The notes below the pieces were generated by a model. The model had not been told where the DNA came from. It did no database searches and saw only the letters and a program-made list of their open reading frames with translations. A DNA stretch of 53,945 nucleotides from Bryobacterales bacterium. GTDB taxonomy: Bacteria > Acidobacteriota > Terriglobia > Bryobacterales > Bryobacteraceae. Location: NCBI GenBank assembly GCA_947467395.1, contig CANIIC010000005.1:1-53945 (forward strand). The letters are read 5' to 3'. Shown here one piece after another: positions 1 through 53,945 of the stretch. Both the position numbers and the translations under genes were made by a program. Each line of letters starts with the position of its first letter. Positions within the stretch are counted from its first letter, which is position 1.

Positions 1-132
1 GCCCCTCCCGATGAGATCGAGTAACGGACTACCCGCGGCGATGGCGATAGCGAAGCCCAGAAACGGCAGGCCCAGGATCGTCGCTATTTTCTGCCCCGAA
101 TGCGCAGGGTCGAACGATCTCGAAAAATCCAT
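1..132 (-). CDS. N-terminal fragment of a probable membrane protein (partial)
   Basis: Read on the minus strand from an ATG at 132, the frame stays open for 44 codons to the window edge. It begins MDFSRSFDPAHSGQK and then has a hydrophobic stretch rich in Leu, Phe, Ile and Ala (about residues 17-36) that looks like a first membrane segment. No strong Shine-Dalgarno is visible, and the frame stays open upstream of the ATG to a TAA near 244-246, so a GTG further upstream (about 195) is possible. The rest of the gene is outside the window and I do not recognise the family. It would be divergent from the MFS gene at 601. Confidence 0.4.
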   Translation of the reverse strand, partial: MDFSRSFDPAHSGQKIATILGLPFLGFAIAIAAGSPLLDLIGRG

Positions 133-497
133 TGCAAATCGCTGGCTGTATTGGCGCGCAGTGCAGCACTGCTCCCGGCCATTGCCAACGCGCACGCGCT
201 TACCAGCTACGGCTGGGCCCGTAGCTACCTGTCTTAAAGCGGATTAGTAGAGGTGGAAGGCAAAGTGCACCTCCTGGCGGGGCCAGAATGTGCGGCTCTC
301 CCGGGGATCAGCTGCGCAAGACGACGGGATACCCACTTTGAACTCCAACTGGAGAAAGGTCGAGCTCAAGATTCCGAAGAATGCCTCTCAGAAGACAACT
401 TCGGTCCGGCGTGCGTAAACTTGAGGAATTGCAAAGCCAGTCAGCTTTAACAGTTCAGTAGGGTGCCGAGCGGATTAATGGCCGAAATTGTGGGCAG
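133..497. other. Intergenic stretch without a supported gene
   Basis: Only short open frames of 65-78 codons occur here, with no recognisable domains, no ribosome binding sites and no hairpin terminator. It separates the minus-strand partial gene from the MFS transporter. Confidence 0.4.
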
Positions 498-525
498 TTG
501 GTTCAGACGCCCTGTACACTATAAC
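498..525 (+). promoter_or_regulatory. Possible sigma-70-type promoter for the MFS transporter
   Basis: A TTGGTT hexamer (498-503) and a TATAAC hexamer (520-525) are separated by 16 bp and lie about 75 bp before the GTG of the MFS gene. The -10 is good and the -35 is weak. This is motif matching only. Confidence 0.25.
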
Positions 526-600
526 TCTTGCGAAGCGACTCATTAGGCTGAAGCACCGAGGTTTGGTGGTTCAGACGCAAGGGAACTCGAGGACTACTCA

Positions 601-2277
601 GTGCACCCGTCCACAACTCGCCCAAGCGCGAGCCCAATGGAATCTTCGATGACGGCATCAGAACGAAAGGTGATTCTGGCATCCTCTGCCGGAACTATTT
701 TCGAATGGTATGACTTCTATCTCGCTGGCTCTCTTGCGTCGAATGTCAGCGCAGCGTTCTTTTCCGGAGTGAATCCAACGGCAGCGTTCATCTTTGCCCT
801 GCTGGGATTTGCGGTTGGGTTCGCGGTCAGACCGTTCGGAGCGCTCTTTTTCGGAAGTCTCGGCGACAAAGTGGGACGAAAATACACATTCTTGGTGACC
901 ATGACCATCATGGGGCTGTCCACTTTCACAGTCGGCCTGCTGCCAAGTTACTCATCGATCGGAATCGCCGCCCCTATCGGCTTCATCTTGTGCCGACTTC
1001 TTCAAGGTCTTGCGCTCGGGGGCGAATACGGAGGAGCCGCGACTTACGTAGCTGAGCATGCACCTCAACACCGCCGGGGGTTCTACACATCGTGGATCCA
1101 GACGACCGCAACCGTGGGGCTGCTCTTATCCCTGTTGGTCATTCTCGTCCTGCGCACTTCTATGACCGCACAGCAGTTCTCGGCGTGGGGCTGGCGAGTC
1201 CCTTTCCTTGTTTCAATCCTGCTTCTTGGGATCTCCGTTTGGATTCGCTTTCAGCTCGCCGAGTCGCCAGCCTTTCAGCGCATCAAGGACTCGGGGAAGC
1301 ATGCCACGAAGCCACTCAAGGAGGCATTCGGACAGTGGGACAACGCTAGTATTGGACTGATTGCTCTGTTTGGCGCAGCCGCCGGCCAGGCTGTCGTTTG
1401 GTACTCCGGTCAGTTCTATGCTCTGTTCTTCCTCACACAAACACTCAGCCTGGATGCAACCACCGCAAACCTGATCATTGCTGCTTCCCTGCTGATCGGC
1501 ACGCCGTTCTTCCTCTTCTTCGGATGGCTCTCCGACAAGATTGGCCGCAAGCCTATCATTCTTGGGGGGTGCCTGCTTGCAGCATGTACCTATTTCCCCC
1601 TATTTGACGGACTCACGCGTGCAGTAAATCCAAAGCTACAGCTCGCTCTCGAGAGCTCTCCAGTGAAGCTGATCGCCGATCCGGGGGAGTGCTCGTTCCA
1701 ATTCAACCCGACTGGCACGTCAAGCTTTTCCAGTTCCTGCGATATTGCGAAATCATTCCTTGCACGGAACGCTGTGAATTACTCCAACGAAGCCGGCCCA
1801 GCAGGAACTCTGGCAAAAATCCAGATAGGTGGGCAAACGATCGAATCTTACGATAAGGCCGCAGTTGGAGCAGATTTGGACACGGTGGAGCGGACTTTCA
1901 ACCAACGTGCGACCAGCGCTATTCGGGCAGCGGGATATCCAGCGACCGCTGATAAAGCCGCGGTCAACCTGCCTATTGCGATTGGAATCCTCGCGCTCCT
2001 AGTGATCTATGTGGCGATGGTTTACGGGCCGATCGCTGCCATGCTGGTAGAGCTGTTCCCGACGCGAATTCGGTACACCGGCATGTCGCTGCCCTATCAC
2101 GTCGGGAATGGGTGGTTCGGCGGCTTCTTGCCGCCTATGGCCTTTGCCATTGTCGCGACTACCGGGAACATCTACTCCGGGCTATGGTACCCCGTCGTGA
2201 TTGCACTGGTTACGGTGGTTGTCGGCCTGTTGTTCTTACCGGAGACCCGAGGTCGTGATATCTATTCTGGCGATTAG
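601..2277 (+). CDS. MFS transporter, metabolite:H+ symporter (MHS) type
   Basis: This 558-residue inner-membrane protein is probably a proton-coupled uptake carrier. Near the N-terminus it has GTIFEWYDFYLAG, typical of the MHS subfamily (KgtP/ProP/ShiA relatives), then the loop 2-3 motif GDKVGRKYT (89-97), LALGGEYGG (137-145) and the repeat SDKIGRKP (311-318). The C-terminal half has ELFPTRIRYTGMSLPYH. About 115 residues (341-455) are inserted between late membrane helices. The insert is hydrophilic, holds two cysteines (364, 380) and probably faces the periplasm. The GTG at 601 has GAGG 8 bp upstream; ATGs at 637 and 649 are alternatives. The substrate is not evident. The convergent ethanolamine ammonia-lyase is the nearest metabolic gene, but no link is shown. 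Confidence 0.85.
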   Translation: MHPSTTRPSASPMESSMTASERKVILASSAGTIFEWYDFYLAGSLASNVSAAFFSGVNPTAAFIFALLGFAVGFAVRPFGALFFGSLGDKVGRKYTFLVTMTIMGLSTFTVGLLPSYSSIGIAAPIGFILCRLLQGLALGGEYGGAATYVAEHAPQHRRGFYTSWIQTTATVGLLLSLLVILVLRTSMTAQQFSAWGWRVPFLVSILLLGISVWIRFQLAESPAFQRIKDSGKHATKPLKEAFGQWDNASIGLIALFGAAAGQAVVWYSGQFYALFFLTQTLSLDATTANLIIAASLLIGTPFFLFFGWLSDKIGRKPIILGGCLLAACTYFPLFDGLTRAVNPKLQLALESSPVKLIADPGECSFQFNPTGTSSFSSSCDIAKSFLARNAVNYSNEAGPAGTLAKIQIGGQTIESYDKAAVGADLDTVERTFNQRATSAIRAAGYPATADKAAVNLPIAIGILALLVIYVAMVYGPIAAMLVELFPTRIRYTGMSLPYHVGNGWFGGFLPPMAFAIVATTGNIYSGLWYPVVIALVTVVVGLLFLPETRGRDIYSGD

Positions 2278-2444
2278 TCTCGGCGAGGATCGCTGATAGG
2301 GACGGAGTGGATATGGCTAACTAGAGGTCTGAGTCAAAGCAGCTTGCAACCAAGAATCGGGGTAAGCGCAAGAACGTCAGCACAACTGTTAGGACGAACT
2401 CCAAGCGAGCGGCATCAGGTAAAGTACCTGCGAAGAAGCCCCAT

Positions 2445-2669
2445 ATGACAGGGCTGACAGCAGTTGCGAGCGCGGCGGAGTTTGATACGCAGCGTGGCAA
2501 AGATAGCCAGGCATATGACCACGCTGTCAAGTTGCTGAATGGATGTAAATACACAGAAGCGGAGCGGCTGCTCACAATGCTACTTGAGGTGCCCACAATC
2601 GAAGTGGCACACACAGCCAGGATGCGACTATTGATGCTTCAAAAGCTCAAAGATCAGCGGAACAACTAG
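2445..2669 (+). CDS. Small TPR-like protein with an amber-interrupted basic N-terminal extension
   Basis: From the ATG at 2445 this encodes 74 residues. The central segment (YDHAVKLLNGCKYTEAERLL) reads like a single TPR helix pair, followed by a Lys/Arg-rich helix. The same frame continues upstream without a stop to a TAG at 2322-2324, giving a strongly basic stretch of about 40 residues (SKQLATKNRGKRKN, NSKRAASGKVPAKKPH). Just before that TAG is ATG GCT AAC at 2313, with GGAG five bases ahead of it. The sequence therefore looks like a gene of about 119 codons starting at 2313 that acquired an amber codon at position 4. The internal ATG has only a weak ribosome site. Function unknown. Confidence 0.45.
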   Translation: MTGLTAVASAAEFDTQRGKDSQAYDHAVKLLNGCKYTEAERLLTMLLEVPTIEVAHTARMRLLMLQKLKDQRNN

Positions 2670-2700
2670 AACTTGGGCCAGGCGAACCAAGTTCTAGTTG
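2663..2700. terminator. Perfect 14-bp inverted repeat between convergent genes
   Basis: CAACTAGAACTTGG (2663-2676) pairs perfectly with CCAAGTTCTAGTTG (2687-2700) around a 10-nt loop. It overlaps the stop codon of the small gene and lies 40 bp beyond the end of the minus-strand eutBC. No T-tract follows on either strand, so it is either a bidirectional terminator of weak type or an mRNA 3'-end stabiliser. Confidence 0.55.
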
Positions 2701-2739
2701 CGGTGATCACGCCGCAGTCTTAGCGCCCGTGGAGCCCAA

Positions 2740-5001
2740 CTAAAAGGCCTTACCCCTAATTCGACTGATGAGTCGGACGGACTCGCGTGCGGCCATCCTT
2801 GGATCGAAAGAGGTGTCTGAGATCCCGGAGATGACACGAGTGACATTGTGATCCACTGTGCCATACTCTGACCAGGACCGAACCGCCACATTGGTCAGAT
2901 ACACGGAGTAAGCGCGATGTCCTGAACCCGGACGCTCTCCGATGATATGGAGAATCGCTTTCATCCTATCACTTTCGTCCAGTGATCCGAACAGCAACTC
3001 CCCTATTCTGTATCCAACCCGGACCCGCCCGTTTCGGACCACGATCGGTTGTGGACCTAGCCGAACTCCTCCCAGTTCTCCCCGGAGTTCGTCCAAGAAG
3101 GGCTCCAGATGGCCCTCGTCAAGGAGAGACAGTGCATCGAGACCGTCCGAGATAACTATCTGCACATCTGGCTGAAACTCACAAATCTCTCGAAGCGCTT
3201 GCTCGGAGCCTAATGCAAGCTGCTCACCTGAGATCGGGTGCAGGACGTAGTCTTCGCGATTGCGGGACAGCGTTCTAAGCGAAACCGCGCCCAAACGCGA
3301 CTCGAAATCTGGTGGCAACTCTGCCCAGATGCATTTGCGAGCGTCAGAATACAGAGACCGGACTTTTCGATCTAAGACGGGCTCCAGATCCCACGGCTTG
3401 CTGCCATGCCCCTCCGCAAGGTCGACGCCCCGAGAGCGCACACGTTCGATCTGCGTGCGAGCCTCAGCAAGCATCTCTCCATCAGACCGCCGGTCTCCTT
3501 TACGGCGTCGATACTCCAGATAGACCCGTTCCGGCCGACCGAAGTTTGGTCCGGGTTGATCATTGGGATCTAAGACGCCAATGGATCGGAAGAACGCTGC
3601 CATCTGGTCGTCGATTTTGAATCCAAACTTCTTGCGCAATCGGACGTGATCCTGGAAAGCAGTCGTGACATAACTGAGCATGGGATCGTTCTTTGTCGGC
3701 AAGGCCATGAGATAGGCGGGATTCGCCGGCATGATCTGATCCATGCACCAATCGAGATCATCCGGATCGATGTCCATGTGAAGCGTCGAGCAGATATCGA
3801 GACCTATGGTCAGCCCGTGGAGTTTGCCCATCAGCGTGTCTTCAAGGCAGCAGCGGACCAATTGCTTCGGGGTGCGGAATACCTCAGGGCCAATGAATCC
3901 GGCCACGTCATTGAGATGCACCCATGGTTCAGGGGGTCGGCCGGCTTTTCGCTTGGCCGCACTCACTTCATTTCGCAGGGCTCTCGCAAATCCGTACTTG
4001 CGCGATTCATGCATGACGATGTCGAACCCCTTAGAATGTCCGTTTGAGCCATCCGCGCCTTGTCCGGTCTCGAAGTACAAGCCATACTTCCCAGCTCGCT
4101 GCGCTGCGTGTGCGACCATCTTGGCCACGGTAAGATCGAACGTCTTATTCGCATCTGCGACCCCGGCCAGGCTCTGGAACCAAAGCGCCGTCGACCCTGG
4201 ATGCAGCGATTCCGCTTGAGCCTGAATGTCAATGTGTGCCAGGACACAATGCGGCAGAACATCTTGAAGATCAAACGTGTTCAGGATGTCCGCCAGTGCG
4301 GCTTCAATCTCGCTAACGGACTCTACGTTGCTCGAGACCGGATTTGTCCCCAGAACGACATCGCCCACCCCGTAGCAGAAGCCGTCAAATACCTGCCATT
4401 GAATGTCTTCGATATCGTCAGTGGGTGAATTTGGCTGAATTCGAGCCCCAAGGTAGCCCTTTGCGCCGATAGAAGAGCCCGGCAGCGGGTTGTAGATCTT
4501 ACGACTTACCGCGATCAGTTCGTCGTTGGTCATCAGCTTGACCACACAGGCAATTACATCGCTAGGCAGGCCGGGCATCACCTCACGAATTGGCACTTCA
4601 GAGGACTTTAGGAGGAATTGCTTCAACTGCCCGAAGCTCCAATCCGCAACCTTTCCCCAAACCGTGCGATCGAGGGCGTCTTGGATGTAGAGCGAAACCG
4701 AATCTTCGTAGACAGGATTCTCAATCACGTACCGGAGTTGCGTCCCCGCAAGAAGACGACGAGCAGTGCGGCGCGAGGCTTGATCCGGAGAGGCTACGCC
4801 AGCGGCCGCATCCCCTTCTTTGAACTCGTTCGCTGCTCCTAAGAGTTGGCGATAAATCGTAAGGCGAACGTCGGCTGGAAAGTGCCGCAGATACTCTCCC
4901 AGATCCCTCACCGAAGCACCTGCTTGTATAGCTGCGGCATTTCCTTCGGAGGGACTCGTAACCGCGCCGGCAGCGACCGTCAGGAAAGTGCGTCGGTTCA
5001 T
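2740..5001 (-). CDS. eutBC: Fused ethanolamine ammonia-lyase (EutB-EutC) with Tat-like N-terminus
   Basis: Adenosylcobalamin-dependent deamination of ethanolamine to acetaldehyde and ammonia is normally done by separate EutB and EutC chains; here both are in one 753-residue protein. Residues about 50-480 match EutB. The active-site set can be placed by motif: Arg187 and Gln189 (GARIQPN), Asn220 (GTNPVSSNV), Glu311 (LYFETGQGAD) and Asp402 (IGLDICS), equivalent to R160, Q162, N193, E287 and D362 of the enteric enzyme. Residues about 570-745 match EutC (VISDGLDALS, GERPGSGH). The N-terminus MNRRTFLTVAAGAV is a Tat-like signal (RRTFL plus a short hydrophobic stretch, AAA near 22-24), odd for a cytosolic B12 enzyme. 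No other eut, reactivase or microcompartment gene is nearby. Family assignment is firm; the location is inferred. Confidence 0.88.
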   Translation of the reverse strand: MNRRTFLTVAAGAVTSPSEGNAAAIQAGASVRDLGEYLRHFPADVRLTIYRQLLGAANEFKEGDAAAGVASPDQASRRTARRLLAGTQLRYVIENPVYEDSVSLYIQDALDRTVWGKVADWSFGQLKQFLLKSSEVPIREVMPGLPSDVIACVVKLMTNDELIAVSRKIYNPLPGSSIGAKGYLGARIQPNSPTDDIEDIQWQVFDGFCYGVGDVVLGTNPVSSNVESVSEIEAALADILNTFDLQDVLPHCVLAHIDIQAQAESLHPGSTALWFQSLAGVADANKTFDLTVAKMVAHAAQRAGKYGLYFETGQGADGSNGHSKGFDIVMHESRKYGFARALRNEVSAAKRKAGRPPEPWVHLNDVAGFIGPEVFRTPKQLVRCCLEDTLMGKLHGLTIGLDICSTLHMDIDPDDLDWCMDQIMPANPAYLMALPTKNDPMLSYVTTAFQDHVRLRKKFGFKIDDQMAAFFRSIGVLDPNDQPGPNFGRPERVYLEYRRRKGDRRSDGEMLAEARTQIERVRSRGVDLAEGHGSKPWDLEPVLDRKVRSLYSDARKCIWAELPPDFESRLGAVSLRTLSRNREDYVLHPISGEQLALGSEQALREICEFQPDVQIVISDGLDALSLLDEGHLEPFLDELRGELGGVRLGPQPIVVRNGRVRVGYRIGELLFGSLDESDRMKAILHIIGERPGSGHRAYSVYLTNVAVRSWSEYGTVDHNVTRVISGISDTSFDPRMAARESVRLISRIRGKAF

Positions 5002-5234
5002 ATTAGAACTTCAGAGTATAGGATACAGAAGAGCCGGGCAGGAGAACCTCCCAAACGCGCGAGTGCCACCGGCCAGTCTTCTCAATCCCGGCGTGATGGG
5101 CCACCCAGCTCCACGCGCTCCCCCGTCCTGCAATCAAGGGGGGGCAAGGCTCTCTTGAAAGCGCTCGACACATGACCAAACTGTACTGGAAATTGTGGAG
5201 ACTCCACTTGAAAACCGGTATCAGCCGGCATCGA
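5002..5234. other. Upstream region of eutBC, no recognised element
   Basis: I looked for a cobalamin riboswitch and found no convincing B12 box. A TATACT (minus strand, 5015-5020) lies very close to the start codon but has no matching -35. No gene is supported here. Confidence 0.35.
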
Positions 5235-5579
5235 AGACCACGAGGAGACCACCAGATGTAAGGACCTTTGCCTTATGTGGTTTGGAGTGTTCCAGGCTGC
5301 ACGTGTTTGCAGTGAGTTAGACCCACTCGGACTGCGTAGACCTGGAGCAGTGCACGTTTGTTTCCTGTTGGCGCAAAGAGCTAAAGAGCTTTTGACCTGT
5401 ACCACCCTCGAGTCCCAACGAGTCTCGCTAGTCGTCGCCCACATCAGAGCATCTGAGACTCATTGGGCCGCAACTGCCTTGGGATCGCAATACGATTGTG
5501 CGTCAACGAAGCGAAGTAGTTGCGCAAACCGTCCACCAAGGGGAGCCATACTTCTCACGCATGACCTGGCAGTTGACAG
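5235..5579. repeat. Long imperfect direct repeat, copy A
   Basis: This stretch matches 7003-7322 over its whole length with many substitutions and small gaps. Shared landmarks include AGACCACGAGGAGACC at the left end, TTAGACCCACTC, GAGCATCTGAGACTCATTGG, AAGTAGTTGCGCAAACC, GTCCACCAAGGGGAGCCA and GTTGACAG at the right end. It ends about 35 bp before the open frame of the TIGR03437 gene fragment. It codes for nothing recognisable; the conserved frame seen in both copies is probably incidental. Confidence 0.7.
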
Positions 5580-5651
5580 GCCCGATTCACCGGGTCAGGA
5601 CGGTATCCCTAACAATTTGCAGGTGCGGGCGGTGGATCCTCCACAATTAAA

Positions 5652-6836
5652 GTGACACCCAACGTAGGCGGTTTGAATGCTGGCGTCTACCGCGGGAGCA
5701 TCCAGGTGCGGTACGTGGAACTGCAGGTGGTCAGAACGGTGTCGGTCACCTTGGTCCTGCTTCCGTCGGGTGCGGCACCTTTCCCGAGCGCACTTCCGGA
5801 AAAGTGTGTCCCAACCCTGCTTTATGCGACATTCGACTCAGTAGCCGCGGGCTTCTCAGGAGTTGCCGGCTGGCCGTTAACGATTGGGGCCTCAGTATTA
5901 GATGACTGTGGGCATCCAATGAATTCGGGGAGTGTGGTCGCCAGCTTTTCCAATGGGGACTCTCCTCTCATGCTCCGCTCTAAGAAGGACGGTTCTTGGT
6001 TCGGCACCTGGCAGCCTAAAAGCGGTTTAGATCACGTCGTGATCTCGCTGCATGCAGTCGAGGATTCAAACGCTCTTTTCGGTACGGCAGTGACTAGTGG
6101 AAGCATTTCGTCGGCTGCGGAGGTTCCGATCGTTGCTTCGGACGGAGTCGTTAGCGCCGCCAGTTTTTCCCGTGGGGAAGCGCTGGCGCCTGGGAGTTTC
6201 ATTTCCATCTTGGGTAAGAGACTTGCCAACCGAGCCGTGACCGCCTCCGCCATCCCGTACCCGACGACACTTGGCGAAACGCAGGTGTTGCTGGGTGGGC
6301 GTAAGCTGCCACTCCAGTTTTCTTCGGACGGTCAAGTCAATGCGATTATCCCCTACAACGTACCGATCAACACGATGCAGCCATTGATAGTTGTGAACGG
6401 ATCCACAATTTCTCAGCCAGAATCTGTGACCATTACTGCCGCACAGCCGTCAGTATTTACCCTGCGTCAAAACGGCAAGGGGGCTGGCGTAATCTATGGG
6501 GTGAGGTCGAATCGCTCTCCATTTCTGATCACTGCATCCGACCCGGCGTTGGCGGGTGATATCTTGCTGATTTACGCAACAGGGCTCGGCTCCGTGTCAA
6601 CTGTAATTGCGGCTGGGGATGGAGCCGTGGGCGTGAATCGCACGCAGAATCCGGTTGGGGTGACTATTGGCGGTAGAGACGCCGAAGTGTTGTTCTCTGG
6701 TCTTGCTCCCGGTCTTCCGGGTGTCTACCAGTTGAACGTTCGAGTTCCCGATGGACTTGAGGCCTCTGAGGAGGCAGTGATTGCGATTTCGAGCACGGGG
6801 CAAAAGAGCCCTCCTGTGACTATTGCCGTCCGTTAG
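5652..6836 (+). CDS. 5'-truncated TIGR03437-domain (Solibacter C-terminal domain) protein
   Basis: The frame is open from 5613, after a TAA at 5610-5612, and the first usable start is a GTG at 5652 (394 codons) with no ribosome site. It opens in the middle of a BACON-like beta repeat (GLNAGVYRGSIQV) and has no signal peptide, although this family is normally secreted. A central beta domain follows. The last about 215 residues (from SFSRGEALAPGSFISILG to the end) form the TIGR03437 module with VNAIIPYNVP, LLIYATGLG and GVYQLNVRVP. The 5' part seems to have been replaced by repeat copy A, so this is probably a non-expressed gene fragment. The molecular role of TIGR03437 proteins is unknown. Confidence 0.7.
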   Translation: MTPNVGGLNAGVYRGSIQVRYVELQVVRTVSVTLVLLPSGAAPFPSALPEKCVPTLLYATFDSVAAGFSGVAGWPLTIGASVLDDCGHPMNSGSVVASFSNGDSPLMLRSKKDGSWFGTWQPKSGLDHVVISLHAVEDSNALFGTAVTSGSISSAAEVPIVASDGVVSAASFSRGEALAPGSFISILGKRLANRAVTASAIPYPTTLGETQVLLGGRKLPLQFSSDGQVNAIIPYNVPINTMQPLIVVNGSTISQPESVTITAAQPSVFTLRQNGKGAGVIYGVRSNRSPFLITASDPALAGDILLIYATGLGSVSTVIAAGDGAVGVNRTQNPVGVTIGGRDAEVLFSGLAPGLPGVYQLNVRVPDGLEASEEAVIAISSTGQKSPPVTIAVR

Positions 6837-7002
6837 CCTGCCGGGTCAGAGGAGAAGATCGCGAGGACTGGGCAAGGATGTATTCCGTCGGAGCGCCTTT
6901 GAGTCAAATCCGTACCACTGAATACAGGCCGCGCCGCTCACCGCAGGACTGGGAGAGGATGTGAGGTTTAACTCAGAGTAGAAATTCCCAGTTAAGTCTT
7001 TG

Positions 7003-7322
7003 GAGACCACGAGGAGACCGCCGGATGAAAAGGTCGTGGCCTTCCGTGGTTCATCGTGTTCCCGGCTGCGTGTGTTTGCCGTAAGTTAGACCCACTCAGA
7101 CTGCGTAGATCTAGAGCGTTACACGTTCGATTCCCGTTAGCGCTACGTGCTTTTGAATCCGCTACCTCCGAGTCCCAACTAGTCGTCCTCGCCCATATCA
7201 GAGCATCTGAGACTCATTGGGCCGCCACCGCAAACCGATTGTGCTTGAACGTAGCAAAGTAGTTGCGCAAACCGTCCACCAAGGGGAGCCACTCCACCCG
7301 TCGATCACTGTTCCGTTGACAG
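7003..7322. repeat. Long imperfect direct repeat, copy B
   Basis: Second copy of the 5235-5579 repeat, in the same orientation, starting with AGACCACGAGGAGACC and ending with GTTGACAG at 7315-7322. Together the copies bracket the truncated TIGR03437 gene. Just upstream (6860-6975) is a short direct repeat, GGACTGGGCAAGGATGT against GGACTGGGAGAGGATGT. Confidence 0.7.
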
Positions 7323-7461
7323 CTCGAGGGCTAAAGGACCCGCCTTTAGCCGCAAGAATCTACATATCCTTTCTCTCTGGAACTCTCTTCCACGGGAACT
7401 CCCGAGTGCTTCGGATGGGTCTCGATGGGCAAGAACCCGACGTTTTTCTCCGATTTCTCTA

Positions 7462-7486
7462 GTTGACAGGTCTAGCTTGTTGACAG
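7462..7486. repeat. Tandem GTTGACAG motifs
   Basis: GTTGACAG occurs at 7462-7469 and 7479-7486. The same octamer ends both long repeats (5572-5579, 7315-7322) and occurs twice more at 20207-20214 and 20346-20353. Three copies share the context CTCTAGTTGACAG or CAGTTGACAG. It looks like a recurring boundary motif of one element family. Confidence 0.5.
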
Positions 7487-7640
7487 TTTTTGATCCACTC
7501 TGGGGTGGCGGTAACCACGCTGCGCGTCGCGAGAACTCAGGCCGTTCAGAACCGCTGATTTTGCTTGGTCCAGATCCAGAAGGCGTAAGACGGCCTTTGG
7601 GGGCTGGCCACCGTTTCTTGGGGGAGCGTTTGCTTGCCAT
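7472..7640 (-). pseudogene. Frameshifted 5' fragment of a tyrosine recombinase
   Basis: On the minus strand an ATG at 7640 has a perfect AGGAGG (7651-7656) 10 nt upstream and begins MASKRSPKKRWPAPKG. The +1 frame then reads RLLDLDQAKSAVLNGLSS followed by RDAQRGYRH, which resembles the N-terminal core-binding segment of phage-type integrases of acidobacteria. That frame stops at 7472-7474, inside the GTTGACAG motifs, so the catalytic domain is absent. The gene is therefore both frameshifted and truncated at the repeat motif. The family call rests on remembered sequence similarity of a short segment. Confidence 0.55.
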
Positions 7641-7695
7641 CGTCAGCGGTCCTCCTAGACCGCCAAACGATCATGCAATATTTCGAAGTAGTGTA

Positions 7696-7716
7696 CGGAT
7701 AGCCCGTGACTCAGGA
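7696..7716. repeat. REP-like element, partial copy
   Basis: CGGATAGCCCGTGACTCAGG resembles the core of the repeat at 10253, 14286 and 16982 (CGGATGGCCCGTAACTCAGG) with two differences. It lies upstream of the M42 gene. Confidence 0.4.
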
Positions 7717-7885
7717 CTGAGCCATCGGAGCACCGCCGAATCTCGCATCGGTAGGCCTGCTTTCGTGATAGATTCGTTGTCGAACGCGGGAGAACCATGC
7801 CGTGTGCGAGCGAGAGATCTAAACTTCACGTCCGACAAGAGGAGAACCGGCCACGACCGATCAATGTGGTCCTCGATTCCAATCC

Positions 7886-10048
7886 ATGAAGACACATGCC
7901 TGTTTTCTCCACACGTGCCGTGCGCTTCTGCTTGCCTCCACGTTCCAGATGTCGGTGACTTCACTTCTCACGGCTGAGACAACCGATCAGGACTTGGCCG
8001 CGATCGCGAGTTGGGTGGCGGTGGACAGCGCCACGGGGTACGAAGGACGAACGTCACCGGCTCTTGCTGCCTCGCTCGGGAGCGGTTGGACCTCGGACGC
8101 TTGGGGCAACGTCGTCACCACGGTTGGAACCGGATCGCCGCACCGCGTTGTAGCCTGTGCCCTGGATCGTCCGAGCTACGCGGTATCGCAGATCACTGAC
8201 GATGGATATCTCCGTGTGCATCGAATTGGCGCCGGGTCGCGCCATCCACTCTGGGATCAGCAGTTCGAATCGCAGCAAGTGCGCCTACTGACGCTGACCG
8301 GACCGGTCACTGGAGTTGTCGCTCGCTCCAACGGGCACTTCGCTCGACAGCACGCGAAAGAAACGGCAGTAGTCACGGCCGACGATCTTTGGGTGGATAT
8401 CGGTGCGTCCTCGCGGGCGGACGTCGAGTCCATGGGAATCGCGCTTCTCGACCCGCTGTCGCGCCAGCTAACGCCGTGGCCTATGGCAGGCGGGGTGGCT
8501 GGGCCCGACGCTGGGCGCCGCGTCGGGTGCGCGGCCGTCGTGGCGGCAGCTGCCGCGGCACGACGCTATGGCGTACCGGGGCGAACGACCTTCGTGCTGA
8601 GCGCCCAGCAGGTGACTGGCTGGGTTGGTCTATCGTCACTTGTCGCGCGCGATCAGAAGGTGGACTCGGTCACAGTGTTGGCGCCCGGAGAACAGACTCG
8701 TAGCGAAACCGATCAGGCATCAGAGAACCTAGGCAGCTTTGGCGAAGTCCTGCTGTCATCTGGGCTGCGCTCCGTTCACTGGGTTGTACCGGCCGCGGCC
8801 CAGGCGGGTTCGCACATGGAATTCGTACGCGCCAGCGAAGCGGAATGGCTCGCGGGTGCAGCTACGAAGGGCGCGGGCGCGGACAACGTCCAGAGCCCGA
8901 CCTGGATCTCCGCACCCGCACCCGCCTCACCTAGAAACGCCAGTGATGAACCTCTGAGGGAGCTCGTATCGCTGCTGACTAACCTCGTCGAGCGCTATGG
9001 CGTATCAGGACATGAATGGTCAGTTCGACGCGCGGTGCTCGAAGCCTTGCCGAAATGGGCGCGCGACCTCGCCGTGGTCGATGACATGGGGAACATCGTC
9101 GTCGAAGTGGGCCCGCAAGGCCCCCCAACCGTTTTCATGGCGCACATGGACGAAGTCGGCTTTCTCATCCAGTCGATTGCGCCTGACGGGACCGTGTCCC
9201 TTGCCACCCAAGGCGGTCCCGTCTTATCCGCTTGGGAGGGACAGACGGCACTGGTGCACTTCGATCCGCCGGGTGCGCCCAGCCTGAACACCGGACGCGG
9301 CACCGACGTGGATCCCAAATGGAAGACCTCGTCGCTTGCGGCAACAGCGCCTGCGCCACTTCGCGGTATGTTCAAGGTTCGGCTTTCGGCGGACCGGAAA
9401 GACCCCGCCTCCTTGCAGGCTTGGTTCGGCCTCGACGCACAGGAGCTTGCCGCACGGGGTGTGTCCGCGGGCATGCAGATCACTAGCTACAAGCAAGGCC
9501 TTCGACTTGGCCTGACCCGCTTCACCGCGCGATCCGAAGACGACCGTGCCGGCACGACGGCGCTGCTCCGAGCGGTTAACCAGATCGACCCGGCGCGTTT
9601 GCCAGGCCGTGTCGTCTTCGCATGGTCCATCGGGGAGGAGGGCGGTTTAGTGGGCGCGACTGCGATGGCACATCGGTTTGGCGCAAGAACGGCGCGCATC
9701 TACTCGCTCGATACATTCGTGAGCTCGGACACACCCCTCGAGTCCCACCACTTCGCGTATGCGCCGCTTGGCGATGGCCCCGTCTTCCGTGCGATCGAAA
9801 ACGCGAATGTCTCGCCGGACGCCGAGCGCCAGCGCGTTCGGCGGATTGCAGCCGAGGCCGGCATTCCACTGCAAATGGGGCTCACGCAGGGCGGTACCGA
9901 TGGATCCATCTTCACGTTCTGGGGTGCGCCGAACCAAGGGCTGTCGTGGCCGGGCCGCTACAGCCACTCGCCGGGCGAGGTGCTCGATCTGCGCGATCTC
10001 GACAAGCTCAGTCGGCTCGTTGTCGCGGTGGCGTCTGCGCCAGAGTGA
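7886..10048 (+). CDS. Secreted tandem-domain M42 family aminopeptidase
   Basis: This 720-residue exported protein is a dimetal aminopeptidase related to PepA/TET. The catalytic domain is the C-terminal half (about 355-715): His420 and Asp422 (MAHMDEVG), Asp552/553 (EDDRAG), Glu584-Glu585 (GEEGG), Asp609 (SLDTF) and His694 (GRYSHSP) give a complete metal and catalytic set. The N-terminal half (about 33-345) has the same fold order (DAWGNVV, GPDAGRRVGCA, VLSAQQVTGWVG) but QQ replaces EE and the first His-x-Asp is missing, so it is a degenerate duplicate. The first about 30 residues look like a signal sequence; the ATG at 7947 is an alternative start. The ribosome site is weak. A secreted two-domain M42 protein is unusual because the family is mostly cytosolic. 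Confidence 0.8.
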   Translation: MKTHACFLHTCRALLLASTFQMSVTSLLTAETTDQDLAAIASWVAVDSATGYEGRTSPALAASLGSGWTSDAWGNVVTTVGTGSPHRVVACALDRPSYAVSQITDDGYLRVHRIGAGSRHPLWDQQFESQQVRLLTLTGPVTGVVARSNGHFARQHAKETAVVTADDLWVDIGASSRADVESMGIALLDPLSRQLTPWPMAGGVAGPDAGRRVGCAAVVAAAAAARRYGVPGRTTFVLSAQQVTGWVGLSSLVARDQKVDSVTVLAPGEQTRSETDQASENLGSFGEVLLSSGLRSVHWVVPAAAQAGSHMEFVRASEAEWLAGAATKGAGADNVQSPTWISAPAPASPRNASDEPLRELVSLLTNLVERYGVSGHEWSVRRAVLEALPKWARDLAVVDDMGNIVVEVGPQGPPTVFMAHMDEVGFLIQSIAPDGTVSLATQGGPVLSAWEGQTALVHFDPPGAPSLNTGRGTDVDPKWKTSSLAATAPAPLRGMFKVRLSADRKDPASLQAWFGLDAQELAARGVSAGMQITSYKQGLRLGLTRFTARSEDDRAGTTALLRAVNQIDPARLPGRVVFAWSIGEEGGLVGATAMAHRFGARTARIYSLDTFVSSDTPLESHHFAYAPLGDGPVFRAIENANVSPDAERQRVRRIAAEAGIPLQMGLTQGGTDGSIFTFWGAPNQGLSWPGRYSHSPGEVLDLRDLDKLSRLVVAVASAPE

Positions 10049-10204
10049 GCCTCACGCGCCACGCCAGCGTTCGCCGATCATGCTCATACAGAGGTTGGAA
10101 TTCCGAGGCGAAGCGGTCGCTTCGCGGAGGTAGTGTCCCGTCAGAAGCTATAACTCGTGCCCGTCTTTCCTGCGTTCGCTCACGGCGGGGACCCTGCGCA
10201 GCTG

Positions 10205-10296
10205 AACTCCTGTATCGTCGGCAAGCCGGAAGTTGGTTTGCTTGATCGATAGTTTCCGGATGGCCCGTAACTCAGGAGCTATCTACTTTCTGATCA
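10205..10296. repeat. REP-like elements upstream of kinase gene
   Basis: Two adjacent units. At 10205-10234, AACTCCTGTATCGTCGGC through CCGGAAGTT matches 18510-18540 almost exactly. At 10253-10296, TTTCCGGATGGCCCGTAACT through CTGATCA matches 14286-14330. The second is partly self-complementary around AACTC/GAG. Confidence 0.55.
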
Positions 10297-10320
10297 GCTA
10301 AGCTTAACTCTGGCAAACAG

Positions 10321-13023
10321 ATGACGCTCTCTCCCGGCTACAAACTAGGCCCGTACGAAATCGCCGACCTCATCGGCAAGGGCGGCATGGGCGAGGTGTA
10401 CCGAGCTCTAGACTCGAAGCTCAACCGCTAGGTCGCGCTGAAAGTGTTGCCTACGGCGCTCACGAACAACGCGGAACGCATGGGGCGCTTCGAGCGAGAG
10501 GCGCATTTGCTCGCTTCTCTGAATCATCCAAATATCGCGGCGATCTATGGGTTCGAAGACTCGGGCGAGCACCGCGCCATCGTGATGGAACTGATTCAGG
10601 GTGAGACCCTGCAGGGGCCGTTGCCCATCGCCGAGGTGCTCCGCCTCGCCAAGCAGATCGCCGAGGCAATGGAATATGCGCACGACAAGGGCGTCATCCA
10701 TCGCGACCTCAAGCCGGCGAATATCAAGCTCACGCAGGACGGGCAGGTGAAGGTGCTCGACTTCGGGTTGGCAAAGGCCCTTGACGACGCGGGACACTCG
10801 TCGCCCGAAGGCGATCCGGCGAACTCTCTGTCGCCGACACTGACGATGGGGGCGACCCAGGCGGGCGTGATTCTTGGGACAGCGGCCTACATGGCTCCGG
10901 AGCAAGCCAAGGGGAAGCGCGCGGATCGCAAGGCCGACATCTGGTCCTTCGGCGTCGTGCTGTATGAGATGCTCACCGGCACGCGGGTGTTCGCGGGCGA
11001 GACGATGGCCGAAACGCTGGCGAGCGTGATGAAGGAGCAACTCACCTTCGACGACCTACCCAAGGAAACGCCGCCGGCGCTGCGCAAGCTGGTCAAGCGC
11101 TGCCTCGAACGCGACCTGAAACGCCGCGTGCAGTCCATGGGCGAAGTCCGCATCGGGATCGAGGACATCCTCTCTGGTGCGGCCACCGAAGAGGTTCGTG
11201 TCATCGCGCAGCCGGTACCCGCGAAAACATCCTGGATTCCCTGGGCTGTCGCCGCGGTTGGTATCGCAGCCGCGTTCGGACTCGGGGTACTCTACTTCAC
11301 GCGCGCGCCCCAAACCGCCGCAGCCCCCGCGATGCGCTTTGCGCTCGACGCACCCCCGGGAGTCGCACTGACCGCGAACCGTCAAGCTGGCACGACTGCG
11401 GTCGTCTCACCCGACGGACGCTATATCGCCTTCGTTGCAGACAAAGAGGGTGCCGGGCCAGAGTTGCGCGCACTGTGGCTGCGAAGCCTCGATTCCCTCA
11501 CCGCGCAGCAACTGGACCAGACCGAGGGCGCCACGGACCCCTTCTGGTCCCCCGACTCCCAGAACATAGCGTTCTTCGCCGGGGGCAAGCTGAAGCGCAT
11601 CGCCATCTCCGGCGGCGCTCCGGTCAACGTCTGTGACTCACAGGAAGGCCAGGACCTGGGTGGTACCTGGTTTCAGCAGGAGGGCAGCGGCGGGCAGAGC
11701 GAGGGCGTGATCCTATTTGGACCGAACGCGGCATCGCCCATCCTCCGTGTTCCCGCCGGCGGGGGAGTGCCCACGCCGGTCACCAAAGTAGCCCAGGGCG
11801 AGCAGCACAAGTTCCCCCAATTCCTGCCAGGCGGCCAGCACTTCCAGTATTGGGTCCAGGGTGGACCCAAGCCCGGCATCTATGTCCAGACTCTCGGCTC
11901 TGAGGAGCGGACCTTCTTGCTCGAAACTCCAGGCCGCGCCAGCTTCGCTCCACCCGACTACCTGCTCTACATGCGCGAAACCACGCTGCTGGCCCAGCAC
12001 GTGGATTGGGACGCCCTGAAGCCTCTGGGCGAGCCGGTATCCGTGACCGATAGGGTCAGGTCTGACGCCGGCAGCGGCGGAAATGCATTTTCCGTGTCTA
12101 CCACGGGAGCGCTCACCTTCCGCGCAGGCGACGCAGCCGGCGAGCAACAATACCGTTGGTATTCCCGCGATGGCAAGCCCGACGGGCCGCCGCTGGCTCG
12201 CGCGGATTCGGTTTACATGATGATGGCGCCCGACAACAAACACGCGGTGCTTGGCCGGGGAGGGTCGGCCGGCGTGGATCTTTGGCTGGCGGATCTCCCC
12301 AGCGGAGTGCTATCCCGGCTGACGTCGGACCCCGGGGACGAGTGGACTCCCCAATGGTCCCCCGATTCCCGCCGCATCGCCTATTTGAAGACCGGCTCCG
12401 ACGGCAAGCGGGGCGTGTATCAGATGCTGGTCGGTTCCGGGAAAGATTCGCTGGTTTGCACCTGCGCTGAGCACATAGAACATTGGACCGGCGAGGGATT
12501 GCTGCTCCGGACCGGTAACACTGTCTCTCTGCTGCCCGCTCCGCAAGAGAATGCCGCGCAGCCCGCTTCGGAGAAGCCCCGCACCCTGCTCGACGTCAAG
12601 TATACAGTGGGAGACGTCCACGTCTCGCCCGACGGCAAATGGGTGGCGTACACTTCGATGGAAGGTGGCCCAATCGAAGTGTGGGTGGCCGCGTTCCCTG
12701 GCTTCACAGACCGCCGCAAAGTTTCCTCCGGAAACGGTGGACGCTCCCTGTGGCGCCCGGATGGCAAGGAGCTGCTCTATCTGGCTGGTGGGGATAATGT
12801 AATGTCGATCGACGTAAAGGCCGGGGCCACGTTTGAGTCCGGTGCGCCGAAGCTACTCCTCAAGGCGGGCCCCGGCGTCGTCATGGCCGGGGGCGGGTAC
12901 TACCGCTACGCCATCAGCGGCGACGGCAAGCGCCTGCTGGTGCGCGAATCCATAGGCGGCGCGGCCCCGGAGGCGGAGAAGCTGTATCTGATTCTGAACT
13001 GGCCGTCGTTGCTCGGGAAGTAG
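10321..13023 (+). pseudogene. Ser/Thr protein kinase with TolB-like propeller, interrupted by TAG at codon 37
   Basis: The natural start is the ATG at 10321. It reads MTLSPGYKLGPYEIADLIGK and then GGMGEVYRALDSKLNR, at which point TAG (10429-10431) stands where related kinases have Glu before VALKVLP. From 10432 the frame is intact to 13023: ATP lysine (codon 41), [34 protein letters not shown], one membrane helix (WIPWAVAAVGIAAAFGLGVL) and a C-terminal beta-propeller with repeated SPDG/SPDSR motifs. Reinitiation at a GTG (10444) would yield a protein without glycine loop and ATP lysine. TAG is used as an ordinary stop by many genes here (for example 2277, 13023, 16917, 18463), so recoding is unlikely. 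This is a recent nonsense mutation or a sequencing error. Confidence 0.75.
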
Positions 13024-13197
13024 GGACGGTTGAGGGGTGCCGCCCACTCCTCGCCGATGGCCACGGTTGTTCGCCCCATGCATGCGGCCACACGAAGTTT
13101 TATCGGGTCGAGCCTCCAGGGCATTACCGTCATTCGGCCAGGAGATGCTTCCGCAACGCAGACCGTGCGACGAGGACGTGCGGAACAGATCGACGAT

Positions 13198-13307
13198 ATG
13201 CCTCTAGAGACGGATCGAAAGTGGGCCACTACCAGGTCACCGAAATGATAGGCAAGGGCGGATTGGGCGAGGTAAACCGCGCTCACGCGTGCCATAGGAA
13301 CTTATGA
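13198..13307 (+). pseudogene. Remnant of a Ser/Thr kinase N-terminus
   Basis: ATGCCTCTAGAGACGG (13198) resembles the usual MPLETG kinase start and is followed, after a frameshift, by VGHYQVTEMIGKGGLGEVNR (13221-13280), a clear glycine-rich loop. The frame then degrades and stops at 13305-13307, overlapping the start of the next gene. No other kinase motif follows. Confidence 0.65.
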
Positions 13308-14074
13308 CTTCAACCCGCAAACTCGGCCTCGCCCTAGTGTGGCTGCCTTTTTCGCTATTCGCGCAATGGCCGGATTATCCGGCGGCTCGAGCGCCTCGAA
13401 CCGCGGACGGGAAGGTCCGAATGGACGCCCCGGCGCCGCGCACTGCCGACGGCCATCCGGACTTCTCAGGGGTGTGGGACCGAGGAGAGCCATTTAGTTT
13501 GTTCCGAGCTTTGCGATCGGTGGTCACCGAGATTCCATATCAGCCATGGGCTGCGGAGTTGGCCAAGCAACGCGAAGCAAGTGGCAGCGTGGGCCATCCC
13601 GACGCGCACTGCCTCCCGCTGCATCCGGTGCAGTTACACACTCATCCTTACCCGAGGAAGATTGAGCAGACGCCCACCGAAGTCATTGTGATGTACGAAG
13701 CGAATGGCGGATTGCGGCAGTTCTTCCTCGATGGACGTGCGCTTCCCAAGGTTGATGATGACGTCCAACCATGGTGGTACGGCTACTCTGTGGCGCATTG
13801 GGACGGCGATGTGCTGGTCGTGGAGAGCACTGGATTCCGCGACGATAGTTGGCTGGACGAAGGCTCAGGTGCGCCTGGCACGTCGGCCTTGAAGCTGACC
13901 GAGAGGATTACGCGACCGGTGTATGGACGGCTGGAAATCAGCATCACGATCGATGACCCCAAGGCCTACACGAAACCATTCGGATTCAAGATCACTCAGG
14001 CCCTGATGCCCGACACCCAATTGATCGAATACATCTGTGCCGAGAACGAACAAAGCGTTAAACACTTCAAGTAA
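13304..14074 (+). CDS. Secreted protein of unknown function (paralog of 36417-37277)
   Basis: The 256-residue product begins with a signal peptide (KLGLALVWLPFSLFAQ) and then a proline-rich segment (APRTADGKVRM, APRTADGHPDFSGVWD). The conserved block is GGLRQFFLDGRALP, then DVQPWWYGYSVAHWDGDVLV, VESTGFRDDSWLD, LTERITRPVYGRLEI and DDPKAYTKPF. The same order (GHSIGWWDGDTLVIDTVGFN, DDPQAYT) recurs in the protein at 36417-37277, so the two are distant paralogs. Such proteins are common in acidobacteria and have no established activity. The ATG at 13304 overlaps the stop of the kinase remnant. No catalytic motif is recognised. Confidence 0.75.
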   Translation: MTSTRKLGLALVWLPFSLFAQWPDYPAARAPRTADGKVRMDAPAPRTADGHPDFSGVWDRGEPFSLFRALRSVVTEIPYQPWAAELAKQREASGSVGHPDAHCLPLHPVQLHTHPYPRKIEQTPTEVIVMYEANGGLRQFFLDGRALPKVDDDVQPWWYGYSVAHWDGDVLVVESTGFRDDSWLDEGSGAPGTSALKLTERITRPVYGRLEISITIDDPKAYTKPFGFKITQALMPDTQLIEYICAENEQSVKHFK

Positions 14075-14094
14075 CCACGCGGAATAGTGACAAG

Positions 14095-14184
14095 ATGCCC
14101 CTTTCTCACAGTGACAAACTCGGGCCGTACGAAATCATCGCTGCCATTGGCAAAGGTGGCATGAGCGAGGTGGACCGAGCCTAG
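14095..14184 (+). pseudogene. Second remnant of a Ser/Thr kinase N-terminus
   Basis: ATG at 14095 reads MPLSHSDKLGPYEIIAAIGK and then GGMSEVDRA, followed by TAG at 14182-14184. Compared with the kinase at 10321 (GTGTACCGAGCTCTAGACTC), GTGGACCGAGCCTAGACTC has lost one base, which brings the TAG into frame. The glycine loop is also altered (GGMS for GGMG). Nothing kinase-like follows before the intact kinase at 14356. Confidence 0.75.
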
Positions 14185-14243
14185 ACTCGATCACGCGAGC
14201 GAGCCCCCATTGTGACTCCCAGCGAGAGTTTTGGCGGAATACT

Positions 14244-14330
14244 GTCCGAGTGGTCGGCAACCCTTCCACTATTTTTTCTGATGGAAACTTCCGGATGGCC
14301 CGTAACTCAGGAGTTACCCACCTTCTGATC
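14244..14330. repeat. REP-like element upstream of intact kinase
   Basis: The left 59 bp (14244-14302) closely match 16946-17005, and 14286-14330 matches 10253-10296. It contains the palindrome GTAACTC-AG-GAGTTAC (14302-14317) with perfect 7-bp arms. It ends 25 bp before the kinase ATG, so it could influence expression. Confidence 0.6.
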
Positions 14331-14355
14331 GTGTAAACTCAGCTAGATCACTGAT

Positions 14356-16917
14356 ATGCCCCTATCTCCCGGCGACAAACTCGGACCTTACGAAATCCTC
14401 GGTCTCCTCGGCAAGGGCGGCATGGGCGAGGTGTATCGCGCGCACGACGATCGCCTTCGCCGCGATGTGGCCATCAAGGTCAGCAACGCCCAGTTCACCG
14501 AGCGCTTCACGCGCGAAGCCCGCACTGTAGCCTCGCTCAACCACACCAACATCGCGCATCTCTACGATGTCGGTCCGAACTATCTAGTGATGGAGTTAGT
14601 CGAAGGCGAAGACCTCAAAGGTCCGCTCGACTTCGACGACGCGCTGCCGATCATTCAGCAACTGATCGATGGCATCGAAGCCGCGCACGAGAAGAACATC
14701 ATCCATCGCGACCTGAAGCCCGCCAACATTAAGATCACTCCTGAAGGTGTGGTGAAGATCCTCGACTTCGGCCTCGCCAAAGCCATGGACCCCACGCCCA
14801 CCGACACCGACCCCGGCAATTCCCCGACGCTTACCATGGGCGCCACCGCCGTCGGCACGATCCTCGGCACCGCTGCCTACATGGCTCCGGAGCAGGCCAA
14901 GGGCAAGACCGCCGACAAGCGCAGCGACATTTGGAGCTTCGGTGTCATCGTCTACGAACTCCTCACGGGCCAGCGCCTCTTCCAAGGCGAGACTGCGGTC
15001 GAGATCCTCGGCGGGGTGCTGAACAAAGACGTCAACGTCTCCGCCGCGCCGCCGCGTGTCCACAGGCTGCTGGCCTGGTGCCTGGAAAAAGACCGCAAGA
15101 AACGGCTGGCGGCGATCAGCGATGCTCGGGGGCTGCTGGATGAAGAGATTGCTCCGGTGGCCGTGCCGCAAGCAGCCTTGCGCCAATGGCTGTGGCCCGC
15201 TGTCGCGGCGGGTCTTGCCGTGGCTACGGGCGTCGCACTGTGGGCACCGTGGCGCAGTGGAAATTCTACTCCGCAGCAGTTGTTGAACGTCACGATCAAT
15301 CCCGCTCCTGGCAAGCCGACCGACCTAACATACCTGTCTCCGGATGGCACGCGCATGCTGATCCGGAACGGGGCCGCCTCTGCCCACGAAATGCTGACGT
15401 TGGCCACGGGCGAACTTCGCACGCTGCCGGGCACCGAACTGGCCCGGACTCCGTTCTGGTCGCCGGACAGCCGCTTCATTGCTTTTTTTAGAGACGGCAA
15501 ACTCAAAGTGATCCCGGCCGCCGGTGGCCCGGCGCAGGACATCTGCGCCGGAGCAGGAGGGGGATTTGGCGGTTCCTGGTCTGCCAGTGGAATGGTCTTG
15601 CTAGGCAGTGCCACGGGCCCCATACGTATGGTGAAGATGACCAACGGCGTTGCCGACGGCGATTGCACCGCAGTGTCGCCTCCCGAAGAAGGCACAAGTC
15701 AGTGGTATCCTCGCTGGCTGCCGGATGGGGAGCACTTCTTCTACACCGCTCGGACCTTCGGAGACCGGTCGACGCAGGGCGTTTATTTGGCCTCTCTGAA
15801 GAATCCTGCACCGCGCAGGATTCTGGGCGACGACACCAGCGTGATTTACGCTCCGTCCGCAGCCGGCGAAACTGCCGGACAGCTACTGTTCCGGCGCGGC
15901 AGTACGTTGATGGCCCAGGCGTTCGATCTCCGTACGCTGGCAACGGAAGGGGATCCCATCGAATTGTTGCCCAGTGTTGGTACCACCAACAACCCTGCGG
16001 AAATGGCGGTCACCATCTCCACCAACGGAGCGATGGCATACAGCACGCGTGTGGACGAAGGGCAACTGACGTGGCTGGATCGTCAGGGGAACAAGCTGCA
16101 GTCGATCGGGAAACGGCGCGAAGCTTCCAGTCCCAGTCTTTCCCCGGATGCGACCCGCGTGATCGTGTTCGACATCTTCAACGGCGGCCGGTGGCTGCTC
16201 AATCTGACCACCGGAACGGAGACCAAGCTCGACGATAGCAGGGCAGCTTCGGCACAGTGGTCGGCGGATGGAAGCTGGCTGGTCTCCGGGGATCCGAATA
16301 GCGGCGGGCTGACACTCCAGAGGTCCGACGGAGGTCCCGCCGAGCCGCTGGTAGAGGGGAAAGGTGCAATGTACCCGTCCCAGTGGACCGCAGACAACCG
16401 CTGGTTGTTCTACACCGCCGAGGGGGACATCTGGTACGTGCCCAATCCAGGTAAGCCGGGGTCAAAACCCGTGATGTTCGTGGGGGGCGCTGGAATTCAA
16501 AGCCGGGCGCAGCTTTCGCCGGATGGGAATTGGCTGGCCTATGCATCCGACGAATCCGGATCGTACCAAGTGTACGTCTGCCATTTCCCCGACTGCCGGA
16601 ATAAGCAGCAGATCTCCAATGGAGCGATGGAGCCGCAGTGGAGCCGAGATGGGAAGGAATTGTTCTGGTCTGGCGGCGGTGGCCCCCAAACTTGGCAGTT
16701 GATGGCGGCGCCGGTCCAACTGGGGGCATCGTTTTCGATGGGAGAGCCCCAGAAGTTGTTCCCGTTTCGCTCCACGCATATCCAGCCGTTTCTCAACATG
16801 TACGCCTATCGCCCCTCGCCGGACGGGAAGCGTTTTCTGATCGCGCTGCTGGGCGACGATTCCGAGCCACGTCACCATCTGGTGACGGATTGGCGGCGGC
16901 TGCTGAAGAAGCAGTAG
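14356..16917 (+). CDS. Membrane Ser/Thr protein kinase with C-terminal TolB/WD40-like propeller
   Basis: An intact 853-residue Hanks-type kinase. Glycine loop GKGGMGEVYRAH (19-30), ATP lysine Lys41, catalytic HRD at 117-119 ([10 protein letters not shown]), DFG at 137-139 and APE at 177-179 are all present, so the kinase should be active. A single transmembrane helix lies at about 278-296. The C-terminal about 540 residues are an extracytoplasmic beta-propeller of PD40/TolB-type blades (LSPDGTRM, SPDSRFIAF, LSPDGNWLAYASDESG). This layout suggests a receptor kinase sensing a ligand outside the membrane. It is about as long as the interrupted kinase at 10321 and clearly its paralog. The ATG at 14356 aligns with the usual MPLSPGDKLGPYEI start. 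Confidence 0.9.
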   Translation: MPLSPGDKLGPYEILGLLGKGGMGEVYRAHDDRLRRDVAIKVSNAQFTERFTREARTVASLNHTNIAHLYDVGPNYLVMELVEGEDLKGPLDFDDALPIIQQLIDGIEAAHEKNIIHRDLKPANIKITPEGVVKILDFGLAKAMDPTPTDTDPGNSPTLTMGATAVGTILGTAAYMAPEQAKGKTADKRSDIWSFGVIVYELLTGQRLFQGETAVEILGGVLNKDVNVSAAPPRVHRLLAWCLEKDRKKRLAAISDARGLLDEEIAPVAVPQAALRQWLWPAVAAGLAVATGVALWAPWRSGNSTPQQLLNVTINPAPGKPTDLTYLSPDGTRMLIRNGAASAHEMLTLATGELRTLPGTELARTPFWSPDSRFIAFFRDGKLKVIPAAGGPAQDICAGAGGGFGGSWSASGMVLLGSATGPIRMVKMTNGVADGDCTAVSPPEEGTSQWYPRWLPDGEHFFYTARTFGDRSTQGVYLASLKNPAPRRILGDDTSVIYAPSAAGETAGQLLFRRGSTLMAQAFDLRTLATEGDPIELLPSVGTTNNPAEMAVTISTNGAMAYSTRVDEGQLTWLDRQGNKLQSIGKRREASSPSLSPDATRVIVFDIFNGGRWLLNLTTGTETKLDDSRAASAQWSADGSWLVSGDPNSGGLTLQRSDGGPAEPLVEGKGAMYPSQWTADNRWLFYTAEGDIWYVPNPGKPGSKPVMFVGGAGIQSRAQLSPDGNWLAYASDESGSYQVYVCHFPDCRNKQQISNGAMEPQWSRDGKELFWSGGGGPQTWQLMAAPVQLGASFSMGEPQKLFPFRSTHIQPFLNMYAYRPSPDGKRFLIALLGDDSEPRHHLVTDWRRLLKKQ

Positions 16918-16945
16918 CCTGAAGCAGCGCGGTAGGCCTGATTAC

Positions 16946-17014
16946 TTCCGGATGGTCGGCTAACCTTCCACTATTGTTTTTGATGGAAACTTCCGGATGG
17001 CCCGTCACCCAGGA
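16946..17014. repeat. REP-like element after the kinase gene
   Basis: The sequence from TTCCGGATGGTCGGC to GGATGGCCCGTCACCCAGGA repeats the 14244-14310 unit with few changes and contains two GGATGG(T/C)C cores. It lies between the kinase stop and the M20 peptidase start. Confidence 0.55.
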
Positions 17015-17077
17015 CCAGAGAGCGGCACGAAGTGCCCGGAGACCGCTTCGAGGTGCATCCGTGGCATAATGCGGGGC

Positions 17078-18463
17078 ATGTTACGGACACTTCTTCCGAT
17101 TGCGTTATGTCTCGCATGTCGGGCTGCAGATCTGATGCCGCCTGAGTCGGACCAGCGTTTGGCGCGCGAAATCTTCAAGGAAATGGTGGAGATCAAGTCC
17201 GGCTCTACTACCGGCGCGACCACGCCCATCGTCCAAGCCGTGGCAGCGCGTCTGAAGGCAGAAGGGTTCCCGGCGTCGGATACCTTCGTGGGTGGCACGA
17301 TCCCTACCAAAGCCAACCTTGTTGTCCGCTACCACGGGACCGGAGCGCGCAAGCCGATCCTCCTGTTGGCGCACATCGACGTGGTGGCAGCCAATCGTGA
17401 GGATTGGTCCATGGATCCGTTCACCTTCATTGAGACAGACGGGTATTTCTACGGTCGTGGCACGACCGACGACAAATCTCAGGCAGCGATTTGGATTGCG
17501 AATCTCATTCGCTATAAGCGCGAAGGTTTCAAACCGGACCGCGATCTCATTGTTGCACTCACCGCCGATGAAGAGGATCCCGGCCCCGACAACGGCGTGA
17601 AGTGGCTACTGAAGAATCACCGTGATCTGATCGACTCTGATTTCGCTCTGAACGAAGGCGGCGACGGGGTATTAGTGAACGGGAAACACGTTTCGAATGA
17701 TATCAGCGCTGCGGAAAAGAGTTACGCGGATTTAACCCTTGAGGTTCTTAACAAAGGGGGCCACAGCTCCCAACCGGTTGCGGACAACGCCATTTATCAC
17801 CTTGCTGGCGCATTAACGCGCATTGGCAATTTCACTTTTCCCTTCCGATTGAACGAGGTAACGCGAGCGTATCTGCAGCAGATGGCGAAACTGGAGAGTG
17901 GTCAACTAGCCAAGGATTTGGCGCAAGCAAGTAAAGGCTCAGTGGAAGCCATGCGTAGGGTCGCGGCTGCATCCCCGTACTTTGCCGCAATGATGAGGAC
18001 CACCTGCGTAGCGACGATGCTCGAAGGCGGACATGCCGTGAATGCGCTGCCGCAATCGGCCAGGTCGAACGTAAATTGCCGCATTCTGCCCGACGATTCC
18101 CCCGAAAATGTACTGGCGACGCTCAAGAAGGTCGTTGCCGATGATCAGGTCACCCTCACGATCAAGGCCGATGACCGCGGTCCTGCATCACCGTTGCGCC
18201 GAGATGTCATGGACGCAGTCACTCGCCTGACCGGTTCGATGTGGCCGGGTACGATTGCCTTGCCGACGATGCTGGTTGGCACGACCGATGGCATGTTCCT
18301 TCGGGCGGCGGGCATCCCGACCTATGGCTTTTCCAGTTTGTTCCAAGAAAGAGACGACGTGCGGGCGCATGGAAGGGACGAGCGCTTGTCCGTGAAGTCT
18401 TTCTACGAAGGGCAAACATTTATGTATGAAATCGTAAAACTGTTGGCAAAGGGTGCTGAGTAG
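17078..18463 (+). CDS. Secreted M20 family zinc peptidase
   Basis: This 461-residue metallopeptidase has all M20 landmarks: His99 and Asp101 (LLLAHIDVV), bridging Asp131 (GRGTTDDK), catalytic Glu165 with metal Glu166 (TADEE), Glu193 (LNEGGDG), the dimerisation lid (GGHSSQP) and a late His in DDVRAHGRDERL. MLRTLLPIALCLACRAADLM is a signal peptide, which fixes the start at the ATG at 17078 rather than at codons up to 81 bp upstream in the same frame. It probably removes residues from peptides or cleaves small amide substrates in the periplasm; specificity cannot be read. It stands alone between REP-like repeats. Confidence 0.85.
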   Translation: MLRTLLPIALCLACRAADLMPPESDQRLAREIFKEMVEIKSGSTTGATTPIVQAVAARLKAEGFPASDTFVGGTIPTKANLVVRYHGTGARKPILLLAHIDVVAANREDWSMDPFTFIETDGYFYGRGTTDDKSQAAIWIANLIRYKREGFKPDRDLIVALTADEEDPGPDNGVKWLLKNHRDLIDSDFALNEGGDGVLVNGKHVSNDISAAEKSYADLTLEVLNKGGHSSQPVADNAIYHLAGALTRIGNFTFPFRLNEVTRAYLQQMAKLESGQLAKDLAQASKGSVEAMRRVAAASPYFAAMMRTTCVATMLEGGHAVNALPQSARSNVNCRILPDDSPENVLATLKKVVADDQVTLTIKADDRGPASPLRRDVMDAVTRLTGSMWPGTIALPTMLVGTTDGMFLRAAGIPTYGFSSLFQERDDVRAHGRDERLSVKSFYEGQTFMYEIVKLLAKGAE

Positions 18464-18508
18464 GCTGCGCGCGCCCCGGCACCTGCTGCGTTTTGAGTTG
18501 GAGGCCGG

Positions 18509-18542
18509 GTAACTCCCGTATCGTCGGCAACTCGGAAGTTAC
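18509..18542. repeat. REP-like element downstream of the M20 gene
   Basis: GTAACT (18509-18514) and AGTTAC (18537-18542) are perfect inverted ends around CCCGTATCGTCGGCAACTCGGA. The inner part matches 10205-10234 almost exactly. Confidence 0.55.
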
Positions 18543-18675
18543 TTGTGCTCAGATTACCGATCTGACAGAGATACGTTGCCGCTCACTAACAGGGACCGCC
18601 CTCACTCTATTTCAGGCTGAACCAACACAAAGGTGGGTTGCGTTGCTTCGGTAGATTTTGCGAACTAGCGAGCAT

Positions 18676-18704
18676 TTGCAACGGCGCACAGGCCCCAGCA
18701 TAAT
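18676..18704 (+). promoter_or_regulatory. Probable promoter of the abiE operon
   Basis: TTGCAA (18676-18681) and CATAAT (18699-18704) are spaced by 17 bp and lie 22 bp before the antitoxin ATG. Spacing is ideal and each hexamer has one mismatch. AbiEi proteins commonly repress their own promoter, so the operator is expected here, but I see no clear inverted repeat. Confidence 0.45.
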
Positions 18705-18726
18705 AGGTCTAGAAAGTTGACCTTTT

Positions 18727-19335
18727 ATGCAGTCGCCAAGCGAAAGACAGAAGGATCTCTACCAGCTGGCCGAGTCCCAGGGTGGGTACTTCACCACGAA
18801 GCAGGCCGCCTCACTCGGATACTCGAGCAGCAAGCGGATCTATCATGTCCGCGCCGGCAACTGGACTCGTGAACACCGGGGCATCTATCGTCTTGCCCGT
18901 TTCCCCGAACCTCAGCGATCGGACCTGATTCTTTGGTGGCTGTGGTCGCGCGACCGCAGCGACCAACCCACCGGCGTATTCAGCCATCAGACAGCCCTCA
19001 GCCTCCACGAACTCACCGACGCTAATCCGGCTCGACTCGACCTCACTGTGCCGCGAGGCTTTCGCCGCACTGCTCCAGTTCCGAAGGCACTTCGGCTCCA
19101 TTACGACGAGGTCCCACAGAAAGATCAAGAAATCCTGCATGACGTCCCAGTGACAACTGCTCTGCGGGCGACTCTGGATGTCTGGAGAGAAGGATCGCTT
19201 CCGAAGCCCACGATCCGCGAAGCTTTTCTCGAGGCCATGAAGCGAGGTAGCATCACCCAGACTCAGGTGGCTTCGGCCAAGAGGGATCCCGAGTCAGCCG
19301 AAGTGCTTGCCCAACTACAGAACGGGACAACGTGA
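18727..19335 (+). CDS. abiEi: AbiEi-family antitoxin of a type IV toxin-antitoxin system
   Basis: The 202-residue protein has an N-terminal winged-helix domain (QGGYFTTKQAASLGYSSS, then RGIYRLARFP) followed by the AbiEi C-terminal region (GVFSHQTALSLHELTD, HDVPVTTALRATLDV). In known AbiE systems this antitoxin binds DNA and represses the operon. The stop codon overlaps the start of the nucleotidyltransferase gene by 4 bp (GTGA), the usual translational coupling. No clear Shine-Dalgarno precedes the ATG; the promoter lies very near, so the mRNA may have a short leader. The pair is flanked by repeat families and may be an acquired module. Confidence 0.85.
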   Translation: MQSPSERQKDLYQLAESQGGYFTTKQAASLGYSSSKRIYHVRAGNWTREHRGIYRLARFPEPQRSDLILWWLWSRDRSDQPTGVFSHQTALSLHELTDANPARLDLTVPRGFRRTAPVPKALRLHYDEVPQKDQEILHDVPVTTALRATLDVWREGSLPKPTIREAFLEAMKRGSITQTQVASAKRDPESAEVLAQLQNGTT

Positions 19336-20183
19336 AACCCGGCCGAAAATATGCCACTGGCGCGGCGTTGAGGATTGCTCTCGAAGAGCGCCTCAAACGG
19401 ACGGCTCGCGAAGAGGGAATCGATCTGCAGCGCCTTCGCCGACAGGTAGCATTCGACCGCTTTCTTGCTCGGCTCTTCCATGCACCCAATCCGAACTGGG
19501 TGCTGAAGGGTGGCTACGCGATGGAACTCCGGTTTCAGACTGCGCGTGCCACCAAAGACCTCGATTTCACAGTTCGCGCCCTGCCCGCCAACGCTACTGA
19601 TATGATTCTTACGGAGCTACAAGATGTGGGAGCAAACGACCTCGAGGATTATTTCTCCTTTCGAGTTGCAGAAGCAGTGATGGATCTGGATGGAGCCCCT
19701 TATGGAGGGTCGCGCTATCCGGTCGAATGCATTCTTGGAGGGCGCACCTTTGTAAAGTTCCATCTTGACGTCGGAGTCGGAGACATTGTTGTGGATCCGC
19801 CGGAACAAGCGGTGGTGCGCGACTGGCTGGGTTTCGCCGGCATTCCGGTTCCGACTGTTCCGATGATCCAAAGGGAGCAACAGTTCGCCGAGAAGCTCCA
19901 CGCGTACACCCTGCCGCGTGGGGCGGCCCCCAATAGCCGCGTTCGAGACCTAGTCGACATGGTCCTCCTCGTTCAGTCCCAGACGATGGAACTAGGTCGT
20001 GTTGCCGAGGCGCTGGAGGCGACGTTCGGCCGAAGGGACACGCACCCGGTCCCGGACACCCTCAATCCACCGCCTGAGGATTGGGATGAGCCCTTCGCAA
20101 GACTCGCGGCGGAGTGCAACCTAGAACTGGCCGCTTCCGAGGCGTTCCGGGTTCTGGAGGATTTTTACGGGAACCTACCGTAG
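19332..20183 (+). CDS. abiEii: AbiEii-family nucleotidyltransferase toxin
   Basis: This 283-residue DUF1814/AbiEii protein has the nucleotidyltransferase signature KGGYAMELRF (59-68) followed by RATKDLDF (72-79), with GG at 60-61 and metal-binding Asp76 and Asp78, and a second conserved block EKLHAYT through RVRDLVDMVLL. Related toxins (MenT) add nucleotides to tRNA acceptor ends and halt growth; that activity is known for the family and inferred here. The GTG at 19332 overlaps the antitoxin stop. Key residues look intact, so the toxin is probably functional. A late segment of about 40 residues (HPVPDTLNPPPEDWDEPF) fits the C-terminal part of longer members. Confidence 0.87.
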   Translation: MKPGRKYATGAALRIALEERLKRTAREEGIDLQRLRRQVAFDRFLARLFHAPNPNWVLKGGYAMELRFQTARATKDLDFTVRALPANATDMILTELQDVGANDLEDYFSFRVAEAVMDLDGAPYGGSRYPVECILGGRTFVKFHLDVGVGDIVVDPPEQAVVRDWLGFAGIPVPTVPMIQREQQFAEKLHAYTLPRGAAPNSRVRDLVDMVLLVQSQTMELGRVAEALEATFGRRDTHPVPDTLNPPPEDWDEPFARLAAECNLELAASEAFRVLEDFYGNLP

Positions 20184-20206
20184 CCGGATCTCGATAACAC
20201 TGTTCA

Positions 20207-20430
20207 GTTGACAGCTTCTGGATTGAGCGTGGGTCCGACAGCTACCCCCTTCACGCCACAACCCGAAATCTGATTTTTCAGGATCGGCGTGCAGGCTTGT
20301 CAATTGGTGCGCATGAGTGATCAGCGTTGCTACGAATTCTCTCTAGTTGACAGAATGCGATTGAGTACAAAGTAGTTGCGCTCTCTGGCCTTCTGATTTC
20401 GAAACTGGATTATCGGGGAGCCACTTCTTC
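20207..20430. repeat. Partial third copy of the 5-7 kb repeat motifs
   Basis: Between abiEii and the next gene are GTTGACAG at 20207-20214 (context CTGTTCAGTTGACAGCTTC, compare CTGTTCCGTTGACAGCTCG at 7309) and at 20346-20353 (context CTCTAGTTGACAG, compare 7457), ACAAAGTAGTTGCGC (20368-20382) and GGGGAGCCACT (20415-20425). The order of the last elements is as in copies A and B, but the left about 250 bp of the long repeat are missing. No gene is supported in 20184-20463. Confidence 0.55.
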
Positions 20431-20470
20431 CGATTTTTCGCTACAACTGCCCCAACGGAACCGTTGATGA

Positions 20471-20510
20471 ACACGAAAGGCCCCGAGCGCGAAGATCACG
20501 CTCGGGGCCT
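20471..20510 (-). terminator. Rho-independent terminator of the PQQ dehydrogenase gene
   Basis: AGGCCCCGAGCG (20478-20489) and CGCTCGGGGCCT (20499-20510) form a perfect 12-bp GC-rich stem with a 9-nt loop. In the minus-strand direction it starts 15 bp after the stop codon and is followed by TTTCGTG, a short T-tract. Confidence 0.75.
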
Positions 20511-20525
20511 GACGATTGTGGTGCG

Positions 20526-22670
20526 TTACTGCTTTCCTTGTCCTCGTCCACGACCGGTGGCTGCGGGCCTCGCCTCTGGGAGTGCGAGGGCCACGAGTTC
20601 CACCGCATCGCCCGCGCGCACGGCTACCGCGATGTACTGCCGGCCTGCCTTCGTGTAGGTGACAGGGAAGCCCGTCGTCGGACCCGGTAACTGGATCTCG
20701 GCGACCACAGCGCCCGTCTTCTTGTCCCACGCGCGGAACATCGGGCTGGCACCACCTTCGCCGCCGAACAGCAGCGTGCTGGTGACCAACAGTCCGGTGC
20801 CTCTGGTCGGAGCTCCGGTATTCGGAATGTTCACACCTTGCAGCTTCGCGTTTCGCTTGATGTTGTCTGGCGTGTTGCCATGCGGCACCATCCACAGGCG
20901 CTCACCCGTCTTCAAATCGATCGCGGAGACCCGCCCATAAGGAGGCTTCAGGAGTGGAAGACCGAACACCGTCGTTGGCGGGGTCACTGCTTGACCGCGC
21001 GTGTCGTGGTACAAAACGCCCGTGCCGGGCGATCCCGGCGTGACCTGGGCGCGATACAAGGTGTTCTCACTGGCGACGTAGAGGACGTCCTCCACTGGAT
21101 CGACCGCACCGCCAGGCCAGTTGATGCCGCCCACTGCGGAAGGTGCAGTCAACGTGCCCATGGTCCCATCCGGACCACCCGCCACCGACGGCGGCGTATA
21201 GAGTCCACCCAAGCGGAACTGCTTCGCTACACGAAGAGCCTCCGCCTTGATCTCCGGCGTGAAATCGACCAGGTCATTCTCAGTCACCCCCTGCGGCACG
21301 AGCGCGACCGGCTTGGTCGGGAACGGCTGCGTGGGCGAGGTCCACTCGCCGGGGACATCGGACTTCGGGACAGGCCGTTCCTCGATGGGCCACACCGGCT
21401 TGCCCGTCGCACGGTCCAATACGAAAGCGAATCCTTGCTTGGTCAGCTGGATGACTGCCTTCACTGGCTTGCCATCGGCGGTGATGTCCGCGAGAATCGG
21501 CGCGGTCGGCGGGTCGAAGTCCCAAATATCGTGGTGCGTCGTTTGGAAGTGCCACACCTTCTTGCCCGTCTTCGCGTTCAGTGCAATCACCGAATTCGCG
21601 TAGAGGTTGCTGCCGGGGCGGTAGCCGCCATAGTAGTCGCTAGTCGGAGATTCCGCCGGGATATAGAACATGCCCAGCTCCGGATCTGCCGTCGCCGGAG
21701 CCCAGAAGCCCCCGTTGCCGGTGTAGCGGTTCGAATTCTCGCGTAGTTCGGGGTGATCGATCGCCCATTTGTTCAGGCCACCGGGCACGTTCCAATTCTT
21801 AGTGTCCGCCGTGAGCCAGCTTTCAGAGCCCTCTTCTCCCGGACGGGGAATGATGTTGAAGCGCCACAGCATTTTGCCGGTCTTGGTGTCGTAGGCGACG
21901 ACGTCGCCCGGAATATTCATGGGCCACTGTTCGTTGATCGAAGCGCCAGGAAGGTTCGGCGTGGAGCCGGTGTGCATCGAAATCGAAGAGACCAGGACGT
22001 TGCCCACGATCGCCGGCGGAGAGGAGTTCGCTACGCGGCCATCGCGCGGCAGCCCTGGCCGCTCGTTCCACCGCAGGTTATCGCCCATATCGACGACGCC
22101 GTTCTTACCGAAGCTCGTCACCTGTCGCCCGGTCTTCGCATCAATCGCGACCAGCATGTAGTTGCCCATGACGACGAAGATGCGCTGGTCGCCCGCGCCA
22201 TCGGTCCAGTAGCTGACGCCGCGGCCGGAAGTTCTGGCCAGCGGGTCAATGATGTCGTTCCATTTCAACAGGTCGCCCGTGGGGCGCCAGTGCCAAAGCA
22301 ACTGCCCGCTGGCCGCATCGATGGCGACCACATCGCGGGTCGCGCTGGCGGTGGTGTACATCACGCCATCCACGATCAGCGGACTGACCTGCATCCCGGT
22401 CGCCGGACGGGGACCTAAATTCCGCGTTGAAAAGCGCCATGCCACGCTCAGACTTCCCACGTTGCTGGCATTGATTTGATTGGCCGGCGAATACCGGGTG
22501 GCGCCGGAGTCACTTCCGAAAAACTTCCATTCGGTGTCCCCTTTGGACGTGTTCCCACCGGCCTTAGATGCGTTCCCGCCGGTCTGCCCAGGCAAGATGG
22601 CGGTCAGCCCCAACGCGATCCCAAGCGTAACTACCGAGGCCGCAAGCAATCTCTCTCTTATGACGGGCAT
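20526..22670 (-). CDS. Secreted PQQ-dependent dehydrogenase (glucose dehydrogenase-like quinoprotein)
   Basis: The 714-residue protein has a signal peptide (LLAASVVTLGIALGLTAILP) and an eight-bladed quinoprotein propeller with repeated DAxTGxxxW-type blade ends (AIDAASGQLLWHW, AYDTKTGKMLWRF, ALNAKTGKKVWHF, AIDLKTGERLWMV). The active-site region TTHHDIWDFDPP places the catalytic Asp after Trp, as in membrane-type glucose dehydrogenase. WPIEERPVPKSDVPGEWTSP is a family signature. It should oxidise a sugar or alcohol in the periplasm. It has no membrane domain and no cytochrome domain, so electrons must leave through another carrier. AAGGAG stands 7 nt before the ATG. The C-terminus is basic (TGRGRGQGKQ). 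The gene at 52603 is a paralog. Confidence 0.87.
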   Translation of the reverse strand: MPVIRERLLAASVVTLGIALGLTAILPGQTGGNASKAGGNTSKGDTEWKFFGSDSGATRYSPANQINASNVGSLSVAWRFSTRNLGPRPATGMQVSPLIVDGVMYTTASATRDVVAIDAASGQLLWHWRPTGDLLKWNDIIDPLARTSGRGVSYWTDGAGDQRIFVVMGNYMLVAIDAKTGRQVTSFGKNGVVDMGDNLRWNERPGLPRDGRVANSSPPAIVGNVLVSSISMHTGSTPNLPGASINEQWPMNIPGDVVAYDTKTGKMLWRFNIIPRPGEEGSESWLTADTKNWNVPGGLNKWAIDHPELRENSNRYTGNGGFWAPATADPELGMFYIPAESPTSDYYGGYRPGSNLYANSVIALNAKTGKKVWHFQTTHHDIWDFDPPTAPILADITADGKPVKAVIQLTKQGFAFVLDRATGKPVWPIEERPVPKSDVPGEWTSPTQPFPTKPVALVPQGVTENDLVDFTPEIKAEALRVAKQFRLGGLYTPPSVAGGPDGTMGTLTAPSAVGGINWPGGAVDPVEDVLYVASENTLYRAQVTPGSPGTGVLYHDTRGQAVTPPTTVFGLPLLKPPYGRVSAIDLKTGERLWMVPHGNTPDNIKRNAKLQGVNIPNTGAPTRGTGLLVTSTLLFGGEGGASPMFRAWDKKTGAVVAEIQLPGPTTGFPVTYTKAGRQYIAVAVRAGDAVELVALALPEARPAATGRGRGQGKQ

Positions 22671-22754
22671 TCTGAACTCCTTTTTGAAGGCTGCTGTCCT
22701 GCAGGTCGCGCAGCTCGAGTAATTATGACATTAGGCGGCCATCGTCGCCCACCC

Positions 22755-24359
22755 TCACTTGTAGTCGGACTTTTCAATCCCGAGAGCTTTGATCCGAGAG
22801 GTTAGCGTGGCGGGGTTGATCCCCAGTAACTCCGCGGCGCCGCTTTTGCCCGAGATGCGGCCGCCCGCTTGACGCAGCGCGGCCAAGACGTTGTCACGCT
22901 CGCGACTCCGCCATTCCTGCTCTGGAATCACGGTTTGGGCCGAGCTTGGCGCCGCGTGAGTGGGTCGCTTTTGCGTGCGGGGCAGGTTGCCCGATTCAGG
23001 AAGTTCCAACGTCAATCTCCCGCCGTGTGACACGATGACCGCACGTTCGACAACGTTCTGCAGTTCGCGGACATTGCCGGGCCAGTGATAGTGCTGCGCC
23101 CTCTCCATTTCCCGGTTCGAAACGGTGGGCGGAGCCACGTGGAACCGCAGGCAGGCTTGGCGTACAAAATGCGCGATCAAGGTAGGGATGTCCTCGCGCC
23201 TGTCGCGCAACGGGGGCACTTCCATGGGGAAGACGCCAAGCCGATAATACAGATCCAGCCGGAACCTGCCTTCATCCACTTCCTTGCGTAAGTCGCGATT
23301 GGTGGCGGCGACAACCCGCACATTCACTCTGCGCGTGGATTCGTCGCCGACGCGCTCAAACTCGCCTTCCTGCAGAACCCGCAACAGTTTCGACTGCAAG
23401 TCGAGAGGGATCTCGCCGACTTCATCCAAGAATAATGTCCCGCCGTCCGCGAGTTGAAAGCGCCCAATGCGGTCGCGCACGGCGCCGGTGAATGACCCGC
23501 GCACGTGCCCGAAGAATTCGCTCTCAAACAACTCATGCGGGATGGAGCCGCAGTTCACTTTTACCAGAGGCTTCCGCGACCGGGCACTGCGTTGGTGGAT
23601 TGCCCGCGCGATCAGTTCCTTGCCAACACCGCTTTCGCCAAGCACCAGGACATTGGCGTCAGTGGCGGCCACCATCTCCACTTGATGTAGTACGCGATCC
23701 AGAGCGGGGCTGGAGCCGAGGATCTCGCCGAAGGCGCCAGCGGACGCGACTTCTTCACGCAAGTAGTCGCGCTCCAATTCCAACTCGCGGCGGAGCGACT
23801 CGTTGTCTTCAAACGCGCGAGCGTTCGCGATGGCCACGGCGGCGGCGCTGGCCATGGTGTGCAGCCAGTGGACGCAATCGTCGTCAGCCGGCGTGCGGCG
23901 AAACACGGCGAGCACGCCCAGAGGCTCGCCTCGAAATATCAGCGCATGTCCGGTGAAGCTGACCAGTTGCTCCTGCTGAACCCACTCCGGATAGCGGACC
24001 CACTGATGATCGTCGGCCAGGTGCGGGATACGAATCGATTCACCAGTGGTCGCGATGTGCGCGATCTTCAGATGACTGCGGGACAGCGGAATCCGGTGAA
24101 AGGTTCCGTTGGTGCGGTTCCAATCGGTTTCCTTGGCAAGCGAAGTACCCGCGCTGGCACGCAGATGCAGTGCTGGTTCCGAATTTAACTCGCCGGCAGA
24201 ACAGAGTGGGCAGGCTCCGTCAGGCTCGCGTAGCCACAGCCTCGCCAAGCCCACACCCGGCTGCCGGGCCACAGTCTCGATGATCGACTTCAGAACCGCT
24301 TCGAGCGAACGCTGCTCGGCGATCGCGAGAATGATGCTGGGAAGGGGTTCGAGGTCCAC
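22755..24359 (-). CDS. Sigma-54-dependent activator with N-terminal GAF domain
   Basis: A 534-residue enhancer-binding protein. GAF domain at about 15-185 with a Cys50-x2-Cys53 pair (GACPLC), followed by a coiled linker (185-205). The AAA+ domain has Walker A GESGVGKE (241-248), the sigma-54 contact loop GSFTGA (288-293, Ser for the usual Ala), Walker B LFLDEVGE (309-316) and [11 protein letters not shown] (365-375). A Fis-type helix-turn-helix closes the protein (about 490-530). It is divergent from the operon starting at 24545, which has a sigma-54-type promoter, so it probably activates that operon. The PQQ dehydrogenase lies 84 bp downstream in the same direction. The signal sensed by the GAF domain is unknown. 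Confidence 0.9.
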
Positions 24360-24481
24360 AAGGGGAGTATATCGTGAAAAATCATGAAACCGTTCTTGAT
24401 ATTTGCTGACACGTGAAATCTCAAGAGTCTTCTTGTGGTTGCAGTGTATTTAGAATCAATCGTTTGAGAGCGGATCTCCTC

Positions 24482-24497
24482 TGGTGCTCTCCGTGCA
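24482..24497 (+). promoter_or_regulatory. Candidate sigma-54 (-24/-12) promoter
   Basis: TGGTGCTCTCCGTGCA has GG (24483-24484) and GC (24495-24496) exactly 10 nt apart, as in the TGGCAC-N5-TTGCA consensus. It lies 48 bp before the ATG at 24545 and is divergent from the sigma-54 activator gene. Upstream, TCTTGA (24393-24398) and TCAAGA (24420-24425) form a possible activator half-site pair. Confidence 0.55.
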
Positions 24498-24544
24498 GTG
24501 CTATAGGCATCGCAAGAATGCGAAACGAAAGAGAGATCAATCAA

Positions 24545-25102
24545 ATGCAAAGAATCGCTGCTGTAAACCCCACCGAAGCCACCGGCAAGACAAAGCAGAT
24601 GTTGGACGGCGTCCAGGCCAAACTGGGCATGACCCCGAACCTGATGAAGACGCTCGCCGCAGGGCCCGCCGCATTGGAGGCGTACCTCAACTTCGGCGCT
24701 GCCCTGGGAACCGGTGACCTAGACGCGAAGTTCCGCGAACAGATCGCGCTGGCGGTTGCGCAGGCGAACTCGTGCGAATACTGCCTGTCGGCGCACACCG
24801 CGATCGGCAAAATGGTGGGCCTGAAGCCCGAAGAAATCGTGGCCAGCCGCGAGGCCCATTCGGCGGAGAGCAAGCGCGACATCGGGCTCCAGTTTGTCCA
24901 GAAGCTGGTGGTGCAGCGCGGAGTGGTTTCAGACGACGCGATCACGCAAGTGAAGGCGGCCGGGTTCAGCGATGGCGACATTGCGGAGATTGTGGCCAAC
25001 GTCGCGGTGAACATCTTCACGAACTACTTCAATCACGTTGCGCGCACGGACGTTGACTTCCCGCACGTCGCGGTGGCGATGGAAGCTCCGGTCACGGCTT
25101 AA
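24545..25102 (+). CDS. AhpD-like / carboxymuconolactone decarboxylase-family protein
   Basis: The 185-residue protein belongs to the AhpD/CMD fold. Its signature [16 protein letters not shown] carries the CxxC redox pair and the downstream His used for peroxide reduction in AhpD-type enzymes. The C-terminal [20 protein letters not shown] also fits. The start is the ATG at 24545, after GAGAG; an upstream in-frame extension to 24413 has no ribosome site and would run over the promoter. It is the first gene of an operon with DUF1348, MOSC and an unknown protein, with gaps of 7 and 9 bp and then a 4-bp overlap. The likely role is reduction of an organic peroxide or other electrophile. Confidence 0.88.
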
Positions 25103-25109
25103 GGAGAAC

Positions 25110-25529
25110 ATGGTGACCACCCCAACCGTCATTGCGCCTCCCTTCACTTTGGAGAGCGCAACGAAGAAATTGCAAATGGCGCAGGACGCTTGGAATTCGC
25201 GCGATGCGGAGCGGGTTTCGCTGGCCTATTCGCCAGATTCGGAATGGCGCAACCGCACGGAGTTTCTCCGGGGGCGCGACGAGATTGTCGCGTTCCTCCG
25301 GCGGAAGTGGGCGAAGGAACTGGAGTATCGCCTGAAGAAAACGCTATGGGCGTTTCACGAGAACCGGATCGCGGTCACCTTCGAGTACGAATGGCACGAT
25401 GCCACTGGGCAATGGCACCGATCCTATGGCAACGAACTATGGGAGTTCGATGCCGCAGGACTGATGCGGCGACGCATCGCCAGTATTAACGACGCCGAAA
25501 TCCAAGAGGTGGAACGTCGAGTTCCCTAA
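25110..25529 (+). CDS. DUF1348 / NTF2-like small protein
   Basis: The 139-residue protein is a DUF1348 member of the NTF2/SnoaL fold: [54 protein letters not shown] and [17 protein letters not shown] are typical. The family has no proven activity; members often sit beside redox or stress genes. AAGGAG directly before the ATG at 25110 overlaps the stop region of the AhpD-like gene, so translation is coupled. The frame stays open upstream to 25038, but that part reads in the shadow of the previous gene. Confidence 0.85.
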
Positions 25530-25538
25530 GGAGACTAG

Positions 25539-26174
25539 ATGTACGTCAAAGAGATCTGGCGCTACCCGGTGAAGTCGATGGCTGGCGAAGCGCTGGGGAG
25601 TGCCGTGGTGACGCGGTTGGGAATCACCGGAGATCGCGTGATTCTGGCAGTAAATTCGCGGGGAGGGGTGGTCACGGCTCGCACCCACCCCGCATTGCTG
25701 GGACACAAAGGGACCACGGATGCGCTTGGTGTGCCGCTAGTGGATGGCCGGTCGTGGACGGATCGCAGCGTAGTGGCCGATGTTCGCAAGATCGCCGGGC
25801 CACAGGTGGAATTGATCCACAACCAGACGGCGGAACGGTTCGATGTCCTTCCTTTGCTGGTGGCAACAGACGGAGCCATCGATGCATTCGGGCGGGACGG
25901 GCGCCGGTTACGTCCGAACCTGGTGATCGGAGGCGTGACGGGACTGGAGGAACGCACGTGGCCGGGTAGGAAGCTTCGCATCGGCGACGTGATCATCGAC
26001 ATAGACAGCCTGCGCGGTCGGTGTGTGATGACGACGTACGATCCGGATACGTTGATGCAGGATCGTTCGGTACTCCGCGACATCGTGGATCGTTTCGAGG
26101 GGGAACTCGCGCTGAACTGCGCAGTGGAGCAGGGCGGCGTGATTGAGCTCAATCAGAAAGTGGAGTTCGCGTGA
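25539..26174 (+). CDS. MOSC domain-containing protein
   Basis: A 211-residue protein with the MOSC N-terminal beta-barrel (MYVKEIWRYPVKSMAGEALG) and the MOSC domain proper, ending in the conserved LRGRCVMTTYDPDT with its cysteine. MOSC proteins bind the molybdenum cofactor and transfer sulfur or reduce N-hydroxylated compounds (YiiM, mARC family). A short intergenic TAAGGAGACTAG supplies the ribosome site. Placement with AhpD-like and DUF1348 genes under one sigma-54-type promoter suggests a detoxification operon, but the substrate is unknown. Confidence 0.85.
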   Translation: MYVKEIWRYPVKSMAGEALGSAVVTRLGITGDRVILAVNSRGGVVTARTHPALLGHKGTTDALGVPLVDGRSWTDRSVVADVRKIAGPQVELIHNQTAERFDVLPLLVATDGAIDAFGRDGRRLRPNLVIGGVTGLEERTWPGRKLRIGDVIIDIDSLRGRCVMTTYDPDTLMQDRSVLRDIVDRFEGELALNCAVEQGGVIELNQKVEFA

Positions 26175-26737
26175 TCGTGATGAATCCTCATCAACGTGAG
26201 CAATTGCGGCGCCAGTACCTGCCGCAACGAGTTCGAGTGTTGTTTATCGGCGAATCGCCTCCGGCTTCCGGACGGTTCTTCTACCGGCGGGACTCCGGTT
26301 TGTATCGGGCGATGCGGGAGGCCTTCCAGGCAGTGGATGCGTCCATCTCCGATGAAGTGTTCCTGGAGATGTTCCGGGATTCCGGTTGCTACTTCGTCGA
26401 TCTCTGTTCGGAGCCGGTGGATCGCCTGGATGCGCGCTCGCGCCGGGATGCGTGTGTAGCCGCCGAGGTTCGATTGATGAAAAGCATCGCCCGGCTGCAT
26501 CCCGTGGTGATCGCCACCGTGGTTCGCTCGATCGAAGGTAACGTCATTCGCGCTGCTGCGCAGGCGAATTGGAATGGCGTCATGATTCAATTGCCCTACC
26601 CGGGCAGATGGTCTCGCTTGAGGCGCGCATTCGTCGAGGCGTTAGAACCTATCGTGGTCCGCTGTTTCCATTGTTGCTCCACGTCGCGCCGCGGCGACAA
26701 TCCTCAGGAACCGATACTTGCCGTTGCGACTTCGTGA
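26171..26737 (+). CDS. Unknown protein, possibly with a uracil-DNA-glycosylase-like fold
   Basis: The 188-residue product overlaps the MOSC gene by 4 bp (GTGA); an ATG at 26180 is an alternative start. The N-terminal segment VRVLFIGESPPASGRFFYR resembles the FIGE/PP(A)-type motif of uracil-DNA-glycosylase-like proteins, and SGCYFVDLCSEPVDRL follows. I do not recognise a named family with certainty. The C-terminus is Cys-rich (CFHCCSTSRRG). Its last 34 bp overlap the 3' end of the convergent permease gene, so the tail may not be conserved. As the last gene of a coupled operon, it likely shares the function of the redox/MOSC genes. Confidence 0.65.
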   Translation: MIVMNPHQREQLRRQYLPQRVRVLFIGESPPASGRFFYRRDSGLYRAMREAFQAVDASISDEVFLEMFRDSGCYFVDLCSEPVDRLDARSRRDACVAAEVRLMKSIARLHPVVIATVVRSIEGNVIRAAAQANWNGVMIQLPYPGRWSRLRRAFVEALEPIVVRCFHCCSTSRRGDNPQEPILAVATS

Positions 26738-28287
26738 TGGTGCTGTTCGTCGTCGCATAGGGCCGGTGGAGGAGCATACTTCGCGCACGTCCACAGCAGC
26801 AGGCCGACGAGCAGGTAGGCGCTCGACACCAGAGGAGATTCGGCGATGCCGATGTGTTCGCCGTGCATGAGTCCGAAGAATGTTAGAAGGGCTCCCGCGA
26901 AGGCGAATGCAGCGGCTTTAGTGAGTGTTCGATCGATGATGCAGACTGCGGTCGCGCCCAGGATCAAGCCTCCCAGCGTGGAACCCCCTCCAAGGATTTG
27001 CAGGCCGCGGTAGAAGACGCCCTGATCCAGCATGCTGTTCGCGAGTTGGTCGTTGACCGTCGTGATTCCGGCTGCGGCCAAGGCGTTGTTGATCATGGTC
27101 AACCCCCAGTTCGCGATGGAGGGAACCACGGCCAGAACGATCGCAGGAGCATGTCGCTTGGGCGTCTCCTGATAGGCTTGGGAGCCGATCAACATCCCGA
27201 TGTACAGCAGAATGGGTAGGATGGCCACACTCGGGATCATCGCGGAGATCACCGAGATCGCTCCGAACCAGCACAGCAGAATGACCATGATCCCCGTGGC
27301 GGCGGAGTAGCCGATTCGCCCACCCATCGCTTTCCAGCCGGGATGGCCGATGTACACGGCGTTGATGAACGGGTTGCCCATCATGCATCCGATCAAGCTC
27401 ACGCAGCCATCGGCGGTGAGAACGCGGGTGGTGGGATAACTGTCGCCGGCCACAGCCGCGCTCTCGACGTTATCCATGGCTTCCACCAGATCGTAAATGC
27501 CAAACGGAATCGCCGTGACCAGGATAGTGCCCAGGAACTGAAAACCATCGAAGACCTGGGCGAATGCGGGAACGGGAACGTGGAAGCCGAAGTTGGTCAG
27601 GGAGGCGGCCAAGCCGGATGCGGACATGCCACCGAAGTTCAGTCCTACCGCGGTCGATCCCCAGGCGATCAACGAACCCACCGCAATCGCGACTAACCCG
27701 GCCGGCACCTTCCCGTATTGGACACCACCAAACCAGTTCAGAAGAATGATGGCGAAACAGGTGATCCCGATCACTGGAGTCATGAACATCTGCAAGGCTG
27801 GCGCCATAGAGATGAACGTGATAGAAACGCCTGCCAGCGTGCCTAACAACGCGGCGCGCGGAGTCACCTTACGAATGAATGGAGCAATGAAGCCACCGAC
27901 CATCAGCACGAAGCTCTGGACAAATACCCATGTCAGCCCCGCTTCCCATCCTTTCAGTGGATCTCCTGTCGACAGAGCGATGGGCAACATCACCACAAAC
28001 GTGACGATGAACATGTGTGGCACGCTGATCCCCGAAGGCAGCGCACAAACATCGGTTCGTCCGGTCTGCTTCGCGAGACGATGGGCGAGATACGCGTAGT
28101 ACAGCGTGCTCAAGCACAGCATCAAACCAGTGGCCGGAAGGATGCGGCCGAAGACCAGTTCATCCGGCATCTTGAGAACAAAGCGGAGCAGGGAAGTTAG
28201 CGTCAGCAGGTTGACGAGGATGTTGGTGCCAAATCCGAAAAACGCATTCCAATCGCCTGCGACCCACAGCCGGCTGCTTGTGTTCAT
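26704..28287 (-). CDS. NCS2-type nucleobase permease
   Basis: A 527-residue, roughly 12-14-helix permease of the xanthine/uracil/guanine (NCS2/AzgA-like) superfamily. Typical segments are DWNAFFGFGTNILVNLL near the start, GISVPHMFIV, DLVEAMDNVESAAVAGDSYP and MMGNPFINAVYIGHPGWK. The start is the ATG at 28287; 38 more in-frame codons upstream have no ribosome site and lie in the divergent promoter region. AAGGA precedes the ATG by about 10 bp. It is divergent from the TonB receptor/HpxZ/AtzE cluster, and likely imports a purine-type compound across the inner membrane after TonB uptake. Its end overlaps the convergent gene at 26171-26737 by 34 bp. Confidence 0.85.
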   Translation of the reverse strand: MNTSSRLWVAGDWNAFFGFGTNILVNLLTLTSLLRFVLKMPDELVFGRILPATGLMLCLSTLYYAYLAHRLAKQTGRTDVCALPSGISVPHMFIVTFVVMLPIALSTGDPLKGWEAGLTWVFVQSFVLMVGGFIAPFIRKVTPRAALLGTLAGVSITFISMAPALQMFMTPVIGITCFAIILLNWFGGVQYGKVPAGLVAIAVGSLIAWGSTAVGLNFGGMSASGLAASLTNFGFHVPVPAFAQVFDGFQFLGTILVTAIPFGIYDLVEAMDNVESAAVAGDSYPTTRVLTADGCVSLIGCMMGNPFINAVYIGHPGWKAMGGRIGYSAATGIMVILLCWFGAISVISAMIPSVAILPILLYIGMLIGSQAYQETPKRHAPAIVLAVVPSIANWGLTMINNALAAAGITTVNDQLANSMLDQGVFYRGLQILGGGSTLGGLILGATAVCIIDRTLTKAAAFAFAGALLTFFGLMHGEHIGIAESPLVSSAYLLVGLLLWTCAKYAPPPALCDDEQHHHEVATASIGS

Positions 28288-28497
28288 GTTCAATATCCTT
28301 GGGGAACGTCTGTATCGAGTGAGCGTGATGGTCCCACTCGGTGATACGTCGCGGAACGAGGCGAAGGAATTGACGGGGAAGACGGAAGGTGAGCGCAACA
28401 AGGCTCACAGATAGGTCAAATCATACTACAGCTGGCCCAAATGTAAGTGGTTTTTCAGCGGTTCGACACGTTACTGCGCCGAGAGTATCGATAACGA

Positions 28498-28514
28498 ATC
28501 GCTATGCTAGCGAT
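28498..28514. promoter_or_regulatory. Palindrome in the divergent permease/receptor region
   Basis: ATCGCTA-TGC-TAGCGAT is a perfect 7-bp inverted repeat with 3-nt centre. It sits between the NCS2 permease and the TonB receptor genes and is a candidate operator. Confidence 0.45.
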
Positions 28515-28521
28515 CACGAAA

Positions 28522-28546
28522 ATTTATTGGCAGGTTTGTAATAAAT
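28522..28546. promoter_or_regulatory. T-N11-A dyad (LysR-type operator candidate)
   Basis: ATTTATT (28522-28528) and AATAAAT (28540-28546) are perfect complements with an 11-bp spacer, the layout of LysR-type binding sites. It lies 8 bp from the neighbouring palindrome. No LysR gene is in this window. Confidence 0.45.
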
Positions 28547-28768
28547 CAGGTAGGATTCTCCAACAGCTCTTTGTAGCTGCGATCAGCCTAGACGCTGCTC
28601 GGCCTCCCCAACGAAATCCGAACGCCTGCAAACCGGGAAACCGATGCGGCTCGGAAAAGTTCAAGTAAACCGCTTCGTACTGCGCGTCAGTAACCGGTTT
28701 CGATGGGTTCGTGGCCTACCAAGTTACTTTTTACCCAATTTCGTAAAAGCTTACTTTGGAGGTTCGCT

Positions 28769-31420
28769 GTGCCCACACGACTCGATTCGTGCGCCTTTTC
28801 TCTGCCCGGAACGCGTTTCCGCGCCTCTTTCTTGACCATTTTGACTTCGTTTGCGTTGTGCATGTCTTCGGCATGGGCGCAGACGGGGACCACTGTGAAA
28901 GGCACCGTTGTGGATCCCACTGGTGCCATTATCGGCAAAGCTCTGATCACGCTGACGGACGAGAAATCGCCGTCCAGCAAGAAGTCCACTGCGTCGGATG
29001 ACGCCGGAACGTATGGTTTCTCGGACATCCCGGCGGGAACGTATTCGCTGGAGGCCGCCGCGCAAGGGTTTGCTGCGTTCAAGGCCTCGCTCACCGTTGG
29101 CGCCACGCCAGTTAGTCGCGACATTACGCTGGAGGTCCAGCGCGATTCAGGCCAGGTATCTGTGACGGCGCAAGTCGATCCTTTGGGTGTGGTTCCGACC
29201 GAGCCGACCCCCAGTTTGTTCGGGTTGAACAAGACGCTGGAAGACACCCCTCGTTCGATCAGTACTGCCGACTCCGAGACATTGGTTCGCTACGCGGTCA
29301 AGACCGTGAATGACCTGGTGACGGTGTCGCCGGGTACTTACACCGGCAGTTACTTTGGTATCCCAGGCAGCGTGTTCATTCGCGGGGATATCGGCGATAA
29401 CTTCTTCCGTGGCTTCCGTCGCGTGGAAAATCGCGGCAACTATTCCACGCCGGTCGCGGCGACCGATCACATCGAGATCGTGAAGGGCCCTCCGTCGCCT
29501 GCCTATGGTGGCGGTCGTATCGGCGGTTTCATGAACTTCGTGCCCAAAACGGCCCGTAGTGGAAGCGCCAAGTGGCTGGAGAAGCCCATCGGTAAGATTG
29601 TCACCACTTACGGTAGCTACGACGAAAAGCGCGCAAGCGCGGAGCTCGGTTCGCCCTTCAAGCTTGGGCAGCGCCGGTCGGGTCTCTACGCCTTCTACGA
29701 GCATGAAGATTCGCACTCCTTCTACAAGGGAGTTGCTAATCGTTACCAGCTGGCGCAGATCGCGTTTGATACGGAGTTGAGCAAGAAGGTTCGTTTCGAA
29801 TACGGCGGCCAGTTCTACCGGAACAACGGCACGCAGAACATCGGTTGGAACCGTGTGACGCAGGCTCTGGTCGACCATCAGACATACCTGTCCGGATCGC
29901 CGCTCGTGAATCTCTCGAAGAACGGCTACGACATCCGTCCGAACGATCTGGTGCCGAACACGCTGACCTCGTTCGCCTTCCAGCCGAATATGTCGGCTCC
30001 GTTCCTGAGTGATCCTGCCACCGCCAGCCTGTACGCATTGGATCCGAAGACGATCAAGAATGTCACCTTGCCGCTGAATCAGATCATGATCGACGCGGGC
30101 GATTTCACTCGTACCAAGACCTACACGGGTTTTGCCGATGTGATCTACGACATCAAGCCGGGTTTCTCCCTGATGAACCAGACTTTCTATGACCGCATGA
30201 ATCATCAGAAGTTCAGCAGCTACGGCTTCGGCGCGGACTATCGTCCTTGGACGGTGGAGAACAAAACGTCGCTGACGACAGAGTATAAGGCCAAGTCCTT
30301 CCTGGTGGTTCGTTCCATCTTCGGCGGCAGCTATCGCCGGATGCAGGTGAACGCCGGTGAGGAACGCAACTGGTATCAGGCCGTGGATCGCCGCGATCTC
30401 TCCGTGGGTGCGACGCCGAATGACCGCTTCGCCGGGCCGTTCAACAGCGGCATCCCGTTTCAGTACTACCAGACAGGAAACATTGGCGATACCGGACTGT
30501 TCGGTGTCACGGACGTCCTGTTGGGCAAGCGCCTGACTGCAACGCTTGGTATTCGCTACGATCGCTACACGCCGTCCTTCACGGGCCGGTTTAATGGGGA
30601 GGCTCTCCACGCCGCGAACGCGAGCAAGGGAGCAACTACTTACAACGCCAGTTTGTCGTACAAGACTGACTTCCATTTGCAGCCCTACTTCACGGCTGCG
30701 ACTTCGCGGTTCCTGGACTTAGGGCAGGGCAACGAAATTGATGTGAACCAGGTGGGCGATGGCACCTTCATTCAGAAGTCGTCGCTGTACGAAGCCGGCG
30801 TGAAAACGTCTGCTCTGCCGGGGCGCATCTACGGATCGTTCGCGTTCTTCCGCCAGGAGCGTTCGTCCTTCAATACGCAGTCTCGCGCGGAAGATTACTT
30901 CCGCACCAAGGGCGTGGAAATGGAGGCGCGCGCGTTCTTCAAGAATCGTTACTCCTTTACGTTCGCCGGCACGTGGCAGAATCCGGAACAGCTGAACGCG
31001 CCGTTCCTTCTGGGGATTCCACCCACCCTGCTCGGCTTGACCCCGCAGCAGGCCTGCGCGGGGCGCTTCATCGGTGTGGCGGACATCTTCGGGTTGAAGA
31101 CTCCGTACAAGGTTGGTGGCCAGCCGCACTGGGTGGTGAGCCCGTTCCTCACGGTGCAGGCAACCAAGCAGATTGGGTTCACGATCGGCACCAGTTGGGT
31201 GTCGTCGGTCAAGACCGGTTACGTGAGCGATGTTAAGTTGCCGTCCTACGCGCTGTGGCGTGGGTCGGTGTTCTACGAACGGAATCGCTATCGCTTGAAT
31301 CTGTCTTTGAACAATATGTTCGACAAGGTGTACTTCCAGAGTCAGTATCTGTTCTGGGATGTCTTCATCAAGCCGGGTGCCTTACGGACCGCGAGCTTGA
31401 CGGGAAGCTACACGTTCTAG
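28769..31420 (+). CDS. TonB-dependent outer-membrane receptor
   Basis: The 883-residue protein starts at GTG 28769, which has GGAGG 6 nt upstream. The 22 in-frame codons before it do not look like a signal peptide. After the export signal (FLTILTSFALCMSSAWA) comes a carboxypeptidase-regulatory-like beta domain (VKGTVVDPTGAIIGKALITL), then a plug (DTPRSIST, VFIRGDIGDNFFRGF, DHIEIVKGPPSPAYGGGRIG) and a barrel ending in TASLTGSYTF with C-terminal Phe. The plug is siderophore-receptor-like. Its position in front of the HpxZ-AtzG fusion and AtzE, and facing the nucleobase permease, points to import of an organic nitrogen compound rather than iron. The upstream about 480 bp hold two dyads and no gene. 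Confidence 0.9.
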   Translation: MPTRLDSCAFSLPGTRFRASFLTILTSFALCMSSAWAQTGTTVKGTVVDPTGAIIGKALITLTDEKSPSSKKSTASDDAGTYGFSDIPAGTYSLEAAAQGFAAFKASLTVGATPVSRDITLEVQRDSGQVSVTAQVDPLGVVPTEPTPSLFGLNKTLEDTPRSISTADSETLVRYAVKTVNDLVTVSPGTYTGSYFGIPGSVFIRGDIGDNFFRGFRRVENRGNYSTPVAATDHIEIVKGPPSPAYGGGRIGGFMNFVPKTARSGSAKWLEKPIGKIVTTYGSYDEKRASAELGSPFKLGQRRSGLYAFYEHEDSHSFYKGVANRYQLAQIAFDTELSKKVRFEYGGQFYRNNGTQNIGWNRVTQALVDHQTYLSGSPLVNLSKNGYDIRPNDLVPNTLTSFAFQPNMSAPFLSDPATASLYALDPKTIKNVTLPLNQIMIDAGDFTRTKTYTGFADVIYDIKPGFSLMNQTFYDRMNHQKFSSYGFGADYRPWTVENKTSLTTEYKAKSFLVVRSIFGGSYRRMQVNAGEERNWYQAVDRRDLSVGATPNDRFAGPFNSGIPFQYYQTGNIGDTGLFGVTDVLLGKRLTATLGIRYDRYTPSFTGRFNGEALHAANASKGATTYNASLSYKTDFHLQPYFTAATSRFLDLGQGNEIDVNQVGDGTFIQKSSLYEAGVKTSALPGRIYGSFAFFRQERSSFNTQSRAEDYFRTKGVEMEARAFFKNRYSFTFAGTWQNPEQLNAPFLLGIPPTLLGLTPQQACAGRFIGVADIFGLKTPYKVGGQPHWVVSPFLTVQATKQIGFTIGTSWVSSVKTGYVSDVKLPSYALWRGSVFYERNRYRLNLSLNNMFDKVYFQSQYLFWDVFIKPGALRTASLTGSYTF

Positions 31421-31426
31421 TGGGAT

Positions 31427-31453
31427 GGGCTGGGCAGCGTGGTTGTCCAGCCC
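31427..31453. promoter_or_regulatory. Stem-loop between receptor and HpxZ-like gene
   Basis: GGGCTGG (31427-31433) and CCAGCCC (31447-31453) form a 7-bp GC-rich stem with a 13-nt loop in the 66-bp gap. Without a T-tract it may be a partial terminator or an mRNA processing/stability element that lets the enzyme genes be expressed differently from the receptor. Confidence 0.4.
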
Positions 31454-31486
31454 GTCGCGTTGAACGAGTACACAAGGAGGAGAATA

Positions 31487-32047
31487 GTGGCCAACCCTGT
31501 GGTTGCACTTTTGAACGACCCGGCCGTGGTTGCCGAGGTGAATGCTCTGCACGAAGCCTACGAAGCTGCCTTGGTTGGCAACGACGTGGAAAAGCTGACA
31601 GAGTTCTTTTGGGATTCGGCGCTGGCGCTGCGCTTTGGAGCATCGGAGAGTCTCTACGGAGCCGAAGAGATTCTCGCATTTCGGAAAGCGCGCCCCGCCA
31701 ACGATCTGGCCCGTTCGGTTTCCAATCTGCGGATTGTCACCTTTGGCCCGGACACGGCCATCGTCACACTGGAGTTCGACCGTAACACCGGTGGTGTGCT
31801 CCGGCATGGCCGCCAGAGCCAGGTGTGGCGCAAGATGCCCGAAGGTTGGAAGATCGTATCCGCACACGTCTCGCTGGTGCCCGAAGACTTCATGACGCAT
31901 GCGGCGGTGCAAGTGGGACTGCCCATTCCGGCGGAGTATCGAGACGGTGTTCGCCTGAACCTGGAACGCTCCCGAGCGATCGCCGAACCGTTGCTGGCAC
32001 TTCAGTTGGATGGCAGCGTAGAGAGCGCGACGGTGTTTGAATCATGA
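31487..32047 (+). CDS. HpxZ/AtzH-like (DUF3225) protein fused to AtzG-like (DUF4089) domain
   Basis: The 186-residue protein starts at GTG 31487 with AAGGAGG 6 nt before it. Residues 1-135 are an NTF2-fold DUF3225 domain (DPAVVAEVNALHEAYEAALV, RQSQVWRKMPEGWKIVSAH), the HpxZ/AtzH family; AtzH acts as a dicarboxyurea amidohydrolase in cyanuric-acid breakdown and HpxZ belongs to the oxalurate genes of Klebsiella. Residues 139-186 (VGLPIPAEYRDGVRLNLERS) match the small AtzG/HpxX subunit that pairs with AtzE-type hydrolases. In the known systems these are two genes; here they are one. The stop overlaps the AtzE start by 4 bp (ATGA). Both halves look complete. Confidence 0.8.
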   Translation: MANPVVALLNDPAVVAEVNALHEAYEAALVGNDVEKLTEFFWDSALALRFGASESLYGAEEILAFRKARPANDLARSVSNLRIVTFGPDTAIVTLEFDRNTGGVLRHGRQSQVWRKMPEGWKIVSAHVSLVPEDFMTHAAVQVGLPIPAEYRDGVRLNLERSRAIAEPLLALQLDGSVESATVFES

Positions 32048-33450
32048 GCGACTTTCTGGAAAGTGCCGTCGGCATTGCCTCAGATGTGCGTGCAAAGCGA
32101 CGCTCCGCGCGCGAGGTCACAGTCTCCGCGTTGGCTCGAATCGACCGAAGCGATCCTGAGCTGAACTGTTTCACCGCCGTGACTCGTGAAGATGCTCTAG
32201 CTGCAGCGGACGCTCTGGATCGCAGGATTGCAGCGGGTGAAGATCCCGGGCCGATGGCCGGTGTTCCCTTCGCAGCAAAGAACCTGTTCGATATCGCGGG
32301 ACTCACGACGTTGGCTGGCTCCAAGATTCAGGCCGAGAAACCGCCGAAATCGAAGGACGCGACCATTATTCGCAAGTTGAAGGCATCGGGCGCGATTTTG
32401 CTGGGCGCACTCAATATGGACGAGTACGCGTACGGCTTCACGACCGAGAACACGCACTACGGGCCGACCCGCAATCCGCACAATCTGGAGCATGTGGCGG
32501 GCGGATCCTCGGGTGGCTGTGCTGCATCGGTCGCTGCAGGGATGGTCCCGCTCACGCTGGGGTCCGACACCAACGGCTCCATTCGCGTGCCAGCTGCCTT
32601 TTGTGGGATCTTCGGTTTCAAGCCGACCTTCGGGCGAATCTCGCGCGCGGGTTCGTTTCTATTTGTCGAAAGTTTCGATCACGCGGGACCATTCACCCGC
32701 ACGGTCGCGGATCTCGCCCTCGCCTATGATGTTCTGCACGGGCCTGACCCGGACGACCCGGTTTCCTGCCCACATCCTGCAGCGGCGTGCACGCCGGAAT
32801 TGAGCAAGGGCATCGATGGACTTCGCATCGCAGTCGCGGGTGGCTACTTCGAAGAGATGGGAACGCCCGAGGCCTGGGAATCCGTCGAGAGAGCGGCGCT
32901 GGAATTGGGTGTCACGGAGAAGGTGACGATTCCGGATGCTGAAGCAGCGCGTGCTGCTGCGTACATCATCACTGCGTGCGAAGGGTCCAATCGCCATTTG
33001 CCAGATCTGCGCACTCGGCCGCAGGATTTCGATCCGGTGGTGGTGGAACGGTTCCTGGCTGGAGCTCTGCTGCCGGCCGCTTGGTATCTGCAGGCGCAGC
33101 GCTTTCGGCGCGTTTATCGCGAGAAGGTTCAGGAACTCTTCCGTAGTGTGGATGTGATCCTGGCTCCGGCGACACCATGTCCGGCGATTCGAATCGGACA
33201 GCCGACGATTCAGCTCAAGGGGGTCGACGTGGCCTCGCGGCCGAATATCGGCATCTTCACGCAGCCACTGTCGTTTGTCGGGCTGCCGATCATCTCGGTT
33301 CCGGTCTACAAGAGCGGATCGTTGCCGTTAGGGGTTCAGGTGATCGGCGCGCCGCACAACGAAGCGGCCGTCCTGCGCGTCGCGGCGCATCTGGAAGCTC
33401 TGGGCGTTACGAACGCGCAAGTACCGAGCCGGTATCGAGAGACCACTTGA
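32044..33450 (+). CDS. AtzE/HpxY-family amidohydrolase (amidase signature)
   Basis: A 468-residue amidase-signature enzyme with the Ser-cisSer-Lys triad: Lys79 (PFAAKNLFDI), Ser155 (GGSSGG) and Ser179 (GSDTNGSIRVP). TTLAGSKI and NMDEYAYGFTTENTHYGPTRNP are typical of the AtzE family, whose best-known member hydrolyses 1-carboxybiuret and requires AtzG. HpxY is the relative in oxalurate catabolism. The translational coupling to the fused HpxZ-AtzG protein supports a complex of the two. The actual substrate (oxalurate, carboxybiuret or another ureide) is inferred from neighbours only. It ends 1 bp before the convergent hcr stop. Confidence 0.86.
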   Translation: MSDFLESAVGIASDVRAKRRSAREVTVSALARIDRSDPELNCFTAVTREDALAAADALDRRIAAGEDPGPMAGVPFAAKNLFDIAGLTTLAGSKIQAEKPPKSKDATIIRKLKASGAILLGALNMDEYAYGFTTENTHYGPTRNPHNLEHVAGGSSGGCAASVAAGMVPLTLGSDTNGSIRVPAAFCGIFGFKPTFGRISRAGSFLFVESFDHAGPFTRTVADLALAYDVLHGPDPDDPVSCPHPAAACTPELSKGIDGLRIAVAGGYFEEMGTPEAWESVERAALELGVTEKVTIPDAEAARAAAYIITACEGSNRHLPDLRTRPQDFDPVVVERFLAGALLPAAWYLQAQRFRRVYREKVQELFRSVDVILAPATPCPAIRIGQPTIQLKGVDVASRPNIGIFTQPLSFVGLPIISVPVYKSGSLPLGVQVIGAPHNEAAVLRVAAHLEALGVTNAQVPSRYRETT

Positions 33451-33451
33451 G

Positions 33452-34468
33452 CTAGAGCCGTTCGGCGATCACTCGGTCGCCGCGACCGCGTTTTTGCACT
33501 AACGCCTCCACCGCCTCGAGCATCTTCTGTGGACCGCAGGCGTAGATGTCGATGGGTTCCTCGGCTTTCGCGAGATACGCTTCGAGAGCTGCCGGGGCCG
33601 TGCCTTGGAAACCTTGCCATTCTCCCTCGGGCGTGGTGACGGCGAGCGTAACGCCCAACTGGGGCAGTGCAGCGGTAACCGCTTCGACGTCGGCCGGGGG
33701 CACCAGTTCGGTCTCGCGATTGGCGCCGAAGATCAACTGCGTGGGTTGCGCATCCTGGAATTCTCCCAGATGGCGGAGCATCGAAAGAATGGGAGCCAAG
33801 CCGCACCCGCCGCCGACAAAACAGCGCGGGCGAACGCTGGCTTCGTCCAGGATGAAGCTGCCCGAAGGCCCGCGCACGGTGATGGTATCACCGACCTTGG
33901 CCTGCTCGCGGAGCCAGGTTGAAAAGGCTCCGTTGGCTTGCAGGCGAATCAAAAAGTCGAGCCGGCCTTCCCAGTTGGGCAGGTTCGCCAGCGAATACGC
34001 GCGACGGATCTCCGTACCTGGGATGGTCAACTCCATGTATTGGCCAGGAGAGAATTCGACGGCCGTTCCTAACTCCGGATCGGGCTGCAGTCGCAGCGTG
34101 AGCGCTACGGCGTTTTCCCAGGCCGGTGTTATGGATTCGATCACCGCTTGCCGCACGGGAACCTTGTAGCGCAGCACTTGCGCCTGATCGTAGGGCAGGG
34201 CAACCCGCAAGTTCTCATCCGGCGTACAACAGCACAACAGCACTTCTCCCGGAACATCGGTGCGCAGGGCCGCACTATTGTGCGGACCCATGGTGTACTT
34301 TCCTTCGGTCACGCGCGCGTGGCAGAGGCCACAAGTGCCTTCGTGGCACATGGCGGGGAGAAAATACCCCGCCGCTTCTGCAGCGCCCAGAACGTTGTCC
34401 GTCTGGGCGCAGGGAAACGGAAGCTCGGCGCCATCGCGCGTGACCAAGGTGACGTTGTGTTCAGACAT
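33452..34468 (-). CDS. hcr: 2Fe-2S/FAD NADH oxidoreductase, partner of Hcp
   Basis: The 338-residue protein has an N-terminal plant-type ferredoxin domain (Cys41-x4-Cys46-x2-Cys49 and a cysteine in LLCCC at 79-81), then a ferredoxin-NADP reductase-type FAD domain (RRAYSLANLP, the RxYS motif) and an NAD domain (FVGGGCGLAPI, YACGPQKML). It has the order of benzoate-dioxygenase reductases (ferredoxin first), whereas E. coli Hcr carries its ferredoxin domain at the C-terminus. Located 3 bp after hcp, it should feed electrons from NAD(P)H to the hybrid cluster. The gene symbol rests on context. Confidence 0.82.
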   Translation of the reverse strand: MSEHNVTLVTRDGAELPFPCAQTDNVLGAAEAAGYFLPAMCHEGTCGLCHARVTEGKYTMGPHNSAALRTDVPGEVLLCCCTPDENLRVALPYDQAQVLRYKVPVRQAVIESITPAWENAVALTLRLQPDPELGTAVEFSPGQYMELTIPGTEIRRAYSLANLPNWEGRLDFLIRLQANGAFSTWLREQAKVGDTITVRGPSGSFILDEASVRPRCFVGGGCGLAPILSMLRHLGEFQDAQPTQLIFGANRETELVPPADVEAVTAALPQLGVTLAVTTPEGEWQGFQGTAPAALEAYLAKAEEPIDIYACGPQKMLEAVEALVQKRGRGDRVIAERL

Positions 34469-34471
34469 ACG

Positions 34472-36127
34472 TTACGCGGCGGAGCGGCTCAACGAAGCGG
34501 CGATGTCAGCCTCCGCGGTGGTGATCGGCAATACGCCGAACTTGTCCACCAGCACGCCAACCAGCGCCGGGGTGAGGAACGCCGGAAGCGTCGGCCCCAG
34601 TCGGACGTTGCGCACGCCGAGCGCCAGCAGCGTCAGAAGGACCGCAGCAGCTTTTTGCTCGAACCACGACACGATCAGCGACAGCGGCAGTTCATTCACG
34701 CCGCACTGGAACGCATTGGCCAGCGCGAGCGCAATCTGAATCGCCGAGTAGCTATCGTTGCACTGGCCGACGTCCAGCAGTCTCGGCAAGCCACCGATGG
34801 TGCCGTGATCTTCCATGTTGAATCGGAACTTGCCGCAGCCCAGCGTGAGCAGAATCGTGTCCTTCGGGGCCTTCTCGGCAAAGTCGGTGTAGTAGTTGCG
34901 TCCCGGAGCCGCGCCGTCGCAGCCGCCGATCAGGAAGAAGTGCTTCACGGCGCCGCTCTTCACGGCATCGATGACTTTGTCCGCCACGCCCAGCACGGTG
35001 TCTTTGCCGAAGCCGATGAGGATTGTCTTCTCGGGCGCGGTTTCCGTGAAGCCGGGCAGAGCCTGGGCCGCCTGCACCACCGTCGCGTAGTCGTCGTGAG
35101 TGATGTGCCGCACGCCGGGCCAGCCCACCGGGCCCGTGGTGAAGATGCGGTTGCGATACGAAGCCTGCGGTTCGATCAGGCAGTTGGAGGTCATCACGAT
35201 CGGGCCAGGGAAAGCAGCGAACTCCAACTGTTGGTTCTGCCACGCCGTACCGTAGTTGCCCGCCAAGTTCGGGTACGCCTTCATCTTCGGATACGAGTGC
35301 GCGGGTAGCAGTTCACCGTGCGTGTAGACCTTGATGTCGGTACCCTTGACAGCTTCCAGAATCGCGTGCAGATCGCGCAGGTCATGGCCGGAGACCAAGA
35401 TCGCCTTGCCGGCAACGGGCGTGGTGCGCACGTTGGTCGGCTCAGGGATGCCGAAGGTGCCGGTGTTGGCGGCATCCAGCATGCCCATCACCTTGAAGTT
35501 CAGAGTTCCCAGTGCCAGAGCTTCGTTCAGGAGCACACCGATATCGGTTGGATCGCTCGCGAGCAGGTCCAGCGCATGCGCGATGCCCGCGCCCACTTCT
35601 TCGCTCGACTGGCCGAGGACGTCGGCATGGTGCGCATAGGCGGCCACACCCTTTAGTCCGTACAGCACCAACGAGCGCAGGCCCACGACGTCTTCCCCGA
35701 CGAGCTCGATGCCGGCCCGCACGGACGCCGGACTCGCCTGCTTTAGGAGTCCAGTTAGATCCCCAGCCGGAACAAACGCGGCCGGTCCGCCCAGCGGTGC
35801 GGCCCCAGGAGCCGCTGCTTCATAGGCCGCGCGCACGCGGTCGCGGATCTTCGCCGCCTCACCGATCAGTTCCACGAAGCGAGCCCGATTGAAGTTCACG
35901 TTGGTCAGCGTCGTGAACAGCCCGAAGAGAATGAAGTGGTCGGCAGCGGCGTCCGTTTTGCCGAGTGCATGCAGGCGCGTGGAGTACTGCCCGATGCCCT
36001 TCAATTGGTGGATCAGGATGTCCTGCAGGTCCGCCGTCGTCTCATCCTTGCCGCACACGCCCTTTGCGGTCGCACATCCCGCGCCGGTTTCGGTTCTCGT
36101 CGTCTGTTCGCACTGGTAACAAAACAT
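34472..36127 (-). CDS. hcp: Hybrid-cluster protein (NO / hydroxylamine reductase)
   Basis: A 551-residue Hcp. The N-terminal Cys pattern MFCYQCEQT through [12 protein letters not shown] is Cx2C-x11-C-x6-C, the class II pattern of enteric Hcp. Hybrid-cluster ligands lie in the later conserved blocks ([61 protein letters not shown]). The enzyme reduces NO to N2O or hydroxylamine to ammonia under low oxygen. The ATG at 36127 with a perfect AGGAGG decides the start; a longer in-frame reading to 36289 is rejected. An NsrR-like operator lies directly upstream. It forms an operon with hcr. Confidence 0.93.
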
Positions 36128-36145
36128 GATTCCTCCTGAGATTGA

Positions 36146-36168
36146 AAGCTGTAAATGAAATGCATCGT
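36146..36168 (-). promoter_or_regulatory. NsrR-like operator upstream of hcp
   Basis: On the minus strand, ACGATGCATTTCATTTAC followed by AGCTT matches the 23-bp enteric NsrR consensus at 17 positions, including GATGCATTT. It lies about 20 bp before the hcp start. NsrR controls hcp-hcr in enteric bacteria; that the same regulator acts here is inferred. Confidence 0.5.
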
Positions 36169-36197
36169 TGCAAGTGGGATGCCAAAATGAAGTGGCG

Positions 36198-36222
36198 ATC
36201 TCGCGCGGTTTTCTGGCGAGAT
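36198..36222. promoter_or_regulatory. T-N11-A dyad between hcp and the secreted-protein gene
   Basis: ATCTCGC (36198-36204) and GCGAGAT (36216-36222) are perfect complements separated by 11 bp. It may serve either divergent gene. The remaining about 200 bp to 36417 show no other feature. Confidence 0.35.
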
Positions 36223-36416
36223 GCGCGCCGGTTCGGCCTCGCGCTTTGGTCAGCTCGCTCATACGACTGGGCCCGTTGCGCGATTTCACCCGAAACGGGC
36301 GGCATGACGACCTATGAAGTCTCAGCGGTGCTCTCCGTGAGTCTTCGATTCGTGTTAGATTGATCCACGGTGGATCCGTGCACAGGTGTTGCCGTCTGCC
36401 CCAGGAGGATCAGGGA

Positions 36417-37277
36417 ATGCGTAGACAGTCCAGTTATGTAGCCGCGGCATTTTTGATGGTGGGGCTCGTGGGAGTTGTACGAGCTCAGGCTCCCGCGCCT
36501 CCGCAGGGAAACGGTCTGTTCCTGGGCACGAATCAAACACCGCAACAGGGGCGTGGAGGCCGCGGAGGCAACGCGGGTCCTGCCGCACCTGCACCGCGCG
36601 ACGCTTCGGGCAAGATCATTATTGGAGCGCTCCCGAATGAGCGTCAGGGACTGTGGGTCCCCGGGCCGGCGCAGGTTGCCGATGCCAAGGACGTGCCTTT
36701 CCAGCCGTGGGCGAAAGCAGTTTATGACTATCGCCAAACCACTGAGCTAGAGCCGCATACGCGCTGCAAGGCATCGGGCGGTCCGCGCCAGTTCGTGACT
36801 CCCTACGGCGTCGAGATCACGGAGATCCCCGAGCTGAAGCGCCTGTTCATTTGGGACATCGGCGGTCCTCATACGTTCCGGGAAGTGTACATGGACGGGC
36901 GGACGCATCCGGACAATATCTCGCCGACTAACTATGGCCACTCCATCGGCTGGTGGGATGGAGACACGCTGGTCATCGACACGGTGGGCTTCAACGAAGA
37001 TTTCTGGTTCGAGCGCCGCGGCCTACCGCACACAGAGAGCCTGCACCTCATTGAGAAGCTGACCCGCACCTCACACGATGTGATGCAATACCGCGTCACG
37101 GTGGACGATCCGCAAGCCTACACGGCGGCGTTTTCCGGCGGCTTCGATCTGCGCTACAACGGCAACAACGAACTGTTCGAGTACATGTGCCAGCAGGCGA
37201 ACTACGCGCACGAACTGATGGTGGGCCGCGACGCCAGCGACAAAACGATCAGCCGTAGCAGCGAGATCATTCCTTAG
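36417..37277 (+). CDS. Secreted protein of unknown function (paralog of 13304-14074)
   Basis: The 286-residue protein starts at ATG 36417, 8 nt after AGGAGG, and has a signal peptide (SSYVAAAFLMVGLVGVVRAQ) followed by a Pro/Gly-rich linker (NQTPQQGRGGRGGNAGP). The folded part has RCKASGGPRQFVTPYG, IWDIGGPHTFREVYMDGRTHP, YGHSIGWWDGDTLVIDTVGF and DDPQAYTAAFSGG. It shares the WDGDxLVV(D/E)TxGF and DDP(K/Q)AYT blocks with the protein at 13304. No catalytic residues are known for the family. A strong terminator follows, so it is monocistronic. Confidence 0.78.
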   Translation: MRRQSSYVAAAFLMVGLVGVVRAQAPAPPQGNGLFLGTNQTPQQGRGGRGGNAGPAAPAPRDASGKIIIGALPNERQGLWVPGPAQVADAKDVPFQPWAKAVYDYRQTTELEPHTRCKASGGPRQFVTPYGVEITEIPELKRLFIWDIGGPHTFREVYMDGRTHPDNISPTNYGHSIGWWDGDTLVIDTVGFNEDFWFERRGLPHTESLHLIEKLTRTSHDVMQYRVTVDDPQAYTAAFSGGFDLRYNGNNELFEYMCQQANYAHELMVGRDASDKTISRSSEIIP

Positions 37278-37306
37278 TCTGCGTTCTACTCAACCGCACG
37301 AATCCA

Positions 37307-37348
37307 TCGACCGCCGCTCACTCGCCGTGAGCGGCGGTCGACGTTTTA
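37307..37348 (+). terminator. Strong Rho-independent terminator
   Basis: TCGACCGCCGCTCAC (37307-37321) and GTGAGCGGCGGTCGA (37327-37341) form a perfect 15-bp stem with a 5-nt loop, followed by CGTTTTA. It ends the transcript of the gene at 36417-37277 just before the cytochrome gene. Confidence 0.85.
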
Positions 37349-37364
37349 TGATGAAGTCTGCGGG

Positions 37365-39587
37365 ATGAAGCACTCCTACACAGCCTGGGTGGTGTTGCTG
37401 TGCGGAACCGTGCTTGCGCTGGCGTCTTGGTCCCGGAGTGAGGCGCAGGAACCCGCAGCGGCGAATCCCTACGTGGATGCTTCCACCTGCGCCACTTGTC
37501 ACGCCGACATCGCCCGCTCTTATGCCAACACGGGCATGGCGCGATCCTTCTATCCGCTGCGCGCGGCCGATGTGCCGAGTCCCAAGCCGTACTTCCATGC
37601 TGCCTCCGGCACCTGGTATGAGATCGTCGCCAAGGAGGGCGGCTGGGTGCAGCGCTGGTGGCAGGACGGACTCAACGGGCAGCAGGAGAACTCGGGAGAA
37701 TCCAAGATCGATTTCGTGATGGGCTCGGGCAATCACGTCCGCACCTATCTGCATCGCACCGCGCGCGGCACGCTGACGATGCTGCCGTTGGCTTGGTACT
37801 CGGAAGACGGAGGCACGTGGGCCTTGAATCCAGGGCTCGACGTGAGCGACCCGCAGGGGAACCGGAAGATCGGCTATGACTGCATGTTCTGTCATAACTC
37901 CTATCCTTCCGCGATCCCGCCGGGCCATGAGGACCCGCGAGCGGAGCCCGTATATCCGGAGAAGTTGCCGCAGGGCATTGATTGTCAGCGCTGCCATGGG
38001 CCGGGTGGCAATCACATAAAGGTGGTGGGGCAGGCCGGGGCGAAGGCGGCCGATATTCGTGCCAGCATCGTGAATCCGGCGCGACTGGGCAAGGATCGGG
38101 CCATGGAAGTGTGTATGCAGTGTCACCTGGAAACATCGAGTTTCCCGCTGCCGAACGCCATCCGTCGTTTCGATCGCGAACCATTTTCCTACCGTGCGGG
38201 TGAGCCGCTGAGTTCCTTTGAACTATTTTTCGATCACGCGCCGGGCACCGGCCGAGACGCCAAGTTTGAGATCGTGAACTCGGTCTACCGGCTACGCCAA
38301 TCGCAGTGTTTCCTGCAGAGCAAGGGCGATCTGGGTTGCACCACATGTCATGATCCGCACAATATCCAGCACGGCCAGGAAGCTGCCTCTGGGTACAACC
38401 AGAAATGCGTGGGATGCCACCAGGCGGGAACGATCGCGGTGCAGTCGCATTCTGCGGGTAGCGACTGTGTCAGTTGCCACATGCCGAAGCGGCGGACCGA
38501 AGACGTCATCCATGTGGTGATGACGGATCACCTGATTCAGCGGCGCGCGCCTGCGGATCCACTGGCGATGTTCCCGGAAAAGCGTGGCTCCGAGGCGGAT
38601 TATCGCGGTGAGGTGGTGCCGTATGGAGAGAAGGACGACCTCTACACGGCAGTCGCGCAGGTGATGCATCGCAGCAATCTCGAAGCAGGGATTCCTCGGC
38701 TGCAAGCCGAGATCGCCCGACAGAAGCCGCAGCGTCCGGAGCCGTACATCGAACTGGGTGACGGGTTGCAGAAAGTGGGACGTTCCCAAGAGGCGGCTGC
38801 GGCGTATCGAGTCGCGATTGAGAAGAGGCCGGATTCTGCGTTGTTGTGGGCTCGACTGGCGATGCCATTGCGCTCGCTGCGCCAATCCAGGGAGCCACTC
38901 GAGGCTCTGCTGAAAGCCGTGGAACTGGATCCGAACGATCCCGATGCCTGGTACAACCTCGGGCTGCTGCAATCGGACTTGGGCGATAAACGGTCGGCCA
39001 TCGATGCGTTCCGAAAATCCATCGCCCTGGATTCTGAATTCGCCGATAGTCGCAACGCACTGGGTACAGCGCTCGCGGAGACGGGTCAACTAGCGCAGGC
39101 GGAAGCAGAATTGCGCGGAGCGTTGCGAATTCGGCCCACGATGCAGTCGGCTCACGCGTATCTGGCGTACTTGTCGGCAAATCGTGGCGATCTCAATCAG
39201 GCGATTTGGCACTATGCGCGGGCCGGAGACGGCGCAGCCAATCAGCTCAGTTACGGCATCGCTCTGGCTCGCCTGAACCGCTTGACGGAAGCGCGCACGC
39301 ACCTGGAGAAGTCGCTGGAAGTCGACTCACGGCAGCCTGTGGCGCATGAGATTGTGGGCCGCTTGCTGGAAGCGGAAGGCAAAGTACCCGAAGCTGCTTC
39401 GCATTATCGGGACGCGATTCGCCTGCAGCCCACATTCCGTAGAGCGCACGCGGACCTCGGCGGGCTGCTGTTGCGTCAGGGCGATCGGGCCGGCGCGACC
39501 GCAGAGTTTCGGCTCGCGCAGTCGGATGCCGACCCGGAAGTTCGGGCGATGGCGGCCGCAGGTTTGGCCGCCATCGGCGTACGATAA
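37365..39587 (+). CDS. Secreted heptaheme cytochrome c with C-terminal TPR domain
   Basis: The 740-residue protein has a signal peptide (AWVVLLCGTVLALASW) and seven CxxCH heme sites at residues 42, 173, 207, 250, 325, 348 and 368 (CATCH, CMFCH, CQRCH, CMQCH, CTTCH, CVGCH, CVSCH). The first is separated from the others by about 125 residues containing WYEIVAKEGGWVQRWW. From about 430 to the end are at least seven TPR repeats (for example DAWYNLGLLQSDLGDKRSAI, AHADLGGLLLRQGDRAGA). The heme spacing resembles NrfA/c554-like multiheme redox proteins of soil acidobacteria. It probably passes electrons in the periplasm and docks partners with the TPRs. No quinone-oxidising membrane subunit is adjacent. 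It ends 5 bp before the convergent katG. Confidence 0.85.
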   Translation: MKHSYTAWVVLLCGTVLALASWSRSEAQEPAAANPYVDASTCATCHADIARSYANTGMARSFYPLRAADVPSPKPYFHAASGTWYEIVAKEGGWVQRWWQDGLNGQQENSGESKIDFVMGSGNHVRTYLHRTARGTLTMLPLAWYSEDGGTWALNPGLDVSDPQGNRKIGYDCMFCHNSYPSAIPPGHEDPRAEPVYPEKLPQGIDCQRCHGPGGNHIKVVGQAGAKAADIRASIVNPARLGKDRAMEVCMQCHLETSSFPLPNAIRRFDREPFSYRAGEPLSSFELFFDHAPGTGRDAKFEIVNSVYRLRQSQCFLQSKGDLGCTTCHDPHNIQHGQEAASGYNQKCVGCHQAGTIAVQSHSAGSDCVSCHMPKRRTEDVIHVVMTDHLIQRRAPADPLAMFPEKRGSEADYRGEVVPYGEKDDLYTAVAQVMHRSNLEAGIPRLQAEIARQKPQRPEPYIELGDGLQKVGRSQEAAAAYRVAIEKRPDSALLWARLAMPLRSLRQSREPLEALLKAVELDPNDPDAWYNLGLLQSDLGDKRSAIDAFRKSIALDSEFADSRNALGTALAETGQLAQAEAELRGALRIRPTMQSAHAYLAYLSANRGDLNQAIWHYARAGDGAANQLSYGIALARLNRLTEARTHLEKSLEVDSRQPVAHEIVGRLLEAEGKVPEAASHYRDAIRLQPTFRRAHADLGGLLLRQGDRAGATAEFRLAQSDADPEVRAMAAAGLAAIGVR

Positions 39588-39592
39588 CGAAA

Positions 39593-41949
<2,357 letters not shown>

Positions 41950-43611
41950 ATGACCGCTCGTTTGTTGGTGTTGCTCGCGATGTCCGCGTCCCTGTGGGCG
42001 CAAGGAGGCCGCGGCGGCGCCCCTAGTCGCGAAGCGCCGGTGAAACCTGTGCCGTTCGATCGCTTATTGAAGGCGAATCAGGAGCCGCAGAACTGGATGA
42101 CGTACTCGGGCAACCTGAGCGGCCAGCGCCACAGTGCACTGACGCAGATCAGCCCAGCGAACGCGCAGGATTTGGTTTTGAAGTGGGTCTTCCAATCGAA
42201 ATCGCTCGACAAGCATGAAGTGACGCCTCTGGTAGTCGACGGAGTCATGTACACCGTGCAGAGCCCCAACGATGTGTTCGCACTGGACGCGGCCACGGGC
42301 AAGACCATCTGGCAATACTTCCACAAACCGGCCGAAGGTACGCGCAATCCTTGCTGCGGCAATCTCACCCGTGGCGTCGCGATCGTTGGAGACAAGATCT
42401 TCCTCGCCGCGCTCGATGCCAAGATGATCGCCATCGATGCGAAGACCGGTAAGGAAGTGTGGAACACGCAGATCGCCGACTACAAGCAGCAGTACGCGAT
42501 GACTGTTGCTCCGCTGGTGGTGAAAGACAAAGTGATCTCCGGCGTCGCGGGCGGGGAACACGGCGTGCGCGGCTTCGTGGCCGCCTATGATGTGAACACC
42601 GGCAAGGAAGCCTGGCGCTTCAACACCGTGCCTGGTCCTGGCGAAGCGGGCTACGAAACCTGGATGGGCAAAGACGGCAAGCCCAACGATTCCTACCTGC
42701 ACGGCGGCGCTCCCATCTGGATCACCGGTACCTATGATCCGGAAACGAACCTCACGCTGTGGACCACCGGCAACGCGGGTCCCGACTACAACGGCGACAA
42801 CCGCATTGGCGACAACCTCTACTCTTCCTCGGTGATCGCGCTCGATGCAGACACCGGCAAGCTGAAGTGGCATTATCAGTTCTCGCCGCATGACGAATTC
42901 GATTGGGACGCGACGCAGGTTCCCGTGTTGGCTGACACCACAATCAAAGGCGTCTCTCGCAAGACGATGATGCTGGCGAATCGCAACGGCGTGTTCTACG
43001 TCCTCGATCGCAAGACCGGCGAGTTCCTGTCCGGCAACTCCTTCACCAAGACCAACTGGTACACGGGCTTCGACGAAAAGGGCCGCCCCATGCGCGCTCC
43101 CGGCATTCTGCCGACGGCGCAAGGGACCTTGGTGTATCCGGGCAATCAGGGCGGAACCAACTGGTACAACCCGTCCTTCAGCCCGACCACTGGCTTGTTC
43201 TACATCCCGGCGTGGGAGAACAGCTCCAGCACGTATAAAAAGGGCGAAGAAGTGCCGGAGTTCCACGATCAACAGAGCTTCATCGGCATCGGCCCGGGCC
43301 GTGGCAACACTGGCGATGACGTGTTTAGTTCGATCATCGCGATGGATCCCAGCACCAACCAACGCAAGTGGACCTTCCGGTTGTCGGCTCCGTCCACAGA
43401 AGGCGGCGTGCTGACGACCGCATCGAACGTATTGTTCGCTGGCGGACGCGACGGTCAGTTCGTTGCCCTGAACGCGGCGGATGGGAAGCTGCTGTGGGAG
43501 ACGAACCTCGGCCCCTCGGTTTCGGCGGGACCGATGACGTACATGGTCAACGGCAAGCAGTACATCAGCGTGCAGTGCGGAACGGGTTTGTACACGTTCG
43601 CACTGCGCTAG
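41950..43611 (+). CDS. PQQ-dependent alcohol dehydrogenase-like quinoprotein
   Basis: The 553-residue protein has a signal peptide (LLVLLAMSASLWAQ) and the methanol/ethanol dehydrogenase propeller. Vicinal Cys135-Cys136 (RNPCCGN) would form the ring disulfide over PQQ. Metal and catalytic residues are Glu203 (GGEHG), Asn275 (TTGNAGPDYNGDNR) and Asp318 (HDEFDWDATQ). Asp320, two residues after the catalytic Asp, is at the position that marks lanthanide-binding alcohol dehydrogenases; MxaF has Ala there. It lacks a fused heme domain, so a separate cytochrome (possibly the heptaheme protein nearby) would accept electrons. It differs from the other two PQQ enzymes of the window, which are glucose dehydrogenase-like. 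The GAGGC before the ATG is a fair ribosome site. Confidence 0.87.
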   Translation: MTARLLVLLAMSASLWAQGGRGGAPSREAPVKPVPFDRLLKANQEPQNWMTYSGNLSGQRHSALTQISPANAQDLVLKWVFQSKSLDKHEVTPLVVDGVMYTVQSPNDVFALDAATGKTIWQYFHKPAEGTRNPCCGNLTRGVAIVGDKIFLAALDAKMIAIDAKTGKEVWNTQIADYKQQYAMTVAPLVVKDKVISGVAGGEHGVRGFVAAYDVNTGKEAWRFNTVPGPGEAGYETWMGKDGKPNDSYLHGGAPIWITGTYDPETNLTLWTTGNAGPDYNGDNRIGDNLYSSSVIALDADTGKLKWHYQFSPHDEFDWDATQVPVLADTTIKGVSRKTMMLANRNGVFYVLDRKTGEFLSGNSFTKTNWYTGFDEKGRPMRAPGILPTAQGTLVYPGNQGGTNWYNPSFSPTTGLFYIPAWENSSSTYKKGEEVPEFHDQQSFIGIGPGRGNTGDDVFSSIIAMDPSTNQRKWTFRLSAPSTEGGVLTTASNVLFAGGRDGQFVALNAADGKLLWETNLGPSVSAGPMTYMVNGKQYISVQCGTGLYTFALR

Positions 43612-43623
43612 AGTTGCAGAGGT

Positions 43624-45282
43624 TCAGCCAACCTTTGTTTCGTAGTTCATCTGTTGCGCATCCTTGGCCACGGCCTCCGCAGTTCCTTCCGTGGTCAAGG
43701 TGAGGCGAATGGCCCAGAAGAAGATGGTCAGCGCGAAACCAATCACGGCCGCGATGTCGACCCAGTCGGGAAGCAGATTAGACGGGTGTTCGCCATAGCG
43801 GCCGATGGCTCCGAGGATCACGTGTCCACCCAGCCAGGGACCAATCCACAGTGCGTTGCGAATCGTGTGAGACGCGGCAGTGCCGGTGCGCCAAGCTCCA
43901 AACGCGAACAGCACCAAGCCGACCAGCATGGCACACGCGAGCTTCCAGGTCGCGTCATAGCCGCCCCAGTAAATGATCAGGTTGGCGGAGCAAAAGGCTG
44001 CGGGCAGAACCAGCTTGGGCAGAGGCGCTCGGTAGGCGCGCGGCCGATGTCCGTCCACCCGATGCAGTGCGGCCAGCGAGATCGGCGCGAAGGCGTACAT
44101 GATGGCCGTGGCTCCGGTGATCACGTTTACCAGTGCGTTCCAGCTCTTGAAGGGGCCCAAGGCGAGGGTCCCGATCGCTGCGGCCATGATGACGGAGACG
44201 AACGGCGCGCCTTTCTTGTTGGTCATCGATAGAGCGCTCGGCATCTCGCGCTCTTCTCCTAGAGCATAAGAGATGCGCGCTGCCGCGCCGACGAACACGA
44301 CGCCGGAGCCCGCCGGTGAAATGACAGCGTCGATGATGAGCGTCTTGGCAAGCCAGCCCGCGCCAACCGCGAGGGCTAGCGTGTACCAAGCTCCGAAATC
44401 CGATGGATCCGTGCCGAGCGGCTTGGCCCATCCCGAGACGATGTTGTGGGTGTCGAGTCCGCCGATCATCACGATCTGCAGCAGCGTGTAGGTGATGGCG
44501 CCGATGGCCATGGCGGTGAGGATCGCGCGCGATAGGTCTCTCTTCGGGTTACTGGCTTCGCCGGCAAGTTGGATGGCCTGTTCGAAGCCTTGCAGTCCGA
44601 ACACCACGCCACCGCTCAGCGCGGCGAAGACGCCATGGAACCCGAACGGCAGGAAGCCACCGCCCGCGTGAAAGTTAGCGGGCTCAAACTTGAGCGTGGC
44701 TACGACTCCAACCGCCAGCAGCGGCACGGCAGCCTTCCACAACACCACGATCACGTTGCTCTCGGAGAGGAACTTCGCACCCGCGAGGTTGATCACCATG
44801 AACAGCGCCATCAAGCCCACAGCGACGAGTAAGCCGCGGCTGTTGAGCAGTCCGGCGTTGTCGCCAGACGTGTTGATCATGCCGAAGTTCTGATTCACCC
44901 AACTAATGCTGTTGATGTAGGCGATGGCGGCCAGCGCCTCAATGGGAGCGGTGAAGGTCGCTTGCAGCCATGCGGCCCATCCGGCGGTGAAGCCCGCGAT
45001 CGGACCATGTGAGTAGTAGGGGAACCTCGCCGATCCACCCGCGACCGGATACGTCGCGCCCAGTTCCGCGTAGGTCAACGCGAGCAGTGAGAGCATGCAC
45101 GCGCCAATCAACCACGAGAGAATCGACGCTGGCCCAGCCTTTTCCGCTGCATTGAGCGCACCCAGCAGCCAGCCCGATCCAATGATCGATCCCAGCGAGA
45201 TGAACATCAGTCCGTAAAAGCCGACGGACCGGCGCAGCGGACCCGCGCGCCCGGCAGACTGCCCGCCCGGTTTGTCGATCAT
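43624..45282 (-). CDS. APC-family amino acid permease
   Basis: A 552-residue, about 12-14-helix inner-membrane permease. The unwound first helix FISLGSIIGSGWLLGAL is the APC signature; ALTYAELGATYPVAGGSARF and LQGFEQAIQLAGEASNPKRDLSRAI also fit amino-acid/polyamine carriers. The substrate is not evident. It lies 19 bp after the SMP-30-like gene in the same direction, so the two may be co-transcribed, and it is convergent with the PQQ gene (12-bp gap). The ribosome site before the ATG is weak. Confidence 0.87.
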   Translation of the reverse strand: MIDKPGGQSAGRAGPLRRSVGFYGLMFISLGSIIGSGWLLGALNAAEKAGPASILSWLIGACMLSLLALTYAELGATYPVAGGSARFPYYSHGPIAGFTAGWAAWLQATFTAPIEALAAIAYINSISWVNQNFGMINTSGDNAGLLNSRGLLVAVGLMALFMVINLAGAKFLSESNVIVVLWKAAVPLLAVGVVATLKFEPANFHAGGGFLPFGFHGVFAALSGGVVFGLQGFEQAIQLAGEASNPKRDLSRAILTAMAIGAITYTLLQIVMIGGLDTHNIVSGWAKPLGTDPSDFGAWYTLALAVGAGWLAKTLIIDAVISPAGSGVVFVGAAARISYALGEEREMPSALSMTNKKGAPFVSVIMAAAIGTLALGPFKSWNALVNVITGATAIMYAFAPISLAALHRVDGHRPRAYRAPLPKLVLPAAFCSANLIIYWGGYDATWKLACAMLVGLVLFAFGAWRTGTAASHTIRNALWIGPWLGGHVILGAIGRYGEHPSNLLPDWVDIAAVIGFALTIFFWAIRLTLTTEGTAEAVAKDAQQMNYETKVG

Positions 45283-45301
45283 CCTATAATCATCCCCGGT
45301 G

Positions 45302-46375
45302 CTACCGCTGAGGCCCGGGTCGCACTCCCGCCACTTTCAGCCGAATCCGAAATACGTGTGTACATGCCGTTATATACAGTGTCTTACTATCGGCGTCCCC
45401 GAAGGCAAGATTCGTCACGGCGATCCGCGGCCGCGGCTCCGTCGCGAACTGTGGCATTTGCAGCGTCCCCAGCCGCTTGCCCTCTGGCGACGTGATCCAC
45501 ACCTCATCCCGCACGGACGTATACACGTTGCCCTTCACATCCACCTTGATGCCGTCGTTGCCGCCATCCTGGAACTTCACCGGGTTCGCCACCGTGTCAT
45601 CTGGCAGCACATCGTAGCGCATCGTCTTTGCGGCACCCGCCGTCACATAGAGATGCTTCTCATCCGGTGACAGGGCGATCCCGTTCGGAGCATTCCCCGG
45701 ACTGTCCTTGTCGCCACCCAGCAGCGTCACCTTGCCATCCTTGATCAAGAAGAAGCCGCTGAACGGCAGCTCCCGATCCGGACTCTTGTCCGCACCGCGT
45801 AAGCCCCACACCGTATCGGTGAAGTAGATCGCCCCATCCGACTTAGCGGCGATGTCATTCGGTCCGCTGAAGCGCTTCCCGTCATACCGATCCGCGAGCA
45901 CCGTCCTCGTCCCGTCCTTTTCCAGCCGCACCACCTTGCGATCCGTCATCGCCGTGATGATCAGCCGGCCCTGCGTATCCAGCGTCAGCCCGTTCGAGCC
46001 GATCAGGAGAATCGCCACGCCGCCGCCCGTCACCGTCTGCGCCCCGACGTTCATCACGTCGCTGCCCGTGTAGCCGCTCTTCGGCAGGAACACAGAGAAC
46101 GCCTCCCGAGCCGTCCACTTGTAAATCTGGTTGCCGGCATTGTCGCTGAACAACAGGTACCCGTTGTCCCCTTGTTGTACCCACACCGGACCTTCGGTCA
46201 ATCCGAAGTGATCGCCCAACGTCTCAAGCTTCGCGTCGGCCGCGACAATGTCCTTCAGCGCCGGGTCCAACTGCACAATCTTGAATGGCCGTGCCGCTGG
46301 AGCCTGCGCGATCGCCAACGAACTCAGCATCCACCCGGCAACGGCCACGCCCAATCCGACGGCAAGCTTCTTCAT
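45302..46375 (-). CDS. Secreted SMP-30/gluconolactonase-like protein
   Basis: A 357-residue six-bladed propeller of the SMP-30/gluconolactonase/LRE family with signal peptide (LAVGLGVAVAGWMLSSLAIAQ). Metal-ligand motifs are Glu61 (GLTEGPVW), Asn173 (SGPNDIAAKSDG), Asn231 (APNGIALSPDE) and Asp238. A periplasmic lactonase would fit the sugar lactones produced by the PQQ dehydrogenases in this window, which is an inference. An insert AQTVTGGGVAILLIGSNGL is unusual. The ATG at 46375 is 45 bp from the divergent gene at 46421. Confidence 0.83.
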   Translation of the reverse strand: MKKLAVGLGVAVAGWMLSSLAIAQAPAARPFKIVQLDPALKDIVAADAKLETLGDHFGLTEGPVWVQQGDNGYLLFSDNAGNQIYKWTAREAFSVFLPKSGYTGSDVMNVGAQTVTGGGVAILLIGSNGLTLDTQGRLIITAMTDRKVVRLEKDGTRTVLADRYDGKRFSGPNDIAAKSDGAIYFTDTVWGLRGADKSPDRELPFSGFFLIKDGKVTLLGGDKDSPGNAPNGIALSPDEKHLYVTAGAAKTMRYDVLPDDTVANPVKFQDGGNDGIKVDVKGNVYTSVRDEVWITSPEGKRLGTLQMPQFATEPRPRIAVTNLAFGDADSKTLYITACTHVFRIRLKVAGVRPGPQR

Positions 46376-46420
46376 GCGGCCAAGTTTACCCGATTCCGCA
46401 GCTCAGTTAAGCTGGTCAGC

Positions 46421-46846
46421 ATGACTCGCCAATCGTTCCTGCGCACGCTCGCCTTCGCCCTGGTGCCGCTGGCCGCCCACGCAGCCGAACTCAGCGCGAC
46501 GGAGAAAGCGAACCTCGATCTGGTCACCCGCTTCTGCCAAGCCTTCGCCACGCGCGACATGGCCAAGATCACCGAGTTCCTCTCGCCAGACGTCGTCTAC
46601 CGCATCACGGACACAGCCCCCGCCGCCAAAGGCCCCGAAGCCATCGCCCGCATCCGCGCGTATGTCGAGCGCTCCACCGCAATCGACTTCAAGATCCTCG
46701 AGAGCTGGGCGCGAGGCTCGGTCGTGGTCAACGAACGCATCGACGCCTTCACCCGGCCGGAAGGCAACGTCGCCTATCACCTGACCGGCGTGTTTGTGGT
46801 GAAAGACGGCAAGATCGTCGAGTGGGCGGATTACAGCATCCGCTAG
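46421..46846 (+). CDS. Exported limonene-epoxide-hydrolase-like (NTF2/SnoaL) protein
   Basis: The 141-residue protein starts at the ATG at 46421, giving a signal peptide (MTRQSFLRTLAFALVPLAAHA); the frame is open back to 46172, but that part is antisense to the SMP-30 gene. The domain resembles LEH-type SnoaL folds: FLSPDVVYRI, KGPEAIARIRAYVERSTAIDF and the tail YHLTGVFVVKDGKIVEWADY. LEH enzymes hydrolyse epoxides through an Asp-Arg-Asp set; suitable residues exist (R and D in RIDAF, D in EWADY), but I cannot align them surely. Divergent from the lactonase. Confidence 0.72.
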   Translation: MTRQSFLRTLAFALVPLAAHAAELSATEKANLDLVTRFCQAFATRDMAKITEFLSPDVVYRITDTAPAAKGPEAIARIRAYVERSTAIDFKILESWARGSVVVNERIDAFTRPEGNVAYHLTGVFVVKDGKIVEWADYSIR

Positions 46847-46872
46847 AATTAGGCGCGTTGATCCCTAAGGAA

Positions 46873-46891
46873 GTGGAGAAGCCTGCTCCAC
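46873..46891. terminator. Weak hairpin between convergent genes
   Basis: GTGGAG (46873-46878) and CTCCAC (46886-46891) form a 6-bp stem with a 7-nt loop in the 108-bp gap between the LEH-like gene and mrr. No T-tract. Weak evidence. Confidence 0.3.
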
Positions 46892-46954
46892 AAACGCCAT
46901 GATTACCTCATCTAGCTCACGGGGCTGCCAGCCAGAGCGTCTTTGGTTTGTCTC

Positions 46955-47869
46955 TTATGGATTCTCGAAGTAATCCTGATCCAGCCGCTTGAGGGTGTAG
47001 ATCTTCGTCGGAGCAACGCCCACGTCATGTTCGATCATCAGGGAAGCCAGCAACTTTCCGTCAATCAGCACAATCTTCTGTGGCATCGCTTCCACGAAGT
47101 CGGTCGCATCTTTGGTGAACGATGAAGTTGTGATGAACACGCCACGACTTGCGTGCTTCTTTGTGAGGCTCCCTGAGAACTTCATGATCTCTGGACTCCC
47201 GACAACATTACCCCACCGTTTTGCCTGAACGTAGATCACATCCAGGCCTAGCTTATCCTGCTTGATGACGCCGTCGATACCCCCATCGCCAGATTTCCCG
47301 ACGACTTTGCCCGCATCTTCCACCGAGCCGCCGTATCCCATCGCCACTAACAGGTCGACAACGATCTGCTCAAACGCAGCTGGTGCAACGCTCAAGAGCA
47401 CTTGGAGCAATTCTTCCGAAAGAGCGTCCCGAAGTATTTGGAAACTTGTGTCTAGTTGTTCTTCGGGCGTCTCTTTGTCGTTATCGACTGTCACTGCAGA
47501 TGGGTGTACCTCTTTGTCACAAGAATCGCCCTTGTTGTAAAAACCGACAAACTCTGGAAATTGCCGTAGACTCCTGGCTGTGATGGCTGGAGGGTTATTC
47601 TTCAAGAACGCCGTGCCGCGGTCCGTTATCCGGTAAACTCCTCGGGCTTTGAGCGCCAGCAGTTGTGCCTTGCTGAGATAGGCGAGTGCCCAAGCCACCC
47701 GATTCGCAAAAAGGGTGCTACCACTCTTGAGTTTCTGAGAGAGTTCTTCCGGGGTGAGATGAAAAGCATCGGCGATCAGTCCCCGAATTTCACTTACCGG
47801 GTGTTCGTTTCCATCTTCCATCAGGCGGAGAACTGGAAGCATCAGTGTTTGATAGTCCGGAATCGGCAT
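46955..47869 (-). CDS. mrr: Mrr-type restriction endonuclease
   Basis: The 304-residue protein has the Mrr N-terminal winged-helix domain (MPIPDYQTLMLPVLRLMEDG, PEELSQKLKSG) and a C-terminal Mrr catalytic domain of the PD-(D/E)xK fold: FEQIVVDLLVAMGYGG (Glu168), GDGGIDGVI with Asp199, and QAK at 215-217 (VQAKRWG). Such type IV enzymes cut methylated foreign DNA. The start is the ATG at 47869, from the conserved N-terminus; the frame runs open to 48025 without family similarity. No methylase is adjacent, as expected for type IV. It is a stand-alone defence gene. Confidence 0.88.
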   Translation of the reverse strand: MPIPDYQTLMLPVLRLMEDGNEHPVSEIRGLIADAFHLTPEELSQKLKSGSTLFANRVAWALAYLSKAQLLALKARGVYRITDRGTAFLKNNPPAITARSLRQFPEFVGFYNKGDSCDKEVHPSAVTVDNDKETPEEQLDTSFQILRDALSEELLQVLLSVAPAAFEQIVVDLLVAMGYGGSVEDAGKVVGKSGDGGIDGVIKQDKLGLDVIYVQAKRWGNVVGSPEIMKFSGSLTKKHASRGVFITTSSFTKDATDFVEAMPQKIVLIDGKLLASLMIEHDVGVAPTKIYTLKRLDQDYFENP

Positions 47870-48058
47870 TGAGTAAGGTTCCCCAGCCTCTTTCGTTGTC
47901 TGAATATGAAACAACAGTGTATCGTGCAGGCCGTCGAGGCACGGACACGCCTGTTCTAGAATTTGCTGCCCCAACATCTCCTTCTCTCCGAGCAACATCC
48001 GCCTCCACCCAACCTGTATCCCCACATCCTCGTGCTACCTCAGTCCCAAAGGAGCACC

Positions 48059-48700
48059 ATGTCGAACACCTCAGACAAACAAATCGCCGCCAACCAGGCC
48101 AACGCCTCCCGCTCCACCGGGCCCCGCACCCCCGAAGGCAAGGCCCGAGCATCCCGGAACGCCCGCAAGCACGCCTTCGCCGGCACCGACTTCACCATCA
48201 TCAAAATCGAGGAGCGCGAGTCCGTCGACCGCCTCCTCGCCGACCTCTTTGCCGTCTATCAGCCCGTCAACTCCCAGGAAGCCTTTGCTGTCGAACGCAT
48301 CGCGCTCGCCCAGCACAACCTCCTCCGCATCGCGCGCTTCGAAACCGGTCTCTTCACCGCCTCGCTCAATCGCGCGCTCATCGAGCCCGCCGAGGAAGCG
48401 CCCTTCGTACCGCTCCACGAAGACTTCCGCGTGGATGCCGAAGAAAACCGCGTGCAGAACCGCTACTACTGCCTCGCCACCGGCTTCCACCACATGAACC
48501 GCGAGAACTCCGCCACCTGGGCCCTCTTCCTCCGCTATCAGAATCAGGCCGAGCGTCACTACCGCCGCGCCATCGAAGAATTCGAGCGCCTCAAGGCACT
48601 GCGGCACGTTTTACCAAACGAACCCATTTTCTCCGCCGAACCTGAAGAGAACACAGCCGCTTCCGCCCCGCAAAACGAACCCATTTCTGAGCCTTCATAG
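48059..48700 (+). CDS. Unknown protein of the 'STGPRTPEGKARASRNARKH' family
   Basis: The 213-residue protein starts at the ATG at 48059 with AAGGAG 4-5 nt before it. Its N-terminus (KQIAANQANASRSTGPRT, PEGKARASRNARKHAFAG) is the hallmark of a multi-copy family found in acidobacteria and planctomycetes whose function is unknown. The middle is alpha-helical and charged (YYCLATGFHHMNRENSATWA, YQNQAERHYRRAIEEFERL). The low-complexity tail repeats NEPIFSAEPEE / NEPISEPS. The upstream frame has no start signal. The basic Gly/Pro-rich N-terminus may bind nucleic acid, which is speculation. Confidence 0.78.
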   Translation: MSNTSDKQIAANQANASRSTGPRTPEGKARASRNARKHAFAGTDFTIIKIEERESVDRLLADLFAVYQPVNSQEAFAVERIALAQHNLLRIARFETGLFTASLNRALIEPAEEAPFVPLHEDFRVDAEENRVQNRYYCLATGFHHMNRENSATWALFLRYQNQAERHYRRAIEEFERLKALRHVLPNEPIFSAEPEENTAASAPQNEPISEPS

Positions 48701-48807
48701 GACAAAAAACAGGCCAATCTTCTCGGAACAATCTCAGCGCCTTAACGTAACCTATATATGTCTATGCGCCTTGACCGGCGATCGGCGGTCCCAAAGGAGA
48801 TCGGGTC

Positions 48808-49944
48808 ATGAAGAAACACTTCGGACGAGCATTATTCACAACCGTACTGGCGGCGTTGTCTCTTGGCGTGCTGTTCGCCCAGGACATGGTCGGCACCTGG
48901 CAGGGGACCCTCAAGGCCCCGAACGGCAAAGAACTGAAGATGGTCAGCAAGATCTCGCGAGCGGCTACCGAGAAGCTCGCCGCCACGTTCTACTCGATCG
49001 ATCAAGGCGGCCAGGCGATCCCTGCCGGCGCCGTCACGCAGCAGGGAGCCGCACTGAAGATCGATATTCCCGCCATCGGTGGCAGTTATGAAGCCCGGCT
49101 CTCCGGTGACGGGAACACGCTCACCGGAACCTTCAACCAAGGGGCGCCCCTTCCGCTGGTGCTTGTCCGCGCCACGCCTGAAACCGCATGGACCATTCCC
49201 GAGCCTCTGCCCCCGCCCAAGGTCATGGCTGCTGACGTTGACCCCGCCTTCGAAGTGGCCACCATCAAGCCCGCCAACCCGGACCGCCCGGGTCAGTCCA
49301 TTCTGGTCGATCGCGCCGGGATGTTCACAACGACCAATACGTCGCTTAAGGACCTGATGATCTTCGCTTACGGAGTGCATCCCGGCCAGATCCAAGGCCT
49401 GCCGTCGTGGGCCGAATCCGACAAATACGACATTGTCGGCAAACCCGATCACGAAGGCATGGGCAATGACACGCAGATCCGCTCGATGATGAAGAAGCTG
49501 CTGGCCGAACGCTTCAATCTCGCCCTTCATCGGGAGAACAAGGAACTGTCGGCCTTCACCTTGAACATCGGCAAAACCGGTCCCAAGCTCACGGTCAACG
49601 AAAGCGGCGGCAACCTGCCCGGCTTTGGCGGCCGCGGCCCCGGCAGCATCGGCGTCCGGAACTCCACCATGGAACAGTTTGCGGGGTTCCTGCAGGCCCG
49701 CATCGTGGATCGCCCCGTCGTCGACAAGACCGGCCTCAAGGGCAAGTATGACTTCACGCTGACGTGGCGGCCGGACCAGTTGGGTCCCACGCCGGCCAAC
49801 GCTCCGCCGCCGCCCGCGGATCTCGAATCCCGCCCCGACATCTTCACCGCCATGCAGGAGCAGCTCGGGCTGCGCTTCCAGGCCGAGAAGACCGGGGTCG
49901 AAGTGCTGGTGGTCGACAAAGCGTCGAAGCCCGACGATAACTGA
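48808..49944 (+). CDS. TIGR03435-family secreted protein with lipocalin-like N-terminal domain
   Basis: The 378-residue protein has a signal peptide (FTTVLAALSLGVLFAQ) and AAGGAG 8 nt before the ATG. Residues about 25-125 form a beta domain (MVGTWQGTLKAPNGKELKMV, SGDGNTLTGTF) of a kind often fused to acidobacterial hydrolases. The TIGR03435 module follows: DPAFEVATIKPANP, TTNTSLKDLMIFAYGV, LPSWAESDKYDIVGKPD, RSMMKKLLAERFNLALHREN and VVDKTGLKGKYDFTLTW. The family is expanded in Solibacter and its function is unknown. This is one of the best taxonomic markers in the window. Confidence 0.9.
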   Translation: MKKHFGRALFTTVLAALSLGVLFAQDMVGTWQGTLKAPNGKELKMVSKISRAATEKLAATFYSIDQGGQAIPAGAVTQQGAALKIDIPAIGGSYEARLSGDGNTLTGTFNQGAPLPLVLVRATPETAWTIPEPLPPPKVMAADVDPAFEVATIKPANPDRPGQSILVDRAGMFTTTNTSLKDLMIFAYGVHPGQIQGLPSWAESDKYDIVGKPDHEGMGNDTQIRSMMKKLLAERFNLALHRENKELSAFTLNIGKTGPKLTVNESGGNLPGFGGRGPGSIGVRNSTMEQFAGFLQARIVDRPVVDKTGLKGKYDFTLTWRPDQLGPTPANAPPPPADLESRPDIFTAMQEQLGLRFQAEKTGVEVLVVDKASKPDDN

Positions 49945-49998
49945 GCGGCGACCCGTGCGGCCATGGGCGCTCGAAACCCGCTAAAATGGAACGGAACC

Positions 49999-51201
49999 AT
50001 GTCTTATTCAAGCGGCCGTCACTTTTTACAGATTCCGGGACCCACGAATGTCCCCGAGCGTGTTTTGCGCGCCATTTCGGCGCCCACCATTGATCATCGC
50101 GGCGGCGCGTTCGGCCGCTTCGGGCTCGAACTGCTCGAAAGCGTCAAAGAAGTCTTCCGGACCACGTCTCCGGTCGTGATCTACCCGTCGTCGGGAACCG
50201 GCGCGTGGGAAGCGGCCTTGGTCAACACGTTGTCGCCCGGCGATAAAGTCCTGATGTTCGAAGTCGGCCAGTTCTCCACTTTGTGGGCGGACATGGCTCG
50301 CCGTCTGGGTTTGGACGTCACGTTCGTGCCTGGCGATTGGCGCACCGGCCCGTCCGCGGCCGATGTGGAAAAGATTCTCACCGAAGACAAGGGCCACACC
50401 TACAAGGCCGTCGGTGTTGTACACAACGAAACGGCGACCGGCATCTACACGAACATCGCCGAAGTGCGCAAAGCCATGGATCGTGCGGGACATCCCGCGC
50501 TGCTGATGGTGGACGCGATCTCGTCGCTTGGTGCGATGGACTATCGCCACGATGAATGGGGTGTGGACGTCACCATCGCCGGCTCGCAAAAGGGCTTGAT
50601 GCTGCCTCCGGGCCTGGGCTTGAACGCGCTCAGCGAGCGTGCACTTGCTGCGAACAAGACCGCCAAGCTGCCGAAAGCTTACTGGGACTGGCAAGCGATG
50701 CTGGGCCAGAACAAGGCCGGCTTCTTCCCGTACACTCCGGCGACGAATCTGCTGTACGGTTTGAAGGAAGCCCTCAGCATGATTCGCGAAGAAGGGCTCG
50801 AGAACGTATATGCGCGTCATGAACGCCACGGCGAAGCCACGCGTCGCGCGGTGCGCACCTGGGGACTCGAAGTGGTGGCGAAGGATCCCACCCAGTACAG
50901 CGGCACGGTCACGGCCGTGTTGATGCCGGAAGGTTTCTCGGCCGACGCATTCCGCAAGGTGGTGCTGGACCGCTTCAATATGTCGCTGGGCAGCGGCTTG
51001 GGCAAAGTGAACGACAAGGTGTTCCGCATCGGGCATCTGGGCGACTTCAATGACCTGATGCTGGCCGGCACGCTGTGCGGCGTCGAGATGGGTCTGGCTG
51101 TCGCCGGTGTTCCTCACAAGCAGGGCGGAGCCGCCGCGGCGATGGAACATCTCACCGCGATGGCGCAGCAGGCGCACCAAGTTCCCGCAGGCGTTCGCTA
51201 A
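49999..51201 (+). CDS. Serine/alanine-glyoxylate aminotransferase
   Basis: The 400-residue class V PLP aminotransferase has FLQIPGPTNVPERVLRAIS at the start, IYPSSGTGAWEAAL, HNETATGIYTN, VDAISSLGAMDYR and the PLP lysine Lys198 in GSQKGLMLPPGL. These are characteristic of serine-glyoxylate aminotransferase (SgaA), which interconverts serine plus glyoxylate with hydroxypyruvate plus glycine. The ATG at 49999 matches the family N-terminus (HFLQIPGPTN); 12 codons upstream are open. It stands 54 bp after the TIGR03435 gene. If ureide breakdown upstream yields glyoxylate, it could use it, but the genes are 17 kb apart. Confidence 0.88.
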   Translation: MSYSSGRHFLQIPGPTNVPERVLRAISAPTIDHRGGAFGRFGLELLESVKEVFRTTSPVVIYPSSGTGAWEAALVNTLSPGDKVLMFEVGQFSTLWADMARRLGLDVTFVPGDWRTGPSAADVEKILTEDKGHTYKAVGVVHNETATGIYTNIAEVRKAMDRAGHPALLMVDAISSLGAMDYRHDEWGVDVTIAGSQKGLMLPPGLGLNALSERALAANKTAKLPKAYWDWQAMLGQNKAGFFPYTPATNLLYGLKEALSMIREEGLENVYARHERHGEATRRAVRTWGLEVVAKDPTQYSGTVTAVLMPEGFSADAFRKVVLDRFNMSLGSGLGKVNDKVFRIGHLGDFNDLMLAGTLCGVEMGLAVAGVPHKQGGAAAAMEHLTAMAQQAHQVPAGVR

Positions 51202-51207
51202 GTCAGT

Positions 51208-51224
51208 CCACGCTTAAGGCGTGG
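51208..51224. terminator. Hairpin shared by convergent genes
   Basis: CCACGC-TTAAG-GCGTGG is a perfect 6-bp stem immediately after the aminotransferase stop and over the stop codon of the minus-strand amidohydrolase. No T-tract on either side; possible bidirectional terminator. Confidence 0.4.
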
Positions 51225-52518
51225 TGAAACTAACCTTCAACGCGTCGCGATCGATGGGTGTGCCTTGCAGGTACACCTTCGATATGCGGCGCGTGTTGGT
51301 AATATCGTCCAGCGGATTCGCTTCTAAGACCACAAAGCTGGCGCTCTTGCCGGGCGCCACCCCTCCCAACTTCTCTAACTTCAGAATGCTTGCAGCGGTC
51401 TTCGTCGCTGCGACCAGCACTTCGGCGGGCGTCATGCCCGCGTTCACCATGTCCGCCAGTTCTTGATGCGCGGTCCAGCCGACGGCGACGCCGGCATCGG
51501 TGCCGAACGCGATCGTGACGTGCGCTGCGTTCAGCTTCGCCAGATTCCGCGCTTGCACGTTGTAGAGATCCAGATTCGGCTTGGTGGGATTGGTGCGCAA
51601 GCGTTCGACCTGCGATGGCGGTAGGCTCTGTGCGGCGAACGCGAGATCATTTTCGCTGGTGCCGCGGTCGGGCAGGTTGGGGATCACCCAGACGTTCGGA
51701 TGCGTCTTCATCAGTTCCATGAACTCATCGTCGATATCGATGTCGCGCACGCCGTGGGCGAAGCCGTCGATGCCGGAGCGCACCAGCTCCTTGGCGTCCG
51801 CCAGGTAGAAGATGTGGGCGACGGCCAGCATCTTGTTCTTATGTGCTTCGTCAATGATGACGCGATAGAGTTCGGGCGGGAGCTTCTTCACCGTGCCGCC
51901 GCGATCATCCACCCACATCTTGATGACGTCTGCTTTCTTCGCAGCCAGTTCTCGAACAGCGGCACGCGCTTCGGCTTCCGTGCTTACACCGTAGGCGACC
52001 GGCCGCCAATACGCTTGGCCGGGACCTGCGTTCGGTAACGCCATGCCGCGCCCTGCGGTGATCAACTGCGCTGCGCCGGGCACCGGATGATCGCGCAGTT
52101 CGTACGCGGTGTCGCCCGGGTCGATTCCGAGGTTCCGCACTGCGGCGATGCCGTAGAATGCGTAGCGCTTCAAGTGGTCGACGAGATTGTCGCGTGAGTA
52201 CGTTGATGTATCCGTGCGGTTCTCTTTCAGCAGCGTCCAGCCCAGATGTGCGTGCGCGTCTACGAGGGCAGGCATGACGGTCTTGCCACTGAGGTCCACG
52301 CGCGTCGCGCCAGCCGGGACTTCGATGGAGCCGCGTTTGCCGACGGCACGGAACTCGCCGTTCTGCACCAGGAACGCGGAATCTTCGATCGGCGCCACGG
52401 CATCGCCCGTAATGAGGCGCGCCCCTTCGTACAGCACAGGAGCGCCGGGTTCCGGAGTAGAACTGGAACAACCAACCAGGAACAGTGCGAACAGCAGCGT
52501 CCAAAGAATCCGGCCCAT
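51214..52518 (-). CDS. Lipoprotein metal-dependent amidohydrolase
   Basis: The 434-residue protein has a lipoprotein signal (LLFALFLVGC, lipid-modified Cys17) and an imidazolonepropionase/prolidase-like amidohydrolase barrel. Metal ligands are His89 and His91 (VDAHAHLGW), probably Lys200 (DVIKMWVDD) as bridging carbamate, His235 (AVAHIF), His255 (FAHGVRD) and Asp341 (AFGTDAGV). The small beta-sandwich closes both ends (LYEGARLITGD, GKSASFVVLEANPL). It is likely anchored in the periplasm and hydrolyses a cyclic amide or a dipeptide; the substrate is unknown. GGAGGAG precedes the ATG. It is divergent from the last PQQ dehydrogenase with an 84-bp gap. Confidence 0.87.
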   Translation of the reverse strand: MGRILWTLLFALFLVGCSSSTPEPGAPVLYEGARLITGDAVAPIEDSAFLVQNGEFRAVGKRGSIEVPAGATRVDLSGKTVMPALVDAHAHLGWTLLKENRTDTSTYSRDNLVDHLKRYAFYGIAAVRNLGIDPGDTAYELRDHPVPGAAQLITAGRGMALPNAGPGQAYWRPVAYGVSTEAEARAAVRELAAKKADVIKMWVDDRGGTVKKLPPELYRVIIDEAHKNKMLAVAHIFYLADAKELVRSGIDGFAHGVRDIDIDDEFMELMKTHPNVWVIPNLPDRGTSENDLAFAAQSLPPSQVERLRTNPTKPNLDLYNVQARNLAKLNAAHVTIAFGTDAGVAVGWTAHQELADMVNAGMTPAEVLVAATKTAASILKLEKLGGVAPGKSASFVVLEANPLDDITNTRRISKVYLQGTPIDRDALKVSFTTP

Positions 52519-52602
52519 GCGAGTCTCCTCCAGCTTGCTAGTCTACTCGCTTGCGCGTCCGGTTGTGAGTTGGAGTAAACTCCAGTGGGTGGAGGCCACT
52601 GG

Positions 52603-53945
52603 ATGCGATTCGTGAGATGGACGTGCGTGATGCTGTGCCTGGCGTTGTCGCTGATGGCACAGACCCGGGACAAGAGCGGAGAATGGCCCGCGTATGGAGC
52701 CGATCTCGCGAACAGTCATTATTCCCCACTGCAGCAGATCAACGCAGCCAACTTCAACCGGCTTCAGGTAGCCTGGCGCTTCAAGACGGACAATTTGGGC
52801 CCGAGCCGCGAAGGTCAGTTGGAAGCGACGCCTTTGATGGTGAACGGCATGCTCTACACCACCGCGGGAACCCGGCGCGCCGTCATCGCACTTAATGCCG
52901 CTACCGGTGAGTTGAAGTGGATGCACTCCGAAGACGAAGGCGAGCGCGGCGCGAATGCGCCTCGGCAGCTTTCGGGCCGTGGGCTCGCCTATTGGACGGA
53001 TGGTACGCAAGAACGCATCCTATATGTAACACCCGGCTACCGGATGATCGCGTTGGACGCGAAGACCGGGACGCGCGTGCCGGGATTCGGCGTCGATGGC
53101 GTTGTGGACCTGAAGCTCGACGACGATCAGCAGATGGATCTGATCACCGGCGAAGTGGGTCTCCATTCGACGCCGGTGGTGGCCCGCAATGTGGTGATCG
53201 TCGGCGCGGCACATCGCTCGGGTGGCGTGCCGCGGGTGAAGAACAACGTGCGCGGCTACATTCGTGGATTCGACGTCAAGACCGGCAAGCGCCTGTGGAT
53301 CTTCCACACCATCCCGCTGCCGGGCGAAGTCGGCTACAACACGTGGGAGAAGGATTCTGCGGGCTCCACCGGTAATGCGGGCGCGTGGGGTCAGATTTCG
53401 GTAGACGAGCAGCTCGGGCTCGCCTACCTGCCCATTGAATTGCCCACAGGCGACTACTATGGCGGTCACCGTCCGGGCAACGGCCTCTTCGGCGAAAGCA
53501 TCGTCGCCGTCGATCTGCAGACCGGCGCGCGGAAGTGGCACTACCAGCTGGTGCATCACGGGATCTGGGATTTCGACATTCCGTGCGCTCCGATTCTGAT
53601 TGACATCAACGTGAACGGCCGTCCGGTGAAGGCGCTCGCGCAGCCCACGAAGCAGGCTTGGCTCTACGTGCTGAATCGCGAGACAGGCGAGCCTGTCTGG
53701 CCCATTGAGGAACGGCCTGTTCCCAAAGGCGATGTGCCGGGCGAATGGTACTCTCCGACCCAGCCTTACCCGAGCAAGCCTCCCGCCTATGATGTCCAAG
53801 GTTTGACGATCAACGATCTGATCGACTGGACGCCTGCGCTGCGCGAGGAAGCTGTGAAACGCATGTCGCGTTATCAGCTGGGTCCGATTTTCACGCCTCC
53901 TGTTGTCAGCAAGATCGAAGGCCCGCTCGCGACGCTCGCGTTAGC
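52603..53945 (+). CDS. Secreted PQQ-dependent dehydrogenase (3' end outside window)
   Basis: From ATG 52603 (GGAGG 7 nt upstream) 447 codons are open to the window end. After a signal peptide (CVMLCLALSLMAQ) the chain follows the glucose dehydrogenase-like protein at 20526-22670 closely: EWPAYGADLANSHYSPLQQI, SGRGLAYWTDG, PTGDYYGGHRPGNGLFGES and WPIEERPVPKGDVPGEWYSP. At the active site it reads VHHGIWDFDIP, where the paralog and classical enzymes have HHD; the presumed catalytic Asp after Trp is kept. About 250 residues are missing by comparison with the paralog. Confidence 0.87.
   Translation, partial: MRFVRWTCVMLCLALSLMAQTRDKSGEWPAYGADLANSHYSPLQQINAANFNRLQVAWRFKTDNLGPSREGQLEATPLMVNGMLYTTAGTRRAVIALNAATGELKWMHSEDEGERGANAPRQLSGRGLAYWTDGTQERILYVTPGYRMIALDAKTGTRVPGFGVDGVVDLKLDDDQQMDLITGEVGLHSTPVVARNVVIVGAAHRSGGVPRVKNNVRGYIRGFDVKTGKRLWIFHTIPLPGEVGYNTWEKDSAGSTGNAGAWGQISVDEQLGLAYLPIELPTGDYYGGHRPGNGLFGESIVAVDLQTGARKWHYQLVHHGIWDFDIPCAPILIDINVNGRPVKALAQPTKQAWLYVLNRETGEPVWPIEERPVPKGDVPGEWYSPTQPYPSKPPAYDVQGLTINDLIDWTPALREEAVKRMSRYQLGPIFTPPVVSKIEGPLATLAL

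Follow-up and report, generated by a model that had tools for sequence, protein, structure and literature searches.

Does ethanolamine ammonia-lyase (EAL), an adenosylcobalamin (AdoCbl) enzyme, exist in a form made to work outside the cytoplasm? To our knowledge, AdoCbl enzymes are held to be cytosolic. A gene of a Bryobacterales bacterium raises the question. It lies in a stretch of 53,945 bp (contig CANIIC010000005.1, analysed here as a whole and called the window), in which an earlier note had recognized an EAL with both subunits in one chain behind a twin-arginine (Tat)-like signal, preferring export to a vestigial signal. A search of the open-licence literature (CC0, CC BY, CC BY-SA) turned up neither a report of an exported EAL nor a paper in which EAL and twin-arginine occur together. 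The word "ethanolamine" is absent from the main text of PMC3222651 and PMC11495043 (word search), and the passages of PMC11596606 that name an EAL of Verrucomicrobia as a nitrogen route do not remark on a signal.

Gene organization and domain content

The two subunit families were found, as the earlier note had it, in one frame of 753 residues; its strand had to be corrected, since the gene runs from 5001 to 2740 on the minus strand and the plus-strand reading of 2740-5001 has many stops. The features of the gene are as follows.

2740..5001, minus strand: single-chain EutB-EutC gene, 753 aa, ATG at 5001, stop at 2742-2740
4930..5001, minus strand: predicted Tat signal peptide, residues 1-24, MNRRTFLTVAAGAVTSPSEGNAAA (mechanical Tat test and homologs)
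4990..4995, minus strand: twin arginine R3-R4 (sequence; homologs pass the same test)
3556..4854, minus strand: EutB (catalytic) domain, residues 50-482 (Pfam), holding R187, Q189, N220, E311 and D402
2755..3363, minus strand: EutC domain, residues 547-749 (Pfam), with the GERPG motif at 688-692

Pfam matched EutB with an E value of 3.5e-137 and EutC with 3.9e-28 (98.8 bits against a cut-off of 25.8); no other Pfam family matched at E ≤ 0.001, the reductive dehalogenase family included. The protein passed the NCBIfam cut-off for EutB (571 vs 554 bits) but did not reach that of the EutC equivalog PRK05465 (68.6 vs 230 bits), i.e., judged by this profile the EutC half is remote. An in-frame stop four codons upstream makes M1 the earliest possible start; after it, translation could next begin from a GTG at residue 32. 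The window's genome (4.07 Mb in 278 contigs) contains one copy of the gene. Separate genes for the large and small subunits are a known feature of EAL, though not of its fold, whereas the window gene is one frame. An assembly artefact was rejected because the same architecture occurs in isolates, e.g., Roseivirga pacifica, Echinicola arenosa, Archangium and Sinorhizobium.

Distribution of homologs

Matches at E ≤ 1e-20 were obtained in 47 of 396 Acidobacteriota genomes, the window's included. Eight of the 396, again counting the window's, had the close fused form (E ≤ 1e-200), cut by a contig end in one case (G322). Seven of these carriers gave a single match and thus have no second, ordinary EutB; in G322 a further, partial match was obtained (query 11-165, 48%). 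In a ninth carrier (G330, locus L014) the gene is truncated, with RRDFLKL clearly visible at its start. Five more genomes presented a distant fused form (L009-L013), which shares the fusion but differs in its 36-39% identity, its length of 695-715 aa and the lack of a signal in front. The remaining matches were ordinary EutB or partial, and none came from the two further members of the window's genus in this survey.

When 84,980 species genomes were scanned using an alignment of seven sequences, 436 relatives were found. The homolog set combined the best 80 of these 436 with draws from individual phyla of at most 30 loci each, so that the counts given here lean to the closest homologs. Matches occurred in 21 of 294 Planctomycetota genomes (12 with the close form), 9 of 296 Bacteroidota (2 close) and 94 of 195 Myxococcota (56 close at E ≤ 1e-180). 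Among plasmids 149 records matched, 26 of them with query coverage of at least 80%; 25 of the 26 belonged to Sinorhizobium, Ensifer or Pararhizobium, with 49.7-51.7% identity, and the four plasmid N-termini examined (L176-L179, three distinct) read LTRRDLL or LSRRELL. Three Sinorhizobium meliloti records annotate the fused gene merely as eutB, "ethanolamine ammonia-lyase subunit EutB". Viral contigs contained no relative. In total, 174 loci (L111-L115 excluded) were reduced to 155 distinct proteins by removing duplicates, defined by identity across 300 residues starting at the KEGD anchor. The close fused set comprised the 116 proteins of these 155 that scored above 550 bits; L007, a fragment without its N-terminal side, was set aside.

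Active site and predicted fold

Alignment to chain 3abo_A equated R160, Q162, N193, E287 and D362 of E. coli EutB, which we take to be its catalytic residues, with R187, Q189, N220, E311 and D402 of the window protein, the five active-site residues that the earlier note had counted as present. All five, and the GERPG motif of EutC, were invariant in the 116 close homologs. Together with V326, F329 and L402, the five E. coli residues presumably line the substrate pocket, and these eight map to positions that are at least 99% conserved in the same set. An AlphaFold model built with 40 sequences had a pLDDT of 88 and a pTM of 0.88; its top PDB match was E. coli EAL (3abo_A, TM 0.88 by target), and the EutC half matched 3abo_B, 7xrm_B and 5ysr_D (TM 0.68-0.72).

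The window protein thus resembles EutBC of E. coli (3abo) and Listeria (2qez) in subunit families, catalytic residues and the folds of both halves, with 31-33% of residues identical to EutB chains of known structure. Unlike them, it is one chain with an export signal and no eut operon in the window, and EutA is usually missing in carriers (see below). In structure the EutB half is related to the diol and glycerol dehydratases (TM ~0.50 by target, 13-15% identity), which consist of separate cytosolic subunits.

Conservation of the N-terminal signal

The window protein begins MNRRTFL. In a mechanical test its first 24 residues presented RR and a short uncharged hydrophobic stretch, and by eye a possible cleavage site follows A-x-A at residues 22-24; residues 10-21 had pLDDT below 50 in the model. 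The test looked for R-R or R-K followed by any residue, a hydrophobic residue and then a 12-residue uncharged stretch with mean hydropathy of at least 1.0. It was passed by 83 of the 116 close fused proteins, the window's included, with R-K in 7 of the 83. Three more (L045, L071 and L073) failed the test, yet are Tat-like by eye; two (L008 and L107) carry Sec-like signals, and L106 is cut at a contig end, with the lipobox LNGC present. Tat or Tat-like signals hence make up 86 of the 89 signal-showing members. The signal is missing in the other 27 proteins, 25 from Myxococcota and 2 from Planctomycetota. Two close fused copies, one with the signal and one without, coexist in Archangium lansinium (L041, L064) and in Myxococcus sp. 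RHSTA-1-4 (L046, L054).

Chance occurrence of RR was rejected, as the test was passed by 6 of 936 internal windows of the same proteins, 68 of 2140 shuffled N-termini and none of 102 other-frame reads. Among other EutB proteins 2 of 38 passed (L014 and L141). L014 is a member of the close family, which leaves 1 of 37, and in L141 the motif lies before the likely start. This control is weak because the region under test comprises at least 30 residues in just 7 of the 37; its result shows that a leader is lacking in these proteins, rather than how often one arises by chance.

Positives by the test were spread over seven phyla: Acidobacteriota (9 of 10), Bacteroidota (13/15), Planctomycetota (33/36), Myxococcota (20/45), Pseudomonadota (4/4), Balneolota (1/1) and Ignavibacteriota (1/1), with two of two unplaced proteins in addition; the single members from Verrucomicrobiota (L045) and Thermodesulfobacteriota (L107) were negative. 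The co-conservation of RR and fusion, which the earlier note had proposed to look for in Bryobacteraceae, thus extends far past Bryobacterales, and its description of the N-terminus as Tat-like held for the RR, the moderate h-region and the homologs alike. In 19 of the 83 a regular expression located a lipobox behind the RR stretch (possibly spurious in L097 and L099), and LNGC-like lipoboxes missed by it were seen by eye in six Bacteroidota (L050, L055, L074, L075, L090 and L103); by motif, this extension is frequent in Myxococcota and Bacteroidota. A microcompartment encapsulation peptide was rejected on the lipobox and the RR pattern.

These data bear on the possibility that RR at the N-terminus is a relic or a misreading and that the functional protein is cytosolic, beginning at about residue 32, as in the signal-less paralog of Myxococcaceae. 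Ordinary EAL is cytosolic, the paralogs begin MSVSLRDVL near the place of residue 32, and the internal GTG found there would yield a cytosolic form much like the 27 signal-less homologs. However, the upstream stop leaves M1 as the first start, and a vestigial signal is hard to uphold because, with low nulls, it has been kept in seven phyla while its sequence drifted, with a lipobox added in at least two phyla and a Sec-like signal taking its place in two genomes instead of decay. We regard this possibility as very improbable, and the conserved signal argues for the export reading that the earlier note had preferred.

Phylogenetic relationships

Trees were built with FastTree on 153 rows and with an IQ-TREE mixture model on 64 rows chosen from them. 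In both, the close fused proteins formed one clade (100/99 in IQ-TREE), next to which stood the distant signal-less, cytosolic fused proteins as sister group, with ordinary EutB outside. The fused, signal-less sister group suggests that fusion is earlier than export. Phyla are intermixed, a pattern that suggests lateral transfer.

In the 64-row tree four changes separate exported from cytosolic proteins and, the sister group being cytosolic, they resolve most simply into a single gain and three losses: in L126/L127, in the Myxococcaceae/Archangium paralog and in L153/L154. The last pair is firmly nested in the signal-bearing clade (100/99); the other two lie inside a 42-row branch with a support of 88/98, and the bootstrap had not converged. 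Homologs without RR, which the earlier note had set down as counting against export, do exist (the 27 of 116 above), but those sampled in this tree sit inside the signal-bearing clade, and on this nesting export is probably ancestral to the close fused clade. In the FastTree tree two changes are enough and the signal-less L126/L127 branch first, so that the signal may have been gained later.

The Sec-like proteins L008 (from an acidobacterium) and L107 (from Desulfuromonadales) were placed beside Tat-bearing Sinorhizobium proteins in the 64-row tree, which suggests that it is export that has been kept and not Tat in itself. Sec-like signals would export an unfolded chain, which would then need AdoCbl outside; for this reason folding around the cofactor ahead of export, which the earlier note had read from the signal, is better taken as a proposal. 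These two relatives give some weight to export without cofactor, scavenged AdoCbl being loaded outside and Tat being used solely because the chain folds fast. Against it stand the predominance of Tat or Tat-like signals among the signal-showing members and the Tat-exported corrinoid reductive dehalogenases discussed below; we hold loading outside to be unlikely.

Gene neighbourhood

The EAL gene is flanked in the window by a convergent MFS transporter gene (601-2277) and a divergent gene for a TIGR03437 protein (5652-6836). None of the 31 ORFs scanned, out of 50 of at least 200 aa in the window, was another eut gene, in agreement with the lack of a eut operon reported earlier. Elsewhere the window presented a toxin-antitoxin pair of the AbiEi/AbiEii type (18727-20183, plus strand), a hybrid-cluster (prismane) protein adjoining an iron-sulphur flavin reductase (33452-36289, minus) and an Mrr-type restriction endonuclease (46955-48025, minus). 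Two PQQ-type alcohol dehydrogenase propeller proteins (20526-22670, minus, and 41950-43611, plus) are possible candidates for a periplasmic fate of acetaldehyde or ethanol. No cobalamin riboswitch or other Rfam RNA was found in the window or in L034, L038, L047 and L055, and ten more loci gave one match only, an unrelated int-alpA in L044.

Clustering of the ORFs around 80 loci (the best 80 of the 436 relatives) grouped 806 neighbours into 607 clusters and revealed no conserved pathway neighbour, recurring clusters being mostly confined to a single phylum or found at varying distance. Among the 73 directly adjoining same-strand ORFs (gap ≤ 300) just two loose clusters spanned two phyla, one with response regulators and one mixing kinase-like and binding-protein-like frames; the other recurring clusters were confined to one phylum. 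In a Pfam search of twenty near same-strand neighbours prolyl oligopeptidase (Peptidase_S9) occurred in two (L034 and L103), and no other catalytic family recurred. Individual loci showed a beta-propeller/di-haem cytochrome protein preceding the EutBC gene (L036) and a neighbouring TonB receptor (L090). On pSymA of Sinorhizobium meliloti (L179, 2290-14313) the exported-type eutBC, annotated merely as eutB, has adhP, phosphoketolase, histidine phosphatase, glycosyl transferase and glucoamylase genes upstream on the same strand.

Tat, cobalamin and reactivase genes in carriers

We searched 54 carriers, out of 55 chosen (six genomes and 49 loci from the best 80 of 436), of which at least two (the genomes of L048 and L053) show just a signal-less copy. 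TatC was present in 51 of 54, the window's genome included; G398, G413 and G425 (genomes of L036, L052 and L075) gave no match. In seven myxobacterial genomes TatC was matched in two pieces, as if carrying an insert. The PduO-type adenosyltransferase (PF01923) was found in 46 carriers, again including the window's genome, and the CobA-type (PF02572) in nine, four of them among the eight without PF01923, so that 50 of 54 have one or the other and four lack both. The idea that the Sec-type carriers have no adenosyltransferase was rejected: the genomes of L008 and L107 both lack PF01923 but have PF02572.

A full-length match to EutA was obtained in two carriers, G419 (E 6e-71) and G434 (E 3e-60). 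Matches at E ≤ 0.001 occurred in 32, and the other 30 were short, within positions 116-266 of the 475 of the profile, with 18.6-33.2 bits and open frames of 344-704 aa; although 21 of them exceeded the Pfam cut-off, we read them as putative FtsA-like relatives. In 22 of the 54, including the window's genome (G000), there was no EutA match at this threshold.

That 52 of the 54 carriers lack full-length EutA, that no pathway neighbour is conserved and that the EutC half is divergent would all fit an exported protein that acts on another amino alcohol, or a B12-binding envelope protein with the same fold. The near-complete conservation of the eight pocket positions in the 116 homologs speaks against such a change of role, which we consider distinctly unlikely.

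Discussion

We think it likely, from the conserved signal, intact active site and gene content described above, that the window protein belongs to a conserved branch of Tat-exported, single-chain, mostly reactivase-free and AdoCbl-dependent EALs that act in the periplasm. In known EAL the B12 site lies between EutB and EutC, and having both in one chain would keep the two sides of this site together during export. Tat would carry the chain across the inner membrane and would allow it to fold first, probably with loading of AdoCbl from the cytosolic adenosyltransferase; in many relatives the product would be a membrane-anchored lipoprotein. Outside the cytoplasm, phosphatidylethanolamine would supply the ethanolamine that the enzyme would convert to acetaldehyde and ammonia.

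Fold and chemistry of the respiratory reductive dehalogenase PceA are unrelated to those of EAL, and PceA is not known to be an AdoCbl radical enzyme. As described in the part of PMC10624902 that deals with these enzymes, PceA is likewise a corrinoid enzyme with Tat export, differing in its iron-sulphur clusters, and the group offers a precedent for Tat export of a corrinoid, a chaperone being bound to the signal while the protein folds. A second point concerns inactivation: according to the account of EutA in PMC5821096, catalysis inactivates the EAL complex and EutA, with ATP, removes the damaged cofactor and restores activity. Most of the carriers searched having no full-length EutA, each exported molecule would probably perform a limited number of turnovers, or else this branch inactivates less.

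The export reading supplies a reason for the fusion of EutB and EutC. Annotation as eutB alone, as in Sinorhizobium meliloti, can hide the exported fused form. Whether extracytoplasmic AdoCbl radical enzymes form a widespread class, namely single-chain EALs that take up AdoCbl in the cytoplasm before Tat exports them, in many cases as lipoproteins, and that work without a reactivase, so that AdoCbl would in effect be an exported cofactor, is a broader proposition that we find evenly balanced on the homologs compared here. A conserved branch with export signals, mostly without EutA, makes an AdoCbl radical enzyme in the periplasm a testable question, and with it how such an enzyme would cope with inactivation there and whether cells deliberately export B12.
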